From positions 124,001 through 188,000 of the forward strand of contig NZ_BJYX01000004.1 of NCBI RefSeq assembly GCF_007991735.1: a stretch of 64,000 nt of DNA, read 5' to 3'. The notes under the pieces were generated by a model, which did not search any database, was not told where the DNA came from, and saw only the letters and a list, made by a program, of their open reading frames with translations. Source of the stretch: Terrabacter aerolatus (GTDB taxonomy: Bacteria; Actinomycetota; Actinomycetes; Actinomycetales; Dermatophilaceae). Positions 1 to 64,000 of the stretch are shown here, piece after piece (position 1 is the first letter of the stretch; each line of letters begins with the position of its first letter). The position numbers were made by a program, and so were the translations under genes.

Positions 1-97
1 GAAGGGCGACGCATGGTACGCCATCATGCGCGCCTTCCAGATGCGCCGCACCCGGATGCCCAAGCCCCAGGTCGACCGAGGCCAGCACCCGGCCTGA
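1..97 (+). CDS. C-terminal fragment of an unidentified protein
   Basis: An open frame enters from the left edge (first full codon at base 2) and stops with TGA at 95-97. The 31 visible residues are basic and end in GQHPA. Codon third positions are almost all G or C, as in the neighbouring genes, so this is very likely the true end of a gene. Too little is present to name it; no domain is visible. Confidence 0.55.
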   Translation, partial: KGDAWYAIMRAFQMRRTRMPKPQVDRGQHPA

Positions 98-105
98 GCC
101 ACCGT

Positions 106-155
106 CGAGCCCCGTCTAGCCCCGCCGAGCCCCTTCGAGCACGCTCGAGCTCGGC
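106..155. repeat. Imperfect 10-bp tandem repeat, five copies
   Basis: Five consecutive 10-bp units resembling CGAGCCCCGT (106-115, 116-125, 126-135, 136-145, 146-155) lie in the 108-bp space between the left-edge gene and the end of the convergent serine hydrolase. No gene is visible in this space. A similar 10-bp array precedes ppgK and a 9-bp array follows it. Confidence 0.6.
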
Positions 156-205
156 TCGGCAGCCCGCCCGACGACGTCACGGCGTCACGCGGTCGACGGT
201 GGACG

Positions 206-1573
206 TCAGGGCTGCAGATCGGCGAACGCGAGCGGTGCCCGCGTGACGGCATACGTGGCGAAGTAGAGCTTCTCGACCGAACCGTCAGGGGCACGCACGA
301 CCTCGAGGACCTCACCGCGCTCCCGGCCCTCGACCGCGCGGTAGCGGTCGGCGCCCTCCGGGGCGTAGCGGGTCTCGGAGAGCTGCTCGTCCTCGGCCAG
401 CCGCGACCACAGCTCTGCATCGCGCACGAAGAACGTCAGCGGTGACCCCTCGGACCACCACAGGCCGAGCAGCTCGGCCAGGGCCGGCTGCTCCCTCTCG
501 GGCACCCAGGCGGCGGCGAGCGTCGGCTCGGTGTCGAGGACCGCCTCGACGAGGTCGGTCGCCAGCGCCAGCGTCAGCGCACCGGACGTCGCGTTGGCGA
601 AGACGACCGCGCCGATGCCGTCCTTGCGCCGGACCCGCAGGCCGGTGAGGAAGCCCGGCATCGCCCCGCCGTGGCCGACGTAGACCCGGTCGCCGCGCCG
701 GCCCATCCCGAAACCGAGTCCGTAGGCGCCGGTCCAGCCGTCGGTGTCGGTCATGATGATCGGCCGGCACATCTCCTCGACGGTCTCGGGGCGCACGACC
801 CGGTCGTCGGGGTTCGCGACGTAGGCGGCGTAGCGCGCCATGTCGGCGACGGTCGACCACAGGCCCCCGAGCGGCGCCGTCGCGTTGAGGGTGAAGAGCG
901 GCTCCTCGCTCGCCGTGCCGGCGTAGGGGTCGACCTGGTAGCCGATGGCCCGGTCGTCCGCCGGGACGAGCCCGGTCCGCGTCATGCCGAGCGGGTCGAG
1001 GACGCGCTCGCGGACGACGTGCTCCCAGTCCTGGCCCGTGACCCGCTCGACGACCTGGCCGAGGAGGCCGTAGGCGAGGTTCGAGTAGTGGAACGCATGA
1101 TGCGCGGGGAGCACCTGCTCGGCCTGCTCGACACCCGCGAGGAACTCGTCGCGCTCCGGGGCCTCGAGGCTCTCCCAGATGTGGCCGACGGGCTCGCGCT
1201 GGAGACCGGAGGCGTGAGCCAGCATCTGGCGCAAGGGAACCCGGGCGTGCGTGGTGCCGGGGAGGTAGGCCTCGAGGGTGTCGTCGAGGGAGAGCCGTCC
1301 GTCGTCGCGCAGTGCCATGACCGCCAGCGCCGTGAACGTCTTGGTCACCGAGCCGATCATGAACTGGGTGTCGTCGGTGGCCGGCACCGGACCGGCGCCG
1401 AGCCGCGCCGACCCCACGTGAGCCGACCAGACGAGGTGCCCGTCACGCACGACGCCGACGCTGACGCCGGGCGCGCGCCACGAGCGCTGCGCCGCGACCA
1501 CGCGCCCGAGCAGGTCGCGCTCGAGCCCCGGCGACAGGGTGGGGACGGACGCGCCGGCCGACGCCGAGCTCAC
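206..1573 (-). CDS. Serine hydrolase, beta-lactamase/class C (S12) family
   Basis: A 455-residue member of the beta-lactamase-related serine hydrolases (penicillin-binding-protein fold, family S12). The three expected active-site elements are present: SVTK at residues 75-78 (nucleophile Ser and general-base Lys), YSN at 163-165 and HGG at 301-303. No signal peptide or membrane segment is seen, so it is predicted cytoplasmic, favouring an esterase or peptidase role over wall-directed beta-lactam resistance. A lipocalin-like C-terminal tail after about residue 360 is typical of the group. The start is GTG at 1573, overlapping the stop of the upstream 71-residue gene as GTGA, so the two are translationally coupled. 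Substrate unknown. Confidence 0.85.
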   Translation of the reverse strand: MSSASAGASVPTLSPGLERDLLGRVVAAQRSWRAPGVSVGVVRDGHLVWSAHVGSARLGAGPVPATDDTQFMIGSVTKTFTALAVMALRDDGRLSLDDTLEAYLPGTTHARVPLRQMLAHASGLQREPVGHIWESLEAPERDEFLAGVEQAEQVLPAHHAFHYSNLAYGLLGQVVERVTGQDWEHVVRERVLDPLGMTRTGLVPADDRAIGYQVDPYAGTASEEPLFTLNATAPLGGLWSTVADMARYAAYVANPDDRVVRPETVEEMCRPIIMTDTDGWTGAYGLGFGMGRRGDRVYVGHGGAMPGFLTGLRVRRKDGIGAVVFANATSGALTLALATDLVEAVLDTEPTLAAAWVPEREQPALAELLGLWWSEGSPLTFFVRDAELWSRLAEDEQLSETRYAPEGADRYRAVEGRERGEVLEVVRAPDGSVEKLYFATYAVTRAPLAFADLQP

Positions 1574-1785
1574 TCCGCCGCCCGCAGGCTCATCGGGCCG
1601 TAGACGACGACGTCGTGCTCACGGAGGGTGACCGACTCCACCCCCGCCTCGAGCAGCTCGCGCCAGGACTCGCCGAGGTAGCTCTCGGCGTCGCTCTGGG
1701 TCGGGAAGCCCGTGATCGTCACGGCCGCTCCCTCCATCGGGTTCCCGTGGGCGTCGAGGAACAGCCAGGACCAGTCAGCACTCAT
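1570..1785 (-). CDS. Small conserved-type protein of unknown function
   Basis: A 71-residue acidic soluble protein beginning MSADWSWLF. It has no recognised motif or membrane segment. It is the first gene of a two-gene unit with the serine hydrolase, overlapping it by 4 bp. The start ATG at 1785 is supported by a -10 box TAGGGT six bases upstream, which implies a leaderless transcript. I do not recognise the family. Confidence 0.7.
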   Translation of the reverse strand: MSADWSWLFLDAHGNPMEGAAVTITGFPTQSDAESYLGESWRELLEAGVESVTLREHDVVVYGPMSLRAAE

Positions 1786-1791
1786 ACCGTC

Positions 1792-1797
1792 ACCCTA
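1792..1797 (-). promoter_or_regulatory. -10 box of leaderless promoter for the 71-aa gene
   Basis: On the minus strand TAGGGT is followed by GACGGT and then the ATG at 1785. The 6-nt distance leaves no room for a ribosome binding site, so the start of transcription should coincide with the A of ATG. The same arrangement recurs at several genes in this window. Confidence 0.5.
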
Positions 1798-1835
1798 GTT
1801 GGCGGCTCGTTTGACGGGCGGCTGCCCGTCGTGCG

Positions 1836-1960
1836 ACGGTTCGCCTAACCGAAGGACGATGGGGCAAGCCGGTGCGACTCCGGCGCTGACCCGCAACCGT
1901 GATGCCACTCCCCGCCGCCAGCGGCCAGGGGTGACCAGTCGGAAAACCCGCGTCCCACCG
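1836..1960 (+). ncRNA. Cobalamin (B12) riboswitch
   Basis: The segment carries the conserved core of an adenosylcobalamin aptamer: GGGGCAAGCCGGTGCGACTC at 1861-1880, CTGACCCGCAACCGTGA at 1886-1902, and a B12-box-like AGTCGGAAAACCCGC at 1937-1951 (compare AGYCMGgAgaCCkGC). It lies about 100 nt before the start of the cobalamin uptake operon and is on the same strand, so B12 sufficiency is expected to shut the operon off. Exact ends are approximate. I see no clear terminator after it; the ribosome binding site at 2050-2060 is the likelier expression platform. Confidence 0.87.
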
Positions 1961-2061
1961 GCTCCTTTGTCAGTCTGTCGTGGAATGCGGACCGGAGTCA
2001 CCCCGCCGGGCCGGCGTCAGCCAGCAGACCCGACATGGTGTCCGACCGCGAGGAGGAAACC

Positions 2062-2805
2062 GTGTCCCTTGTCCGTCGTGCCCCGCTCCGGTTCGTGCTC
2101 GCCGCCCTCGTCGCTGCGGCGCTGTCCGCCCTGACGGTCGGGCCCGCCCAGGCCGCCGCCTACCGCTACTGGGGCTTCTACCAGCTCACCGGCAGCAGCT
2201 GGGCGTTCGCACAGAAGGGGCCGGACCAGACCATGCCCAAGGACGGCAGCGTCGACGGCTGGCGCTTCGCCGTCGCGGACGAGGCCTCGACCCGCTACCC
2301 CCGCGCGGTCCTGACGTTCGACCAGGTCTGCGGCTCCACGCCTGCCGAGTCCGGCAAGAAGCGGGTCGGTCTGGTCGTGGACTTCGGCCGTCCGGCGGAT
2401 TCCGCCGACGGAGCGACACCGCCGGCGCCCAAGGCGCTGTGTGCGGTCGTCGCCAGCGACGCGACGAGCGCGGCGGTGCTCGCCGCGGCCGGCGACGTGC
2501 GCACCGAGAAGGGGCTCGTCTGCGGCGTGGCCGGCTACCCGACGAGTGACTGCGGCGGCGCCGTCAAGGAGGTCAGTCCCGAGGCCAAGGCGGCCGACCA
2601 GCCCGTCACGATCGCCGCGCCGGCGGCCACGCCCTCGTCCAGCGCGACGAGCCCGTCCGCCTCGGCCACCGACGTGGCCGCCGCGCCGACGTCGGGCACC
2701 TCCGGCGGGACCGTCGCGGCCTACGTGATCGCCGGTCTCGTCCTGCTCGCCCTCATCGCCTACCTCCTCGTGCGATCGCGGTCACGCGCCCGCCGGGACG
2801 GCTGA
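2062..2805 (+). CDS. SCO2322-family anchored extracellular protein of the B12 uptake operon
   Basis: A 247-residue exported protein. Start GTG at 2062 is chosen because GAGGAGGAAAC ends two bases before it; the in-frame ATG at 2035 has no ribosome binding site. Residues 1-33 form a signal peptide ending AQA. An extracellular domain with four cysteines follows, then a Ser/Thr/Ala/Pro linker and a C-terminal membrane helix near residues 213-236 with a basic cytoplasmic tail. There is no LPXTG motif. The family sits beside ECF cobalamin transporters in actinobacteria (family name from memory). Position directly behind the riboswitch suggests it captures or handles corrinoids outside the membrane; that role is inferred. 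Confidence 0.8.
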   Translation: MSLVRRAPLRFVLAALVAAALSALTVGPAQAAAYRYWGFYQLTGSSWAFAQKGPDQTMPKDGSVDGWRFAVADEASTRYPRAVLTFDQVCGSTPAESGKKRVGLVVDFGRPADSADGATPPAPKALCAVVASDATSAAVLAAAGDVRTEKGLVCGVAGYPTSDCGGAVKEVSPEAKAADQPVTIAAPAATPSSSATSPSASATDVAAAPTSGTSGGTVAAYVIAGLVLLALIAYLLVRSRSRARRDG

Positions 2806-2820
2806 GGAGCCTCGAGCAGG

Positions 2821-3906
2821 GTGGCGCGACTCGAGCTCAGGCCCCGGCTCCAGCACCCCGCAGCCTGGTGGCTGTGGGGGCTGGGCCTCGCCACGGCCGC
2901 GTCGCGCACGACCAACCCGGTCCTGCTGCTGCTCGTCGTCGGGGTGTGCGTGGTCGTCGTCGCCGAGCGGCACGACCCGGCCACGGTCAACCCGCTGCCG
3001 GCCTTCCTCGTCATCGGCGCCGTCATCGTCGTGTTCCGCATCGTCATGACGGCACTGCTCGGCAACGGCTTCGTCGGGCAGACCGTCGTCGTGACCCTGC
3101 CGAGCGTGCCGCTCCCGGACTGGGCGGCGAGCGTCCGCATCGGGGGCACGGTGACGCTCGAGTCCCTGCTGTATGCCGCCTACGACGCCCTGCGCCTCGC
3201 CGCCGTGCTGGCGTGCCTCGGCGCCGCCAACGCGCTCGCGAGTCCGCGCCGGCTCCTGCGCTACCTGCCGGCCACGCTCTACGACGTCGGCACGGCCGTC
3301 GTCGTGGGGCTGACGTTCGCACCCCAGCTGCTCACCGACGCCCGCGACGTGCGCGCGGCTCGCACGCTGCGCGGGCGTGACGGCAGGGGTGTGCGCGAGA
3401 TGGCGCGCCTGACGGTGCCGGTCCTCGAGACGGCGTTCGAGCGGTCCCTGGGGCTGGCGGCCTCGATGGAGTCCCGCGGGTACGGCCGGTCGGTGCGGTC
3501 GACGACGACAAGCCGCCGCGCCGCGACCGGGCTCGCCCTCGCCGGTCTGGTCGGGGTCCTCGCCGGGCTCTACGGTCTGCTCGACTCCTCGGCCGGCGGG
3601 GTGCTCGGGCTCCCGGTCCTCGTGCTGGGCGCCCTGCTCGCCGGCTCGAGCCTCGTGGTGGGGGCCTCGCGCGACCCACGGTCCGGTCACCGCCGCGACC
3701 GGTGGACGTGGACCGCGACGACTACCGTCCTCGCCGGTGCCGTCCCGGCGGCGGTCCTCGTCATCGCCTCGGCCGGGGGCTGGCCGGGCGTCGTGCCGAG
3801 CCAGCAGGCGCAGCTCCCCGAGGTGCCCCTGCTCGCCGTCCTGGCCGTGCTCGTCTCCGCGACACCCGCCTGGTTCACGCCCCGCCCCCGGGAGGTCGCC
3901 CCGTGA
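2821..3906 (+). CDS. ECF transporter transmembrane component EcfT (CbiQ family)
   Basis: A 361-residue polytopic membrane protein, the energy-coupling T subunit of an ECF-type vitamin importer. It shows the two Ala-Arg-Gly-type coupling motifs that contact the ATPases: ARTLRGRD near residues 180-187 and SMESRGYGRS near 215-224. Extra hydrophobic segments after residue 240 make it longer than most CbiQ proteins (about 250 residues). Start GTG at 2821 lies 15 bp after the previous stop. It overlaps the ATPase gene by 4 bp (GTGA), consistent with coupled translation and a stoichiometric complex. Confidence 0.88.
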   Translation: MARLELRPRLQHPAAWWLWGLGLATAASRTTNPVLLLLVVGVCVVVVAERHDPATVNPLPAFLVIGAVIVVFRIVMTALLGNGFVGQTVVVTLPSVPLPDWAASVRIGGTVTLESLLYAAYDALRLAAVLACLGAANALASPRRLLRYLPATLYDVGTAVVVGLTFAPQLLTDARDVRAARTLRGRDGRGVREMARLTVPVLETAFERSLGLAASMESRGYGRSVRSTTTSRRAATGLALAGLVGVLAGLYGLLDSSAGGVLGLPVLVLGALLAGSSLVVGASRDPRSGHRRDRWTWTATTTVLAGAVPAAVLVIASAGGWPGVVPSQQAQLPEVPLLAVLAVLVSATPAWFTPRPREVAP

Positions 3907-5525
3907 TCACCTTCGAGCACGTGTCGGTGCAGTACGCCGATGCCCCCGCTCCCAGCCTCCACGACGTCACGCTCGAGATCCCCGAGGGCGAGCTCGTGCT
4001 CGTCGTCGGTCCCACGGGCAGCGGCAAGTCGACGCTCCTGCGCACCATCAACGGGCTCGTGCCCCACTTCAGCGGCGGGACCCTGACGGGTCGCGTCGCC
4101 GTCGACGGCCTCGACACGGCGGAGCACCGCCCGCGCGACCTCGCGACCGTCGTCGGGCTCGTCGAGCAGAACCCGTCGTCGACGTTCGTCACGGACGTCG
4201 TCGAGGACGAGGTCGCGTACGGCATGGAGACGATGGGCCTGGACTCGACGACGATCCGGCGCCGGGTCGAGGAGACCCTCGACCTGTTCGGCCTCACCCC
4301 GCTGCGCGCCCGCTCCCTACGAACCCTGTCGGGCGGCCAGCAGCAGCGCGTCGCGATCGCGGCCCTCTTCGCCGCCGGGCCGAGGGTGCTCGTGCTCGAC
4401 GAGCCGACGTCGGCGCTGGATCCCGTTGCCGCAGAAGAGGTTCTGGCCTCGCTGCATCGCATCGTGCACGACCTCGGCGTCACGGTCGTGCTGGCCGAGC
4501 ACCGACTCGAGCGCGTCGTCCACCACGCGGACCGCGTCGTCCTCGTCGAGGAGGGGCGCGTGTCCGAGCTGCTCGACCCCGCCGAGGCCATGCTGCGCTC
4601 CCACATCTACCCCCCGGTCGTGGGGCTGTCGCGCCTCGTCGGCTGGTCGCCCACTCCCCTGTCGATCCGCGACGCCCGCCGCAAGGCCTCGTCCCTGCGT
4701 GAGGCCCTCGGTGCCAGCGCCCCGCGCCCGGTCGCGGACCTGAGGGTCATCGGGCCAGCCGATGCCGTCGACCTCACCGGCGTCCGGGTCTCCCGCGGCG
4801 GGCGGGTCGTGCTCGACGGCGTGGACCTCACCGTCGCACGCGGATCCGTGACCACCCTCATGGGCCGCAACGGGGCCGGGAAGTCGACGCTCCTCGGGGC
4901 CGTCGCCGCGCAGCACCGGCTCTCCGGTGGGCGCGTGCGGGTGGGAGCCGCCGGTATCGATCCCCACGGCAGGTCCGCCCGCGAGCGGGTGCGCACCGTG
5001 GGGCTGGTCCCCCAGCAGCCCGAGCTGCTCCTCTACGCGGAGTCGGTCGCGGCCGAGTGCGCCGCCGCCGACGACGACTTCGGGGCACCGTCCGGGACCG
5101 CGCGCGCCCTCCTCGAGCGCATCTCCGGCGGTGTCGACCCGAGCGTCCACCCCCGGGACCTGTCCGAGGGGCAGCGGCTCGAGCTCGCGCTCGCGGTCAT
5201 CCTCGCCGGGTCGCCCGAGGTCCTGCTGCTCGACGAGCCGACCCGTGGCCTCGACTACGGCGCCAAGAAGCGGCTGGGCGAGGTGCTCACCGGCCTCGCC
5301 GCCCAGGGGACGACCGTCCTGCTGGCCACGCACGACGTCGAGCTCGCGGCCGAGGTCGCGGACCGGGTCGTCATCCTCGCGGACGGCGAGATCGTCACCG
5401 ACGGCCCCGCACGGGAGGTGCTCGCGTCGTCGCCGGCGTTCGCGCCGCAGGTGACCAAGGTCCTGCTCCCCCAGACCTGGCTCACGGTCGCCGAGGTCGC
5501 CGGCGCCCTCGCGAGGATCGCATGA
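3903..5525 (+). CDS. ECF transporter duplicated ATPase (two fused ABC domains)
   Basis: A 540-residue fusion of two ABC ATPases that powers the ECF importer. Domain 1 has GPTGSGKST at 36-44, LSGGQQQR near 141 and VLVLDEPTSALD near 163. Domain 2 has GRNGAGKST near 321, LSEGQRLELAL near 420 and LLLDEPTRGLD near 441. The second signature, LSEGQ, departs from LSGGQ, common in ECF EcfA-type halves. The real start is GTG at 3903 (MITFEHVSV) overlapping the ecfT stop; longer upstream frames run through ecfT. The stop overlaps the next ATG at 5522 (ATGA). Confidence 0.92.
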   Translation: MITFEHVSVQYADAPAPSLHDVTLEIPEGELVLVVGPTGSGKSTLLRTINGLVPHFSGGTLTGRVAVDGLDTAEHRPRDLATVVGLVEQNPSSTFVTDVVEDEVAYGMETMGLDSTTIRRRVEETLDLFGLTPLRARSLRTLSGGQQQRVAIAALFAAGPRVLVLDEPTSALDPVAAEEVLASLHRIVHDLGVTVVLAEHRLERVVHHADRVVLVEEGRVSELLDPAEAMLRSHIYPPVVGLSRLVGWSPTPLSIRDARRKASSLREALGASAPRPVADLRVIGPADAVDLTGVRVSRGGRVVLDGVDLTVARGSVTTLMGRNGAGKSTLLGAVAAQHRLSGGRVRVGAAGIDPHGRSARERVRTVGLVPQQPELLLYAESVAAECAAADDDFGAPSGTARALLERISGGVDPSVHPRDLSEGQRLELALAVILAGSPEVLLLDEPTRGLDYGAKKRLGEVLTGLAAQGTTVLLATHDVELAAEVADRVVILADGEIVTDGPAREVLASSPAFAPQVTKVLLPQTWLTVAEVAGALARIA

Positions 5526-6418
5526 TGACCGGGCGCCGCGTCATCCCGCTGCGCTGGCCGGCGGCCGTCGCCGTCGGGGTCGTCGGGATCGTGGGCCTCG
5601 TCGCCTTCACCTGGCCCTTCTTCGTGACCGCCGACGTCGCCCGCGACCACGGCAACGACGCGCCCTGGCTCTTCGCCGTCCTTCTCGGGCTGCTCGCCGT
5701 CGTCTGCCTCGCCGAGGTGACGGCCGGCCGGCTCGACGCCAAGACGATCGCGGTGCTCGGTGTGGCAGCAGCGGCCGGCGGGGGGCTCCGGCTCCTCAGT
5801 GCCGGCACCGCGGGGCTCGAGCCGATGTTCTTCGTCGTCATCGTCGCGGGGCGCGTCCTCGGCCCGGGAGTCGGTTTCGTCTCCGGGGCCCTCGCCGTCA
5901 CGACCGGTGCGCTGCTCACGGGAGGGGTCGGCCCCTGGCTGCCCTTCCAGATGATCTGCGCCGGCGGCATCGGCCTCGGCGCCGGCCTCCTGCCCGTCCG
6001 TGCCGGGAGTCGCGTGGAGCGCTGGGCGTTGGCGGCCTACGCCCTCGTGACGGGCCTGGTGTTCGGGCTGTTCATGAACCTGTGGTTCTGGCCGTTCCTG
6101 GGCACCGGTGCCCCGACGGGCATGGGTTTCGTCCCGGGCGCCCCGCTCCAGGACAACCTCGCCCACTACGGCCTCTTCTACCTCGCGACGTCGCTGGGCT
6201 GGGACCTGCCCCGTGGCGTGCTCAACGCCGTCCTCGTGCTCGTCGCCGGGCCGGCGTTGCTCCGGGTCTTCCGACGGGGCGCCCGCCGCGCCGCCTTCGG
6301 CGTACCCGTCGTCTTCGCACCCGCCCCGGGCAGGGACGCGGCCCCCCACAGGGAGCCCGCCGAGCCGCACGACGAGCCGCCCGTGGTCCCTTTGCACGAC
6401 GCGGAGCACCCCCGGTGA
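5522..6418 (+). CDS. ECF transporter substrate-binding S component, probably corrinoid-specific
   Basis: A 298-residue membrane protein with about six helices and a charged His/Glu/Pro-rich C-terminal tail. It fits the S subunit of an ECF importer: it follows ecfT and the ATPase with 4-bp overlaps and precedes cobU. The segment NLWFWPFL near residue 185 and the Gly-rich helices are typical of the larger actinobacterial S components. Specificity for cobalamin or cobinamide is inferred from the upstream B12 riboswitch and downstream cobU-cobS, not from a substrate motif. The stop overlaps the cobU start. Confidence 0.82.
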   Translation: MMTGRRVIPLRWPAAVAVGVVGIVGLVAFTWPFFVTADVARDHGNDAPWLFAVLLGLLAVVCLAEVTAGRLDAKTIAVLGVAAAAGGGLRLLSAGTAGLEPMFFVVIVAGRVLGPGVGFVSGALAVTTGALLTGGVGPWLPFQMICAGGIGLGAGLLPVRAGSRVERWALAAYALVTGLVFGLFMNLWFWPFLGTGAPTGMGFVPGAPLQDNLAHYGLFYLATSLGWDLPRGVLNAVLVLVAGPALLRVFRRGARRAAFGVPVVFAPAPGRDAAPHREPAEPHDEPPVVPLHDAEHPR

Positions 6419-7029
6419 AGGCTCAGCCCGAGGCGGCTGCCCCCGGGAGGGCCAGGACGACGACGCTCGTCACCGGTCCGATCCGCAGCGGCAAGAGCCG
6501 CCACGCCGAGGACCTCCTCAGCGCCCACCCGGACGTCACCTACGTCGCGACCGGGCGGCGCTCCGACCCCGCCGACCCCGAATGGAGCCGGCGGGTGGCC
6601 GGCCACGTCGACCGCAGACCGGAGACCTGGCGCACGCTCGAGACGACCGACGTGGCCACGGCCGTCGACCGCGCGACCGGTCCGCTGCTCGTCGACTGTC
6701 TCGGCACCTGGCTCACGGCCGTCGTCGACGGCACCGGGTGGGACGACCTGGACGCCGCCTCCGCGACCGTGCGACGAGAGGTCGACCGCCTCGTCGAGTC
6801 GCTCTGCGCCGCAACGTCTCCCGTCGTCGTCGTCACCAACGAGGTCGGGTGGTCGCTCGTGGCGACGACCGCCTCGGGTCGCCTCTTCCAGGACGAGCTG
6901 GGTCGGCTCAACGCCCTCGTCTCGCGGGTGGCGGACCGCGTGCACCTCGTCGTCGCGGGACGCGTCCTCGACCTCGGGGACGCTCCGGTCGTGGCCTGGC
7001 AGCCGCGGTCGAGGACGCTGGATGCGTGA
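6415..7029 (+). CDS. cobU: Bifunctional adenosylcobinamide kinase / guanylyltransferase CobU
   Basis: A 204-residue enzyme that phosphorylates adenosylcobinamide and then transfers GMP to it, activating the corrin for nucleotide-loop assembly. The P-loop GPIRSGKS is at residues 21-28. The guanylylation region RRVAGHVDRRPETW contains the His that becomes covalently guanylylated in CobU. The motif LLVDCLGTWLT is the Walker-B-like strand, and VTNEVGW is conserved in the family. Start GTG at 6415 overlaps the S-component stop (GTGA); the stop overlaps cobS by 8 bp. Confidence 0.93.
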   Translation: MKAQPEAAAPGRARTTTLVTGPIRSGKSRHAEDLLSAHPDVTYVATGRRSDPADPEWSRRVAGHVDRRPETWRTLETTDVATAVDRATGPLLVDCLGTWLTAVVDGTGWDDLDAASATVRREVDRLVESLCAATSPVVVVTNEVGWSLVATTASGRLFQDELGRLNALVSRVADRVHLVVAGRVLDLGDAPVVAWQPRSRTLDA

Positions 7030-7831
7030 CGCCTGGCGGCTCGCGTTCGGCACGTTCACCGCGCTGCCCGTGCGGCATCCGGGGCACGTCGACCGCTCGG
7101 TCCTCGGCCGCGCGATGCTGCTCGCCCCTCTGACCACCGCGCCCTCGGCCCTCGTCTGGCTCGGTCTCGGGGTGGCGTCGTCACGGGGGTGGGCGCCGGC
7201 GGCCGTGACGGCGGTGCTGGCGCTCGTCGTCACGGCGCTCGCCTCCCGCGCCCTGCACCTCGACGGTCTCGCCGACCTCGCCGACGGGCTGACCTCGGGC
7301 CACGACCCGGCTCGGTCGCTCGCGGTCATGCGGCGCGGGGACACCGGACCGGCAGGAGCCGCGGCCGTCGTCCTCGCGCTCCTCCTCGACTCCGCCTGTC
7401 TCGCAGTCCTGTTCACCAGCACGCGTGGCGCCATACTGGCGGTGGTCGCGCTAGCGGCGAGCCGGCTCGCCTGCGCCGTCTGCGCCCGTGAGGGCATCCG
7501 CTCGGCCCGCCCGGACGGGCTCGGTCAGGGTGTCGCCGGTACCGTGGCGCGGGCATCCCTGATCGGGCTCGTCGTGCTCGCCGCATCCGTGGCCGCCCTC
7601 GTCGGGGCGGGTGTGCCCGGTGGACAGACGGGCGTTCCCCGGTGGGCCACCGCGCTCGCCGGTGGCGCGGTGGTCCTCTGCGCTGCCGGCGCCGCACTCG
7701 TGACCCGTCGCCATGCGGTGCGTCGGCTCGGCGGGATCACCGGAGACGTCATCGGGGCCGCTCTCGAGATCGCCCTCTCCGCCGGCCTCGTCACGGCCGC
7801 CGTCGTCGTCACGGCCCTCCCCCACCCCTGA
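7022..7831 (+). CDS. cobS: Adenosylcobinamide-GDP ribazoletransferase CobS
   Basis: A 269-residue integral membrane enzyme that joins adenosylcobinamide-GDP to alpha-ribazole(-phosphate), the last step of coenzyme B12 assembly. The acidic metal-binding motif LHLDGLADLADG near residues 79-90 and RRGDTGPAGA near 102-111 identify CobS. Six or seven hydrophobic helices follow. It is the last gene of the riboswitch operon and is followed by a hairpin terminator. No cobT is seen in this window, so ribazole activation must be encoded elsewhere or acquired. Confidence 0.93.
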   Translation: MRDAWRLAFGTFTALPVRHPGHVDRSVLGRAMLLAPLTTAPSALVWLGLGVASSRGWAPAAVTAVLALVVTALASRALHLDGLADLADGLTSGHDPARSLAVMRRGDTGPAGAAAVVLALLLDSACLAVLFTSTRGAILAVVALAASRLACAVCAREGIRSARPDGLGQGVAGTVARASLIGLVVLAASVAALVGAGVPGGQTGVPRWATALAGGAVVLCAAGAALVTRRHAVRRLGGITGDVIGAALEIALSAGLVTAAVVVTALPHP

Positions 7832-7860
7832 GCCCGTCGAGTCGGGACGGAGCATGCCGT

Positions 7861-7897
7861 ATGCCGGGTGGCGGGCTCCGAAGCCACCACCCGGCAT
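7861..7897. terminator. Hairpin between convergent cobS and gcvT
   Basis: ATGCCGGGTGG at 7861-7871 pairs with CCACCCGGCAT at 7887-7897. It lies between two convergent genes and can serve both. Its left arm contains part of the GTATGCC heptamer that recurs through the window. Confidence 0.65.
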
Positions 7898-7917
7898 CCG
7901 TCGTCGGTGACGGCCGC

Positions 7918-9036
7918 TCAGGGCTCGCGGACCTGGACCTGCACGAAGGGCGGCTTGACGACGGTCGCCTCGAGCGTGCGCCCGCGCACGTCGATCTCGA
8001 CCGTCTCCCCGTCGGTGATCTCCGGGTTCAGCAGGGCCAGGGCGATGCCCTGCTTCAGGGTGGGCGAGAACGTGCCGGAGGTGACCTCTCCCGCAGCCGC
8101 GCCTCCCCTCGAGACCGTGCAGTGGGCACGCGGGATGCCACGGCCCGTCACGAGCAGTCCGCGCATGAGACGGGTGGGGGCGGCCCTCTCGGCCTCGAGG
8201 GCAGCCTTGCCCCAGAACGTGTCCTTCTTCCAGCCGACCGCCCACCCGGCACGCGCCTGCACCGGCGAGATCTGCAGCGACAGGTCCTGTCCGTGCAGGG
8301 GGTAGCCCATCTCGGTGCGCAGCGTGTCGCGCGCTCCGAGGCCGCACGGCTTGCCCTCGAACGGCGAGATCGCCTCGACGAGCGCGTCCCACAGTGCCGG
8401 CGCGTCGTCCCAGCGCGGCACGAGCTCGTAGCCACGCTCACCCGTGTAGCCGGTGCGGCAGACGATGACGGGTCGGCCCTGCCAGTCGGCCTCGACGAAC
8501 GACATGTAGTCGTGCCCGGTGGGCAGCCCGAGCGCCTCGAGCACCTCGTCGCTCCTGGGACCCTGCACGGCCAGCACGCCGAAGTCGCGATGCAGGTTGG
8601 TCACCGTGATCCCCTCGGGAGCCGCGGCCTGCAGGCGCCGCACGACCTCGGCGGTGTTGGCGGCGTTGGGGATGAGGAAGACGTCGTCGTCGGACTTGAG
8701 GTAGACGATGAGGTCGTCGACGACGCCGCCGGAGTCGTCACAGCACAGGGTGTACTGCGCCGAGCCCGGCTCGATGCGGCGCACGTCGTTGGTCAGGCAC
8801 GCGTTGACGAAGTCGGCCGCGCCGGGACCGGTCACCGAGGCCTTGCCGAGGTGGCTCACGTCGAAGACGCCCACGCGCTCGCGCACCGCGGTGTGCTCGG
8901 CGACGACGCCGCCGCCGGGGTACTCGATCGGCATGTCCCAGCCGCCGAAGTCGGCCATCTTGGCGCCCAGGGCGACGTGGCGGTCGTGCAGGGGTGAGGT
9001 GAGCGGGGAGGTCGTCCCCGACGTCGCTGTCGTCAT
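7918..9036 (-). CDS. gcvT: Aminomethyltransferase, T protein of the glycine cleavage system
   Basis: A 372-residue tetrahydrofolate-dependent aminomethyltransferase that releases ammonia from the aminomethyl-lipoyl H protein and forms methylene-tetrahydrofolate. Family hallmarks include the N-terminal [17 protein letters not shown], a central [15 protein letters not shown] and a C-terminal ALLNPE region. ATG at 9036 is preferred over an in-frame GTG at 9057 because a -10 box TAGGTT sits 7 nt before it, suggesting a leaderless message. The other gcv genes are not in the window. The lipoate genes lipB and lipA, needed for the H protein, lie 10-15 kb away. Confidence 0.93.
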
Positions 9037-9043
9037 GGGCGTC

Positions 9044-9049
9044 AACCTA
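9044..9049 (-). promoter_or_regulatory. -10 box of leaderless gcvT promoter
   Basis: TAGGTT on the minus strand followed by seven bases and ATG at 9036. I looked for a glycine riboswitch in the 194-bp gcvT-pepA spacer and saw none; the leaderless arrangement leaves no room for one. Confidence 0.45.
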
Positions 9050-9230
9050 CCGCCCACCGGGTCGACGCCCCTCGCTCGTTATCATCGAACGCCGCCCAAC
9101 CTCGGGGCGACGTCGCACCGTGACTGCAGCGGGAACTGCACCGCGACGCGCACCACCAGACCCGCTCTCACCGCACCCCGGAACGCTCGACCCGGTGCGC
9201 CCGGAAGCACCTCGACGAAGGAGTCCCCTC

Positions 9231-10700
9231 GTGGCCAACCTGACCATCTCCAACCGTTCGGCCGCCGACACGCCGGGTGACGCCCTCGTCGTGGCGCTCG
9301 TGCCCGCCGACGGTGGCGCGACGCTCGCGCCCGGGCACGGCCTCCCGCGCAAGACGGTCTCGCACCTGAAGGCCGTCGTGGCCGACCTCGAGCTGGCCGG
9401 CAAGGTCGGCGAGGTGACGACCCTCGCCGCGGTGCCCGAGGTCGCCGCCAAGCTCGTCGTGCTCGTCGGGGTCGGTGCGCTCGCGAGCGGCACCGCCGCC
9501 CTCGAGGACCTCCGCAAGGGCATAGGCGGGGCGATCCGATCGCTCACCAAGAAGAAGAAGGTCGCCGTCGTGGTCCCGGGCACGTCGGTCGAGGTCGTCT
9601 CCGCCGTCGCCGAGGGTGTGGCCCTCGGCGCCTACGCCGTCTCCAAGGCCGGCACGACGAGCACCGATGCCGTCGACGCCGTCGCGCTCGTCGGTCCCGC
9701 CGACGCGGCGTCGCGCAAGGCGGTCAAGCGCGCCGCGGCCCTCGGCGAGGCGGTCGCCTACACCCGCGACCTCGTCAACCTGCCGCCCAACCTGCTCTAC
9801 CCCGAGACCTTCGTCGACTCCCTCGCCGACCGCGTCAAGGGCACCAAGGTCAAGCTCAAGTCCTACGACATGAAGGCGCTGCGGGCCGGCGGCTTCGGCG
9901 GCACGGTCGGCGTGGGCCAAGGGTCGGCCAACGACCCCCGCATCGCCGTCCTCAGCTACACCCCGACGCGGCCCAAGGCCTCGATCGCGTTCGTCGGCAA
10001 GGGCATCACCTTCGACTCCGGCGGCCTGTGCATCAAGCCGGCCAACGGCATGCTGACGATGAAGTGCGACATGGCCGGTGCCGCGGCCGTGGCGGGCGCC
10101 GTGCTCGCGATCGCCGAGCTCGGCCTGCCGATCGCCGTGACGGGCTACCTCGGCCTGGCCGAGAACATGCCCAGCGCCACGGCCCAGCGCCCGAGCGACG
10201 TCGTGACGATGCGCGGCGGCAAGACCGTCGAGGTGCTCAACACCGACGCCGAGGGCCGCATGGTGCTCGGCGACTGCATCGCCCTCGCGTCCGAGAGCAA
10301 GCCCGACGCCATCGTCGACATCGCCACCCTCACGGGCGCCCAGGTCGTGGCGCTCGCCAACACCGGCGCGGTCATGGCCAACGACGACGCCTTCCGCACC
10401 CGGGTGCTCGAGGCCGCCTCGACGGTCGGCGAGGCGATGTGGCCGATGCCGCTGCCGCAGGAGCTGCGCTCCGCACTGGAGTCCATCAACGCCGACCTGG
10501 CCCACAAGGGTGGCGTCGAGGGCGGCATGCTGACGGCCGGCATCTTCCTGTCCGAGTTCGTCGGCGAGGGCATCCCGTGGAGCCACCTCGACATCGCCGG
10601 CCCGGCCTTCAACGACAAGGCGCCCACGGGCTACTGGCCCAAGGGCGGCACCGGCTTCGGCGTGCGCACCCTCGTGGGGCTCGCCGAGTCCTACGTCTGA
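9231..10700 (+). CDS. pepA: Leucyl aminopeptidase (M17)
   Basis: A 489-residue cytosolic dizinc aminopeptidase removing N-terminal residues from peptides. The M17 signature NTDAEGRMVLGD starts near residue 336, and metal/catalytic segments GKGITFDSGG and MKCDMAGAAAV precede it. The start GTG at 9231 (MANLTISN) is chosen because GAAGGAG at 9217-9223 is seven bases upstream; the open frame extends to 9120 without a better site. The gene precedes lpd and sucB, an order also found in streptomycetes, and ends at a strong hairpin. Confidence 0.93.
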   Translation: MANLTISNRSAADTPGDALVVALVPADGGATLAPGHGLPRKTVSHLKAVVADLELAGKVGEVTTLAAVPEVAAKLVVLVGVGALASGTAALEDLRKGIGGAIRSLTKKKKVAVVVPGTSVEVVSAVAEGVALGAYAVSKAGTTSTDAVDAVALVGPADAASRKAVKRAAALGEAVAYTRDLVNLPPNLLYPETFVDSLADRVKGTKVKLKSYDMKALRAGGFGGTVGVGQGSANDPRIAVLSYTPTRPKASIAFVGKGITFDSGGLCIKPANGMLTMKCDMAGAAAVAGAVLAIAELGLPIAVTGYLGLAENMPSATAQRPSDVVTMRGGKTVEVLNTDAEGRMVLGDCIALASESKPDAIVDIATLTGAQVVALANTGAVMANDDAFRTRVLEAASTVGEAMWPMPLPQELRSALESINADLAHKGGVEGGMLTAGIFLSEFVGEGIPWSHLDIAGPAFNDKAPTGYWPKGGTGFGVRTLVGLAESYV

Positions 10701-10720
10701 GCGGCCCCGACCCCGCCATG

Positions 10721-10759
10721 CGCAGGGGCCACGTTCCCGTCGGGAACGTGGCCCCTGCG
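10721..10759. terminator. Strong bidirectional terminator after pepA
   Basis: A perfect 18-bp stem, CGCAGGGGCCACGTTCCC at 10721-10738 against its complement at 10742-10759, with a 3-nt loop. It sits between convergent pepA and the DUF5302 gene and can stop transcription from both sides. No long T-run follows, as is usual in high-GC genomes. Confidence 0.85.
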
Positions 10760-10774
10760 CGTCGCAGGCGGTGA

Positions 10775-10963
10775 CTAGCCGCCGGACTTGCGTCGGAACA
10801 TCTGCTGGGCCTTGGCGGGGCCGTGCGCTCCGTGGACCTTGGTGCGGTCGTTGTCGTCGGAGACGTCCTTGCCACCGTGCGCGTGCTTCTTGTCGAGGGC
10901 AGCGCGGAACTTGGCCTTCATCTCCTCGCTCGGACCGTTGGACTCGCCATCCTGCTTCGACAT
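10775..10963 (-). CDS. DUF5302 family small protein
   Basis: A 62-residue highly charged protein. Start ATG at 10963 follows AGGAGG by seven bases; an upstream in-frame start at 11014 lacks this. The C-terminal HGAHGPAKAQQMFRRKSGG and EEMKAKFRAALDKK are characteristic of the actinobacterial DUF5302 family (from memory). It is predicted soluble and largely disordered. Function is unknown; the family is small and conserved in Actinobacteria. Confidence 0.8.
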   Translation of the reverse strand: MSKQDGESNGPSEEMKAKFRAALDKKHAHGGKDVSDDNDRTKVHGAHGPAKAQQMFRRKSGG

Positions 10964-11026
10964 TCGAGGACCTCCTGTTGTGCTGTGGCGCCGAACTCGG
11001 CACGGAATGGACACTTTTCACCCTGT

Positions 11027-11051
11027 CAGTGGACCGGCACCCGGTCCACTG
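11027..11051 (-). terminator. Hairpin downstream of the 115-aa gene
   Basis: CAGTGGACCGG at 11027-11037 pairs with CCGGTCCACTG at 11041-11051. It lies in the 144-bp space between the 115-aa gene (stop at 11108) and DUF5302, both on the minus strand, so it probably ends the upstream transcript. A GTATGCCGGGTGG copy lies next to it at 11090-11102. Confidence 0.55.
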
Positions 11052-11107
11052 CCTTTTCTGCCGGCCGGACCCTCGGCTCCCGATCTCGGGTATGCCGGGT
11101 GGCCCGG

Positions 11108-11455
11108 TCAGGCGTCCCCCTGCCGCCGGCGCTTGCTCCACTCGCGCATCCGGTTGGGATAGCCGGTCTGGTTGACGTCGTACACGGGGACGCCGAGCTT
11201 CTGGCTCATCTCGAACCCGTCCTTGGGCGAGCCCACGGCCCGACGCGTCCACTCACCGTCCCACGCGATGAGCACGATGGTGGTGGGCGTGACGCTCGTG
11301 GCCGGCTCGACGTAGGCCTCGACCCCGAGACGGGACTCGACGAACGAGCGCAGGTGCTGCTCGACCGCCTTCCGGTCGATCTCCATCTTGGGTCCGTCGG
11401 AACGGCCGAGGCGCACGGCACCCTTGTGGCTGCCGCGTCGTGAGAACCAGCCCAT
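11108..11455 (-). CDS. Conserved-type hypothetical protein divergent from lpd
   Basis: A 115-residue soluble basic protein starting MGWFSRRG at ATG 11455. It contains a mixed alpha/beta-looking middle with IVLIAWDGEWTRR and a conserved-looking NQTGYPNRMREW near the C-terminus. No catalytic motif is recognised. The longer frame to 11593 runs into the lpd leader and lacks a ribosome binding site. Its divergent position to lpd is the only functional hint. Confidence 0.7.
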   Translation of the reverse strand: MGWFSRRGSHKGAVRLGRSDGPKMEIDRKAVEQHLRSFVESRLGVEAYVEPATSVTPTTIVLIAWDGEWTRRAVGSPKDGFEMSQKLGVPVYDVNQTGYPNRMREWSKRRRQGDA

Positions 11456-11655
11456 GGCGGCACTGTACGTGGTCGAGCCGTGCCCACGAGGGCAGCACAC
11501 GCGGCGCCGTGACCTGCCTGTGCCCTCACACAGGATCAATGACAAGATGCTCTTGCACGACGCCCGTACGCCCACCAGCGCGTACTCCCGCACGTCCCCC
11601 TCCCCGGCTGCACCACAGTCGGAGAGGACGATTCGCCCCGAAGGAGAACACCCCC

Positions 11656-13035
11656 ATGCCGGCTGATGCCGCCAGCGACTACGACGTCGTCATTCTCGGT
11701 GGAGGCTCGGGCGGCTACGCCTGCGCGCTCCGGTCGGCGGAGCTCGGGCTCTCGGTCGCCCTCGTCGAGAAGGGCCGGCTCGGCGGCACGTGCCTGCACC
11801 AGGGCTGCATCCCGACCAAGGCGCTGCTGCACGCCGCCGAGGTCGCCGACGTCGCCCGTGAGGGCGCGTCGTTCGGCGTGAGGACGACTCTCGAGTCCGT
11901 CGACATGGCGGGCGTCAACACGTACAAGGACGGCGTCGTCGGTCGCCTCTACAAGGGCCTGCAAGGTCTCGTGAAGGCTGCGAAGATCGAGTACGTCGAG
12001 GGTACGGGCGTCCTCGACGGCCCCCACACCGTCGTCGTCGGCGACCGCCGCGTCACCGGCCGCAACGTCGTGCTGGCCACGGGCAGCTACGCGAAGTCGC
12101 TGCCCGGGCTCGAGATCGGCGGACGCATCATGACGAGCGAGCAGGCCCTGTCGATCGACCACGTGCCGGACCGGGTCGTCGTGCTCGGTGGCGGTGTCAT
12201 CGGCGTCGAGTTCGCCTCCGTCTTCAGGAGCTTCGGCTCCGAGGTGACGATCGTCGAAGCGCTGCCGCGGCTCGTCGCGGCCGAGGACGAGGCCATCAGC
12301 AAGCAGCTCGAGCGCTCGTTCCGCAAGCGCAAGATCGCCTTCAAGACGGGAGTGCGCTTCGCCGGCGCGACCCAGCAGGGCGAGGTCGTCACGGTGTCGC
12401 TCGAGTCGGGCGAGACGATCGAGGCCGACCTGCTGCTCGTCGCCGTCGGCCGCGGTCCCGTCACTGCCGGCCTCGGCTACGAGGAGGCCGGCGTCACCGT
12501 CGACCGCGGCTTCGTGTCGACCGACGAGCGCCTGCGCACGAACGTCCCGGGCGTCTACGCCGTCGGCGACATCGTGCCGGGGCTCCAGCTCGCCCACCGC
12601 GGCTTCGCCCAGGGCATCTTCGTCGCCGAGGAGATCGCCGGCCTCGCGCCGGCACCGATCGAGGAGACCGGCATCCCGCGCGTCACCTACTGCGACCCCG
12701 AGATCGCGAGCGTCGGTCTCACCGAGGCCCAGGCACGTGAGAAGCACGGAGACGTCGCGACGTACGAGTACAACCTCGGCGGCAACGGCAAGTCCCAGAT
12801 CCTCGGCACGCAGGGCTTCGTCAAGCTCGTGCGCCAGGTCGACGGACCGGTCGTCGGCGTCCACATGATCGGCGCCCGAATGGGCGAGCAGATCGGCGAG
12901 GCGCAGCTGATCGTCAACTGGGAGGCGCACCCGGAGGACGTCGCGGGTCTCATCCACGCGCACCCCACACAGAACGAGGCGCTCGGCGAGGCACACTTGG
13001 CCTTGGCGGGTAAGCCCCTGCACGCACACGCTTGA
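11656..13035 (+). CDS. lpd: Dihydrolipoyl dehydrogenase (E3)
   Basis: A 459-residue flavoprotein disulfide reductase reoxidising dihydrolipoyl groups of 2-oxoacid dehydrogenases and the glycine cleavage H protein. FAD site [10 protein letters not shown] near residues 14-23; redox-active disulfide in [13 protein letters not shown] near 42-54; NAD site [11 protein letters not shown]-terminal active-site [12 protein letters not shown] supplies the catalytic His-Glu pair. ATG at 11656 follows AAGGAG with nine bases between; longer upstream frames are shadows. It precedes sucB by 31 bp, so the two are likely cotranscribed. Confidence 0.94.
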
Positions 13036-13066
13036 GCCAGAAACTGGGAAGAGGAGAGAACACGTC

Positions 13067-14860
13067 ATGTCAGAACGCGTGACCATGCCGGCCCTGGGTG
13101 AGTCAGTCACCGAGGGGACCGTCACCCGCTGGCTGAAGAACGTCGGTGACCGCATCGAGGTCGACGAGCCGCTGCTCGAGGTCTCGACCGACAAGGTCGA
13201 CACCGAGATCCCCTCCCCGGTGGCGGGCACCCTGCAGGAGATCCTCGCCCAGGAGGACGACACCGTGCCCGTGGGCGCCGACCTCGCCGTCATCGGTGAC
13301 GGGGAGGCCCCGGCGGCCGGTGGCGACGCCCCTGCCGCCGAGTCCCAGCCCGAGCCCCAGTCGGAGCAGCCCGCGCCCGAGGCACCGAGCACCGAGCAGG
13401 AGCCCCAGCCGGCGACGAGCGAGCCCGAGGCCCAGCAGGCCGAGCAGCCCCAGGCGGCGGCTTCCTCCTCGTCCGGCGGCGAGGGCCAGACGGTGACGAT
13501 GCCGGCCCTCGGCGAGTCCGTCACCGAGGGCACCGTGACACGGTGGCTGAAGTCGGAGGGCGACGAGGTCGCGGTCGACGAGCCCCTCCTCGAGGTCTCG
13601 ACCGACAAGGTCGACACCGAGATCCCCTCCCCGGTCGCCGGCACCCTGACCAAGATCCTCGTCCAGGAGGACGACACCGTCCCCGTGGGCGCCGACCTCG
13701 CCGTCATCGGCGGCGCGCCCGCTGCTGCAGAGCCGGCGTCGGCACCCGAGCCGGAGAAGGCACCCGAGCCCGCAGCCACGGCGCCCGAGGCCCCGGCCCA
13801 GGAGCAGCCGGAGGAGGCTGCGCAGGAGGCGGCCGGCAAGCCCGCCGATGCCGAGCGTGCGCCCGCGCAGCAGTCCCCCGACGCCGCACAGCCCGCGGCC
13901 GCGCCGTCGCGTGACGACGCTGCCGCCTACGTCACGCCGCTCGTGCGCAAGCTCGCGGGCCAGCACGGTGTCGACCTGGGCTCCGTCACGGGCACGGGCG
14001 TCGGCGGCCGCATCCGCAAGCAGGACGTGCTCGACGCAGCGGAGGCCGCGAAGGCCGCGTCGGCACCGGCCCCGGCTGCTCAGCCGGCCGCGTCCGCAGC
14101 ACCGTCCGCACCCGCGGCAGCACCGGCCACCGGCGCCTCGTCGTCGGTCTCCCCGAAGCGTGGCACGCGCGAGAAGATGACCCGCCTGCGCAAGGTGATC
14201 GCCACGCGGATGGTCGAGTCGCTGCAGGTCTCGGCTCAGCTCACCACCGTGGTCGAGGTCGACCTGACGAAGGTCGCCCGCCTGCGTGCGAAGGTCAAGA
14301 GCGACTTCGAGGCCCGCGAGGGCACGAAGCTGAGCTTCCTGCCCTTCCTCGCCCTTGCCGCCACCGAGGCGCTCAAGGCGCACCCGATGGTCAACGCGAG
14401 CATCGAGGGCGACGAGGTCGTCTACCACGGCAGCGAGAACCTCTCGATCGCCGTCGACACCGAGAAGGGCCTCATCGTCCCGGTCGTCAAGAACGCCGGT
14501 GACCTCAACATCGCCGGGCTGGCCCGCGCGATCGCCGACGTCGCCGCGCGCACGCGCAGCAACAAGATCACGCCCGACGACCTCGCCGGCGGCACCTTCA
14601 CGATCACCAACACCGGCAGCCGTGGCGCGCTCTTCGACACGCCGATCATCAACCAGCCGCAGGTGGCCATCCTCGGCACCGGCGCGATCGTCAAGCGGCC
14701 CGTCGTCGTCACCGACGCCGACGGCGGAGAGACCATCGCGATCCGCTCGATGATGTACCTCGCGCTGTCCTACGACCACCGCATCGTCGACGGGGCCGAC
14801 GCCGCTCGGTTCCTCGGCACGATGAAGGCCCGGCTCGAAGAGGGCCAGTTCGAGGCCTGA
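13067..14860 (+). CDS. sucB: 2-oxoglutarate dehydrogenase E2 (dihydrolipoyl succinyltransferase), two lipoyl domains
   Basis: A 597-residue E2 core. Two lipoyl domains carry [12 protein letters not shown] with the modified Lys near residues 43 and 182; Ala/Pro/Glu-rich linkers follow each. A peripheral-subunit-binding domain is near 287-326 ([18 protein letters not shown]), and the acyltransferase catalytic domain spans about 365-597, ending with [15 protein letters not shown] carrying the catalytic His near 569. The duplicate lipoyl domain is normal for actinobacterial E2. Start ATG 13067 follows GAGGAGAGAA. Distinguishing succinyl from acetyl specificity by sequence alone is not certain. 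Confidence 0.9.
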
Positions 14861-14886
14861 GGTCCCCCCACCATGAGGAGCACCCC

Positions 14887-15795
14887 ATGACGAAGCGCGT
14901 CGCCGTCACCGGCTCGTCCGGCCTGATCGGCGGCGCGCTTCGTCGTGCGCTCGCCGAGCGCGGCGACGAGGTCGTCCGCCTCGTGCGCCACTCCCCCTCG
15001 GCTCCCGACGAGGTCCAGTGGGACCCTGCCAGGGGCCGGCTCGACCCGACGGCGCTCGAGGGCGTCGACGCCGTCGTCAACCTCGCCGGGGTCGGCATCG
15101 GCGACCGACGCTGGAACGCCGAGCACAAGCGCGAGGTCGAGCGCTCGCGCACCGACGCCACGGGAACGGTGGCCCAGGCCCTCGTCGCTCACCACGAGCG
15201 CACGGGCGAGAGCATCCGTCTCGTCAACGCCTCGGCGGTCGGCTACTACGGCGACCGCGGCGAGGAGCACCTGACGGAGACGAGCCCACCCGGGCAGGAC
15301 TTCCTCGCAGGCGTCGTCGTGCGCTGGGAGGGAGCCGCGCAGCCCGCGGTCGATGCCGGCCTGCCCGTGGCGTTCGCTCGTACCGGTCTCGTCATGGCTC
15401 ACGAGGGCGGTGCCTTCGAGCAGGTGGTGCTGCTCGGACGACTCGGCCTCGGCGGCCCCATGGCCTCCGGCCGGGAGTGGTGGCCGTGGATCACCCTCGT
15501 CGACGAGGTCGGTGCCATCCTGCACCTCGTCGACCACCCCGAGCTCACCGGCCCGTTCAACCTCACCGCGCCGGGGTCTGCCCGCCAGCGGGAGATCGCC
15601 TCGGCCATCGGATCGGCACTGTCGCGTCCCGCGGTGGTCCCCGCCCCGCACTTCGCCCTCCGGGTCGTCATCGGTGAGTTCGCCGACTACGTCATCGCCA
15701 GCCAGCGGGTCGAGCCGCAGGCGCTGCTGGCGTCCGGGTTCACCTTCGAGCACCCTGACCTCGAGGGCGCGGTCAGGTGGCTGGTGCAGCGCTGA
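14887..15795 (+). CDS. TIGR01777 family epimerase / SDR39U1-like NAD(P)-binding protein
   Basis: A 302-residue extended short-chain dehydrogenase. The N-terminal VAVTGSSGLIGGALRRAL is the Rossmann nucleotide-binding motif, and SAVGYYGDRG contains the active-site-like Tyr of this family; the C-terminal half has the DUF1731-type segment of TIGR01777 proteins. The substrate is unknown. It starts 26 bp after sucB with GAGGAG before ATG, and this sucB linkage is common in actinobacteria. The last 23 bp overlap the convergent kinase gene. Confidence 0.85.
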   Translation: MTKRVAVTGSSGLIGGALRRALAERGDEVVRLVRHSPSAPDEVQWDPARGRLDPTALEGVDAVVNLAGVGIGDRRWNAEHKREVERSRTDATGTVAQALVAHHERTGESIRLVNASAVGYYGDRGEEHLTETSPPGQDFLAGVVVRWEGAAQPAVDAGLPVAFARTGLVMAHEGGAFEQVVLLGRLGLGGPMASGREWWPWITLVDEVGAILHLVDHPELTGPFNLTAPGSARQREIASAIGSALSRPAVVPAPHFALRVVIGEFADYVIASQRVEPQALLASGFTFEHPDLEGAVRWLVQR

Positions 15796-17356
15796 TCGCG
15801 CTGATGCGCCAGCCCTGGGCGCCTCGCACGAGCCGGAAGTCGAGCTGACGCCCGATGTCGGCCGGTCGATCGGCGCGTGCGCCTGCCCCGGTGACGACGA
15901 CGTAGGCCGTCCAGTCCACGCGGGCGCGCACGACCGCCTCGGATGCCGACCCCGACACGAAGACGGCCTGGGCGACCTCGAGGCGCAGCCCCTCCCAGTG
16001 GGTGCTCTGGGCGACGAGCCCCGACAGGAGCTCCCGGTCGCTCGCCAGGCTCGGTGAGCCGGGTGCGTGCACGGCCGAGAGCTTGGACGTCTCACGCTCG
16101 ACGAGCGCAGTCGCGCGGCGGTCGCTCAGGGCCTGGATGAGCTCGCGGGCCCGTGCGGACGGGCTCGTGGCGTCGGAGAGCACTTCGTCGGACGGCGGCG
16201 GCGACGGAACCCGCGGAGCAGCCGTGGCCGGGACGGCCGTCGCCCCAGCAGCCGTGACCGTTGCCGACCCGACCGGGACCGTGCGACGACCGGTTGCCGC
16301 CGGAGTCGTCGAGCCGGTCGCGGCCGTGGGCGCCGCGGCGCGGGGGGCGACGGTGGCTGAGGTCAGCTCCTGCGACGCTCCCGGGCCGCGGGCAGCCAGA
16401 GCCCACGCGGCTGCCGCGAGGAGTGGGAGTGCGACGACTGCGGCCCCCAGCACCCGGGCCCGCCACCGGCGCGGAGGCGGAGCGGCGGGAGCCGGATCGC
16501 GGCCCGCGTCGGCTCGCAGACGGTGGGTCAGGGCCGAGGCCACGTCGGCGCCGACCACGACCTCGACCGCCTCCGGCTCGACGGAGTCGTAGAAGAGGCG
16601 TGCGAGCCCGGCAGCATCGGGCCGCCTCCCCGGGTCGGGGTCGATGGCGGCCGCGACGACCCCGGCGAGCTCCGGTCCGACATGGCTGACCACGATCTCG
16701 TGGTCGAGGCGGGTCATCGTGTCGGGAGCCCCGTTGCCGGTGAGGCAGAACCATGCGACGGCGCCCAGGGCGTAGACGTCGGCGGCCTCGTCGGGCTCGG
16801 CGCCGAGCCGCACGTCCGGCGCGACGAACCCCGGGGTCCCGTGCACGCCACCGGGCTCACGACCCGCCACGCGCGCCGAACCGAGGTCGAGGAGCACGGG
16901 GCGGCCGTCGGGCGTCACCGTCACGTTGGCCGCCGAGATGTCGGTGTGCAGGCCACCCGCCGCGTGCAGGTGCGCGACCGCCTCGCACAACGGGGTGAGC
17001 ACGGTGACGACCTCTCCCGGCCTGAGGTGGCCGCGACTGCGGACCATGCCGTCGAGCCGGGCGCCCCGGACGAGGTCGAAGACGAGGGCCTCGCGGCCGT
17101 CGGCGAGCGGCACCACCGACCGCAGCGGCACCAGGTGCTCGTGCTGCACGGCGAGCAGGACCTGCTGCTCGGCGACCGACTGCCGGCGGTCGAGCTCGTC
17201 CCGACCGCGGTGCGGCACCTTGATCGCGACCCGCCGCCCGCCGGCGTCGGTGCCCGACCAGACGACCGCAGAACCGCCCGCGCCGATGACTCCCTCGACC
17301 CGGTGCCCCGGGACGTCCGGCGGCACGAGTGGCTGAGTCAGGGCGGTGTCGGTCAT
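15773..17356 (-). CDS. Membrane Ser/Thr protein kinase with variant catalytic loop
   Basis: A 527-residue kinase. The N-terminal kinase domain (about 15-270) has a Gly loop GVIGAGGSAVVW, VAIKV with the ATP-binding Lys near 46, a catalytic loop HTDISAAN near 137-144 and DLG in place of DFG. Asp and Asn are kept, but the usual Arg and Lys of HRDLKxxN are Thr and Ser, and APE is APD. One membrane helix near 305-322 is followed by a Ser/Thr/Pro linker and an extracellular alpha/beta domain. ATG at 17356 is preferred. The 3' end overlaps the convergent epimerase by 23 bp. Reduced or specialised catalysis is possible. Confidence 0.85.
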   Translation of the reverse strand: MTDTALTQPLVPPDVPGHRVEGVIGAGGSAVVWSGTDAGGRRVAIKVPHRGRDELDRRQSVAEQQVLLAVQHEHLVPLRSVVPLADGREALVFDLVRGARLDGMVRSRGHLRPGEVVTVLTPLCEAVAHLHAAGGLHTDISAANVTVTPDGRPVLLDLGSARVAGREPGGVHGTPGFVAPDVRLGAEPDEAADVYALGAVAWFCLTGNGAPDTMTRLDHEIVVSHVGPELAGVVAAAIDPDPGRRPDAAGLARLFYDSVEPEAVEVVVGADVASALTHRLRADAGRDPAPAAPPPRRWRARVLGAAVVALPLLAAAAWALAARGPGASQELTSATVAPRAAAPTAATGSTTPAATGRRTVPVGSATVTAAGATAVPATAAPRVPSPPPSDEVLSDATSPSARARELIQALSDRRATALVERETSKLSAVHAPGSPSLASDRELLSGLVAQSTHWEGLRLEVAQAVFVSGSASEAVVRARVDWTAYVVVTGAGARADRPADIGRQLDFRLVRGAQGWRISAISAAPAT

Positions 17357-17539
17357 CCGTTCATGCAAGCAGCCTCGCACCGCTCGGCGAGCGACTCGTC
17401 CACAGGTCCCACCGGGCCGTCCCGGGCGACGGGGCCCGACGATCCGCGCCCCGGTGGGGTCAGCCGCCCACGAGCCGAGGGCTCATGCGGTGAGCCCACC
17501 ACACGGCATACGCAGGCCTGTCCGACGTGACCCCCGACG
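17357..17539. other. 183-bp spacer between kinase and Gfo/Idh gene
   Basis: No gene is seen. It contains one GGCATAC heptamer (17505-17511). Both flanking genes run on the minus strand; I see no clear terminator hairpin or strong promoter. Confidence 0.4.
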
Positions 17540-18607
17540 TCAGGGTGTCTGCCCGGGCGTCACGACCTCGACGACGCGTCGGTCGCGGGCGCTGATCCGC
17601 GCGGCGTCGACGACGGCCAGCACGTGCACGGCGTCGCGCGGGTCGACGGGCATCGTCGCCTGCGGGTCCGACGACACCAACGCGCCCGCCACGGCGCGGT
17701 AGAAGTCCGCCTGGTCGGCGTCGGTCACGACGGGACCGCGCTCGCGCTCGTCACCACGGACGATCCAGCCGACGGCGTCACCGTCGTTCTCGAACTCCGT
17801 GAACGCGCTGACGTCGTCGAGCTGCCGCCCGATGACGAACGACCCGGCCGACCCGTTGACCCGGGCACGCGGACCCGGGGCACCGTTGACCGAGCTCGAC
17901 AGGACGTGGCTGACGACGCCCGAGGTGTGCCGGCAGGCGAGGAAGGTGTCGTCCTCGGCGACCGTGGTTCGCGAGTCGACCTCGGCGTAGACCGACTCGA
18001 CCTCACCGTGCAGCAGGACGGCCTGGTCGACGAGATGGGTCTGCAGGTCGAGGAGCAGCCCACCGCCCTCCGCAGCCGACACCTGCTCCCGCCACCGCTG
18101 CTTGGGCACGGGACGCCAACGGTCCCAACGGTATTCGGCTCGCCAGATCTCACCGACGAGCTCCTCGTCGCGCACGATGCGCAGGGCCGCGAGCTCGGGG
18201 TCGAAACGTCGGTTGTTGAAGACGGTGAGCGGCACCCCGCGGTGCGTCGCCTGGTCGACGACGTCGAGCGCCCGGCTCGCGTCGACGGCGAGCGGCTTGT
18301 CGACGACGAGCGGGAGGCCCGCCTCGATGACGCGCTCGGCCTGCTCGGCGTGGACACCGCTCGGTGACGCGAGGACGACGAGGTCGAGGCCGTCGACCCC
18401 GAGCAGCGTCTCGAGGTCGGGCACGATCTCGGCCTCGGGCAGGTCGGCGCGCACCTCGTCGGCACGCGTCGCGTTCGCCGTCGACACCGCCGCGACGGTG
18501 AGGCCGGCCCGCACGATGAGGGGAGCGTGGATGCCGCGTCCGGCCGAGCCGTAGCCGACGAGCCCGACGCGCAGCGGAGTTGACGGGGACGGTTCGGTGA
18601 CAGGCAT
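17540..18607 (-). CDS. Gfo/Idh/MocA family oxidoreductase
   Basis: A 355-residue NAD(P)-dependent dehydrogenase. The N-terminal Rossmann motif is VGLVGYGSAGRGIHAP, and VVDKPLAVD near residues 100-108 matches the EKP-type motif whose Lys takes part in hydride transfer (here DKP). The C-terminal alpha/beta domain is typical. The substrate, usually a sugar or cyclitol, cannot be read from the sequence. ATG at 18607 is supported by -10 box TACGAT six bases upstream, and longer frames would run through lipB. It is divergent from lipB with only 36 bp between. Confidence 0.88.
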   Translation of the reverse strand: MPVTEPSPSTPLRVGLVGYGSAGRGIHAPLIVRAGLTVAAVSTANATRADEVRADLPEAEIVPDLETLLGVDGLDLVVLASPSGVHAEQAERVIEAGLPLVVDKPLAVDASRALDVVDQATHRGVPLTVFNNRRFDPELAALRIVRDEELVGEIWRAEYRWDRWRPVPKQRWREQVSAAEGGGLLLDLQTHLVDQAVLLHGEVESVYAEVDSRTTVAEDDTFLACRHTSGVVSHVLSSSVNGAPGPRARVNGSAGSFVIGRQLDDVSAFTEFENDGDAVGWIVRGDERERGPVVTDADQADFYRAVAGALVSSDPQATMPVDPRDAVHVLAVVDAARISARDRRVVEVVTPGQTP

Positions 18608-18613
18608 TCCGGC

Positions 18614-18637
18614 ATCGTATGCGGCCCGGCGTAGGGT
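18614..18637. promoter_or_regulatory. Back-to-back leaderless promoters for Gfo/Idh and lipB
   Basis: On the minus strand TACGAT (18614-18619) lies six bases before the Gfo/Idh ATG at 18607. On the plus strand TAGGGT (18632-18637) lies six bases before the lipB ATG at 18644. The whole intergenic space is 36 bp, so each promoter's upstream element must lie within or beyond the other's -10 region. The two polymerases should interfere with each other. Confidence 0.5.
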
Positions 18638-18643
18638 GACCGC

Positions 18644-19303
18644 ATGCGCTTCGTGCACCTCGGCCTCGACCCCGACTTCGTCGACTACGAGCAGGCCTGG
18701 CAGGTCCAGCGCGACACCCACGCCAAGGTCGTGGCGGGTGAGGAGCCCGACACCGTCTACCTCCTCGAGCACCGCGCCGTCTACACCGCGGGCAAGCGCA
18801 CCGAGCCCCAGGAGCGCCCCAACGACGGCACCCCCGTCATCGACGTGGACCGCGGCGGCAAGATCACCTGGCACGGTCCGGGTCAGATCACCGGCTACCC
18901 GATCGTGCGCCTGCCCGCCCCGATCGACGTCGTCGGCTACGTGCGGCACATCGAGGAGATGATGATCCGGGTCTGTGCGGACTTCGGCGTCGAGGCGGGA
19001 CGGGTCGAGGGCGAGAGCGGCACGTGGATCGCCGCGGACGACCGCGGACCGCGCCGCAAGATCGGGGCCATCGGCATCCGCGTCAGCCGGCAGGTCGCGA
19101 TGCACGGCTTCGCCTTCAACTGCAACCCCGACCTGTCGTGGGGCGAGGTCATCATCCCGTGCGGCATCGTCGGTGCCGGCGTGACGTCGCTGTCGTTCGA
19201 GCTCGGGCGGGACGTGCCGGTCACCGAGGTGCTCCCCCACGTCGAGAAGCACCTCGCCGACATCCTGCCGACGCTCCGGCCGAACCGCCGCGTCCTGGCC
19301 TGA
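18644..19303 (+). CDS. lipB: Octanoyl-[acyl carrier protein]:protein octanoyltransferase LipB
   Basis: A 219-residue enzyme moving octanoate from ACP to lipoyl domains such as SucB and GcvH. The Lys of RKIGAIGIR near residue 139 and the acyl-accepting Cys of IIPCGI near 173 form the Cys/Lys dyad. [16 protein letters not shown] and MHGFAFN are family signatures. ATG at 18644 appears leaderless. lipA is normally adjacent in actinobacteria, but here it is 4 kb downstream after an ABC exporter and a sigma-factor module. Confidence 0.95.
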
Positions 19304-19357
19304 CAGGGGCCCCTTCTGCCCCTAGGGTTTGCTCACAGCCGACTCTCAGGGGGATCG

Positions 19358-20317
19358 ATGGACGTCGCCGTCCGAACCGTCAACTTGCGCAAGACGTACT
19401 GGAGTCGCGGGTCGCGCCGCATCGCCGTGCGGGGCCTGTCGATGGCCGTGCCCGTCGGCGGGGTGCACGGCTTCCTCGGGCCCAACGGCTCGGGCAAGAC
19501 CACGACGATCCGCATGCTCCTCGGCCTCGCCCGGGCCGACTCCGGCACCGCCGAGGTGTTCGGCCACGAGGTCCCGAGGGCGCTCCCCACGGTCATCGAC
19601 CGCGTCGGCGCCATCGTCGAGTCGCCGAAGTTCTTCCCCGCCTTCACCGCACGCCGCAACCTCGGACTGCTGGCCGGGGCCATCGGAGCCCCGAGCTCGC
19701 GGATCGACGAGGTGCTCGAGGCGACCCACCTGCGCGACCGAGGATCGGACCGCTACGCGGGCTTCTCGCTCGGGATGAAGCAGCGGCTGGCGATCGCCGC
19801 GACACTCCTCAAGGAGCCCGACCTGCTCATCTTCGACGAGCCGACCAACGGCCTCGACCCTGCCGGCATCCGCGAGGTGCGCGACACCATGAGGTCGCTC
19901 GGCGCGCAGGGCAGGACGGTGCTCGTCAGCTCGCACATCCTCGCCGAGGTCGAGCAGGTCGCCGACACCGTCTCGATCATCGGCCACGGCAGGATGCTGG
20001 CCGAGGGCCGCGTCGCCGACATCCTCGGCGGAAACGGGCTGGCTCAGGTGCGCGTCGGTGTCTCCTCGCCGGAGCGCGCCGAGCAGGTCCTGCGCGACGC
20101 AGGGTTCGACCCGACCCGCGAGGGGCAGCACCTCCTCGTCGGTGCCGAGGATCCCTCCGCCGTCACCCGCGCCCTGGCCGGACAGGGCCTCTACGTCAGC
20201 GAGCTGGTGCCCGTCCGTCCCGACCTCGAGTCGGCGTTCCTCGCCCTGACGGCCGACGAAGGCCTCGGGAGCCCCGCCGACCGGTCCGCGCGCGACGGCA
20301 GCCGGGGTGCGGCATGA
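19358..20317 (+). CDS. ABC transporter ATP-binding protein (exporter type)
   Basis: A 319-residue ATPase with GPNGSGKTT Walker A near residues 42-50, signature FSLGMKQR near 139-146 and Walker B LLIFDEPTNGLDP near 159-171. A C-terminal extension of about 90 residues is typical of DrrA/BcrA-like exporters. ATG at 19358 follows a GGGGGAT ribosome binding site; a -10-like TAGGGT lies at 19323-19328. It overlaps its permease by 4 bp (ATGA). Substrate unknown; antibiotic or lipid export is common for the type. Confidence 0.88.
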   Translation: MDVAVRTVNLRKTYWSRGSRRIAVRGLSMAVPVGGVHGFLGPNGSGKTTTIRMLLGLARADSGTAEVFGHEVPRALPTVIDRVGAIVESPKFFPAFTARRNLGLLAGAIGAPSSRIDEVLEATHLRDRGSDRYAGFSLGMKQRLAIAATLLKEPDLLIFDEPTNGLDPAGIREVRDTMRSLGAQGRTVLVSSHILAEVEQVADTVSIIGHGRMLAEGRVADILGGNGLAQVRVGVSSPERAEQVLRDAGFDPTREGQHLLVGAEDPSAVTRALAGQGLYVSELVPVRPDLESAFLALTADEGLGSPADRSARDGSRGAA

Positions 20318-21360
20318 GCAGCCTCCTGACGGCACCCGAGTCGCGCCCGCGTGCCGAGCTGCGACCACGGGGGACCTCGTTCGCCGGGCTCGTGGGGGTC
20401 GAGACGCGACGGCTGTGGTGGCGCCGGCTATCCAAGGCCGCGCTCGTCGCCGTCGTCGTCTTCACCGGTGCCATGGTCTACAACGCCTACACCGCGAGCG
20501 CCCCCGAACGGCTGGCCCAGCAGCTGGACGACTACAAGCTCATGGTCAAGCAGGCCCCCCAGATGATCGAGGACTGCAAGAAGCAGGAGGCGATCGAGCG
20601 GGACCGCGCCGGAGACCCCTCGATCGACTTCGGCTGCGACCAGCAGACCCCTCCGACTCTCGACCAGATGGGCCTCATGCTGCCCGTCCCCGACACCATG
20701 AGCGAGGGCATGGCCCGGACGGCGGCGCTGGTGCTCGCCTTCCTGGCGCTCCTGCTCGGCGCGAGCTTCGTCGGGGCGGAGTTCACCACGGGAGCCATGG
20801 GAACCTGGCTCACCTTCCAACCCCGCCGCCTGCGGGTCGCCACGAGCAAGCTCGTCGCTGCCGGCCTCGGCGGCGCGGGCCTCGCCGTCGTCGGTCTCAC
20901 GCTCGGCCACCTCGGAGCCCGCATGGTCGCCGTCGTCAACCGGCCCGGTGACGACCTCGTCCTGCCCGCTCCCCCTGCGCTCGCCGACCCCCTCGCCGTG
21001 CTGGGCCTGCGCGTCGTGGCGCTCGCGGTCGGGGCGGGGCTCGTCGGTGCCGCGCTCGGTCTCATGCTGCGCCACACCGCCGCGATCATCGGTGTCGTGC
21101 TCGGGTATGCCGTGGTCGTCGAGGGCATCGTCGTGCAGTCGTTCCTCGGTGGCCGGCTGCAGCAGTGGTCGGTGCTGCACAACGTCGAGGCCTTCCTCGA
21201 CAAGAAGGCGACGTACTACGCCAACACGTGCTCGGACGCGCGTTGCGAGTACGTCGAGCACACCATCACCTACACGCACGGGTGGGTGTTCCTGCTCTGC
21301 GTCGTCCTGGGCGTCACCCTCGCCGGGGTGCTGACGTTCCGCCGCCGCGACGTCGGCTGA
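20314..21360 (+). CDS. ABC transporter permease, ABC-2 type
   Basis: A 348-residue membrane protein, the partner of the preceding ATPase. The first helix near residues 45-60 is followed by an extracytoplasmic loop of about 80 residues (two Cys), then five hydrophobic helices. A second extracellular loop (KKATYYANTCSDARC) precedes the last helix and again has two Cys. ATG 20314 overlaps the ATPase stop. Permeases of this type often carry such loops. No specific substrate can be assigned. Confidence 0.82.
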   Translation: MSSLLTAPESRPRAELRPRGTSFAGLVGVETRRLWWRRLSKAALVAVVVFTGAMVYNAYTASAPERLAQQLDDYKLMVKQAPQMIEDCKKQEAIERDRAGDPSIDFGCDQQTPPTLDQMGLMLPVPDTMSEGMARTAALVLAFLALLLGASFVGAEFTTGAMGTWLTFQPRRLRVATSKLVAAGLGGAGLAVVGLTLGHLGARMVAVVNRPGDDLVLPAPPALADPLAVLGLRVVALAVGAGLVGAALGLMLRHTAAIIGVVLGYAVVVEGIVVQSFLGGRLQQWSVLHNVEAFLDKKATYYANTCSDARCEYVEHTITYTHGWVFLLCVVLGVTLAGVLTFRRRDVG

Positions 21361-21531
21361 CGGGTCGGGACCACCGAGGCCTGCATCAGCGAGTCCTGGA
21401 CCACCGGGCACGGCCGCTCGGGACAGCAGAGATCGGGAGATCGGCCCCGGAGACCTGTCGATCCGGCCGGGACCCGTTCGTCGTACCTGCGAGCCGGAGG
21501 GACCGGCCCCGACCACACGAAGGAGCACGAC

Positions 21532-21888
21532 ATGGCGAAGTACCTCGTCCTCATCTACGGCAGCGAGCAGGAGTGGGACGCCCAGACGCCCGAGGAGCTG
21601 AAGGCCAAGGAGTCCGGCCACATCGCCTTCTCCACCGCGGCCGGTGCCGGCCGCCTCAGCGGAGCGGAGCTCGAGTCGGTGACGACGGCCACGACGCTGC
21701 GCGCCTCGGGTGGCGACACCCCGATCGTCACGGACGGTCCCTTCATGGAGACCAAGGAGGCTCTCGGCGGCTTCTACATCGTCGACGTGCCCGACCTCGA
21801 CGCGGCCGTCACCCTCGCCCGCATGCTCCCCGAGCTGCGAGAGCAGCACGGCGCGGTCGAGGTGCGTCCGATCGTCGACCACGGCTGA
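21532..21888 (+). CDS. YCII/DGPF domain protein
   Basis: A 118-residue soluble protein beginning MAKYLVLIYG and containing the diagnostic VTDGPFMETKEALGGFYIVD with the DGPF motif. AAGGAG precedes ATG by 7 nt. Such proteins are encoded immediately before ECF42-type sigma factors, as here (7 bp between the genes), and are regarded as part of the same regulatory module. The molecular activity of DGPF proteins is not settled. Confidence 0.9.
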   Translation: MAKYLVLIYGSEQEWDAQTPEELKAKESGHIAFSTAAGAGRLSGAELESVTTATTLRASGGDTPIVTDGPFMETKEALGGFYIVDVPDLDAAVTLARMLPELREQHGAVEVRPIVDHG

Positions 21889-21895
21889 CCCTCCG

Positions 21896-23170
21896 ATGCC
21901 CGGCCGGCTGCCGCGCGAGGTCGTCGACGCCGTCGCGCGGGCCCACCGCGACGAGTGGGCTCGCGTCCTCGCGTCGACCGCCCGGGTCACCCGCGACCTC
22001 GACCTCGCCGAGGAGTGCACCCAGGACGCCTTCGAGCGCGCCCTCGCGCGGTGGCCGGCGGACGGCATACCGGATCGGCCGGGTGGGTGGCTGACGACCG
22101 TCGCCGGCAACCGGGCTCGTGACGTCGTGCGACGCGAGGCGCACGCCCGACGGCTGCTCCCCCTCCTCGTCATCGACGGCGAGGAGGGGGCCGACGCCGC
22201 CGCTGCCGAGTCGTATGCCGGCCCGCTCCTCCCCGACGACAGGCTGAGGCTCGTCTTCACCTGCTGCCACCCGGCGCTGTCCCCGGAGGCGCAGGTCGCC
22301 CTCACCCTCCGGCTCGTCTGCGGCCTGACGACCGCCGAGGTCGCGCGCGCCTTCCTCGTCCAGGAGGCGACCATGGCGGCCCGGATCACCCGCGCCAAGA
22401 AGAAGATCGCGACGGCACGGATCCCTTACCGGGTGCCTTCGAGCGAGGAGCTGCCCGAGCGCCTGCCGCTCGTGACCCAGGTCGTGCACCTCGTGTTCAC
22501 GACCGGTCACGCATCGCCCACCGGAGCCGAGCACGTCCGTGAGGACCTCGTCGACGTCGCCGTCTCGATGGGTCGCATGCTGCACGACCTGCTGCCGAAC
22601 GAGCCCGGGGTCACGGGGCTGCTGGCGCTGATGCTGCTCGGCCGGGCCCGCAGCGCGACCCGGGTCGCCGACGACGGCACGCTCGTGCTGCTCGCCGACC
22701 AGGACCGCAGCCGGTGGGACCGGCCCCTCATCGAGGAGGCCTCGGCCCTCATCGCCTCGTCGTTGGCTGCCGCGCCTCCCGACCGCTTCACCGTCGAGGC
22801 CGCCATCGCCGCCGTCCACGCCGAGGCACCGACCTGGGAGGCGACCGACTGGACGGAGGTGGTCGGGCTCTACGACGTGCTGCAGGTGCTCTGGCCCTCG
22901 CCGGTCGTCGCGCTCGGCCGCGCCGCAGCGGTGGGCTACCGCGACGGCCCCGCGGCCGGGCTGAGCGCGTTGCAGCCCCTGCTCGGGGACCCGATGGTGG
23001 CGACCTACCCCTACCTCAGCGCCGCTCGGGCCGACCTGCTGCGCCGCCTCGAGCGGTGGGACGAGGCCGAGGTCGCCTACGAGGAGGCGCTCGCGCTGGC
23101 CGGCAACGACGTCGAGCGGGCCTTCCTCGCCTCCCGGCTCGACGAGGTGCGCGCGCACCTCCGGGGATGA
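21896..23170 (+). CDS. ECF42-type RNA polymerase sigma factor with C-terminal extension
   Basis: A 424-residue protein. The first 170 residues hold sigma region 2 (DLDLAEECTQDAFERAL) and region 4 (AQVALTLRLVCGLTTAEVA); LVFTCCHPALS between them is a hallmark of this group. The remaining 250 residues form a helical TPR-like domain found in ECF42 sigma factors. ATG at 21896 is the first reasonable start after the DGPF gene. There is no anti-sigma gene nearby; control is thought to involve the extension and the DGPF partner. Its target is unknown, but the adjacent ABC exporter is a candidate. Confidence 0.88.
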   Translation: MPGRLPREVVDAVARAHRDEWARVLASTARVTRDLDLAEECTQDAFERALARWPADGIPDRPGGWLTTVAGNRARDVVRREAHARRLLPLLVIDGEEGADAAAAESYAGPLLPDDRLRLVFTCCHPALSPEAQVALTLRLVCGLTTAEVARAFLVQEATMAARITRAKKKIATARIPYRVPSSEELPERLPLVTQVVHLVFTTGHASPTGAEHVREDLVDVAVSMGRMLHDLLPNEPGVTGLLALMLLGRARSATRVADDGTLVLLADQDRSRWDRPLIEEASALIASSLAAAPPDRFTVEAAIAAVHAEAPTWEATDWTEVVGLYDVLQVLWPSPVVALGRAAAVGYRDGPAAGLSALQPLLGDPMVATYPYLSAARADLLRRLERWDEAEVAYEEALALAGNDVERAFLASRLDEVRAHLRG

Positions 23171-23235
23171 GGACGCCCCGCGCCCTGCAGGACCCACGGC
23201 ACACCACCCGGGTCGGGTGTGTCCCTGAACGGGCG

Positions 23236-23241
23236 TAACCT
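23236..23241 (+). promoter_or_regulatory. Putative -10 box of lipA
   Basis: TAACCT at 23236-23241 in an otherwise GC-rich 105-bp spacer, about 35 nt before the lipA GTG. It suggests lipA has its own promoter, separate from the sigma-factor gene upstream. Confidence 0.4.
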
Positions 23242-23275
23242 GTGCGAAGCAGCAAATCCCGACCAAGGAGCCCGT

Positions 23276-24301
23276 GTGTCTGTCGTTCCCGACGGCCGTC
23301 GTCTGCTGCGCGTCGAGGCGCGCAACGCCGAGACCCCCATCGAGCGCAAGCCGTCCTGGATCAGGACCACCGCCAAGATGGGTCCCGAGTACACCGCCCT
23401 GCACTCGATGGTGAAGTCCGAGGGCCTGCACACGGTGTGCCAGGAGGCGGCCTGCCCCAACATCTTCGAGTGCTGGGAGGACAAGGAGGCGACCTTCCTC
23501 ATCGGCGGTGACGTCTGCACCCGGCGCTGCGACTTCTGCGACATCGCGACCGGCCGGCCCACCTCCCTCGACCTCGACGAGCCGCGCCGGGTCGCCGAGT
23601 CGGTGGCCCGGATGGGCCTTCGCTACTCCACGGTGACCGGGGTCGCGCGCGACGACCAGCCCGACGGGGCCGCCGGGCTCTACGCCGAGACGATCCGCCA
23701 GATCCACCTGCTCAACCCCAACACCGGCGTCGAGATCCTCCCGCCCGACTTCGGGGCCAAGCCCGAGCTCGTCGGGCAGGTCTTCGACGCACGCCCCGAG
23801 GTCTTCGCCCACAACCTCGAGACGGTGCCGCGCATCTTCCGGCGCATCCGCCCCGCCTTCACCTACGAGAAGTCCCTCGCGGTGCTCAGCATGGCGCGCG
23901 AGGCCGAGCTCGTCACGAAGTCCAACCTCATCCTCGGCATGGGCGAGACCGACACCGAGATCGAGGAGGCCATCCGCGACCTCCACGACGCCGGCTGCGA
24001 CATCCTGACGATCACCCAGTACCTCCGCCCCTCAAAGCTGCACCACCCCATCGACCGGTGGGTCAAGCCCGAGGAGTTCGTGCACTGGTCCGAGGTGGCC
24101 GACGGGATGGGCTTCAAGGGCGTCATGGCCGGGCCGCTCGTCCGCTCCTCCTACCGCGCCGGGCGCCTGTGGGCCACGGCGATGCGCAAGTGGGGGCGCG
24201 AGATCCCCGCCCACCTGTCGCACCTCGCCGAGGCCGCCGAGTCCCCCGCCCGCCAGGAGGCGGCGTCGTTGGTGGCCCGCTCCCAGAGCGCCGTATCCTG
24301 A
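23276..24301 (+). CDS. lipA: Lipoyl synthase LipA
   Basis: A 341-residue radical-SAM enzyme inserting two sulfur atoms into octanoyl groups made by Lip[14 protein letters not shown] supplies the auxiliary [4Fe-4S] cluster ligands, and [13 protein letters not shown] is the CxxxCxxC radical-SAM motif. The C-terminal RSSYRAG contains the Ser that ligates the auxiliary cluster. GTG at 23276 follows AAGGAG with five bases between; the longer frame from 23219 crosses the promoter-like TAACCT. It is followed 5 bp later by the DUF4191 gene. Confidence 0.95.
24294..24299 (+). promoter_or_regulatory. -10 box of leaderless promoter inside the lipA end
   Basis: TATCCT ends seven bases before the DUF4191 ATG at 24307 and lies in the last codons of lipA. 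It would allow the membrane protein to be made independently of lipA. Confidence 0.4.
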
Positions 24302-24306
24302 GCACC

Positions 24307-25041
24307 ATGGCACGCAACAAGGACGGCGACGCGAGCAGTGCGCCCCAGGAGAAGAAGCAGGGACGGCTGTCCCAGATCCGTGACGTCTACCGGGTCTCCA
24401 AGCAGGCGGACCCGGTCATCGGCTGGTACATGCTGCTGTCGTTCCTCGTCGTCTTCGGGGTGCTCCTCGTCGTCGGCTTCATCGTCAAGCTGCCGTGGAT
24501 CTTCGGCATCTTCGGCGTGCTCTTCGGCATCCTCGCCGCGACGATCATCATGAGCCGTCGCGCCGAGCGCGCCGCGTACAGCCAGATCGAGGGCCAGGCC
24601 GGTGCCGCCGGCGCTGCACTCACCTCGATCCGCCGCGGCTGGTACACCGACCGCGAGCCCGTCGCCGCCGACGTCGCCCGCCCCGGCGACATCAACTCCG
24701 CCGCGATGGTCTACCGCGCCCTCGGGCGCCCCGGTGTCGTCCTCGTCGGCGAGGGCCCGACGGCCCGCGTCCAGAAGCTGCTCGCCACCGAGAAGAAGCG
24801 CGTCGAGCGCGTCGCCCCCGGCGTACCGGTCACGACGCTGCGCGTCGGCTCCGGCGAGAACGAGGTGCCCCTGCCCAAGCTCGCGAGCAAGGTCCAGCGC
24901 CTCAAGCCGCAGATCACCAAGGACGAGATGGCCCTCGTCAACAAGCGCCTCAAGGCCCTCGGTGGCCTCCGTGCCCCGCTGCCGCCCGGCGTCGACCCGA
25001 TGCGGGCACGCATGGACCGCAAGGCCTTGCGCGGCAAGTGA
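24307..25041 (+). CDS. DUF4191 family membrane protein
   Basis: A 244-residue protein with a charged N-terminus (DKKEKKQG-like lysine-rich stretch), two adjacent membrane helices at about residues 40-80, and a long basic C-terminal domain containing LALKKLASKVQ-like charged helices. It matches the actinobacterial DUF4191 family by length, topology and its position after lipA (family assignment from memory). Function unknown. It ends at a perfect 14-bp hairpin. Confidence 0.8.
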   Translation: MARNKDGDASSAPQEKKQGRLSQIRDVYRVSKQADPVIGWYMLLSFLVVFGVLLVVGFIVKLPWIFGIFGVLFGILAATIIMSRRAERAAYSQIEGQAGAAGAALTSIRRGWYTDREPVAADVARPGDINSAAMVYRALGRPGVVLVGEGPTARVQKLLATEKKRVERVAPGVPVTTLRVGSGENEVPLPKLASKVQRLKPQITKDEMALVNKRLKALGGLRAPLPPGVDPMRARMDRKALRGK

Positions 25042-25077
25042 TCCCGGCCGCTGCCACGGCGCGACCCGAGATGTGCG

Positions 25078-25109
25078 GAAGGGCCGGCTCCCCGGGGAGC
25101 CGGCCCTTC
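25078..25109. terminator. Bidirectional terminator between DUF4191 and RDD genes
   Basis: GAAGGGCCGGCTCC at 25078-25091 pairs with GGAGCCGGCCCTTC at 25096-25109, with a CCGG loop. It lies between convergent genes. Confidence 0.85.
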
Positions 25110-25130
25110 GGCATACCGACGCAGTGGTCG

Positions 25131-25616
25131 TCAGCGGGTGCGCACGATGACCGTCCCGGGCGCCTTGTCGTGCAGGCCGCGCCCGTCGCGGTCCCAGACG
25201 ACGGCCGGGATGAACATGCACAGCAGCACGGTGCGCGCCAGGGCCTGCACCGGCAGGACGCGGCCGCTGCCACCCAGGGAGCGGACCTGCAGACCCATGA
25301 TCCGGTGGCCGATCGTGAAGCCGACCGTGCCGACGAGGAGCAGGTGCATGACACCGAACACCGCGAGCACGACGAAGCCCTGCCCGCCCGAGGCGGGCGG
25401 CTGCGAGAACGGCAACGGGACGCCGAACAGGCCCCGGGCGATGACCGAGGCGATGCCCCAGTCGATGAGCACCCCGACGGTCCGGATGCCGAAGCCGGCC
25501 ACCGACCCGGGCCCTCGCGGCGGCAGCCCGAGATCACGCCCCCGGTACTGCTCGTCGGCGCTCGTGCGCTCACGGGGGCCCTGGAGCCATGACCCGAAAT
25601 CCTTGCGGTCCACCAC
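25131..25616 (-). CDS. RDD family membrane protein
   Basis: A 161-residue protein with about three membrane helices. The RDD-family signatures are an Arg in the first helix (FGIRTVGVLIDWGIA) and IGHRIMGLQVRSL later, with a C-terminal HDKAPGTVIV. Start GTG at 25616 (MVDRKDFGSWL) is chosen because -10 box TACGCT lies six bases upstream, implying a leaderless message. Function unknown. It is divergent from glnA. Confidence 0.8.
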   Translation of the reverse strand: MVDRKDFGSWLQGPRERTSADEQYRGRDLGLPPRGPGSVAGFGIRTVGVLIDWGIASVIARGLFGVPLPFSQPPASGGQGFVVLAVFGVMHLLLVGTVGFTIGHRIMGLQVRSLGGSGRVLPVQALARTVLLCMFIPAVVWDRDGRGLHDKAPGTVIVRTR

Positions 25617-25622
25617 CGGACC

Positions 25623-25628
25623 AGCGTA
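25623..25628 (-). promoter_or_regulatory. -10 box of leaderless RDD promoter
   Basis: TACGCT on the minus strand is followed by GGTCCG and the GTG at 25616. It supports the choice of the first of two adjacent GTG codons. Confidence 0.45.
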
Positions 25629-25669
25629 ACGAGACCACGGCCGGTGCCTTTGCCCGGGCCTGTCCATCC

Positions 25670-25707
25670 GTAACACCCGCGAAACATGAGGGTCATTGCA
25701 GAGAAAT
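25670..25707 (+). promoter_or_regulatory. GlnR box upstream of glnA
   Basis: GTAAC-n6-GAAAC (25670-25685) and GTCAT-n6-GAAAT (25692-25707) are separated by six bases. This matches the two-half-site GlnR operator of actinobacteria (gTnAC-n6-GAAAC repeated). It lies about 106 bp before the glnA start and immediately upstream of a -10-like TAGGGT at 25718-25723. The site predicts activation or repression of glnA by the global nitrogen regulator GlnR, whose gene is not in this window. Confidence 0.75.
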
Positions 25708-25717
25708 CGGCGCTCGG

Positions 25718-25723
25718 TAGGGT
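25718..25723 (+). promoter_or_regulatory. Putative glnA -10 box
   Basis: TAGGGT lies 10 bp after the GlnR box, giving a leader of roughly 80 nt before the glnA ATG. The position of the GlnR site would place it over the -35 region. Confidence 0.4.
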
Positions 25724-25812
25724 CGACACCGACAGCACGAGGCCGTCCCTCGATCCCTGCCGCTCCCGCGAGGGCAGGTCCGGGACGACCTCGCCCCACA
25801 TCAGGAGGTTGG

Positions 25813-27237
25813 ATGTTCAGCTCAGCTGACGAGGTCCTCACGTTCATCAAGGACGAGGACGTCAAGTTCGTCGACATTCGGTTCTGCGATCTGCCCGGTG
25901 TCATGCAGCACTTCAACGTGCCGGCTGAGTCGGTCGACGAGGACTTCTTCACCGTTGGTCAGATGTTCGACGGTTCCTCGATCCGTGGCTTCCAGGCGAT
26001 CCACGAGTCCGACATGAAGCTCGTGCCCGACCCCGCCACCGCGTTCATCGACCCCTACCGCGTCGAGAAGACGCTGGTCATGAACTTCTCGATCCTCGAC
26101 CCCTTCACGGACGAGCGCTACAGCCGCGACCCGCGCAACATCGCGAGCAAGGCCGAGGAGTACCTCAAGTCCACCGGCATCGCCGACACGGCCTACTTCG
26201 GCGCCGAGGCCGAGTTCTACATCTTCGACGACGTCCGCTTCGAGACGAAGCAGAACGCCGGCTACTACTTCATCGACTCCGTCGAGGCCGCGTGGAACAC
26301 CGGCCGCGAGGAGGAGGGTGGCAACAAGGGCTACAAGACCCGCTACAAGGGTGGCTACTTCCCCGTCTCGCCCGTCGACCACTTCGCGGACTTCCGCGAC
26401 AAGATCTGCCTCGAGCTCAAGGAGGTCGGTCTCAACGTCGAGCGCAGCCACCACGAGGTCGGCACCGCGGGCCAGATGGAGATCAACTACCGCTTCAACA
26501 CGCTGCTCCACTCCGGCGACGACCTCATGAAGTTCAAGTACGTCGTCAAGAACTCCGCGTGGAAGCAGGGTCACACCGCGACCTTCATGCCGAAGCCGCT
26601 CTTCGGCGACAACGGCTCGGGCATGCACACGCACCAGTCGCTCTGGAAGGACGGCGAGCCGCTCTTCTACGACGAGCGCGGCTACGGCGGCCTGTCGGAC
26701 ATCGCGCGCTGGTACATCGGCGGCCTGCTCAAGCACGCTCCCTCGCTGCTGGCCTTCACGAACCCGACGGTGAACTCCTACCACCGCCTGGTCCCCGGGT
26801 ACGAGGCGCCGGTCAACCTGGTCTACTCCGCCCGCAACCGCTCGGCCTGCGTCCGCATCCCGATCACGGGCACGTCGGCCAAGGCCAAGCGCATCGAGTT
26901 CCGCGTGCCGGACCCGTCGGCCAACCCGTACCTGTGCTTCGCCGCGCAGCTCATGGCCGGTCTCGACGGCATCAAGAACCGCATCGAGCCCCCGGAGCCG
27001 GTCGACAAGGACCTCTACGAGCTGCCGCCCGAGGAGCACGCCGCGATCGAGCAGGTTCCCGGCTCGCTGCCCGAGGTGCTCAACGCGCTCGAGGCCGACC
27101 ACGACTACCTCCTCGAGGGTGACGTGTTCACGCAGGACCTCATCGAGGCCTGGATCGAGTACAAGCGCAAGAACGAGGTGGACCCGATCCGCTTCCGTCC
27201 GCACCCGCACGAGTTCGAGATGTACTTCGACATCTGA
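25813..27237 (+). CDS. glnA: Glutamine synthetase type I, adenylylation-controlled
   Basis: A 474-residue GlnA forming dodecamers and making glutamine from glutamate, ammonia and ATP. Metal and substrate motifs [32 protein letters not shown] and NRSACVRIP are intact. [10 protein letters not shown] near the C-terminus carries the adenylylation Tyr402, target of the GlnE encoded 4.6 kb downstream. ATG 25813 follows AGGAGG. The longer frame from 25696 crosses the GlnR/promoter region. A strong hairpin follows the stop. Confidence 0.96.
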
Positions 27238-27252
27238 GTCCCCGCGACGCGA

Positions 27253-27289
27253 GAACCGCCCCCGACGTGCACCACGTCGGGGGCGGTTC
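27253..27289 (+). terminator. glnA terminator
   Basis: A perfect 17-bp stem, GAACCGCCCCCGACGTG at 27253-27269 against 27273-27289, with a 3-nt loop, begins 15 bp after the glnA stop. Confidence 0.85.
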
Positions 27290-27378
27290 TGCGTCCTGCC
27301 GGACGACCGCACGCCGGCGGGCAGAGCACCTGTCCACCCTTGCGTCGGGCCCTCTCCCCCGCCGGGTACGACACTGCC

Positions 27379-27822
27379 ATGACCGAGAACTCCCCGGACC
27401 TCGAGCGGTTCGTGCGCGCCCAGGACGCCGGCGCCACCTACCCCTCCGCGCTGGCCGAGCTGCGGGCCGGCGCCAAGCGGGGGCACTGGATGTGGTTCGT
27501 CTTCCCGCAGGTCGCCGGGCTCGGCCGCAGCGAGACAGCACGGGCGTATGCCGTGTCCGGCCTGCCGGAGGCACGTGCCTACCTGCGCCACCCGGTTCTC
27601 GGGCCTCGCCTGCGCGAGTGCGCGCAGGCCCTGACCGGGCTGGCGACGTCCGACCCCGTCGAGGTGCTCGGTGCCGTGGACGCAGCGAAGCTGCGATCGT
27701 CGATGACCCTCTTCGAGCTGGCTGCCGTCGACGCCGCGGAGGCGGCCCCCTTCGTCGGCGTGCTCGACCACTTCTTCGACGGTCGGCGCGACGACGCGAC
27801 GACCGAGATCCTCGCATCGTGA
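27379..27822 (+). CDS. DUF1810 family protein
   Basis: A 147-residue soluble protein. LERFVRAQD near the N-terminus and KRGHWMWFVFPQ near residue 37 are the conserved DUF1810 motifs. Family function is unknown, with a calpastatin-like annotation sometimes given but not informative. ATG at 27379 is preferred over 27340. Its stop overlaps the next gene as GTGA. Confidence 0.85.
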   Translation: MTENSPDLERFVRAQDAGATYPSALAELRAGAKRGHWMWFVFPQVAGLGRSETARAYAVSGLPEARAYLRHPVLGPRLRECAQALTGLATSDPVEVLGAVDAAKLRSSMTLFELAAVDAAEAAPFVGVLDHFFDGRRDDATTEILAS

Positions 27823-29369
27823 GCGAGGAGGGCGTCCGCACGGACGAGGCCGTCGTCGGGACCCCTGACGCGGGCGACGACGGCGCTGCGCGTGGCACGA
27901 GGAGACCGCCCTCGAGAGACGCCCTCACCGCTCGGCGGGGGCAGGTGCAGGAGGGCGAGGACCCCCGCCGCTGGAAGGCGCTGTGGGTCTGCCTCGTCGC
28001 TGGCTTCATGACCCTGCTCGACGTCAGCATCGTCAACGTCGCGCTGCCGTCGATCCAGAGCGGCGTCCACGCCACCCCGAGCGACCTGCAGTGGGTCGTG
28101 TCCGGCTACGCCCTCGCGTTCGGGCTCACCCTCGTGCCCTCGGGGCGCATCGGCGACGTCCTGGGCCGCCGCACCGTCTTCGTCGTCGGGGTGGTGCTCT
28201 TCGGCCTCGCCAGCCTCACGTGCGGCCTGGCCCCGAACAGCGCCCTGCTCGTCGTGGCGCGGCTCGTGCAGGGAGCAGCCGGCGGCATCCTCAACCCGCA
28301 GGTGTCGGGACTGATCCAGCAGCTCTTCCGCGGTGCGGAGCGCGGCCGCGCCTTCGGGCTGCTCGGCGCCACGATCGGGATCTCGACCGCGGTCGGCCCG
28401 GTCGTGGGCGGGGTCATCCTCGACGGGCTGGGCGAGCAGAGCGGCTGGCGGTGGATCTTCTTCGTCAACCTCCCGATCGCCGTCGCGGCAGTCGTCCTCG
28501 CGATGCGCTGGCTGCCCGACCCGCCGCCCCGCGACCACACACGACGGATCGACGCCGACCCCGTCGGCGTCGTCCTCCTGGGCGCCGGTGTGCTCGGCGT
28601 CCTGCTCCCCGTCGTCGAGTCGGGACGTGGCGGCGCCGGCATCCCGTGGTGGGTGGCGGTGCTGGGCCTGGCCTTCCTCGGCGCGTTCTTCGGGTGGGAG
28701 CGCGCCTACACCCGCAGGGGCCGCAGCCCGCTCGTCGACCTGGCCCTCTTCGGCGTGCCCGGCTACGCATCGGGTGCCGCTGTGGGGACCATCTACTTCG
28801 CCGGGTTCACCGGGATCTTCTTCGTGCTGACGATCTTCTTCCAGGAGAGCCTCGGCTACACGCCCCTGCTCGCTGGTCTCGCCGTCACGCCCTTCGCCGC
28901 CGGATCGGCCGTCACGTCCGCGATCGGCGGACGCCTCGTCAGCCGCTTCGAGCGCTCGCTCGTCACGGTCGGGCTGACGGTGGTCCTCGTCGGTGTGGTC
29001 GGCGTCGACGTCGTCCTCGCGTCGGTCGACGGCTCGTCGCTGGGCTGGTGGCTGGCCGGTCCCCTGCTCGTGGCAGGCGTCGGCAGCGGCCTGGTGATCT
29101 CCCCCAACATCACCCTGACCGTCGACCAGGTGCCCGTGGAGCGGGCCGGGACGGCCGGCGGGCTCCTTCAGACGGGACAGCGCATCGGCACGGCCGCGGG
29201 CATCGCCCTCGTCGGTGCCGTCTTCTACTCCGGGGCCACGTCCGGACACGGCCTCGATGCCGCCGGCGCCCTCCGCGTCGCAGCCGGGCTCGTCGCCGTC
29301 GCCCTGGCCGCGAGCGCTGCGGACCTGCGCCAGCGTCGCCGGCTCGACCGCGGGCGCGAGCCCGCCTGA
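27819..29369 (+). CDS. MFS drug/proton antiporter, DHA2 (14-helix) family
   Basis: A 516-residue transporter with an N-terminal charged tail of about 45 residues and 14 predicted helices. LDVSIVNVALPSIQ is the DHA2 motif of helix 1, GRIGDVLGRR the loop 2-3 MFS motif, and motif C appears as LLGATIGISTAVGPVVGG in helix 5. GTG 27819 overlaps the DUF1810 stop. A multidrug or toxin export role is likely. There is no adjacent TetR-type regulator. Confidence 0.87.
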   Translation: MSEEGVRTDEAVVGTPDAGDDGAARGTRRPPSRDALTARRGQVQEGEDPRRWKALWVCLVAGFMTLLDVSIVNVALPSIQSGVHATPSDLQWVVSGYALAFGLTLVPSGRIGDVLGRRTVFVVGVVLFGLASLTCGLAPNSALLVVARLVQGAAGGILNPQVSGLIQQLFRGAERGRAFGLLGATIGISTAVGPVVGGVILDGLGEQSGWRWIFFVNLPIAVAAVVLAMRWLPDPPPRDHTRRIDADPVGVVLLGAGVLGVLLPVVESGRGGAGIPWWVAVLGLAFLGAFFGWERAYTRRGRSPLVDLALFGVPGYASGAAVGTIYFAGFTGIFFVLTIFFQESLGYTPLLAGLAVTPFAAGSAVTSAIGGRLVSRFERSLVTVGLTVVLVGVVGVDVVLASVDGSSLGWWLAGPLLVAGVGSGLVISPNITLTVDQVPVERAGTAGGLLQTGQRIGTAAGIALVGAVFYSGATSGHGLDAAGALRVAAGLVAVALAASAADLRQRRRLDRGREPA

Positions 29370-29376
29370 CGGTATC

Positions 29377-29418
29377 CGCGGAAATCCGTCCCACCGGCCG
29401 ACGGGACGGATTTCCGCG
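29377..29418 (+). terminator. Terminator after DHA2 transporter
   Basis: CGCGGAAATCCGTCCC at 29377-29392 pairs with GGGACGGATTTCCGCG at 29403-29418 across a 10-nt loop, 8 bp after the stop. Confidence 0.8.
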
Positions 29419-29518
29419 AACTGCCCGCACGGAAACGGACAAAAGGTTTGAATCGGTCTACGCCCGGGCGGTCCTGCCGGGTGACAGCCACCTCGACACC
29501 TCAGTCTGGACGTCCCCG

Positions 29519-30502
29519 ATGAACCTCCTCCTCCTTCCTCGACGCCGCGGCCTCGGCCCGGTGCTCGCCGTCCTCGCCTCACTCACCCTCCTCGCGGCCG
29601 CGGCCCCCACCGCCTCGGCGGTGGGGGGCGCGGTCCCCGCCACCCCCACCGGCCTGCCCACCACGATCGAGGGACTCTCGCCCTACGTCCCCCCGACCGG
29701 GTGCGACCTGCGCGCCCGGACCGGCTCCGTCAAGCTCGCCAAGCTGATCCAGGCGACCTACGCGAACACCTACGGACTGTCGCGCAGCTGCACCTCCGCG
29801 ACCACGCCGTCGTCCGAGCACTTCGACGGTCGGGCCGTCGACACCTTCTTCAACGTGCGCAACGCCACCGAGCGCGCCGAGGCCAATGCCGTCCTCAGCT
29901 GGCTGCTCAGCACCGACAAGGCGGGCAACCAGTACGCGAACGCCCGGCGTCTCGGCGTCATGTACATCATCTGGAACAACAAGATGTGGAGCTCCTACCG
30001 CTCCGGCGAGGGATGGCGGCCCTACAGCACGTGCGCGACGACACCGTCCGCCGCCTACGACACGGCCTGCCACCGCAACCACATCCACATCAGCCTCTCC
30101 TGGGAGGGCGCCAACGGTCGCACGTCCTTCTGGACGAAGGCGGTCGCGCCGGTGGACTGGGGCCCGTGCCGGCCCGCCGACCTCAACTGGTCGTCCGGCA
30201 ACGCCGCCCCGAACCCCAGGCCCTGCCCCCGCTACGCGACCGTCAAGGCCCCGACCGGCGCCAGCGCGTTGCTCAAGGAGCTCGTGCCCCGGTCCGGCAT
30301 GGTCCTGCGACCCGGCATGGCCGGGCCAGCCGTGTCCTCGCTCCAGAAGGCCGTCGGCGTCTCCCCCGTCACCGGCACCTTCGCGTCGGTCACGACGAGC
30401 CGGCTCAAGACCTGGCAGACCAGGCACGGCGTCGCGGCGAGCGGCATCGCCGACGCGTCGACCTGGCGCGCCCTGCTCGCGGCGAACGGCATGCACCACT
30501 GA
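29519..30502 (+). CDS. Secreted M15-like peptidase with C-terminal peptidoglycan-binding domain
   Basis: A 327-residue exported protein. Residues 1-34 are a signal peptide ending ASA. The central domain (about 60-230) has SEHFDGRAVD (H-x6-D) near 100-108 and HIHISL near 189-194, the zinc-ligand pattern of LAS/M15 D-Ala-D-Ala-type peptidases as seen in ARB_07466-like domains. Residues 258-322 form a PG_binding_1 domain (GMAGPAVSSLQKAVG). It probably trims cell-wall peptides. ATG 29519; the upstream -10 is not obvious. A 16-bp hairpin follows. Confidence 0.8.
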   Translation: MNLLLLPRRRGLGPVLAVLASLTLLAAAAPTASAVGGAVPATPTGLPTTIEGLSPYVPPTGCDLRARTGSVKLAKLIQATYANTYGLSRSCTSATTPSSEHFDGRAVDTFFNVRNATERAEANAVLSWLLSTDKAGNQYANARRLGVMYIIWNNKMWSSYRSGEGWRPYSTCATTPSAAYDTACHRNHIHISLSWEGANGRTSFWTKAVAPVDWGPCRPADLNWSSGNAAPNPRPCPRYATVKAPTGASALLKELVPRSGMVLRPGMAGPAVSSLQKAVGVSPVTGTFASVTTSRLKTWQTRHGVAASGIADASTWRALLAANGMHH

Positions 30503-30507
30503 CCCGC

Positions 30508-30546
30508 CGGACCGCCGTCGGGGCACGCAACCCCGACGGCGGTCCG
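30508..30546. terminator. Bidirectional terminator
   Basis: CGGACCGCCGTCGGGG at 30508-30523 pairs with CCCCGACGGCGGTCCG at 30531-30546 with a 7-nt loop, between the convergent wall-hydrolase and MFS genes. Confidence 0.85.
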
Positions 30547-30602
30547 CAGCAGGACCGGTCCGGCCCTCGGGCCGGATGGCTCAGGCCGTCGAGCGCGATC
30601 GG

Positions 30603-31871
30603 TCAGGCGGCGCGGGACGACGTGGCGGCATACGCGTGGTCGACGGCCGTCCGCACCCGACGGTGGGGCCACGTCGCCGCGACGACGGCGATGAGCGCGA
30701 GACAGGCCGCAGCACAGACCGAGACCCCGGTGGGGGCGCTCGTGTGCTGCCCGACCCAGCCGGCGGCGAGGAACGACAGGCCGGCGGCTGCGATGGACAC
30801 GCTGCCGGCGAGGCTGAAGATGCGACCGCGCAGGGCCGGCTCGGTGACGAGCGCGAAGGTCGCCTGCAACGGCACCATGAACGCCTGGAGCGTGCCCGAG
30901 ACGAAGAAGAGCGCGGCGACGACCCAGATCGGCGGCTGCAGGAACGTCAGCAGCAGCGGCACCGGCATGAGCAGTGCGAGCGGCACGATGGACTGGTTCT
31001 GCTGGCGCACGTCGCGGCGCCCGATGACGATGATGCCGACGATGGCGCCGACGATGGGGGCCGCCATGAGCATGCCGCCCCACCCGTTGCGCCCGGCGAT
31101 GGGAATGGCGAGGGCCTCGGGGGCGGCGATGCCGAGGCTGGCCACCGCGCTCAGCGTCACGAGCCGGGCGAGGACGGGGTGGCGGGCCAGGTCGCCGGCC
31201 GCGGTCGACAGGTCGTGGACGAAGCCGCGCAACCCGCGGCCACGATCGCCCCGGACCGGTCGCAGCGGCACGACGAAGAGGATGACCAGAGCAGCTCCGA
31301 CGAAGGTGAGCAGGTCGAGCAGCAGCCCCGTCTCGGGGCCGACGAGGGCGATGATGCCGCCACCGACCGCGAGCCCGATCGCCTGGTTGAACTGCTCGGA
31401 CATCGCGCCCAGGCCCACGGCGCGCGCGTAGAGGTGGCGGTCCTCGAAGAGATCGGTGAGCAGCACCATGTTGGACGCCGTCGACGCGCCCCCGACCAGC
31501 TCGAGGGCGAAGAGGACGAGGAACATCAGCCACAAGGTCGAACCGGCGAAGACGAGCCACATCAGCCCCAGCACGCAGGCCGCCCGGACGAGGTGGGACC
31601 AGATGAGCACCCACTTGTACGGGAACCGGTCGACGACCGGACCGACGAGGCTGCGCCCGAAGAACGTCGGGACGAGGCTCACCGCGAGCGTCGTCGCCGT
31701 CGCCAGCGGCGAGGACGTGCGCTCGTAGACCACGGCGGCGATCGTCACGCGGGCGATGTAGTCGCCCCACATCGACAGGGCGTTGGCCAGGAAGATCGGC
31801 AGGTAACGGGGCACCCGGAGGACGGCGCCGTACGTCGGCACACTGCCGCCCTGGCCCTCGCTCCGAGTCAC
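30603..31871 (-). CDS. MFS transporter, EntS/MFS_3-like
   Basis: A 422-residue 12-helix transporter. The loop 2-3 motif is the degenerate GPVVDRFPYKWV, as in the MFS_3 subgroup that includes EntS. The substrate is unknown. GTG at 31871 overlaps the glnE stop (GTGA), so it is translated after glnE although it has no obvious link with nitrogen control. It ends at the shared hairpin. Confidence 0.83.
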   Translation of the reverse strand: MTRSEGQGGSVPTYGAVLRVPRYLPIFLANALSMWGDYIARVTIAAVVYERTSSPLATATTLAVSLVPTFFGRSLVGPVVDRFPYKWVLIWSHLVRAACVLGLMWLVFAGSTLWLMFLVLFALELVGGASTASNMVLLTDLFEDRHLYARAVGLGAMSEQFNQAIGLAVGGGIIALVGPETGLLLDLLTFVGAALVILFVVPLRPVRGDRGRGLRGFVHDLSTAAGDLARHPVLARLVTLSAVASLGIAAPEALAIPIAGRNGWGGMLMAAPIVGAIVGIIVIGRRDVRQQNQSIVPLALLMPVPLLLTFLQPPIWVVAALFFVSGTLQAFMVPLQATFALVTEPALRGRIFSLAGSVSIAAAGLSFLAAGWVGQHTSAPTGVSVCAAACLALIAVVAATWPHRRVRTAVDHAYAATSSRAA

Positions 31872-34800
31872 GGGACGACGCTACCCCGAGGTGGGGACTC
31901 GTAAAAGTTGAAATCAGTGGCGTGACGCGACCGTCTCGCCACCCGGCGCCACAGCTCGGCGAGGGCGGCGCCCTCACCGGCGGATCGGCCCATGATCCGA
32001 CCGACGCCGTCGAGGTCACGCAGGTCGGACGGCACGCTGTCGATGGGCCGACCGCGCCACAGGACGCCGGCGTTGCGCATGAGCGCGCCGAGCTGCCAGG
32101 CCTCCCGGAGGGCGTCGACGTCCTCGGCGGGGACGAGCCCCTCGGAGCGGAGGGCAGCCAGCCCGGCCATCGTGCCGGTCACCCGGAGGGCGGGCCGGGC
32201 GTGGGCGTGCCGCAGCTGCTGCAGCTGGACGACCCACTCGACGTCGGTGAGACCACCGCGCCCGAGCTTGAGGTGCGTCCGCGGGTCGGCGCCCCGCGGC
32301 AGGCGCTCGCTCTCCACCCGAGCCTTGAGGGTGCGGATGTCGCGGACCTGGCTCTCGGTGATCCCACCCTCCGGCCAGCGCAGCGGGTCGATGAGCTCGA
32401 GGAAGGCCGCGGCCAACGACTGCGGCCCGGCGACCGGCGTGGCGCGCAGCAGGGCCTGGAACTCCCAGGTGAGCGCCCACCGCTCGTAGTAGGTCCGGAA
32501 GGAGTCGACGCTGCGCACGAGCGGGCCCGCCTTGCCCTCGGGACGCAGGTCGGCGTCGAGGCCGAGGCCGGGGTCGGGCCCCGAGCCGGACAGCAGCTTG
32601 CGCAGCTCCTGGACGACGAGCGTCGCGCGCGCCTGGACCTCCTGCTCCGACGAACCCGGATGCGGCTGGTGCACGAACATGACGTCGGCGTCCGAGGCGT
32701 AGCCGAGCTCACGGCCGCCGAAGCTGCCCATGGCGACGACGAGGACGTCTCCGCCGACGGGCGCGCCCTCGCGCCGCTCGACCTCGCGCGTGGCGACCTC
32801 GAGAGCGACCTGGATCGTGGCTCCCGTGAGGTCGGCCAGCGCAGCGCCGACCCCGGCCAGGTCGATGACCCCGACGAGGTCGCTCATGACGATGCGGAGC
32901 AGCTCGTGTCGCCGGATCGCGCGGATCGCCGCGACCGCGTCGGCGGCGGAGTCGCGCCGGCCGGCCGCCGACTGCATCGTCGCCGTGACGGCCTCACGGC
33001 TCCGGGGCGTCAGACCGTTGTCGTCACCGAGGATCGACACGCTCTCCGGTGAGCGGACGAGGAGGTCGGCGGCATACCTGCTGCGGGCCAGGCAGTGCGC
33101 GAGCCGGTCGGCGGCCCGACCCTCGTCGCGGAGCATCTTGAGGTACCAGTGCGTCGTGCCGAGCTCGTCGGACACGCGCCGGAAGGACAGCAGGCCCGCG
33201 TCGGGGTCCGCCTCGTCGGCGAACCACCCGAGCATGACGGGCAGCAGCGTCCGCTGGATCGCGGCCCGCCTGCTGACACCCGTCGTCAGGGCCTCGATGT
33301 GGCGCAGCGCGCCCGCCGGGTCGCGGAAACCGAGCGCTGCCAGGCGCTGTCGTGCCGCCTCCGGGCTGAGCCTGGACTCGGTGGGGCTGAGCTTGGCCGC
33401 CGCCGCGAGCAGGGGCCGGTAGAAGAGTCGTTCGTGGAGGCGGCGCACCTCCCGGGCCGAGGCCTGGCGGTCGGCGACGACGGCGCGCTCGGGGTGCGTG
33501 CGGTGCCCCATGGCGCGACCGAGGCGGCGCAGGTCGGCCTCGGTCACCGGCATGAGGTGGGTGCGCCGCAGCCGGTGGAGCTGGATGCGGTGCTCGAGGC
33601 AGCGCAGGTGCCGGTAGGCGCGGTCGAGGACGGCTGCGTCCTCGCGACCGACGTAGCCGCCGCGAGCCAGGGCCGAGAGCGCCTCGAGCGTCGTGGCCGA
33701 CCGGAGGCTGGGGTCGGTGCGCCCGTGGACGAGCTGGAGCAGCTGCACGCTGAACTCGACGTCGCGCAGGCCACCCGGGCCGAGCTTGAGCTGACGCGCG
33801 GCCTCGTTGGCCGGCACGTGCTGCTCGACCCGGCGCCGCATGGCCTGGACGTCCTCGACGAAGTTGTCGCGACCGGCGGCCTCCCACACCATGGGCGAGA
33901 TCTCGGCCTTGTAGCGCAGGCCGATCTCCTTGTCGCCGGCGGAGACCCACGCCTTGAGCAGCGCCTGGAACTCCCAGGTCTTGGCCCAGCGCTCGTAGTA
34001 CGCCTTGTGGCTGCTGATGGTGCGCACCAGGGGTCCGTGCTTGCCCTCGGGGCGCAGCGCGGCGTCGACGGGCCACAGGCTGCCCTCCGGCGTCGGGACC
34101 GAGCAGGCCCGCATCAGGGCCGTCGCCAACGCCGTGCCGACGCGCAGAGCGGTCTCCTCGTCGGCCCCCTCGGCCGGCTCCGCGACGAAGATGACGTCGA
34201 CGTCGCTGACGTAGTTGAGCTCGCCACCACCGGTCTTGCCCATCCCGATGACCGCCAGCCGACAGGCCTCGTGACCGGGGCCGTGCTCCTCGCGGGCGAT
34301 GACGAGGGCCGCCTCGAGGGCGGCCTCGGCCAGCTCGGCGAGTGCCTCACCGACGGCCGGCATCTCCCCCAGCGGGTCCGCGGCCGTGACGTCGAGCGCA
34401 GCGATCCGCAGCAGGCCACGGCGGTAGGCGATGCGCAGCGCGTCGTGCGCCGTGAGCTCGCCCCGGCCCTCGGCCACGGCCGAGACGAGCTCGGCGCGCA
34501 CCTGCTCTCCCGTGTGTCGCTCGGCGCGGGCGGCGTCGACCCAGTGCTCCGGGTGACGGACCAGCTCGTCGACGAGGGCGGTCGAGGCGCCGAGCACACC
34601 GAGGACGCGCACCCGGCCGACTCCCGCCGTCGCGAGCTCCGTCGCGAACGCCGACACACCCCAGCCCGGGGCGTCGTCGAGACGCCCGAGCGCCTCCATG
34701 ACGCGCACCAGCCCGAGCAGGCACTGGTCGGGGTCGGCGGTGTCGCCCATCACGGCTGCGAGGTCGTCGAGCTGGCCGCCGTCGACGGCGGACCGGATCG

Positions 34801-34900
34801 GCAGCAGCGCGCGGTCGTCGATGAGGCCGACGGCGCGATCGGGGTCGGCGAAGCCGAGCCGGGCCAGGGCGCCCTCGGTCGTGCTGGTGCGTGATGACAT
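31868..34900 (-). CDS. glnE: Bifunctional glutamine synthetase adenylyltransferase / deadenylylating enzyme
   Basis: A 1010-residue enzyme with two nucleotidyltransferase halves. The N-terminal half has GGGELNYVSDVDVIFV near residue 225-240 and the C-terminal half GGRELGYASDADVMFV near 725-740; each retains the paired Asp residues. Each is followed by an LRPEGKxGPLVR segment (twice in the protein). By homology the N-terminal half removes and the C-terminal half adds AMP on GlnA Tyr402. ATG 34900 is used. It follows glnA2 by 79 bp on the same strand and is coupled to a downstream MFS gene. Confidence 0.95.
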   Translation of the reverse strand: MSSRTSTTEGALARLGFADPDRAVGLIDDRALLPIRSAVDGGQLDDLAAVMGDTADPDQCLLGLVRVMEALGRLDDAPGWGVSAFATELATAGVGRVRVLGVLGASTALVDELVRHPEHWVDAARAERHTGEQVRAELVSAVAEGRGELTAHDALRIAYRRGLLRIAALDVTAADPLGEMPAVGEALAELAEAALEAALVIAREEHGPGHEACRLAVIGMGKTGGGELNYVSDVDVIFVAEPAEGADEETALRVGTALATALMRACSVPTPEGSLWPVDAALRPEGKHGPLVRTISSHKAYYERWAKTWEFQALLKAWVSAGDKEIGLRYKAEISPMVWEAAGRDNFVEDVQAMRRRVEQHVPANEAARQLKLGPGGLRDVEFSVQLLQLVHGRTDPSLRSATTLEALSALARGGYVGREDAAVLDRAYRHLRCLEHRIQLHRLRRTHLMPVTEADLRRLGRAMGHRTHPERAVVADRQASAREVRRLHERLFYRPLLAAAAKLSPTESRLSPEAARQRLAALGFRDPAGALRHIEALTTGVSRRAAIQRTLLPVMLGWFADEADPDAGLLSFRRVSDELGTTHWYLKMLRDEGRAADRLAHCLARSRYAADLLVRSPESVSILGDDNGLTPRSREAVTATMQSAAGRRDSAADAVAAIRAIRRHELLRIVMSDLVGVIDLAGVGAALADLTGATIQVALEVATREVERREGAPVGGDVLVVAMGSFGGRELGYASDADVMFVHQPHPGSSEQEVQARATLVVQELRKLLSGSGPDPGLGLDADLRPEGKAGPLVRSVDSFRTYYERWALTWEFQALLRATPVAGPQSLAAAFLELIDPLRWPEGGITESQVRDIRTLKARVESERLPRGADPRTHLKLGRGGLTDVEWVVQLQQLRHAHARPALRVTGTMAGLAALRSEGLVPAEDVDALREAWQLGALMRNAGVLWRGRPIDSVPSDLRDLDGVGRIMGRSAGEGAALAELWRRVARRSRHATDFNFYESPPRGSVVP

Positions 34901-34979
34901 GGGGGTCGAATCGCTAGGTGCCGGTGGGTCGCTGGGGTCGTTCGGACGCGCTCGGGCGCGCTCGGAGTCGGAGGGTGCG

Positions 34980-36317
34980 TCAGAGCCGGGGCAGGTAGCG
35001 CTCGAGCTCGAAGCGGGTGACCTCGTGACGGTAGTCGAGCCACTCCTGCCGCTTGTTGCGCAGGAAGAAGTCGAAGACGTGCTCGCCGAGGATGTCGGCG
35101 ACGAGCTCGCTCTCCTCCATGACCTCGAGCGCGCGGCCGAGCGAGGAGGGAAGCGGCTTGATGCCCATGGCGCGGCGCTCGGAGTCGGTGAGGCTCCAGA
35201 CGTCGTCCTCGGTCTCGGGCGGCAGCTCGTAGCCCTCCTCGATGCCCTTGAGGCCCGCCCCGAGCAGGACGGCGAAGGCGAGGTAGGGGTTGCACGCGGC
35301 GTCGAGCGAGCGGACCTCGACGCGCGTCGACTGACCCTTGTTGGGCTTGTGCATGGGGACGCGCACGAGCGCTGACCGGTTGTTGTGACCCCAGGTCAGG
35401 TGCGCCGGGGCCTCTCCCCCACCCCAGAGCCGCTTGTAGGAGTTGACCCACTGGTTGGTGACGGCCGCGATCTCGGCCCCGTGGCGCAGCAGTCCGGCGA
35501 TGAACTGCCGCCCGACCTTGCTCAGCTGGTAGGGGGCACCGGCCTCGAAGAAGGCGTTGGAGTCGCCCTCGAAGAGCGAGAGGTGCGTGTGCATGCCCGA
35601 GCCGGGGTGCTCGGAGAACGGCTTGGGCATGAAGGTCGCGTAGATCCCCTGCGTCAGGGCGACCTCCTTGACGACCGTTCGGAAGGTCTGGATGTTGTCG
35701 GCCGTGCTCAGGGCGTCGGCGTAGCGCAGGTCGATCTCGTTCTGACCGGGCGCGCCCTCGTGGTGGCTGAACTCGACCGAGATCCCCATGTTCTCGAGCA
35801 TCGTGATGGCCGCACGACGGAAGTCGTGACCGGTGCCGTGCGGCACGTGGTCGAAGTAGCCGGCGTCGTCGACCGGGATCGGCCGGCCGTCGGCGTCCCT
35901 GCCCTGCTCGAGCAGGAAGAACTCGATCTCGGGGTGGGTGTAGAAGGTGAAGCCGAGGTCCGCGGCCTTGCCGAGGGCCCGCTGGAGCACGTGGCGCGGG
36001 TCGGCGAAGCTCGGCGTGCCGTCGGGCAGCTGCAGGTCGCAGAACATCCGGGCCGTGCCGGGCGGGTCTCCGCGCCACGGGAGGATCTGGAAGGTCGAGG
36101 GGTCGGGCTTGGCCAGCATGTCGGCCTCGTAGACCCGGGCGAAGCCCTCGATGGCCGAACCGTCGAAGCCGATGCCCTCGGCGAAGGCCCCCTCGAGCTC
36201 GGCCGGCGCGACGGCCACCGACTTCAGCGTGCCGAGGACGTCCGTGAACCACAGACGGACGAAGCGGATGTCTCGCTCTTCGATCGTGCGCAGCACGAAC
36301 TCTTCCTGACGGTTCAT
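34980..36317 (-). CDS. glnA2: Glutamine synthetase GlnA2-type (glutamate-ammonia ligase homologue)
   Basis: A 445-residue GS-I homologue. Active-site segments HPEIEFFLLEQ, GQNEIDLRYAD, GSGMHTHLSLF and NRSALVRVP are present. The region aligned with the adenylylation loop reads YELPPETEDDVWSL and lacks the [10 protein letters not shown] Tyr, so control by GlnE is unlikely. ATG 36317 is preferred to the in-frame ATG at 36335 because CAGGA lies eight bases upstream and the length fits GlnA2 (about 446). In other actinobacteria GlnA2/3 proteins include polyamine gamma-glutamylating forms, so the substrate is not certain. Confidence 0.88.
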   Translation of the reverse strand: MNRQEEFVLRTIEERDIRFVRLWFTDVLGTLKSVAVAPAELEGAFAEGIGFDGSAIEGFARVYEADMLAKPDPSTFQILPWRGDPPGTARMFCDLQLPDGTPSFADPRHVLQRALGKAADLGFTFYTHPEIEFFLLEQGRDADGRPIPVDDAGYFDHVPHGTGHDFRRAAITMLENMGISVEFSHHEGAPGQNEIDLRYADALSTADNIQTFRTVVKEVALTQGIYATFMPKPFSEHPGSGMHTHLSLFEGDSNAFFEAGAPYQLSKVGRQFIAGLLRHGAEIAAVTNQWVNSYKRLWGGGEAPAHLTWGHNNRSALVRVPMHKPNKGQSTRVEVRSLDAACNPYLAFAVLLGAGLKGIEEGYELPPETEDDVWSLTDSERRAMGIKPLPSSLGRALEVMEESELVADILGEHVFDFFLRNKRQEWLDYRHEVTRFELERYLPRL

Positions 36318-36443
36318 GTGTCGATCCTGCCGCATGGGTGTTTCACGGATGTTGCGACACACGAGCTCGGGACGAGAGGCCTGTCGTATGCCGGGTGGTT
36401 CGTGGGGTGCGCCTGCCTCGTTCGTCGCTGGGCGGGCGACGCG

Positions 36444-36501
36444 GAGGGCCCCCGGGAACACGTCCCGGGGGCCCTCGCTGTCATGACCCGAGGGTCATGA
36501 C
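36444..36501 (-). terminator. Two hairpins downstream of the M6 peptidase gene
   Basis: GAGGGCCCCCGGGA at 36444-36457 pairs with 36463-36476, and GTCATGACCC at 36480-36489 pairs with GGGTCATGAC at 36492-36501. Both follow the minus-strand protease stop at 36510. The remaining 36318-36443 is the glnA2 upstream region and contains a GTATGCCGGGTGG copy at 36386-36398. Confidence 0.7.
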
Positions 36502-36509
36502 GGGTTCGG

Positions 36510-38846
36510 TCACTTGAACTGGACCTTGACCTCGAGCTCGTTGCCACCCTGACGGGTCTTGGCCACGGTCATGGTCGTGCCGGAGCCGGCCACCTTGGTG
36601 GACGCCCACGGGTTGTCGGCCGTCCAGTAGCGGTTCGGGTCGCGGTCGTCGAAGGTCGGGATCGCGGGCTGCGACGGGACCTTGGTGGCGACGCCGTTGC
36701 GGTGGAAGGTCACCGCGTCGGTCTTCTCCTGCCCGAACGTGGCGTCGAACGGCTGGCGCCGGTTGCCCAGCATCGTCCGTGTGCCGTCCACGTTGTTGAG
36801 CATGATCGGTGCCGGTCGGGCGTCGACGGGCAGGATCTCGCCGCCGCCGGGGTGGGCGGAGGTGTTGTTGTCGCCGTACTCACCGTTGGCGAACCAGACG
36901 AGCATGCCGTTCTGGTACGGGAAGCGCTCCACCCAGTCGGGCTTGCTGTTGCCCCAGCCGAAGTTGTACGGGCCGGTCTTCAGCGTCTTGTCGTAGCCGC
37001 TGTAGGTGCGGTTCTCGGCGAAGTAGAAGTCCTGGACCTGCTTGGACGTCGTGCCGTTGCTGATCGCGAAGCCGCCCTTGGCGACCCAGGCGCCGGCGCC
37101 GGACTCGACGTCGTCGACCTTCCCGGTCACGCCGTCGGTGGTGACGGCGATGTCGTCGACGAAGGCCTCGCTCGAGACGCCGCCGTCCGTGGCGACGCGG
37201 AAGCGGAACTGGACGTTCTGGCCCTTGTAGGCCGAGAGGTCCCACGACTTCTGCGCCCAGCCGAAGACACCGTTGACGGGCGTGCCGACCTGGGTCCACG
37301 TGGCGCCGTTGTCGGTCGACACCTCGCCGTACATGTAGTCGTAGTCCTGCTCGAGGTTGCCCTGGACGAAGGCGCTGATCGACGCCGAGGTCGTGGCGGC
37401 GGTCAGGTCGACCGGTCGCGACAGCGTCGAGTTGAGGTTGTCGCCGAAGCCGCTCCACCACTCGGCCTTGCCCGAGTGGGGCGTGTTGCGCTTCGTGGTG
37501 ACGGTGCGCTCCGGCAGCGGCACGACGAGGGCCTGGACCGAGTCGCTCTTGGTCGCCAGGTCGGCCTGGCTCAGCTTGACCGTGGTGTCGGTGCCGAACG
37601 GGACGACCTTGTGGTCGAGCCAGCCGAGCTGGAGCTTCTCCCACGGACCCATGTAGCCGGGGGTCGTGCCGATCGAGTCGGTGCCGTGGTTGAGCCACGA
37701 ACCACCGCTCATGAGCGTCCAGAAGGCGGTGCTGTTGTCGCCGCCCTGGGTGTCGTAGAGGTCGGGCAGACCGAGGTCGTGGCCGAACTCGTGGGCGAAG
37801 ACGCCGAGGCCACCGTTCTCGGGCTCGGTCGTGTAGTCACCGATCCAGATGCCGGTGTCACCGATCTGGATGCCACCGAGCTTGTTGCCCTCCGGGCCGA
37901 CCTTGCCGGCACCGGTGGAGTTGACGTACCAGCGGTGCGACCAGATCGCGTCGGTGCCCTGCGCACCACCGCCGGCCTCCTCACCCTCACCGGCGTGGAT
38001 GGCCTGGAAGTGGTCGATGTAGCCGTCAGGGCGGTTGTAGACGCCGTCGCCCTTGGAGTCGTAGCGGTCGACCTTGTCGAACTGCTGGAGGTAGGCGCGG
38101 ATCTGCTCCGTCGTCTTGCCCTGGGCCTTCTGGTCGGCGTACCACGCCTGGGCCGTGTCGTTGATGTAGGCCCAGTAGCCGTTGGACTGCGGGACCGTGT
38201 TGGAGCCGTAGCGCGCCTCGTTGTAGGGGACCTTGACCCAGTCGGAGACGTCACCCTTGGCGAGGAAGCGGCCGTTGGACTGCTTCTGGTAGAAGTCCTT
38301 GAAGGACTCGCCGTCGCCGAACATCATGTCCATGTAGTGCTGGCGGTTGAAGTCCTTGAGCCAGTACGTCGAGTTGTCGTCGGTGCTGTTGCCGTCCCAG
38401 TTGCGGTCGGGTGCCGCGATCTGGTTGTGCACCGGGCCGGCCGCCGTCGACTGACCGGGGTAGGTCTTGTCGCCGAAGTCGGTGAGGATCGTGAAGATGT
38501 CCTCCTCGCGGTTGACCGGGTAGTTGACGTACTTGGACTTCTTGGGCTTGCCGTTCTTGTCCTTGCCCTTGTCCTTGACCTCGATGACGCGGTTGCCGTT
38601 GATGGTCTTGGTCGTGGCCTCGCCCTTGAGGAGCTTGGCGACGGCATCCTTGCGCTCGGCGGTCTGGGCCTCGGCGAGGGGGTTGGGCAGGTTGTCCGGG
38701 CGGGAGGCCTGCGCAGCGGCGGGGTCTCCGCTCACCGGGGCCTTCGCAAGCGGGGTTGCCTGAGCCTGCATCGGCGCGGCGAACCCGGCGACGACGAGCG
38801 CCCCCACGGCCAATCCCGAGACAGCACTCCAATGGCGCTTGTTCAC
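36510..38846 (-). CDS. Secreted M6 (immune inhibitor A-like) metalloprotease
   Basis: A 778-residue exported zinc protease. Residues 1-33 form a signal peptide (QAQA cleavage region). A propeptide-like charged segment leads to the catalytic domain; [15 protein letters not shown] near residue 350 is the HExxH zinc motif with the third ligand downstream. The C-terminal half contains MAM/jelly-roll-like repeats. GTG at 38846 is the start because AGGAGG lies seven bases upstream; the TTG at 38867 is less likely. It probably acts outside the cell on peptides or proteins. Confidence 0.9.
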
Positions 38847-39124
38847 GATCTGTCCTCCTGGATACAAGGCGCCTCATATCGGGCACCTCGCGGTATAAGA
38901 ACACAGATCTCAGACAATGTGGCGCCCAGTCACAGGTAAATCGAAAAAACTTGTGCTTCAAGGCAGTTCGACGCAAGGAACGTAAATTCTTCGTAAAGGA
39001 GTGGCCGCTGGGTCTTGGCATCCCGAGCGGCATCGGCTACGCGTCACAGCCGTCCCAGCAGCCCTACGACGGCGGCCGCCGACAGGCCCCGAAGGGCCCG
39101 TCACTCCCCCGATATGCTCCCCGG
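38847..39124. promoter_or_regulatory. Relatively A+T-rich divergent promoter region
   Basis: This 278-bp space holds the M6 protease upstream region and the panB promoter. It is clearly lower in GC than its surroundings around 38880-39000. A -10-like TATACC on the minus strand (38892-38897) would give the protease a leader of about 45 nt. On the plus strand TATGCT at 39113-39118, six bases before ATG 39125, is the leaderless panB -10 box. No gene is seen here. Confidence 0.5.
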
Positions 39125-40015
39125 ATGAGCGCAGACGCCCCCGAGGAGCAGAGTCCCTACGGTGCGGGAAGCCGGGGCCCGTCCCCCGCCCCGGTGGCTG
39201 ACGGCGCCCCGTCGCCCCGCAAGGTGCGCATCCCCCACCTGCACGCCATGAAGGCCGAGGGCCGCAAGTGGGCGATGCTCACGGCATACGACATGTATGC
39301 CGCCCAGATCTTCGACGAGGCCGGCATACCCGTGCTGCTCGTCGGCGACTCGGCGGGCAACAACGTCTTCGGCTACGAGACCACGGTCCCCGTCACCCTG
39401 GACGAGATGATCCCGCTCGTCCGGGCCGTCTCGACGGCCGCCCGCCGGGCGCTCGTCGTGGCCGACCTGCCGTTCGGCGCCTACGGCGCCTCCGTCGAGC
39501 AGGGCTTCGCGAGCGCCGTCCGGCTCATGAAGGAGGGTCTGGCGCACGGGGTGAAGCTCGAGGGCGGCACGGCGATGGCCCCGCTCGTCAAGGCGCTCAC
39601 CGACGCCGGCATCCCCGTCATGGCGCACCTGGGCTTCACCCCGCAGAGCGAGCACCAGCTCGGCGGCTACCGGGTGCAGGGTCGCGGCGACGCGGCCGAC
39701 GCCCTCGTCGAGGAGGCACGCGCACTGCAGGACGCCGGCGCCTTCGCCGTCGTGCTCGAGATGGTGCCGGCGCCCGTCGCCGCGCGCGTCACCGAGGTCC
39801 TCAGCATCCCGACGATCGGCATCGGGGCCGGCAACGGCACCGACGCGCAGGTCCTGGTGTGGAGCGACTTCGCAGGGCTGCGCTCCGGGAAGGCACCACG
39901 CTTCATCAAGAAGTACGCCGACCTCCGCGGCACCCTGCTCGAGGCGGCGCAGGCGTATGCCGCGGACGTCGAGTCAGGCGCCTTCCCCGACGCGGAGCAC
40001 TCGTTCGACGCCTGA
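39125..40015 (+). CDS. panB: 3-methyl-2-oxobutanoate hydroxymethyltransferase (PanB)
   Basis: A 296-residue enzyme making ketopantoate for pantothenate and CoA. Metal-binding GDSAGNN near residue 75-81 and IGIGAGN near 230-236 are PanB signatures; an N-terminal extension of about 38 residues precedes the TIM barrel. ATG 39125 fits a leaderless message. Three GGCATAC/GTATGCC copies fall inside the first 70 codons, one encoding an ATA isoleucine. A hairpin follows the stop. Confidence 0.94.
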
Positions 40016-40028
40016 CGGCGCCGACGTC

Positions 40029-40060
40029 AGAGCCCGTCCGGTCGTGACCGGACGGGCTCT
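40029..40060. terminator. Hairpin between panB and the SPOR-like gene
   Basis: AGAGCCCGTCCGGTC at 40029-40043 pairs with GACCGGACGGGCTCT at 40046-40060, between convergent genes. Confidence 0.8.
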
Positions 40061-40094
40061 CGCGAACCTGCGACAGGGTGGCGCCGGACGCGGC

Positions 40095-40301
40095 TCAGTC
40101 GTCGCCGGCGCCCGATCCGCCGGTCCCGCGCTCGTTCCAGTCACGGTCCTGGGAGTCCCACTGCTCGGTCTTCTTGTGGGCCGTCTCGAGCGCGGCCTGC
40201 GCCTCGGCCTCGGTGGCGTACGGGCCGAGCACCTGCTCGCCGCGGCTGCGGTTGTCATCGGTCTCGACCTGACCCGTGTCGACGTTGTACCAGAAGCTCA
40301 C
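40095..40301 (-). CDS. Small SPOR-like protein
   Basis: A 68-residue soluble protein starting MSFWYNVDTGQVET, with GPYATEAEAQAALETAHKK typical of a SPOR-like fold in many actinobacteria. GTG at 40301 is preceded by AAGGAGTCCGCAG. It has no signal peptide, so septal peptidoglycan binding is doubtful. It lies between panB and map, oriented against map. Confidence 0.75.
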   Translation of the reverse strand: MSFWYNVDTGQVETDDNRSRGEQVLGPYATEAEAQAALETAHKKTEQWDSQDRDWNERGTGGSGAGDD

Positions 40302-40422
40302 CTGCGGACTCCTTCTCTCTGCGGACTCTCTGCGAGCCCTCTGCGGACCCTTGCGACTTCACACCCGGTCCGGGCGGGTCCGCCCCGTGAACGCCACGCG
40401 TGGACGGCACCCGCCGACGACC

Positions 40423-40428
40423 TAGACT
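40423..40428 (+). promoter_or_regulatory. -10 box of leaderless map promoter
   Basis: TAGACT, then seven bases and ATG at 40436. The start codon itself lies inside a GTATGCC heptamer. Confidence 0.45.
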
Positions 40429-40435
40429 CCACCGT

Positions 40436-41317
40436 ATGCCGTTGCTCCAGCCGCGGGTGTCACCACACCCCCTCAGTCCGCGCCGACCGGTGCCCGCCTC
40501 GATCGAACGGCCGCACTACGTCGACGTGCCCAACCCGCGCGAGGACGGCGACCTGCGCATCAAGGACGCCGAGACCATCGAGAAGATGCGGATCGCCTCA
40601 CGCATCGCCGCCACGGCGATGGTCGAGGCCTCCAAGGCCATCGCCCCCGGTGTCACCACCGACGAGCTCGACGCCGTCGCCCACGAGTACATGCTCGACC
40701 ACGGCGCCTACCCGTCGCCCTTGGGCTACAAGGGCTTCCCGAAGTCCGTGTGCACGAGCGTCAACGAGGTCATCTGCCACGGCATCCCCGACGCCTGTCC
40801 CCTCGAGGACGGCGACATCGTCAACATCGACGTGACCGCGTACATCCACGGGGTCCACGGCGACACCGACGCCACCTACCTCGTCGGCGACGTCGACGAG
40901 GAGTCGCGCCTGCTCGTCGAGCGCACGCACGAGGCCATGATGCGCGGCATCCGCGCGGCCCGCCCCGGCCGTGAGATCAACGTCATCGGCCGGGTCATCG
41001 AGAGCTACGCGAAGCGCTTCGGCTACGGCGTCGTGCGCGACTTCACCGGTCACGGCATCGGTCTGGAGTTCCACTCGGGCCTCATCGTCCCCCACTACGA
41101 CGCCGCCCCCCACTACGAGACGGTCATCGAGCCGGGGATGACCTTCACCATCGAGCCGATGCTCAACCTCGGCACCCACGAGTGGGACATGTGGGACGAC
41201 CGCTGGACCGTGGTCACCCGCGACCACCGGCGCTCGGCCCAGTTCGAGCACACCATCGTCATCACCGACGACGGCAACGAGATCCTCACCCTCCCGGAGG
41301 GCGAGCCGGCCGCCTGA
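40436..41317 (+). CDS. map: Type I methionine aminopeptidase
   Basis: A 293-residue enzyme removing N-terminal Met from new proteins. Ligands are visible in [30 protein letters not shown] and QFEHTIVI, i.e. the D, D, H, E, E metal set. An extended N-terminus of about 40 residues is typical of the actinobacterial MetAP type 1c. ATG 40436; an upstream frame from 40400 lacks support. A leaderless -10 box precedes it. Confidence 0.94.
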
Positions 41318-41393
41318 GCCGACGCCCCGCGTCGTCGCGCGAGTCCCGCGCGTCGCAGTACCGTGCAGCACCATGCAGCACCCGATCCACCAG

Positions 41394-41443
41394 CTGACCC
41401 CTACTGACACCGACTGACCCCGACTGACACCGACTGACCCCCG
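41394..41443. repeat. 10-bp tandem repeat upstream of ppgK
   Basis: Five 10-bp units close to CTGACMCCGA occupy 41394-41443, ending about 30 bp before the ppgK ATG. Alternate units share CTGACCC and CTGACAC. They lie in the 155-bp map-ppgK spacer. They may vary in copy number or form part of the ppgK leader. A short CAGCACC doublet lies just before at 41366-41382. Confidence 0.7.
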
Positions 41444-41472
41444 ACCACGCCCTCGACAAGGAAGCACGGACC

Positions 41473-42231
41473 ATGGCCAAGCACGGCAAGCCCCTCGGCA
41501 TCGACATCGGCGGCAGCGGCATCAAGGGGGCGCCCGTCGACCTCAAGGCGGGTGAGCTCGCCGGCAAGCGGCTCAAGATCCTGACGCCCAAGCCGGCCAC
41601 CCCCGATGCCGTGGCCGAGGTCGTCGACCAGATCGTCGACCACTTCGCCGACGTGACCGGCGACTCCCCCATCGGCGTCACCGTGCCGGCCGTCGTCATC
41701 CGCGGCACGGTGCTCTCGGCGGCCAACATCGACCCGTCGTGGATCGACACCGACGCCGAGGCCCTCATCAAGGAGCACACCGGTCGCGCCGTGACCGTGC
41801 TCAACGACGCCGACGCGGCCGGTCTCGCCGAGATGTACTACGGCGCGGCCAAGGGCGTGCAGGGTCTCGTCATCCTCACGACCCTGGGCACCGGCATCGG
41901 CAGCGCCATCATCCACGACGGCCGGCTCGTGCCGAACTCCGAGCTCGGCCACCTCGAGATCGACGGCTACGACGCCGAGGACCGCGCGGCATCGTCGGTC
42001 AAGGACGCCGAGGGCCTCTCCTGGGACGAGTACGTCGAGCGGCTCCAGACCTACTACGACACCATCGAGAAGCTCTTCTCCCCTGACCTCATCATCGTCG
42101 GCGGCGGGATCTCCAAGGACAGCGACGACTTCCTGCCGAAGCTGAAGCTGCGCTGCCCGATCGTCCCGGCGCAGCTGCGCAACCAGGCCGGCATCATCGG
42201 CGCGGCGCACCTGGCTGCCGACCTGGCCTGA
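41473..42231 (+). CDS. ppgK: Polyphosphate glucokinase
   Basis: A 252-residue ROK-family kinase phosphorylating glucose with polyphosphate or [19 protein letters not shown] is the phosphate-binding motif; [12 protein letters not shown] and [12 protein letters not shown] are family signatures; [11 protein letters not shown] contains the catalytic Asp. ATG follows AAGGAAG. Strictly actinobacterial in most cases, which supports the organism call. Confidence 0.94.
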
Positions 42232-42252
42232 GGCCCCGGCCCACCTCGAGCC

Positions 42253-42315
42253 GAGCCGCCCGAGCCGCCCGAGCCACTGGAGCCACTGGAGCCACTGGAG
42301 CCACTGGAGCCGGAG
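42253..42315. repeat. 9-bp tandem repeat after ppgK
   Basis: Seven 9-bp units: two GAGCCGCCC, four GAGCCACTG and one GAGCCGGAG. They are not in a supported gene (the frame would read a Glu-Pro-Leu repeat). The array lies between ppgK and a hairpin. Confidence 0.75.
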
Positions 42316-42359
42316 GCGGTCCTGGCCGGCGCACCCCGTGTGCACCGGCCCGGACCGCC
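42315..42359. terminator. Large imperfect hairpin between ppgK and the cytochrome operon
   Basis: GGCGGTCC (42315-42322), GGCCGG (42324-42329) and GCAC (42331-42334) pair with GTGC, CCGGCC and GGACCGCC ending at 42359, with two symmetric mismatches and a 5-nt loop. It lies between convergent transcripts. Confidence 0.65.
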
Positions 42360-42382
42360 GTCGTCGGCCCCCGGGCCGTGCC

Positions 42383-43324
42383 TCAGCGTCGGTGGTTCCA
42401 GCTGCGCCAGACGAGCCGGTGCACGCCCAGGTGTCGGGGCAGCGTGCGCAGTCCCGGGATCCACGGGATGCAGATGAAGCCGATGCTCAGCAGGATCATG
42501 AGGGCCCAGACCTGGATGTCGGCGTTGTCGGACGTCGCGAAGGGCGGCACCTGGTACCAGAGCGAGTAGAGCCACAGCCACGGCTGGCCGGGGTAGTTTC
42601 CCGTCTCGTTCATGATGCCCCACTGGTCGCCGCCGAGGTTCTGCGCCCGAGCCAGGTCCTCGAGGTGGGTCCCGTCGGCGAGCAGGAGCAGCGCCTTGGT
42701 GCTGTCGACGCCGAAGAAGCTCGTCCGCGAGGTGAGCAGTCCCTCGAGGGACCCGCTCTCGGCGAGCTGCAGCTCGGCCGCAGCGATGGCCGGGACCGGT
42801 CCGTAGTCGCCGGCGGCCACCTTCGCGGGGTCACCGTCCGGCGCCTTCGACAGGGCGTCCGAGTACGCGGTCGCCCAGGCCTGCTGCCGGTCGGCGGAAG
42901 CTGCCTCCCAGACCCGAACGGCCGCCACCGCAGCGGCGTCCGAGGTGAGCGTGCGCACGGGGTCGAGGACGAGGTCCTTGGCCGAGTCCACGGGCTGGGT
43001 CACTCCCGGCAGGGTCTGCAGGTTGACCGGGCCCAGCGTCTGTCCGGTGCCTGCCGTGTTGTAGGGCGCCCCGTAGCCGGCGCTCGTCGTCGTGCCGGCG
43101 AGCTCACCGGCCGCCGTCGCGACGACGTCGGCCGGGGCCTGGCGCGCCCACTGCTGCAAGGAGATCGCCGGATCGTCGGGCGAGGAGAAGACGAGCGCGG
43201 CGACGACGCTGAGCATCGTCACCACCGCGAGCGCGATGACGAACTCCTTGACGAGGTCGTAGCGCCGGGTGGGAAAGGCGTGCGAGTCGGGCGTGATCCC
43301 CCAGCCGCCGGTGCGGGCACTCAT
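42383..43324 (-). CDS. Membrane protein partner of cytochrome b6-like protein (PetD-like ends, large exported domain)
   Basis: A 313-residue protein, third gene of the cytochrome operon. A helix at about 28-48 is followed by a 200-residue extracytoplasmic region rich in Ala, Asp and Thr, then PWLWLYSLWYQVPPF near 246-260 and a helix at about 273-293. The Trp/Tyr-rich stretch resembles the quinol-site PEWY region of cytochrome b C-terminal domains, but the Glu is absent. No heme-c CxxCH. ATG 43324 overlaps the cytb stop (ATGA). I do not recognise the family; a b-type complex subunit is inferred from context. Confidence 0.72.
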   Translation of the reverse strand: MSARTGGWGITPDSHAFPTRRYDLVKEFVIALAVVTMLSVVAALVFSSPDDPAISLQQWARQAPADVVATAAGELAGTTTSAGYGAPYNTAGTGQTLGPVNLQTLPGVTQPVDSAKDLVLDPVRTLTSDAAAVAAVRVWEAASADRQQAWATAYSDALSKAPDGDPAKVAAGDYGPVPAIAAAELQLAESGSLEGLLTSRTSFFGVDSTKALLLLADGTHLEDLARAQNLGGDQWGIMNETGNYPGQPWLWLYSLWYQVPPFATSDNADIQVWALMILLSIGFICIPWIPGLRTLPRHLGVHRLVWRSWNHRR

Positions 43325-44079
43325 GACTCCGGCCCCTGACGGACGGGCACCGCGGGCACCGGGGCCGTGGCGGGAGTGCCGGGAGTGGTCGGACGAGCAG
43401 GCTCGTCCGCCGTCGAGAGCGCGGGGTCCTCCGCGCCGATGGGTGGGGCGACACCGCGACGCCGCACGAGGACGAGGTGCACCACGACGATGCCACCGAC
43501 GACCAGTGGGAGGAGCGAGACGTGCCACAGGACCATCTGGCCGAGGTTCATGACGTTGAAGTAGGCCCCGATCCCGGCAGCGTTGAGTCCGTCCTTGGCC
43601 TGGGTGGAGATCCACTGCGAGTCGAAGTTGGTCTGGATCAGGTAGCCCGTGAAGGCCGTTCCCAGGGATCCGAAGAACGCGAGCGCGCCGGTGGCCCAGG
43701 TGAGCCCGCGGTTGCCGCGCCACGAGGCCATGAAGAACTTGCCCCAGAGGTGGATCACCATGGTGGCGAAGAAGAGCTCGACGCTCCAGAGGTGCACCGA
43801 GTTGACGAAGTGCCCGAGCGAGTTCGAGTGCCACCAGGTGACGCCGCCCAGCGTCAGCACGAGGCCCGAGACGATGATGACGACGAGGCTGGCGAGGCAC
43901 GCGACCCCGAAGACGTAGATCCACGAGGCGACGTAGGCCGGCTGCCGGTCCGGCAGCCACTGCCCCTTGGGCACCAGACCCTCGACCCACCGGGTCAGGG
44001 CTGCGGTCCAGGTGTCACTTCCGCGGCGGGGGGCTGGCTCCGCCGACGTCGGGCGCACGGAGGCCGGGGCCCGGCTCAT
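43321..44079 (-). CDS. Cytochrome b6-like (cytochrome b N-terminal domain) protein
   Basis: A 252-residue membrane protein with four helices in the conserved cytochrome b N-terminal fold. Heme ligand pairs are H96/H110 (H-x13-H) in helix 2 and H186/H201 (H-x14-H) in helix 4, the b6-type spacing (x14 in the second pair rather than bc1-type x13). A Pro/Ala-rich tail of about 45 residues follows. There is no Rieske or cytochrome c gene nearby, so the electron partner is unknown. ATG 44079 overlaps the upstream 57-aa gene (ATGA). Confidence 0.85.
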   Translation of the reverse strand: MSRAPASVRPTSAEPAPRRGSDTWTAALTRWVEGLVPKGQWLPDRQPAYVASWIYVFGVACLASLVVIIVSGLVLTLGGVTWWHSNSLGHFVNSVHLWSVELFFATMVIHLWGKFFMASWRGNRGLTWATGALAFFGSLGTAFTGYLIQTNFDSQWISTQAKDGLNAAGIGAYFNVMNLGQMVLWHVSLLPLVVGGIVVVHLVLVRRRGVAPPIGAEDPALSTADEPARPTTPGTPATAPVPAVPVRQGPES

Positions 44080-44249
44080 CGATCCTCGTCCTCACGCGAG
44101 GAGGGGAAGGGCAGCACGAGCGCGAGCATGAAGACGACGATCATCAGGAGGATGACGACGAGGTTGGCGACGGTGATCGTCAGCCAGCCCCACTGGACGA
44201 CGGGACCTGCAGGCACTGGCTGTGATGCGGCGAGGAACTGGGTGATCAT
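44076..44249 (-). CDS. 57-aa single-helix membrane protein, first gene of cytochrome operon
   Basis: A short gene of 57 residues starting MITQFLAASQ. ATG 44249 is preceded by GGAGGCCAGAG, an ideal ribosome binding site. Residues 20-48 form one strongly hydrophobic helix (LVVILLMIVVFMLALVL), followed by a charged tail SREDEDR. Its stop overlaps the cytochrome b start by 4 bp. It is likely a small subunit or assembly factor of the same complex, comparable in size to the small subunits of b6f-type complexes. It was found by reading the sequence around the operon start. Confidence 0.82.
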   Translation of the reverse strand: MITQFLAASQPVPAGPVVQWGWLTITVANLVVILLMIVVFMLALVLPFPSSREDEDR

Positions 44250-44299
44250 CTCTGGCCTCCGGGTGCGCGAAGCTGTGAGTCCTCCTGCCCGGTGCAGAT

Positions 44300-44321
44300 C
44301 TACTACACAACGTAAGAGTAG
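44300..44321 (-). promoter_or_regulatory. Imperfect dyad upstream of cytochrome operon
   Basis: CTACT (44300-44304) and AGTAG (44317-44321) flank an A+T-rich centre; TACTACA on the plus strand recalls one arm of BlaI/CopY-type operators (TACTACA-n2-TGTAGTA), but the second arm is poor. It lies about 55 bp upstream of the 57-aa start, in the operon's promoter region. Confidence 0.35.
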
Positions 44322-44369
44322 GGCGCGTGGTCCCGGTGCGGACCGGAATGGGATCTTCGGTCGGTGACC

Positions 44370-45941
44370 TCAGACACGCCGGAGGGTCGCGAGCAGCTCG
44401 GGGGCCCGCCGGTCGAAGAGCCGAGCTCCTGCGCGCAGACCCGTGAGGCCGACGGCGCCCCCGAGCCCGAGGCCCACGACACCGGCCCCCCAGACCGCCC
44501 ACTCCGACCCCTGCCAGGCCACCCAGGCCAGCACGAGGGTGGGCGACGCCAGCCCGAGCGTGGCGACGCTCGCCAGCGACTGCGCGGCCATCGTGATCCC
44601 CGCTGCACCCGGAGGAGCGTTGAAGGGGCTCTCTCCCGACTCCGCGACGGGATAGGGCAGCACGACGCTCATGACGCTCGAGACGGCATACCCGGCGCCG
44701 AGCAGCCCCACGGACAGGCCGAGGACTGCCGGCAGCAGGTCCCACCGACCCGCGACGGCCACGCCGACGAGGACGTAGGCCGGGACGAGGACGGCCGCGA
44801 GCAGGACCGCCGGCACGAGACGACCGCCCCGGTCGTCGCGACCCGACGTGCCCGAGACGATGTGCAGCCACAGGGCGTCGGACTCGTAGGCCACGGAGTT
44901 GTGCTCGCTCCACCCGACCAGGAAGGAGACGAGCGGGCCCATGAGCAGCGGTGTCCAGACGAGATGGCCCGTGTAGAACGGGATGAGCAGTGCGAGCGGG
45001 ACGAGCGGCGTCATCACCATGCTGATCTGGTAGCGCGGGTCGCGACGCCAGTAGGTCAGCACCCGCGCCGCGACCGCCCCCGCGGGGGTGCCCGGCAACC
45101 GCGTCAGCAGCCCCAGGTCGTCGCCCATCGAGGTCCCGGAGTCGGTCCGCGACACGGCACGTGGGTCGTCGACCTCGCCACGCAGCACCCGCGACCACAG
45201 CGCGAAGACGAGCACGAGGAGGGCGGCCGCCAGCGCCAGGCGCACCAGCCCGGTCCCGACCTCCCCGGCGGCGACGTCGCCGGGCGCAGCCCACGCCCAC
45301 CCGAGCGGGGACCACGCGACGACCCGAGCGGTGGCCGTCGCCATCCCCCTCAGGTCGCCCCCGAGGTTGGCCACGAACGAGACCGCCGGCCCGACGACGA
45401 CGAGGAGCAGCAGCCCGAGCACGGCGATGACGTCTCGGCCGCGACGGCTCGAGATCGCGTTCGTCATGACGGCCGAGACCCAGCGGCTCGTGGTGATGGC
45501 GGTCAGCAGACCGATGAACGTCGACACGACGGCCACGAGGGTCGACGCCGGAGTGTGCGACCACGCGACCACGACGCCGGCCGAGAGCACCATCGAGGCG
45601 ATGGAGGGCAGGCCGACGAGCGCTGCCGCCACGAGCCCGACCGCCAGCTCCCGGTGCGGGACCGCGAAGGTGGCGAAGCGCCCGGGGTCGAGCGTCGGGT
45701 CGGAGCCGAACGAGAAGAGCGGCACGACGGTCCAGAGGACGATGCCGGCCGCGCCGGCCAGCGGGAGGACGACACGCGCCGCGTCGAGCGACGCTCGGAA
45801 GGAGGCCAGGATGACGGCGAGTCCGGCGACGAGGACCGCGAAGTAGACGATGCCGACGATCGCCCCGATCGCCTGGGCGCGACTGCGCCTGAAGATGTTG
45901 CGCAGCAGGGCGAGCTTCAGTCGGACGAGGTGCGCAACCAC
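44370..45941 (-). CDS. ABC transporter permease with duplicated membrane region
   Basis: A 523-residue membrane protein with about 12 helices, the partner of the ATPase encoded upstream. Its start GTG 45941 lies inside the ATPase gene (25-bp overlap). It lacks extracellular domains and has several Arg-rich cytoplasmic loops (SSRRGRDV). It resembles the ABC-2 permeases of exporter pairs. Substrate unknown. The C-terminus ends in ATLRRV. Confidence 0.8.
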   Translation of the reverse strand: MVAHLVRLKLALLRNIFRRSRAQAIGAIVGIVYFAVLVAGLAVILASFRASLDAARVVLPLAGAAGIVLWTVVPLFSFGSDPTLDPGRFATFAVPHRELAVGLVAAALVGLPSIASMVLSAGVVVAWSHTPASTLVAVVSTFIGLLTAITTSRWVSAVMTNAISSRRGRDVIAVLGLLLLVVVGPAVSFVANLGGDLRGMATATARVVAWSPLGWAWAAPGDVAAGEVGTGLVRLALAAALLVLVFALWSRVLRGEVDDPRAVSRTDSGTSMGDDLGLLTRLPGTPAGAVAARVLTYWRRDPRYQISMVMTPLVPLALLIPFYTGHLVWTPLLMGPLVSFLVGWSEHNSVAYESDALWLHIVSGTSGRDDRGGRLVPAVLLAAVLVPAYVLVGVAVAGRWDLLPAVLGLSVGLLGAGYAVSSVMSVVLPYPVAESGESPFNAPPGAAGITMAAQSLASVATLGLASPTLVLAWVAWQGSEWAVWGAGVVGLGLGGAVGLTGLRAGARLFDRRAPELLATLRRV

Positions 45942-46723
45942 GACAGCCCCACCACCTCGGTCGACCCGCCGACGAGGTCGACGAAACGCTCCTCGAGCGA
46001 GCGCCCTGCCCTGACCGCGTCGAGCTCACCCGCGGCGAGGACCAGCCCGTCGGAGATGACGGCGACGTGGGTGCAGATGCGCTCGACGAGGTCCATGACG
46101 TGGCTCGAGAGCACGACGGTGCCCCCGGACTCGACGAAGCCGGTGAGGATGCGGCGGATCGTCGCCGCCGAGATCGGGTCGACGGCCTCGAACGGCTCGT
46201 CGAGCACGAGGACCCGGGGGGCGTGGACGAGCGCCGAGGCGAGTGTCACCTTCTTCGTCATGCCGGCCGAGTAGTCGACGACGAGCTTGCCCTGGGCCTC
46301 CGTGAGACCGAGCGCGGCCACGAGCTCGGCCGCCCGCTCCGACGCGAGCTCACGGGACAGGCCGCGGAGGAGCCCGGCATACGTGATCAGCTGGAGGCCG
46401 GTGAGCCGGTCGAAGAGCTTGAGCCCGTCGGGGAGCACGCCGACCAGTCGCTTGGTGGCGACGGGGTCGGACCACACGTCGCGGCCGAGGACGAACGCGT
46501 GGCCCGCGTCAGGACGCAGCAGGCCCGTGACCATCGACAGCGTCGTCGTCTTGCCTGCGCCGTTGGGGCCGACGAGCCCGAAGAACGAGCCGCGGGGCAC
46601 GTCGAGGTCGATGCCCTTGACCGCGATCAGGTCACCGAAGCGCTTGCCCAGGCCCCGCAGTGCGATGGCCGGCCCGCCCGTCGGACGCTGTTGCGGTACA
46701 GGCAGATCCGCGATGTCGCTCAT
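45917..46723 (-). CDS. ABC transporter ATP-binding protein
   Basis: A 268-residue ATPase. Walker A GPNGAGKTT is near residues 52-60, Walker B VLVLDEPFEAVDP near 168-180, and the signature is YSAGMTKK in place of LSGGQ, a variant seen in CcmA/NatA-like exporters. ATG 46723. It overlaps the permease by 25 bp. A role in export of a peptide, lipid or antibiotic is plausible; no immunity or biosynthetic genes adjoin it. Confidence 0.87.
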   Translation of the reverse strand: MSDIADLPVPQQRPTGGPAIALRGLGKRFGDLIAVKGIDLDVPRGSFFGLVGPNGAGKTTTLSMVTGLLRPDAGHAFVLGRDVWSDPVATKRLVGVLPDGLKLFDRLTGLQLITYAGLLRGLSRELASERAAELVAALGLTEAQGKLVVDYSAGMTKKVTLASALVHAPRVLVLDEPFEAVDPISAATIRRILTGFVESGGTVVLSSHVMDLVERICTHVAVISDGLVLAAGELDAVRAGRSLEERFVDLVGGSTEVVGLSWLRTSSD

Positions 46724-46745
46724 GCCACTCCCCCGAGCTCGAGCG

Positions 46746-47399
46746 TCAGAACGTCGCTGACTCGGCGTCGCGCAGCGGGACGTACGTCAGGCCCTCGACA
46801 CCGGAGAACTGCTCGATGTGGCCGGAGTACATCCGGTGCCCGACCTCGCTGAGCAGCGCGTCGTGGATCGGGATGAAGGTGCGTGGTGCGATGCGGCCGA
46901 CGAACGCGATGGAGTCACGGCTCGCGGCCCACGGGGCGCTGAGCGGGTGGGCCAGCACGTCGACCGGGCCGGGCTCCCCGTCGTAGGCGTCACCGGGGTG
47001 AAAGAGCGAGGGCTCGCCCTCGGCTCGCAGCACGACCCCGACGTTGGGGATGCGCGGCATCGCCGCGTGGTTGAACGCGTGGAGCTCACCGACCGGCGTC
47101 ACCACCACGTCACCCACGGTGAAGTCCTCGCCCTGGCGGGACGGCACCGCGGCCAGCCCCTCGGCGCGCAGCTTCTCCGCGGTGAGCGGGTCGGTGTGGA
47201 CCGTGGCCCCGGGGTTCGACCGCAGCAGGGCGCTGACCCGCTCGGGGTCGAAGTGGTCGGCGTGGTTGTGGGTCACGAGGACGGCGTCGAGCCCGGTGAG
47301 CTCGTCGAACCCCGACGAGAAGCTGCCCGGGTCGATGAGGATGCGGCGGTCAGCGGCCTCGACGAGGAGGCAGGCATGGCCGAGGTGAGTCACGCGCAT
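46746..47399 (-). CDS. MBL-fold metal-dependent hydrolase, UlaG-like
   Basis: A 217-residue metallo-beta-lactamase-fold enzyme beginning MRVTHLGHACLLV. THNHADHFD carries the HxHxDH metal motif; HPGDAYDGE and the C-terminal HPLSAPW supply further ligands. Similar proteins include UlaG-like lactonases and other hydrolases; substrate unknown. It lies 22 bp after the ABC ATPase stop on the same strand would-be operon (downstream of nothing else), so cotranscription with the ABC genes from its own upstream promoter is possible. Confidence 0.85.
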   Translation of the reverse strand: MRVTHLGHACLLVEAADRRILIDPGSFSSGFDELTGLDAVLVTHNHADHFDPERVSALLRSNPGATVHTDPLTAEKLRAEGLAAVPSRQGEDFTVGDVVVTPVGELHAFNHAAMPRIPNVGVVLRAEGEPSLFHPGDAYDGEPGPVDVLAHPLSAPWAASRDSIAFVGRIAPRTFIPIHDALLSEVGHRMYSGHIEQFSGVEGLTYVPLRDAESATF

Positions 47400-47582
47400 G
47401 GCACCACCTAACCACGCTGCGGACGGCGCAGGCCGGACGACAGACTCACCACAGGACGGTGTTTCGGTGGGAGCGGGGTGGGAGCCACGGGTGGGTCGTC
47501 ACGTACTGGGTGCTCGTGGCCGACGTCGTCGCGCTCGTCGTCGACGTGCGCGACGCCCCGCGCCGCTGGGGTCGATGCCGTG
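47400..47582. other. 183-bp spacer without a supported gene
   Basis: Between the MBL gene start and the MerR stop I see only short frames that lack codon bias and ribosome binding sites. TTAGGT, six bases before the MBL ATG, may be part of its promoter. Confidence 0.35.
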
Positions 47583-47978
47583 TCACGTGTCGGCGCGGGC
47601 CATCGTGGACGCGTACATCCCGATCTTGACGTCGATGGCCTCGAGGTGCTCGTGCACCTCGGCGAGCTGAGCGAGCACCCGCGCACGGTGGGTCTGGAGG
47701 AGCGCCAGCCGCTCGGCCTCGTTCCCGGCGCCCTGGCGGCACAACGCGGCATACGCCTTGACCTCGCGGATCGACATGCCCGTGGCACGCAGGCGCGTCA
47801 GCATCGTGACCCAGGTCAGGTCACGGTCGGTGTAGACGCGGTGCCCGGAGGTCGTGCGGCCCACGCTGCGCAGCATGAGCCCGTCCCTCTCGTAGTAGCG
47901 CAGCGTGTGCGGGGTCAGGCCGGTGCGCTCGGCGGCCTCGGCGATGGTCATTCCCTCGACCGGTGCGGTGACAGTCAC
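47583..47978 (-). CDS. MerR family transcriptional regulator
   Basis: A 131-residue regulator. MTIAEAAERTGLTPHTLRYYERDGL is split here as the N-terminal winged helix (TIAEAAERTGL then TLRYYERDGL), and a C-terminal coiled coil (QTHRARVLAQLAEVHEHL) makes the dimer. There are no effector cysteines for metal or redox sensing. GTG 47978 is chosen as start because the in-frame GTG at 48005 overlaps the operator-like palindrome. Its target is probably its own promoter; no divergent gene is evident. Confidence 0.83.
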   Translation of the reverse strand: MTVTAPVEGMTIAEAAERTGLTPHTLRYYERDGLMLRSVGRTTSGHRVYTDRDLTWVTMLTRLRATGMSIREVKAYAALCRQGAGNEAERLALLQTHRARVLAQLAEVHEHLEAIDVKIGMYASTMARADT

Positions 47979-47993
47979 CCGCCCATGGTCGGC

Positions 47994-48011
47994 CTTGGAG
48001 TGCACTCGAAG
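47994..48011. promoter_or_regulatory. MerR-type operator palindrome
   Basis: CTTGGAGTG-CACTCGAAG is a near-perfect dyad (8 of 9 pairs). On the minus strand it forms CTTGACTTCGAGTGCACTCC, with TTGACT as a -35-like hexamer; a -10-like GACCAT is 19 bp further, the long spacer typical of MerR-controlled promoters. It lies 16-33 bp before the MerR start, so autoregulation is likely. Confidence 0.6.
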
Positions 48012-48371
48012 TCAAGCCGGCGGCGAGGACTCGCGCCCGCGCCGGCCCGGGCCCCCGGGACAGGTCGAGCCTCGGGTGCGGCGCTGCCCGCGCCGGCCGG
48101 GACGGCCGACGGACGCGCTCAGCCGGTGCTGCGCCGCCGGCCACGTCCAGCACTCGCACGACGCGACAGGCGGGGTCACGGACGGGCGCGAGCTGCAGGT
48201 CGGTTCCGGCACGGGAGGCTCCTCTCGACGATCACTCGACGGCAGCCGGCCACGTGGCGGGATCCCGGTCACGACACCGGCAGCGGCAACGGCAACGGGG
48301 CCTTCCGGGAGGACGGCACGTGGTGGCGCCCTGGTAACGAGGTCGAGCCGCCCCGGGTCATGCGCCGCACC
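48012..48371. other. 360-bp region without a supported gene
   Basis: No frame on either strand shows a start with ribosome binding site and consistent codon use. A minus-strand reading around 48100-48160 contains VLDVAGG, which resembles SAM-methyltransferase motif I, but no further motifs follow, so I treat it as chance or a decayed remnant. G/C-rich short repeats (GGCAACGGCAACGGGG) lie at 48286-48301. Confidence 0.35.
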
Positions 48372-49649
48372 TCAGCGTGGAGTGTGATCCGCCTGACGTC
48401 CGCGACCGTGCCGGCGCAGACGCGCCCAGACGGGTGACGAGGTCGGGGGCAGGCGCAGCGCTCCGGTGTCGCTGGGCACCACGGCGGAGTCCCGAGCTGA
48501 CTCGAGCTCGCCGATCGCCCGGAGGGAGTCGCTGATGAGGGAACCGTAGACCGGCCACTCGTCGGGGTCGTCGAGCGGAGTCGTGCGCACCTCCTCCCTC
48601 AGCTTCGTCAGGACGCGGGACGCCTTGGCGATGCCGGCGTCGAACGCGGCCGCGGCGGCGTCGTCGTGGCGCCCGAACTGGGACACGGCCTCGGCCAGTC
48701 CCGAGAGGGCGTCGGCGTACTCGACGAGGAACGACTCCGACGGCGTCGGCTGGTGCCGGCTCTCGTCGGCGGCGTCGACGAGCGTCCGCGCGATCCCCGT
48801 CGCCTGCCACAGGGTGCGGCGCAGCGTGGTCACCGTGTGCTCGTAGCCCTCCCAGTCGACGTCGGCCGGTCGGATGTTGTCGCGCAGGTTGAAGCGCATG
48901 CTCTCCCGGCCGGTGCGGATGTCCTCGAGCACGAACGGCGCCCGGTCCGCGATCTCGCTCCCGCGGCGGTACCACCGGTTGGCGGACCTGGTGTCCCAGT
49001 CACCTCTCAGTCCCTCGGCCATCTCGTCGAGGAGCTCGCGGACCTGCCGGGCCAGCGCCGAGACCCGCTGGCGGGGCTTGGTCAGGTGCAGGGGGGCGAG
49101 GACGATCGCGTTGGTGGCCACGCCGATGACGCCGCCCGCGATCGTCTCGACGATGGTGAGGTAGGTGAACTGCGCGTTCGTCCCCTTGGCGGTGATGAGC
49201 GACAGCAGCACCATAGCGGGGACCTGGATCCCGTGGTCGCCGAGCCGGGACCAGCGCCCGATGACGAGGGCGACGAGGATGACGCCGAACATCGTCCACC
49301 AGTAGACGCCGAAGACGGTCGCGACGACCCAGGCGACGCTGAGGCCGAGGACGACCGCCGCGATGCGCTGCGCGCTCGCCGACAGGGACCTCACCATCGT
49401 GCGGTCGACGACGAGGAGCGCCGCCATCGGCGCGTAGAACGGTACCGGGCTGTGCAGCAGCCGGACGGCGAACTGCCAGGCGAGCACGGTGGCGACGGCG
49501 GCCTTGACGAGCAGGAGGAGGGCGTCGCGCTCGGGTCCGGCCTGACGCATCGCCCGACCCAGCGCATGGATGCGCTGTCTCGTGTCGTCCTGCCACTGGC
49601 TCACGAGCCGCCGCCCCCGCACGATGCCGACCCGTCGAGCGGGGCGCAT
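48372..49649 (-). CDS. FUSC/aromatic acid exporter family membrane protein
   Basis: A 425-residue protein. Five or six helices in residues 45-185 make an N-terminal FUSC-type membrane domain; a long soluble helical C-terminal domain follows (aromatic-acid-exporter ArAE-like). ATG 49649. It is 38 bp downstream of the YihY gene, so both are probably cotranscribed. Substrate and direction of transport are unknown. Confidence 0.8.
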   Translation of the reverse strand: MRPARRVGIVRGRRLVSQWQDDTRQRIHALGRAMRQAGPERDALLLLVKAAVATVLAWQFAVRLLHSPVPFYAPMAALLVVDRTMVRSLSASAQRIAAVVLGLSVAWVVATVFGVYWWTMFGVILVALVIGRWSRLGDHGIQVPAMVLLSLITAKGTNAQFTYLTIVETIAGGVIGVATNAIVLAPLHLTKPRQRVSALARQVRELLDEMAEGLRGDWDTRSANRWYRRGSEIADRAPFVLEDIRTGRESMRFNLRDNIRPADVDWEGYEHTVTTLRRTLWQATGIARTLVDAADESRHQPTPSESFLVEYADALSGLAEAVSQFGRHDDAAAAAFDAGIAKASRVLTKLREEVRTTPLDDPDEWPVYGSLISDSLRAIGELESARDSAVVPSDTGALRLPPTSSPVWARLRRHGRGRQADHTPR

Positions 49650-49687
49650 GCCGCGTCTCCCACGTGCCCAGCCTAGGCCCGTGGCGC

Positions 49688-50797
49688 TCAGACCGACCGC
49701 CGCTCGGCTGCCTCGGCGGCCGCACGCCGGTCCACGTCGTCCATGGCTCGCGTGTCACGCGGCTCGGCGAAGGGTTCGAGGTCCTCGGGCACGCCCTGGG
49801 CGATGGCCCGGCTGCGGTCGAGCTCGGCGTTGACCTCGGCGCCGAGCAGGATCGCGATGTTCGTCAGCCACAGCCAGACGAGGAAGACGACGACACCGGC
49901 CAGCGAGCCGTAGGTCTTGTTGTACGACGAGAAGAAGGCCACGTAGACGGCGAAGAGTCCCGAGACGACGAGCCAGATGACGACGGCGATGACGCCACCG
50001 GGGCTGACCCACTTCACCCCGCCCTGCTTCGCGTTGGGGCTCGCCCAGAAGAGCACCGCGAAGAGGACCGACACGAGCACGAGCAGGACCGGCCACTTGA
50101 GCACCCCCCAGACGAGCAGCGAGGTGTCGCCGGCGCCGACGAGACCGCCGACCTGCTGGGCGACCGGGCCGCTGACCACGACGATGACGGCGCTGATGAT
50201 CATGACGACGACCGCGAAGAGGGTCACTCCCACCCGGATCGGCACGGTCTTCCAGATCGGGCGGCCCTCGGGGATGTCGTAGATGACGTTCGAGGCGCGC
50301 ATGAACGCGGAGACGTAGCCCGACGCCGACCACAGTGCCACGAGCAGGCCGAGGACCGCTCCGAGTCCGGCGCCGGTCCGGTTGGCCTGCGCCTGGGCGA
50401 TGAGGGTCCGCACGAAGTCCGCGCTCGAGCCGGGGGCGATGGCCTGGACCTGGCTGACCACCTGCGAGGTGGCGTCCCGGCCGAGCAGGCCGAGCGCGGC
50501 GACGAGCACGACGAGCGCCGGTGCGATGGACAGCAGTCCGTAGTACGTCAGCGAGGCGGCCAGGTCGGTCAGGTTGTCCCGCTTGAACTCGGCGCGCGCC
50601 CGCTTGAGCACGGCGACGAGCGACGCCCGCGGCAGGTCGGTCGGGCTCTCGGGTTCCGCGTCCGGGGCCGCCCCGTCCCGGCGGGGTCCGCGCTGCTCCC
50701 GGTGCCCAGGGTGCTGCTCGCTGTGGCGGCCGACATCGTCCGTCGTCTCCAGGGGATCGCGGACCGAGTCGCGCGCGTGGTCGTCTGCTGCTGCCAT
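49688..50797 (-). CDS. YihY/BrkB family inner-membrane protein
   Basis: A 369-residue protein with a hydrophilic N-terminal 70 residues and six helices. The diagnostic stretch LAASLTYYGLLSIAPALVVLVA near residue 80-100 (written here in parts) and LVALWSASGYVSAFMRA plus WLWLTNIAILLGAEVNAEL identify YihY/BrkB. Function is not settled; the family was misnamed ribonuclease BN. It is divergent from the canonical Ser/Thr kinase. Confidence 0.86.
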   Translation of the reverse strand: MAAADDHARDSVRDPLETTDDVGRHSEQHPGHREQRGPRRDGAAPDAEPESPTDLPRASLVAVLKRARAEFKRDNLTDLAASLTYYGLLSIAPALVVLVAALGLLGRDATSQVVSQVQAIAPGSSADFVRTLIAQAQANRTGAGLGAVLGLLVALWSASGYVSAFMRASNVIYDIPEGRPIWKTVPIRVGVTLFAVVVMIISAVIVVVSGPVAQQVGGLVGAGDTSLLVWGVLKWPVLLVLVSVLFAVLFWASPNAKQGGVKWVSPGGVIAVVIWLVVSGLFAVYVAFFSSYNKTYGSLAGVVVFLVWLWLTNIAILLGAEVNAELDRSRAIAQGVPEDLEPFAEPRDTRAMDDVDRRAAAEAAERRSV

Positions 50798-51047
50798 GCC
50801 CCACGCGTACCCAGTGGGCTGTGCGCCCGCACCGAGACGTGACCGGGACGGGGCCGGGACGGGGCCGGGTCACCGGGACCCCGGCGGCAGTGGCAGCATG
50901 GGGCGCCGGTCTGGGTACGAGCCACCCGGGCGCCGACTCCTGCGCGACGGTCGGCAGAGACGACCCGACGACCTGACGACCGCGCCCGCGGCGGTGAGAG
51001 CCGTGCGGACCAGAGGCAACCCGAGCACGCTCCGGAGGGAGTCGAGG
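50798..51047. other. Divergent spacer between YihY and Ser/Thr kinase
   Basis: No gene is seen. GGGACGGGGCC occurs twice in tandem (about 50844-50865). The kinase ribosome binding site GGAGGGA is at 51033-51039. I see no convincing -10 box for either gene. Confidence 0.35.
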
Positions 51048-52775
51048 ATGGTGGACGAGCAGCCGGTCCTCATCGCTGCGCGCTACCGGTTGATGAACCG
51101 GATCGGCGCCGGCGGGATGGGCCACGTGTGGCTGGCCTGGGACGAGCGCCTCAACCGCGCCGTGGCCGTCAAGCAGCTGCACTCGCCCGTCGGCCTCCCC
51201 GAGGACGAGGCCCGCGTCGCGCAGGACCGCGCCATGCGCGAGGCGCGCATCACGGCGCGGCTGCACCACCCCAACGCCGTGCCCGTCTTCGACGTCGTGG
51301 ACCACGACGGCGCCCCCTGCCTGGTCATGCAGTACCTCCCGTCCCGCAGCCTCCAGGCGGTGCTCACCGAGCGGGGACCGCTCCCGGCGCGTGAGGTGGC
51401 GAAGGTCGGTGCGGAGCTGGCGTCCGCCCTCGCAGCAGCGCACCGCGCGGACATCGTCCACCGGGACGTCAAGCCCGGCAACGTCCTCATCGCCGACGAC
51501 GGCACGGCCCGCATCACCGACTTCGGCATCTCGCACGCACTCGGTGACGCGTCCCTGACCTCGACGGGGATGGTCACCGGCACGCCCGCCTACCTCGCGC
51601 CGGAGGTGGCGCGCGGCACCTCGTCGAGCGCCGCGTCCGACGTGTTCTCCCTCGGCGCGACGCTCTACGCCGCCGTCGAGGGAGCGCCGCCCTTCGGCAC
51701 GGGCGACAACGCCATGGCGCTGCTGCACCGGGTCGCCTCCGGGTCCATCACGCCACCCTCGGACGGACCGCTGGCCGGCGTCCTCGGCGCCATGCTGGCG
51801 GCCGACCCCGCGGACCGACCGTCGATGCGGGACGTGTCGGCCGAGCTCGCCGAGATCGCCGCGACCGGCGGCCCCGGAGCGGCCACGGGCGCACCGGCAG
51901 GTCGCCCCGACCGCACCCGGGTGCTCCCGGCGGCCGGTGCGGCGGCGCTCCCCGCGCCATCCCCCGGCGCCGGCGGCCCGGCCCCGTCCCCCGCGACGGG
52001 CGACGGGGGTGGACCCCGGGCCGTCCAGGGCCCCCCGACGCGACCCACGACGCCCCTGGTCCCGGCGGCCACGGCCGACGACACGGCATACGCCCGCCCG
52101 TCGGGCGCCACGACCCCGCCCGCCACGCCCGGAACCCCCGCGGCCCGTGACGATGCGCGCCGGCGCGGGCGTGGGCTCGTGCTGCTCGTCGGGCTGGTCG
52201 CCCTCGTCGGCCTCGGCTTCGTCGTGTGGGCGCTGCAGGGCGACGGTGCCGCCCCCAGCGGACAGGCAGCCCGTCCCCCGGCGACGTCGGTCGCCACGCC
52301 ACGGGCGAGCACGGCGGCGCCCAGCACGTCGACCGCCCCACGGCCGTCGCCGTCCACGAGCCCCACGAGCCGGCCCACGGCCTCGAGACCGACCACGAGG
52401 CCGACCACGACGCCTGCGCCGCCCACCTCGTCCGCGCCACCGGCCGGCACGAGCGCGGCCGACCTGACGCGCGCCGTGCGCGACTACTACGCCCTGCTGC
52501 CCGGCAACACCGCCGCCGGCTGGGCGCGACTGACCGACCACTACCGGTCGACCACTGCCGGGAGCCGCTCGACCTATGACCGCTTCTGGGCCTCGGTCGA
52601 CTCGGTCCAGGTCACCCAGGCCACCGGGTCTGCTCCGGGCTCGGTCGTGGCCACGCTCCGATACGCCTTCTCCGACGGCCGGCGCTTCGAGGAACGGACC
52701 TCCTACACCCTCGTCGAGGACGGCGGCATCCTCAAGATCGACCGTTCGTCGGTGCTCAGCAGCCGCCAGCTCTGA
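51048..52775 (+). CDS. Membrane Ser/Thr protein kinase (canonical catalytic domain)
   Basis: A 575-residue kinase of the PknA/B-like class. Residues 10-275 form the kinase domain: IGAGGMGHVW Gly loop, VAVKQL, HRDVKPGN near 138-145, DFG and APE all intact. An Ala/Pro-rich juxtamembrane segment leads to one helix near 378-397, a Ser/Thr/Pro linker and a 110-residue extracellular domain; no PASTA repeats. ATG 51048 follows GGAGGGA with eight bases between. The extracellular region, like that of the atypical kinase at 16 kb, is small and not PASTA; ligand unknown. Confidence 0.9.
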   Translation: MVDEQPVLIAARYRLMNRIGAGGMGHVWLAWDERLNRAVAVKQLHSPVGLPEDEARVAQDRAMREARITARLHHPNAVPVFDVVDHDGAPCLVMQYLPSRSLQAVLTERGPLPAREVAKVGAELASALAAAHRADIVHRDVKPGNVLIADDGTARITDFGISHALGDASLTSTGMVTGTPAYLAPEVARGTSSSAASDVFSLGATLYAAVEGAPPFGTGDNAMALLHRVASGSITPPSDGPLAGVLGAMLAADPADRPSMRDVSAELAEIAATGGPGAATGAPAGRPDRTRVLPAAGAAALPAPSPGAGGPAPSPATGDGGGPRAVQGPPTRPTTPLVPAATADDTAYARPSGATTPPATPGTPAARDDARRRGRGLVLLVGLVALVGLGFVVWALQGDGAAPSGQAARPPATSVATPRASTAAPSTSTAPRPSPSTSPTSRPTASRPTTRPTTTPAPPTSSAPPAGTSAADLTRAVRDYYALLPGNTAAGWARLTDHYRSTTAGSRSTYDRFWASVDSVQVTQATGSAPGSVVATLRYAFSDGRRFEERTSYTLVEDGGILKIDRSSVLSSRQL

Positions 52776-52921
52776 CCCGGGCGTCATCCGCGCCCAGGCA
52801 CCGGACGCGTCCGCGCGGACCTCGCTCGAGCCCCCACCGGCCGCGTTCGGGTGGCCATGCCCTCAGATCATTGGGGCGGGGCGCCGCGGCCGGCGGGGTG
52901 CTCGTGTGATGCGGGTGGTCC

Positions 52922-52943
52922 GGTGACGGTCAGACCGTCACGG
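52922..52943. terminator. Short hairpin after the Ser/Thr kinase
   Basis: GTGACGGT at 52923-52930 pairs with ACCGTCAC at 52934-52941, a short stem of moderate strength. It also overlaps the stop of the small minus-strand ORF, so it could end either transcript. Confidence 0.45.
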
Positions 52944-53120
52944 GCAACGCCACATGACCAGTGAACGCGTGGAGTGCCCCGCGCGGTTCCGCGACGCACC
53001 GACGGGAGCGACGACGCTGGTGGTGCAGGCCTGCACGAGGCGCTCGAGCATCGCTGCTCGCTCGGTGCCCGTCATCACGGTCGCGCTGGTCTCGTCGTCG
53101 CCCGGCGTCATTGCGCTCAT
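52938..53120 (-). CDS. Possible small gene of 60 residues behind a repeat operator
   Basis: An ORF of 60 codons starting MSAMTPGDDETSATV at ATG 53120, with GGGAG six bases upstream. Codon third positions are mostly G/C in the first 40 codons, as in real genes here, less so at the end. It has one Cys near the middle and one near the C-terminus (WRCP). It matches no family I know. The promoter region upstream carries three 7-bp repeats at 11-bp pitch. It lies after the molybdenum hydroxylase operon on the same strand and could be part of it or separate. Confidence 0.4.
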   Translation of the reverse strand: MSAMTPGDDETSATVMTGTERAAMLERLVQACTTSVVAPVGASRNRAGHSTRSLVMWRCP

Positions 53121-53221
53121 CGAGGTCTCCCTGGTCGTAGCACCCGGCTCAACCCAGTGGCCGGTGTCCCGGGAACAGGTGTACCAGTCCGGTTCGATCG
53201 ATTCATCCCCAATGCCCGATT

Positions 53222-53250
53222 TCTGCAAGAAAGTCTCAAGAAAGTTGCAA
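53222..53250 (-). promoter_or_regulatory. Three 7-bp direct repeats at 11-bp pitch
   Basis: On the minus strand TTGCAAC-TTTC-TTGAGAC-TTTC-TTGCAGA occupies 53250-53222. The 7-plus-4 spacing equals one DNA turn and is the pattern bound by winged-helix activators of the SARP and OmpR/PhoB classes. The DNA here is unusually A/T-rich. The site is about 100 bp upstream of the small ORF start and downstream of the IorA-like gene. Confidence 0.55.
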
Positions 53251-53292
53251 GGGACGACAAGCGGAGGCCCTCGTGGCGACCGGGAGAGGGAG

Positions 53293-53769
53293 TCACATCC
53301 GGGCGGCTCCGTCGCGCACGGCCTCCCTGATCCGGTTGTACGTGCCGCACCGACAGACGTTGCGTATGCCGTCCAGGTCGTCATCGGTGATCTGGCGGCC
53401 CCCGGCCTGCACCTGGTGCACGAGCGCGACCGCGGCCATGATCTGGCCGGGCTGGCAGTAGCCGCACTGGGCGACGTCGCGCTCCAGCCACGCCTCCTGC
53501 ATGGGGTGCAGGTCGGCGCCGACCGTGTCGGGCAGCCCCTCGATGGTCGTGATCTCGTCGTCGGGGCCGACGTCCTTGACCTGGACCGAGCACGGGTTGA
53601 AGGCCTTGCCGTTGATGTGCGAGGTGCAGGCCTTGCAGACGTTGATCCCGCACCCGTACTTGGGCCCGGTGATGCCGAGGACGTCGCGCAGGACCCAGAG
53701 GAGCCTGACGTCGTCGGCGACGTCGACGGTGACGGCCTCGCCGTTCACCCGGAAGGTGTGCTGTGCCAT
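53293..53769 (-). CDS. [2Fe-2S] small subunit of IorAB-type molybdenum hydroxylase
   Basis: A 158-residue iron-sulfur protein of the isoquinoline/aldehyde oxidoreductase class. Plant-type cluster motif CGINVCKACT near residues 40-49 and a second cluster with CGYCQPGQ near 99-106 and CRCGTY near 135-140 are complete. ATG 53769 follows GAGGAGC. It is 11 bp after the large-subunit stop, transcribed last. The ATA codon in DGIRNV lies in a GGCATAC heptamer. No FAD subunit is present, so electrons likely leave to a cytochrome or other carrier. Confidence 0.92.
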   Translation of the reverse strand: MAQHTFRVNGEAVTVDVADDVRLLWVLRDVLGITGPKYGCGINVCKACTSHINGKAFNPCSVQVKDVGPDDEITTIEGLPDTVGADLHPMQEAWLERDVAQCGYCQPGQIMAAVALVHQVQAGGRQITDDDLDGIRNVCRCGTYNRIREAVRDGAARM

Positions 53770-53780
53770 GGGGATGCTCC

Positions 53781-56126
53781 TCAGTAGGTGTGGGCCAGGC
53801 CGTCGGTGGGCGACGGCGGCACCGGGGGGACGAAGGTCTTGGGCGTGAACGACACGGTCCCGTGGTTGACCGGGAACCGGGTCGGGACGGTGCCCGTCGC
53901 TCGCGCGTAGGCGCAGGCGGTCGCCGCGACCGAGGCCGCGACACCGGCCTCGCCGGCCCCGCCCGGCAGCGAGGCGTCCGAGGGCATGACGACGCACTCG
54001 AAGCTCGGCGGGACGTTCCACTGTCGGGTGTAGAAGTAGTTGTCCCAGCTGGCCTCGAGGAAGTGACCGTCGACGAGGTGGTTGCTGCTCGTCAGCGCCA
54101 GGGCGATGCCGTCGGAGACGCCACCCATCATCTGGGCCTCCAGACCGAGCGGGTTGACGACGAGCCCCGCGTCGATCGCGATGACCGCCCGGGTGACGCG
54201 CGGCCCGGTCACGGCGTCGCGGACCTGCCGGCCGACGGTCTCCGGACGACAGTCGATCTCGACGAGGACCGCCGTGGCGCCCTTGTACTCCGAGTGGACG
54301 GCGATGCCCTGGGCCGTGCCGGTCGGCATCGCGCGTCCCCACTGGCCCACCTCGGCGACCTTGCGCAGGCAGGCCTTGACGCGCTCGCTGCGCAGGAAGG
54401 CCAGGCGGAAGGCCAGGGGGTCCTTGCGCATCTTCCGTGCGAGCTGGTCGATGAACAGCTCGTTGGCGCAGGCGACGTCGGGCGAGTAGATGTTGCGCAT
54501 GCTGCCGGTGTTGAAGCCCATGTCGACCTCGTCGAGCAGCTGGGTCACGACCCCGAAGTCGTAGGGCAGCTCCTGGGTCAGCGTGAAGATGGACTCGGCC
54601 AGCCCGAGATTGCCCAGACCGGCGGGCAGCTCCGCCGCCATCGCGGTGAGCCGCTCCCCCAGGCCGTGCGAGAAGTCCGTCCGGACACTGGTGTGGCGCT
54701 GCTCGAAGGTGAGCACCTCCCCCGCGAGGAGCGTGGCCCGGATGCGTGAGGTCGCCATGGGGTGCGTGCGTCCCTGGCGGGGTTCGTCAGCCCGGTGCCA
54801 CATGAGCTTCACCGGCTTGCCCATGGCCCGCGAGATCGTGGCCGCCTCGATCGCGGCGTCACCGAAGAGCTTGTGCCCGAAGGACCCTCCGCCCGTCACG
54901 ACGTTGACCGCGACCTGGGCGATCGGCAGGCCGAGCGCCTTGGCGATGTTGCGTTGGGCGACGATCGGCGCCTTGAGGCCGGCCCAGACGGTGGCGTGGT
55001 CGTCGCGGACGTCGGCGATGGCGCAGTTGGGCTCGAGCGCCGCGCTGCTGCGGAACATGAACTCGAACCTCATGTCGACGGTCTGGGTCAGCAGCGGCAC
55101 CTTCGGCACGGCCATGGGCAGCTCGGCGGCCTTGAGGCGGTTCAGCACGGTGTCGTCGGACTCGCCCTCGACGGGGCCACCCGCCCATGTCACCCGCAGG
55201 GCACGGACGGCGTCGATGCACTGGCCGAACGTCTCGGCGCGCACCGCGACCCCGGTGTCGACGACCACGACGTCGGTGACCCCCGGCATCGCCCGGACCG
55301 CGGAGAGGTTGTCGACGCTCCGGGGAGAGCCGTTGAGCGTCGGCGGCCGGCACACCATGGTCGGCAGGGCACCGGGAACGTCGAGGTCCATCGTGAAGCG
55401 CTTGCGCCCGGTGACCGCCTCGAGGGCGTCGACCCTGCCGCGCGGGGTGCCGACGACGTCGAACGAGCTGGTGGGCGCGAGCTCGACGCGGACGGCCGTC
55501 GTCGTCGAGCTGGCAGCGGCCCCCGACAGGGCGGCATACGTCCGGGTGCTGCCGTCGGGAGCGGTCACGACGCCGCCCTTGACGACGAGCGAGGACACCG
55601 TCGCGCCGAGCGCGGTCGCCGCCGCCTGGAGCAGAGCGCCTCGAGCCACGGCCGCGGCCACGCGGATCGGTGTGAACATCGACTCCATCGTGTTGGAACC
55701 GCCGGTCAGCTGGTTGAAGACGAGCTCCGGGCGCGCGGGCGCCAGGGTGACGCGGACGTCCTCGACACGCATCGACAGCTCGTCGGCGATGATCATCGAC
55801 GCGGCCGTCGTGATGCCCTGGCCGACCTCCATGCGAGGGATCGCGAAGTGCGCCAGCCCGTGGTCGTCGACGGTGATCCGGATGAGCTGCGACGTCGGCA
55901 GCGCGGAGTGGGTCTGGAGGTCGCCGAGGTCGTAGAGCTCGGCGACCTGGGGGGCCGTGGGGACGGCGGCCGACGCCGGCGGCGCACCTCCCACCTCAGC
56001 CGCGACGGTGAGGGTGGTTCCGGCGATCACGAAGCCGAGGAAGCTCCTGCGGCTCACACCGTCCGGTGGGGAGCCCGGGTCTCGCCTGGGGCGTCCGGGG
56101 TGTGACTGGTCGGGCGTTGTCGTCAT
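53781..56126 (-). CDS. Tat-exported molybdopterin-binding large subunit (IorB-like)
   Basis: A 781-residue molybdenum hydroxylase large subunit. SRRSFLG at 25-31 followed by a hydrophobic stretch is a Tat signal, so the complex works outside the membrane. Cofactor-binding GGGSFGHKLF-type and GAGEAG (Glu726) near the C-terminus match the family; the Glu is the catalytic base. Length and the missing FAD/cytochrome domains match isoquinoline 1-oxidoreductase IorB. ATG 56126 follows AAGGGA. The substrate (N-heterocycle or aldehyde) is unknown. Confidence 0.9.
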   Translation of the reverse strand: MTTTPDQSHPGRPRRDPGSPPDGVSRRSFLGFVIAGTTLTVAAEVGGAPPASAAVPTAPQVAELYDLGDLQTHSALPTSQLIRITVDDHGLAHFAIPRMEVGQGITTAASMIIADELSMRVEDVRVTLAPARPELVFNQLTGGSNTMESMFTPIRVAAAVARGALLQAAATALGATVSSLVVKGGVVTAPDGSTRTYAALSGAAASSTTTAVRVELAPTSSFDVVGTPRGRVDALEAVTGRKRFTMDLDVPGALPTMVCRPPTLNGSPRSVDNLSAVRAMPGVTDVVVVDTGVAVRAETFGQCIDAVRALRVTWAGGPVEGESDDTVLNRLKAAELPMAVPKVPLLTQTVDMRFEFMFRSSAALEPNCAIADVRDDHATVWAGLKAPIVAQRNIAKALGLPIAQVAVNVVTGGGSFGHKLFGDAAIEAATISRAMGKPVKLMWHRADEPRQGRTHPMATSRIRATLLAGEVLTFEQRHTSVRTDFSHGLGERLTAMAAELPAGLGNLGLAESIFTLTQELPYDFGVVTQLLDEVDMGFNTGSMRNIYSPDVACANELFIDQLARKMRKDPLAFRLAFLRSERVKACLRKVAEVGQWGRAMPTGTAQGIAVHSEYKGATAVLVEIDCRPETVGRQVRDAVTGPRVTRAVIAIDAGLVVNPLGLEAQMMGGVSDGIALALTSSNHLVDGHFLEASWDNYFYTRQWNVPPSFECVVMPSDASLPGGAGEAGVAASVAATACAYARATGTVPTRFPVNHGTVSFTPKTFVPPVPPSPTDGLAHTY

Positions 56127-56302
56127 TGACAGGTCCCTTCTCGGAACGGCACGAGCGGCCGGGTCGCCGGGGTGGGGCAGGTCACGCTCGTGGGTCGTGC
56201 ATCCGTGCTTCGTCCCCGCGACGTGTCCGGATTGCCCTGCCCAACGACCGGGCCGCTCCGATGTCACGGGCACGGCCTCCACACCCGTCCTACAGTGGCG
56301 GT
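56127..56302. promoter_or_regulatory. Divergent promoter region for IorB-like and membrane genes
   Basis: 176 bp without a gene. TACAGT (56291-56296) lies six bases before the GTG of the membrane protein and is its leaderless -10 box. I see no clear operator for the Ior operon. Confidence 0.4.
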
Positions 56303-56758
56303 GTGCCTGCCGAGGACACCCCACCGCCGTCCGTGACCGTCGGTCGCCTGGTCGACGCGGTCGATGCGGTCGACGTCTTCGTCTACGTGGTCGTGCTCAA
56401 CCTCTTCGTCGAGTACCTCCCCGCCGTGATCAGCGAGAGCTTCACGCTGTCACTGCTGACGGCCGTCCTGCTCAAGGCTGTTCTCGAGCTCGTGGTCATC
56501 GTGAAGAAGCGCGTCCGGGCACGCTTCACCGCGGCCGGGACCGCTCTCGGGAAGGCAGGAGCCGGGCTGCTGCTCTGGGCGGTACTGGTGGGGAGCAAGT
56601 TCGTCGTGCTCGAGGCCGTCGACCTCCTCTTCGGGGATCATGTCAGCCTCGGCGGCTTCCTCTCCGTGACCCTGCTCATCATCACCCTGCTCCTCGCGCG
56701 CCTCGCCGTGCGGTGGTTGCTGACCGCCCGGACGCCCATGGTCAGCACGGCGTCCTGA
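56303..56758 (+). CDS. Small polytopic membrane protein, unknown
   Basis: A 151-residue protein with four hydrophobic helices at about 22-40, 48-65, 90-108 and 118-138 and a basic loop KKRVRARF after helix 2. It starts at GTG 56303, supported by a leaderless promoter. I do not recognise the family. It is divergent from the Ior operon. Confidence 0.72.
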   Translation: MPAEDTPPPSVTVGRLVDAVDAVDVFVYVVVLNLFVEYLPAVISESFTLSLLTAVLLKAVLELVVIVKKRVRARFTAAGTALGKAGAGLLLWAVLVGSKFVVLEAVDLLFGDHVSLGGFLSVTLLIITLLLARLAVRWLLTARTPMVSTAS

Positions 56759-56796
56759 GGGTCGACGCGCCGGGCCACTGCTGCGACGGTGGTGAC

Positions 56797-57051
56797 ATGT
56801 CGCTGGAGACGTGGTGGGCGCAGGTGCGTCCCGAGACCCGCGAGTGGCTCGTCGCGCACAACGGTGAGCCGCTGCCCGACGCGGTCGTCGCGGACATCCT
56901 CCGGGTCGAGGGGCACGTGGGCGCCGATGCGTGGTGGGCCGACCGCGACGGGAACCGCGGGCTCTCCCTGTCCGACGCCGGGGTCGACTGGGTCGAGGCG
57001 GTGGCCAACGACGAGATCCCGCAGACGCCCCCGGCGGATCCTTCATTCTAG
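56797..57051 (+). CDS. Small acidic hypothetical protein
   Basis: An 84-residue acidic protein starting MSLETWWAQVRPETREWL, rich in Trp, Asp and Glu. ATG 56797 follows GGTGGTGAC, a weak ribosome binding site; codon bias supports coding. No family is recognised. It follows the membrane gene by 38 bp and faces the ANTAR gene. Confidence 0.65.
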   Translation: MSLETWWAQVRPETREWLVAHNGEPLPDAVVADILRVEGHVGADAWWADRDGNRGLSLSDAGVDWVEAVANDEIPQTPPADPSF

Positions 57052-57135
57052 GAGCCACCCGCCATCCAGCCGCCGGACAGCGCCGTCACCTGGCCCCGAC
57101 GTCCGGGCCAGTGCGCGGGTCAGTGCGCGGGCCGG

Positions 57136-57381
57136 TCACCGTGGCAGGCGCGAGGTGCCCAGGTCGATGACGTCGTCGGCCACCGAACGGAGGTCCCGAC
57201 CGGACCTCTCCGCGCCCCGACGCATGAGCTCGTAGGCCTCGTCCTCGCTGAGTCCGCGCTCGATCATGACGAGGTCGACCGCCACCGCGAGGTCGAGGCC
57301 GTGAGGCCGACGTGCGACCGACGCCCTGGACGCGCCCGTCTGCTCGGCCTCGGGGCGTCCGGCGGTCGTTGACTCGCTCAC
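57136..57381 (-). CDS. Single-domain ANTAR RNA-binding protein
   Basis: An 81-residue protein consisting of little more than an ANTAR antiterminator domain: LDLAVAVDLVMIERGLSE and AYELMRRGAERSGRDLRSVA. There is no receiver, GAF or PAS sensor. ANTAR domains bind paired hexaloop RNA and often control nitrogen genes. GTG 57381 is preferred; TATGTC six bases upstream may be a weak leaderless -10. It lies 61 bp after the HTH regulator on the same strand, beside nar genes. Confidence 0.8.
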   Translation of the reverse strand: MSESTTAGRPEAEQTGASRASVARRPHGLDLAVAVDLVMIERGLSEDEAYELMRRGAERSGRDLRSVADDVIDLGTSRLPR

Positions 57382-57442
57382 GACGATGACATACCCAGCG
57401 ATGCGCCCGGACCGCACGCCGGTTCGAGAGCCGGCGGTGGGT

Positions 57443-58207
57443 TCAACGATGGACCGGCCTGCGGAAGGCGGCCGTCGTGGTGAGCCGGGCGACACAGGAA
57501 CGCTCGGTGACGAACGGTTCCAGCTCCACCTCCGAGCCGGGCTCACCGACGGCGGCCATGGTCCCGAGGATGAGTCCGCGGTGGATGCCGCAGACGACGT
57601 CGGGGTGGGCCCGGGCCATCGTGAGAAAGGGGCACGCGCTGAGCGTCAGCTCCACGGTGCGCCCGCCGGCGCCCGTCCGCAGCTCTGGCTGGTATCCCCA
57701 TTCCTCGAGCAGGTCGACCGCCGCCCCGACCTTGCCGAGCCACGAGCCGGCGCTGGCGGCCGGCGGCGGGACGACCGCGTCACTGTGCTCCTCGACCCAC
57801 CTGCGCCCTGCGTGTTCGGGATCGGTCGGCGACCCGTCCGAGGCGGCGGACCAGGCACTGGTCAGCAGCTCCGTGAACGCCGCCAGAGCCTCTGGCGTCG
57901 CCAACGGGGCGGCATCCTCGGCGGCGAGGTAGAGCTTGCGAGGACGTCCGACCGAACCGCGCCGCAGCGTGGTCGTGACGACGCCGGCGGCGACCATTCG
58001 CTCGAGGTGGAAGCGAGCTGTCGTCACGTGAAGGCCCAGCGCGTCGGCCGTCTCACTCGCGCCGAGTCCGAGTGCCGGGAGCTCGTGCGGAGCCCCGCCC
58101 ACCGACGAAGGCACGGGCACCTCATCGTGCGCTGTACCCACGCGCCGCAACAGCTCGATGATGGCTCGTCGCGTGGGTGACGTGAGGATGTCGTCGATCT
58201 CGGGCAC
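57443..58207 (-). CDS. HTH regulator with C-terminal iron-sulfur-like motif (SufR/ArsR-type)
   Basis: A 254-residue regulator. The N-terminal winged helix (about 1-95) is followed by a linker and a C-terminal domain with CPF...HPDVVCGIH near residues 192-209 and another Cys near 238. This Cys/His arrangement resembles iron-sulfur-sensing SufR-type regulators. GTG 58207 follows GGAGGACCG. It is divergent from narG (262 bp) and cotranscribed with the ANTAR gene, so control of nitrate respiration by redox, iron-sulfur or NO status is plausible but inferred. Confidence 0.75.
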   Translation of the reverse strand: MPEIDDILTSPTRRAIIELLRRVGTAHDEVPVPSSVGGAPHELPALGLGASETADALGLHVTTARFHLERMVAAGVVTTTLRRGSVGRPRKLYLAAEDAAPLATPEALAAFTELLTSAWSAASDGSPTDPEHAGRRWVEEHSDAVVPPPAASAGSWLGKVGAAVDLLEEWGYQPELRTGAGGRTVELTLSACPFLTMARAHPDVVCGIHRGLILGTMAAVGEPGSEVELEPFVTERSCVARLTTTAAFRRPVHR

Positions 58208-58469
58208 CGGTCCTCCATTTCGTTCATTTAGAGGATAGCGACCATTGGCGTGACCCGAGTCAGCAGGACGCGATCCAGCCCCTCCGGACCTGCGTTTGCC
58301 GCGCCAAACTTCACTCGCACCAGTAACGTTGGGCCAATCCGAGGGGACGGCGGCACGTCCACCCCTCCTCGGCCGAGTTGCCACCGCTTGGTTTGGATGA
58401 TCTCCGTCGCCGATTTGGAGGATCCGTGCACTCCCTTCTGCACCGTCCTGTCCCGTCTACGGCTCGACC
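58208..58469. promoter_or_regulatory. narG / regulator divergent control region
   Basis: 262 bp without a gene, less GC-rich than its surroundings. A hairpin GTGCA-(8 nt)-TGCAC at 58426-58443 lies in the narG leader, 27 bp before the GTG. No FNR (TTGAT-n4-ATCAA) or GlnR box is visible. TTGGCG at 58244-58249 and CGCCAA near 58301 form a distant inverted pair. The leader deserves folding for ANTAR target hexaloops. Confidence 0.4.
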
Positions 58470-61400
58470 GTGAGCGCCCGCCGCCGTGGCGGAACCGAGG
58501 CCGTCGGGGGTGTCGACGGCCCGGCCTCTGCGGCCCTGCTCAAGATCGGACGGTTCTTCACCCGGTGGGAGGAGTCCGACGACGGCCGCGCGGTGTTCCG
58601 CGAAGGAGGCCGGGCCGGAGACGTCTTCTACCGGGACCGCTGGAGCCACGACAAGGTGGTGCGCTCCACCCACGGCGTCAACTGCACCGGCTCCTGCTCG
58701 TGGAAGGTCTACGTCAAGGACGGGATCATCACGTGGGAGACGCAGCAGACCGACTACCCCTCGGTGGGCCCGGACCGGCCGGAGTACGAGCCTCGCGGCT
58801 GCCCACGCGGCGCGGCCTTCTCCTGGTACACCTACTCCCCCACCCGTGTGCGCTACCCCTACGTGCGTGGCGTCCTGCTCGAGATGTACCGCGAGGCCAA
58901 GGCGCGGCTGGGTGACCCGGTCGCGGCATGGCACGAGATCACGACCGACCCCGAGAAGCGGCGCCGCTACCAGAGCGCCCGCGGGAAGGGTGGACTCGTT
59001 CGGGCCTCGTGGGGCGAGGCCGTCGAGATCGCCGCGGCGGCCCACGTGCACACGATCAAGGAGTACGGTCCCGACCGGGTCGCCGGCTTCTCGCCGATCC
59101 CCGCGATGTCGATGGTGTCGCACTGTGTCGGCACCCGCTTCATCCAGCTCATCGGCGGCGTCATGACGAGCTTCTACGACTGGTACGCCGACCTGCCGAT
59201 CGCGAGCCCCCAGGTCTTCGGGGACCAGACCGACGTGCCCGAGTCGGGAGACTGGTGGGACGCGACCTATCTCATGATGTGGGGCTCGAACGTCCCGGTC
59301 ACACGAACGCCCGACGCGCACTGGATGGCGGAGGTCCGCTACCGCGGCACCAAGGTCGTCACGGTCAGCCCCGACTACGCCGACAACACGAAGTTCGCCG
59401 ACGAGTGGATGCGCGCGCAGGCAGGCACCGACGCGGCCCTCGCGATGGCCATGGGCCATGTGCTGCTCAAGGAGTACTTCGTCGACCGGAAGGTCGACTT
59501 CTTCACCGACTACGTCCGCACCTACAGCGACCTGCCCTTCCTCATCCGTCTGGAGCCTCCCGAGGAGGGGTATGCCGCGACGTCGGGGGCCGCTGGTGCC
59601 GCACCTCTCGTGCCCGGCAAGTTCCTCACCGCGGCCGACCTCGCCGAGTCGGGCGTTGTAGTTCCCGACGAGGAGGCCTGGAAGACAGTGCTGCTCGACG
59701 TCACGACCGGAGAGCCGGTGGTGCCGAACGGCTCGATGGGCTTTCGTTACGCCGACTCAGGCAAGGGCCGGTGGAACCTCGACCTCGAGGGCGTGAACCC
59801 GGCCCTGACGATGGCCGGCGACAGCGCCGAGCCGGTCGAGGTGCTGCTGCCGGCCTTCGTCGAGCCGGACGGCACCGGGTCGGTGCTCCGCCGGGGCGTG
59901 CCCGCGCGCCGGGTCGGGGGTCACCTCGTCACGACGGTCTACGACCTGATGCTGGCGCAGTACGGTGTCGAACGACCGGGTCTGCCGGGTACGTGGCCCG
60001 CCGGCTACGACGACGTCTCCGAGCCCTACACGCCCGCGTGGCAGGCGGAGATCACCGGCGTCCCTGCGGAGCAGTGCATCCGCGTCGCCCGCGAGTTCGC
60101 GACCAACTCCGAGGAGTCACAGGGCCGCTCGATGATCATCATGGGCGCCGGCATCTGCCAGTGGTTCCACGGCGATGCCACCTATCGCGCGATCCTCTCG
60201 CTGCTCATCCTCACCGGCTGCATGGGCCGCAATGGCGGCGGCTGGGCGCACTACGTCGGCCAGGAGAAGTGCCGGCCGATCACGGGGTGGATCTCCCTCG
60301 CCAATGCGCTCGACTGGGGCCGCCCCCCGCGCACCATGACCGGAACGTCCTACTGGTACATGCACACCGACCAGTGGCGCAACGACGGCTACTCGGCCGA
60401 CTCGCTCAACTCTCCCCTGGCCCGAGGGCACCTGGCAGGCAAGCACACCGCCGACACCATCGCGCAGTCCGCCCGGATGGGCTGGATGCCGTTCTACCCG
60501 CAGTTCGGGACGAACCCGCTCCAGGTGGCCGAGGACGCCCAGGCCGCCGTCGACGCGGGAGCCGCTGCCAGCCCCGCGGCATACGTTGCCGGCGCCCTCC
60601 ACGACGGCTCCCTCACGTCCGCGATCGAGGACGTCGACGCGCCCGAGAACTGGCCGCGCACGCTGGTGCTCTGGCGCAGCAACCTGATGGGCTCCTCCGC
60701 CAAGGGCAACGAGTACTTCCTGCGCAACCTGCTCGGCACGCACCACAACGTCCTGGGCAGCGAGAACCCCAACGCACCGAAGCCGTCCGAGGTGAAGTGG
60801 CACGACGAGGCGCCCGAGGGCAAGCTCGACCTGCTGCTCTCCGCCGACTTCCGCATGACGTCGACGACCCTGCTCTCCGACATCGTGCTGCCCGCGGCGA
60901 CGTGGTACGAGAAGCACGACCTCAGCTCGACCGACATGCACCCGTTCGTGCACGCCTTCACCCCGGCCATCGACCCGCCGTGGGAGGCCAAGAGCGACTT
61001 CGAGCTCTTCCACCTGCTCGCCGAGAAGCTGTCGGACCTGGCTCGCACCCATCTCGGCGTGCGCAAGGACCTCGTGAGCGTGCCGCTCATGCACGACACG
61101 CCGGGCGAGACGGCGCAGCCCGGGGGACGTGCCATCGACTGGCGCACCACGGGCCAGCCAGGCACGCCCGGCACGACGATGCCGGTCTTCCAGCTCGTCG
61201 AGCGCGACTACACCGCGATCAGCGAGAAGCTCGCCACCGTGGGCCCGCTCGCCGACAGCCTCGGCTTCACGGTCAAGAACGTCACCTACCGGGTCGGGGA
61301 GGAGGTGGCCCGGCTTGCTGCCAAGAACGGAGTCATGCTCGGCGGCGCCGGCGACGGCCGGCCGGCGATCGACACCGACGCGAAGATGGCCGAGGCGATC

Positions 61401-62237
61401 CTCACCTTCTCGGGCACGACGAACGGCCACTTGGCCGTGCAGGGCTTCCGCACCCTCGAGGAGCGTGTCGGCAAGAAGCTCGCCGACCTCGCCGAGGGGT
61501 CGGAGGAGAAGCACGTCACCTTCGCCGACACGCAGGGCGCCCCGGTCGCGGTCATCACCTCGCCGGAGTGGTCGGGTTCCGAGACCGGCGGCCGCCGCTA
61601 CGCACCGTTCACGGTCAACATCGAGCGGCTCAAGCCCTTCCACACCCTGACCGGTCGGATGCACTTCTACCTCGACCACGACTGGATGCAGGACCTCGGC
61701 GAGGCGCTGCCGATCTATCGACCACCGCTCGACATGCACCGCCTCTTCGGCGAGCCGAAGCTGGGGCCCGACGGCTCGAAGCAGGTGACCGTTCGCTACC
61801 TGACGCCGCACTCCAAGTGGTCGATCCACTCGGAGTACCAGGACAACCTGCTCATGCTCTCGCTCTCACGCGGTGGCCCGACGGTGTGGATGAGCCCGCA
61901 GGACGCCGGCTCCATCGACGTCGCGGACAACGACTGGGTGGAGTGCCTCAACACCAACGGTGTGCTCGTCGGGCGGGCCATCGTGAGCCACCGGATGCCC
62001 GAGGGTGTGGTCTACGTCCACCACGCGCAGGAGCGCACGATCGACGTCCCGAAGTCGGAGACGACCGGTCGCCGCGGGGGCATCCACAACTCGGTGACAC
62101 GTCTGCTCGTCAAGCCCACGCACCTCATCGGCGGCTACGCCCAACTGTCCTACGCGTTCAACTACCTCGGGCCGACCGGCAACCAGCGCGACATGGTCTC
62201 GACGGTGCGCAAGCGCTCCCAGGAGGTGACGTACTGA
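58470..62237 (+). CDS. narG: Respiratory nitrate reductase alpha subunit NarG
   Basis: A 1255-residue Mo-bisMGD subunit reducing nitrate to nitrite with quinol electrons on the cytoplasmic side. FS0 cluster ligands are H68, C72, C76 and C111, with the same spacing as E. coli H49, C53, C57, C92. The molybdenum ligand aligns with D241 in YADLP (E. coli D222). GTG 58470; TAC-rich -10 candidates near 58455 are weak. It is one base out of overlap with narH (TGATG). No Tat motif is needed in this form. Confidence 0.97.
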   Translation: MSARRRGGTEAVGGVDGPASAALLKIGRFFTRWEESDDGRAVFREGGRAGDVFYRDRWSHDKVVRSTHGVNCTGSCSWKVYVKDGIITWETQQTDYPSVGPDRPEYEPRGCPRGAAFSWYTYSPTRVRYPYVRGVLLEMYREAKARLGDPVAAWHEITTDPEKRRRYQSARGKGGLVRASWGEAVEIAAAAHVHTIKEYGPDRVAGFSPIPAMSMVSHCVGTRFIQLIGGVMTSFYDWYADLPIASPQVFGDQTDVPESGDWWDATYLMMWGSNVPVTRTPDAHWMAEVRYRGTKVVTVSPDYADNTKFADEWMRAQAGTDAALAMAMGHVLLKEYFVDRKVDFFTDYVRTYSDLPFLIRLEPPEEGYAATSGAAGAAPLVPGKFLTAADLAESGVVVPDEEAWKTVLLDVTTGEPVVPNGSMGFRYADSGKGRWNLDLEGVNPALTMAGDSAEPVEVLLPAFVEPDGTGSVLRRGVPARRVGGHLVTTVYDLMLAQYGVERPGLPGTWPAGYDDVSEPYTPAWQAEITGVPAEQCIRVAREFATNSEESQGRSMIIMGAGICQWFHGDATYRAILSLLILTGCMGRNGGGWAHYVGQEKCRPITGWISLANALDWGRPPRTMTGTSYWYMHTDQWRNDGYSADSLNSPLARGHLAGKHTADTIAQSARMGWMPFYPQFGTNPLQVAEDAQAAVDAGAAASPAAYVAGALHDGSLTSAIEDVDAPENWPRTLVLWRSNLMGSSAKGNEYFLRNLLGTHHNVLGSENPNAPKPSEVKWHDEAPEGKLDLLLSADFRMTSTTLLSDIVLPAATWYEKHDLSSTDMHPFVHAFTPAIDPPWEAKSDFELFHLLAEKLSDLARTHLGVRKDLVSVPLMHDTPGETAQPGGRAIDWRTTGQPGTPGTTMPVFQLVERDYTAISEKLATVGPLADSLGFTVKNVTYRVGEEVARLAAKNGVMLGGAGDGRPAIDTDAKMAEAILTFSGTTNGHLAVQGFRTLEERVGKKLADLAEGSEEKHVTFADTQGAPVAVITSPEWSGSETGGRRYAPFTVNIERLKPFHTLTGRMHFYLDHDWMQDLGEALPIYRPPLDMHRLFGEPKLGPDGSKQVTVRYLTPHSKWSIHSEYQDNLLMLSLSRGGPTVWMSPQDAGSIDVADNDWVECLNTNGVLVGRAIVSHRMPEGVVYVHHAQERTIDVPKSETTGRRGGIHNSVTRLLVKPTHLIGGYAQLSYAFNYLGPTGNQRDMVSTVRKRSQEVTY

Positions 62238-63955
62238 TGCGAGTCATGGCCCAGATGGGCATGGTGATGAACCTCGACAAGTGCATCGGGTGCCACACGT
62301 GCTCGGTCACGTGCAAACAGGCGTGGACCAACCGTGCCGGCACCGAGTACGTCTGGTTCAACAACGTCGAGACCCGGCCGGGGCAGGGCTATCCGCGCCG
62401 CTACGAGGACCAGGAGACGTGGAAGGGCGGCTGGACCCTCACGCACCGGGGCAACCTCAAGCTCAAGGCCGGTGGCAGGGTGCAGAAGCTCCTCGGCATC
62501 TTCGCAAGCCCGGTGCAGCCCAAGCTCGCCGACTACTACGAGCCCTGGACCTACGACTACCAGACCCTCATCGAGGCCCCGCTGGGCGACGACTTCCCCG
62601 TCGCCCGGCCCAAGTCGCTCATCACCGGCGAGAACACGAAGATCACGTGGTCGGCCAACTGGGACGACAACCTCGGTGGCTCGAGCGAGATGGGCCACCT
62701 CGACCCGATCGTCGCCAAGCTCAACGCCTCGGTGCGTCGCGACTCGGAGGAGAAGGTCAGGTTCGAGCTCGAGAAGACCTTCATGTTCTACCTCCCGCGC
62801 ATCTGCGAGCACTGCCTCAACCCGTCGTGCATGGCGTCGTGCCCCTCCGGCGCGATCTACAAGCGCGAGGAGGACGGCATCGTCCTCGTCGACCAGGACC
62901 GGTGCCGCGGCTGGAGGCAGTGCATCACCGGATGCCCGTACAAGAAGATCTACTTCAACCACAAGAGCGGCAAGGCCGAGAAGTGCACCTTCTGCTACCC
63001 CCGCGTCGAGGTGGGGCTGCCGACGGTCTGCTCCGAGACGTGTGTCGGACGGCTGCGCTACCTCGGCCTCTTCCTCTACGACGCCGACCGGGTCACGGCC
63101 GCTGCGGCGACCCCGGACGAGGGCGACCTCTACGAGGCGCAGCTCGACCTCCTGCTCGACCCGAGCGACCCCGAGGTGATCGCGGCGGCTCGGCGTGACG
63201 GCATACCGGACGACTGGATGGACGCGGCGCGGCGCTCGCCGGTCTACGCGCTCGCCAAGACCTACCGGGTGGCCCTGCCACTGCACCCGGAGTACCGGAC
63301 GATGCCGATGGTCTGGTACGTCCCGCCGCTCTCGCCGATCGTCGACGTGCTGTCGTCGCAGGGTCACGACGCCGAGGACCGCACCGTGCTCTTCGGGGCG
63401 ATCGAGGCGCTGCGCATCCCCGTCGACTACCTCGCCGAGCTCTTCACCGCCGGGCGCACCGACATCATCACGGGCGTGCTGCAGAAGCTCGCCGCGATGC
63501 GCGCCTACATGCGCGACGTGTCGCTGGGCCGTGACGGCGACCCCGCGATCCCGGAGGCCGTCGGCATGAGCGAGGAGACGCTCTACGAGATGTACCGCCT
63601 CATGGCGATCGCGAAGTATGCCGACCGCTACGTCATCCCGACCGCCCACGTCGAGCGCGCCCACGAGCTCGAGGAGATCGGCTGCTCGCTCGACTTCGAC
63701 GAGGGGCCGGGGATGTACGAGTCCGGCCCGTTCGGCGAGGCGAGCGGGCGACCGGCGCCTGTGGCCGTGGAGACGTTCAACGCCCTGAAGCAGAGGCAGA
63801 CGTCCGACTCCGCGATGACGACCACCCCGAGCGGTGGGCTGCGTGGCCGTGTCAACCTGCTCAACTGGGACGGCAACGGTGCCCCCGACGGTCTGTTCCC
63901 GGGTGGCTCGTCCGACGGGCCGCCCGACACGGCCACGACGGAGGGGACGCGATGA
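62237..63955 (+). CDS. narH: Respiratory nitrate reductase beta subunit NarH
   Basis: A 572-residue iron-sulfur subunit passing electrons from NarI to NarG. Four cluster groups are visible: CIGCHTCSVTC at residues 16-26, CEHCLNPSCMASC, CRGWRQCITGC with Trp in place of the second Cys (the [3Fe-4S] cluster of NarH), and CTFCYPRVEVGLPTVCSETC. A C-terminal tail of about 60 residues is rich in Gly, Pro and Ser. ATG 62237 overlaps the narG stop. Its stop overlaps narJ as ATGA. Confidence 0.97.
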   Translation: MRVMAQMGMVMNLDKCIGCHTCSVTCKQAWTNRAGTEYVWFNNVETRPGQGYPRRYEDQETWKGGWTLTHRGNLKLKAGGRVQKLLGIFASPVQPKLADYYEPWTYDYQTLIEAPLGDDFPVARPKSLITGENTKITWSANWDDNLGGSSEMGHLDPIVAKLNASVRRDSEEKVRFELEKTFMFYLPRICEHCLNPSCMASCPSGAIYKREEDGIVLVDQDRCRGWRQCITGCPYKKIYFNHKSGKAEKCTFCYPRVEVGLPTVCSETCVGRLRYLGLFLYDADRVTAAAATPDEGDLYEAQLDLLLDPSDPEVIAAARRDGIPDDWMDAARRSPVYALAKTYRVALPLHPEYRTMPMVWYVPPLSPIVDVLSSQGHDAEDRTVLFGAIEALRIPVDYLAELFTAGRTDIITGVLQKLAAMRAYMRDVSLGRDGDPAIPEAVGMSEETLYEMYRLMAIAKYADRYVIPTAHVERAHELEEIGCSLDFDEGPGMYESGPFGEASGRPAPVAVETFNALKQRQTSDSAMTTTPSGGLRGRVNLLNWDGNGAPDGLFPGGSSDGPPDTATTEGTR

Positions 63956-64000
63956 TCGGGCTCCGCCGCCGTGCGCCGCGGACCAGCGACGACCGCGTCG
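63952..64000 (+). CDS. narJ: NarJ, nitrate reductase chaperone (partial, cut by window edge)
   Basis: Sixteen codons starting MIGLRRRAPRTSDDRV at ATG 63952, overlapping narH by 4 bp and preceded by GAGGGGACGC. Position after narGH and the expected reading frame identify narJ; no family motif is yet visible. narI should follow outside the window. Confidence 0.75.
   Translation, partial: MIGLRRRAPRTSDDRV

Follow-up and report, generated by a model that had tools for sequence, protein, structure and literature searches.

A conserved three-gene module with a b6-like cytochrome and no Rieske partner: a possible menaquinone-linked electron conduit

In bc1 and b6f complexes the b haems are partnered by a Rieske centre, which accepts one of the two electrons that a quinol gives up. 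We describe a conserved module of three genes in Terrabacter aerolatus, encoding a small membrane protein (p57), a di-haem b-type cytochrome and a protein with an exported domain (p313), that is a variant of a bc-type complex without its defining Rieske partner. The best explanation overall, to which we give a probability of about 0.45, is that the trio branched off from the cytochrome b/b6f family, has neither a Rieske protein nor a cytochrome c, and acts as an electron conduit across the membrane that is linked to menaquinone and has its outer site rebuilt. A search of open-licence papers found no description of the trio or its setting. As a conserved complex, in places fused, that has b haems and E-F-like helices and no Rieske protein, it raises the question of what the b half does alone and is a concrete, expressible object with which this can be tested.

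The trio in the window and in other genomes

The stretch of DNA analysed (the window; 64,000 nucleotides, G000:C4:124001-188000) belongs to a 4.4-Mb genome. All three genes lie on its minus strand: p57 (44249-44076, 57 aa) precedes the di-haem b-type cytochrome (44079-43321, 252 aa) and p313 (43324-42383, 313 aa), and two ATGA overlaps link the successive reading frames. These frames, their positions and both overlaps had been reported in an earlier note, made from the letters alone, and are borne out by the ORF coordinates. The setting is otherwise ordinary, with a ROK-family kinase on one side and an ABC transporter on the other.

Bacterial and archaeal genomes were scanned with the cytochrome, yielding 480 relatives of which the best 80 were retained. 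Selection relied on cytochrome peptides, some of them conserved, and p313 had no part in it. The nearest relatives among these best 80 of 480 are from Terrabacter and Terracoccus (78-92% identity). The labels are mostly actinobacterial, with genera including Terrabacter, Humibacillus, Pseudonocardia, Actinospica, Actinocrinis, Kitasatospora, Streptomyces, Curtobacterium, Raineyella and Acidithrix; a few bins are labelled Chloroflexota, Dormiibacterota or Saccharibacteria. At the best 80 loci p57 is present in 80 and p313 in 76, in the same gene order (kin loci being counted repeatedly in this and all other tallies), and at the four loci missing p313 the contig stops just past the cytochrome. 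The search for the trio in other genomes that the earlier note had proposed as a check hence recovers the same order in all 76 loci with room for it.

Neighbouring parts are fused into a single ORF at 17 of the best 80 loci: seven are triple fusions (including L071, cut by a contig end), nine join the cytochrome to p313, and one joins p57 to the cytochrome (L066, at a contig end), p57 sharing an ORF with the cytochrome at eight loci altogether. The fixed order at 76 loci and the fusions at 17 of 80 place the arrangement beyond chance, and the trio is a conserved module. Because the parts are fused in nature, the three proteins act together as one complex, as had been supposed in the note on the strength of their tight coupling. 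At unfused loci among the best 80, the p57 stop reads ATGA in 47 of 72 cases, while the cytochrome stop ahead of p313 reads ATGA in 33 and GTGA in 18 of 60. The distribution is patchy, with p313 found in 10 of 58 near genomes (own genome counted). A plasmid search with the cytochrome gave no match.

The cytochrome and p57

The cytochrome matches Pfam family PF13631 (Cytochrom_B_N_2) with 48.8 bits (cut-off 27) and reaches 26.4 bits with PF00033, just below the cut-off of 27.2. The trio stays below every curated NCBIfam cytochrome b cut-off; the best NCBIfam match of the cytochrome is ExtP (NF040969, 47 bits vs a cut-off of 290), with 41.4 bits obtained for cytochrome b6 (NF002990, cut-off 325) and 23 bits for actinobacterial QcrB (NF050120, cut-off 500). 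Comparison of its profile with a QcrB alignment gave an E-value of 1.6e-14 over 155 columns, and its two best PDB sequence matches are b6 chains.

Profile match and conservation together identify the cytochrome as the A-D part of cytochrome b, with a pair of histidines at each of two haem sites. The candidate ligand pairs H96-x13-H110 and H186-x14-H201, which the earlier note had read correctly, keep their four histidines and the x13 and x14 spacings in every one of the 84 sequences aligned, window included. The alignment shows that ligands for two b haems, predicted to stack across the membrane, are retained. Conservation was calculated from alignments of 84 (p57), 84 (cytochrome) and 78 (p313) rows that omit L001-L009 (the own loci and near-duplicates) and, for the cytochrome and p313, fragments below 70% of the length. 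In the outer cd loop, Q149, N151, D153, Q155, K162, D163, N166, N175 and Q181 are all conserved at 95% or more, which makes nine such polar residues compared with four in the inner bc loop. Mean conservation weighs against the main reading: the bc loop equals the cd loop (both 0.80), and helix B, with haem ligands, has the highest value (0.89). Conservation of the cytochrome is somewhat inflated throughout, since its own peptides served to select the relatives and the set was restricted to the best 80 of 480.

The p57 protein is a single-TM subunit in which N29, F40, A43 and P47-F48-P49 are conserved at 95% or more. It has no Pfam or NCBIfam family above cut-off. A resemblance to QcrB helix F in the profile comparison had a probability of 0.6% and was discarded as chance.

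A structure model suggests helices E and F in p313

No Pfam or NCBIfam family scores above cut-off with p313, and PDB sequences provided nothing usable (best E-value 0.77 for p313 alone, 1.1 as a profile). Comparison of the p313 profile with QcrB (a set of 18 QcrB relatives and the own QcrB, which is in it twice, as itself and as L114) found no similarity. The profile of the fused alignment matched the same set in helices A-D only. As p313 is without sequence similarity to QcrB, its assignment to helices E and F is drawn from structure.

AlphaFold2 folding of L062, in which all three parts are naturally fused (587 aa, 137 alignment rows), gave a model with a pLDDT of 82.5 and a pTM of 0.81; it represents a relative's chain rather than the window's chains, is haem-free, and derives from an alignment in which most rows are single parts. 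Unfused p313 rows start after the N-terminal helix, so that helix E is covered by fused rows only. With VIA-align, 50 of 50 among the matches listed are bc1/complex III-type chains, the best (Z 15.9, rmsd 3.6, 280 residues) aligning model residues 80-578 with residues 8-319 of a cytochrome b chain. Residues 8-319 reach through helix F and nearly all of them are aligned, hence the p313 helices would occupy the E and F places. Foldseek likewise returned cytochrome b chains of bcc/bc1 complexes as best matches (E-value about 1e-6), with poor whole-chain superposition among the 50 matches listed (TM-scores of 0.28-0.48, rmsd 18-24). The L062 model contains no counterpart of helices G and H in p313.

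Translated to the window, the first TM helix of p313 (residues 24-45; 43190-43255, minus strand) is placed as helix E from the aligned ranges, corresponding to model helix 293-315 of L062, and the second (residues 268-284; 42473-42523, minus strand) is placed as helix F from the same model. Between the two, model and conservation position an exported, all-helical insertion (residues 47-232; 42629-43186, minus strand) in the ef loop, followed by the signature QWGxMNETGxxPGQxWxWLYxxWYQ (residues 234-258; 42551-42625, minus strand), which conservation and model suggest is a rebuilt Qo-side segment. In the model p313 thus looks like the E-F-like half of cytochrome b with a helical domain of ~190 residues inserted in the Qo-side ef loop. 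The earlier note did not foresee the exported part as an insertion between two cytochrome b helices.

Divided into 19 blocks of ten residues, the insertion reaches a pLDDT of 90-98 in 14 of them in the L062 model. The sole segment of that model with at least three residues under a pLDDT of 50 (508-519) falls inside the signature, which is itself poorly modelled, as if this region were ordered by haem, a ligand or a partner. Folded alone with the window's residues, the exported domain gives a mean pLDDT of 76.5 and a pTM of 0.72; compared with the PDB, its best Foldseek E-value is 2.7 and VIA lists no row with Z of 2 or more, a result that does not imply a novel fold.

The segment spanning residues 233-262 is the most conserved of p313 (mean 0.86, other segments 0.58-0.69). 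Column 248 of the 78-row alignment holds Ala in 38 rows, Pro in 30 and Ser in 9, with one gap, and is followed by Trp (249), Leu or Met (250) and Trp (251). A PEWY-type Glu is therefore lacking at the matching column, directly before the conserved Trp, and the earlier note was right on this point; an invariant Glu (E240, 78 of 78) is located nine residues ahead of W249. The note had also put this Trp/Tyr-rich stretch where cytochrome b has PEWY in the ef loop, which is supported by the structure comparison and finds no support when p313 and QcrB profiles are compared. In the 78 p313 rows, conservation of Cys or His nowhere exceeds 70%, making a c haem, an iron-sulphur cluster or an ordinary copper site unlikely.

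Partner genes

Rieske motifs were detected at only two of the best 80 loci (L029 and L039); the long ORFs that carry them are not part of the trio and, by eye, resemble DoxX with a Rieske tail. CXXCH occurs in ORFs of 16 of these 80 loci, one of them thioredoxin-like, and no convincing cytochrome c was recognised by eye in the flanks, which extend up to 8 kb, are often shorter and in many cases are ended by the contig. Over these flanks we hence find neither a Rieske protein encoded with the trio nor a gene for cytochrome c1/f or QcrC, in agreement with the earlier note's description of a complex with no Rieske or cytochrome c partner. Its view that the trio is separate from qcrCAB is equally sustained, with the own QcrB ~58 kb away and, in each of the 28 carriers examined, a QcrB/b6-type gene in addition to the trio. 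As judged by profile scores, 25 of which exceed the QcrB cut-off, a separately encoded QcrB/b6-type gene is shown for these carriers.

Constant neighbours, which the note had suggested recording, were sought at the best 80 of 480 loci: no gene outside the trio is constant, and even the most frequent family, a generic ABC ATPase, is present at just 22 of 80. Six loci other than those with the dormancy-type neighbours described below have a probable haem O synthase and a thioredoxin-like gene beside the trio (named by eye); two of the six are labelled Acidimicrobiales or Acidimicrobiaceae.

Upstream sites and a dormancy setting in part of the family

Upstream of p57 lies an imperfect palindrome, CTACTCTTACGTTGTGTAGTAG (44300-44321, minus strand), a candidate operator or promoter. 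Its arms are conserved and its centre is variable in the window and in 5 of 5 Terrabacter/Terracoccus loci; of two Humibacillus loci, one carries it exactly and the other is one base off in the arms, and the Intrasporangium version is degraded. It is the genome's only zero-mismatch site, four further sites having 3 mismatches. A BlaI-type regulator was considered for this palindrome and rejected: the genome has two BlaI members, and no similar site was seen by eye before L103, the one member whose upstream region was read.

A weak OsdR/DosR-like box, CGGGACCACGCGCCCT (44320-44335, minus strand), scores 11.2 vs 25.3 for the consensus, and 4 of 200 permuted palindromes score as well. The box is not conserved in the close relatives, which share the other palindrome, and the trio loci of this lineage, the window's included, show no dormancy island. 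The window's own link to a dormancy setting is weak.

Across the family, 14 of 82 upstream regions reach a score of 12 or more with a matrix built from OsdR sites in PMC5069765. Random windows drawn from these loci would give 2.5 such regions, the matrix in reverse gives 4, and 200 permuted palindromes average 1.55, with 10 as the highest count. Since some of the loci are kin to one another, this count, like that of the stress proteins below, overstates how many separate events occurred. A DosR consensus gives a weaker signal: a score of 13 or more is reached by 42 of 82 upstream regions and by 19% of random windows, and a score of 15 or more by 7 of 82 and 0.65%, respectively. The site before L029, CGGGACCTTCGGCCCT, is identical to a Streptomyces coelicolor site listed in PMC5069765.

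The neighbour families, named by eye at the best 80 of 480 loci, include universal stress proteins (14 of 80), LuxR-type response regulators (13), pyridoxamine-oxidase-like proteins (10) and nitroreductases (8). Pfam searches of examples, whose gene calls are in part rough, confirm Usp, LuxR-type, Pyridox_ox_2 and nitroreductase assignments and add Hsp20 and an Rv2632c-like protein. Together these neighbours resemble DosR/OsdR dormancy islands (PMC5069765). A Usp gene lies nearby in 7 of 17 hand-picked loci vs 0.82 expected, with a P of 5.7e-6 that is optimistic since the 17 genomes (mostly named species) were picked by hand from the 80 loci, partly after their neighbours had been seen. These seven come from BLAST clusters; Pfam places Usp within 8 kb in at least four of them (G458, G460, G462 and G464). 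Judging from gene content and upstream boxes, the trio appears to reside in DosR/OsdR-like islands with OsdR-like boxes in several lineages, that is, in part of the family rather than family-wide. Such a dormancy setting was not anticipated in the earlier note.

Proposed mechanism and alternative explanations

We propose that the trio forms one integral membrane complex, an offshoot of the cytochrome b/b6f family. The model supports p313 contributing E- and F-like helices, with its helical domain probably sitting in the loop that forms part of the bc1 Qo site. Electrons would cross the membrane singly via bL and bH, between menaquinone at an inner-face (Qi-like) site and an outer site that may be made up of the polar cd loop and the p313 signature. 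With so many Asn, Gln, Asp and Lys residues, the pocket would be an uncommon one for a lipophilic quinol, which suggests a polar substrate or a docking partner. Such a partner, or a small polar substrate, would take electrons (more likely) or give them, without a Rieske centre. In part of the family, a DosR/OsdR-type regulator might switch the trio on in hypoxia or redox stress, where it could provide an outlet for an over-reduced quinol pool. Of the two directions we prefer oxidation of quinol by an acceptor on the outer side, since dormancy islands would respond to conditions in which the quinol pool is over-reduced; direction and substrate are guesses. Counting against the picture as a whole are the poor Foldseek superposition over the full chain, the low pLDDT of the signature, the missing sequence likeness of p313 to QcrB, the absence of a constant partner at the best 80 loci and, in the window's lineage, the weak box and the lack of a dormancy island. 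More tentative than the conduit itself is the proposal of an undescribed class, in which the Qo site has been rebuilt by the ef-loop helical domain and the polar cd loop into an outer-face, haem-b-only site for a small polar substrate or docking partner, coupled to menaquinone and recruited to DosR-type dormancy in several actinobacterial lineages.

The retention of E/F-like helices and both haem pairs, together with an insertion on the Qo side where a Rieske head would dock, would also suit a complex whose p313 domain receives, instead of a fixed Rieske head, a diffusible one-electron acceptor from a gene elsewhere (a copper protein, QcrA in trans or a small cytochrome of c type), and in which a bifurcated Q cycle persists. 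The additional QcrB/b6-type gene of all 28 carriers examined agrees with this, but no partner gene is constant over the best 80 of 480 loci, and the Gln, Asn, Asp and Lys residues of the cd loop and the missing PEWY Glu would be odd for a lipophilic quinol site; we consider such docking unlikely. The same polar outer loop, with two haem sites and no sign of another cofactor, would fit a quinone reductase working from the outer face, with electrons passing from an exported dehydrogenase or a small reductant via the outer site, bL and bH to inner menaquinone, in the manner of the membrane anchors of periplasmic enzymes or of superoxide oxidase. Superoxide oxidase offers a working precedent (PMC11869295). 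The trio nevertheless belongs to the cytochrome b/b6 family and not to cytochrome b561, and no donor gene is constant near the best 80 loci, leaving this route as doubtful as docking.

Two further readings appear much less probable. By its topology, a Rieske-less b cytochrome with two quinone sites could short-circuit the quinone pool, oxidising menaquinol at one face and reducing menaquinone at the other, and so dissipate or adjust the proton-motive force in dormancy, a role to which the setting of part of the family might lend itself; the polar outer loop speaks against it, as does the tight control that such a leak would require, and we regard it as improbable. A trio devoid of redox function, serving the assembly of a bc complex or left over from one as a structural relic, would be in keeping with the patchy presence of p313 (11 of 396 genomes across the phylum, own counted) and with an in-frame stop within p313 of one near relative, G008. 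Haem ligands that are invariant and a signature nearly so over many lineages, the fusions at 17 of the best 80 loci and the two trio copies of carriers such as G149 are difficult to reconcile with a relic, which we rank as the least probable explanation. Among these readings we hence favour the menaquinone-linked conduit with a rebuilt outer site.

Comparison with known systems

Like bc1 cytochrome b and QcrB, the trio has helices A-D with two His-pair haem sites, and the L062 model aligns with such chains through helix F. Unlike them, it is split into three chains or fused, carries a large ef-loop insertion, and is without the PEWY Glu, helices G and H and a co-encoded Rieske or c-type gene. 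The H-x14-H spacing in helix D is the rule in cytochrome b6, and subunit IV of b6f has a third helix. The trio shares with b6f the helix D spacing and the split into a b6-like part and one that, by the model, is E-F-like; it differs in that the third helix of subunit IV is missing and that no Rieske or cytochrome f genes were seen in flanks of up to 8 kb. ExtP (NF040969), a b-type cytochrome of selenite/tellurite operons, is the best NCBIfam match of the cytochrome, far below its cut-off. The natural fusions, as single chains, should ease biochemistry and cryo-EM of the trio.

Superoxide oxidase is described in PMC11869295 as a minimal membrane protein of four helices whose activity is coupled to the reduction of quinone. 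This enzyme (CybB) belongs to a different family, cytochrome b561, and its likeness to the trio would be one of working principle only. With the OsdR/DosR regulon, the trio shares OsdR-like boxes and Usp/nitroreductase neighbours in several lineages; a term search of the main text of the OsdR paper (PMC5069765) did not return the word "cytochrome". If borne out, the link to dormancy islands would add a membrane electron-transfer complex to this stress programme.

Sequences flanking the trio

The palindrome CTACTCTTACGTTGTGTAGTAG lies upstream of the trio (window positions 44300-44321) and is conserved at this place in Terrabacter, Terracoccus and Humibacillus. Genome-wide, this was the sole site found with zero mismatches. 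On the other side of the trio, short direct repeats of gagccactg-type units occupy 42240-42320, directly past the ROK-family kinase gene on its trio-facing side.

Trio copies and neighbouring redox-type genes

The frame of the third trio protein (p313) is interrupted in Terrabacter sp. Root85 by a single in-frame TAG (L007/L015; G008:C8:750736-751659), reflecting either a sequencing error or recent loss. The trio is present in two copies in genome G149 (contigs C8 and C16), while two trio-like cytochrome matches each were seen in G454 (C394 and C401) and G460 (C400). The G460 pair is located on the same contig with a spacing of ~45 kb, universal stress genes being situated between the two matches.

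In Actinospica (L061:6433-7617), a Pyr_redox_2 oxidoreductase is encoded immediately upstream of the trio on the same strand. It is possible this enzyme provides an electron donor or acceptor link; no constant occurrence of it beside the trio was observed in other loci. Long ORFs at L029:10298-11884 and L039:11302-12903 are close to the trio, yet not part of it; by eye, their sequences appear to comprise a membrane domain of the DoxX type followed at the C-terminus by a Rieske domain.
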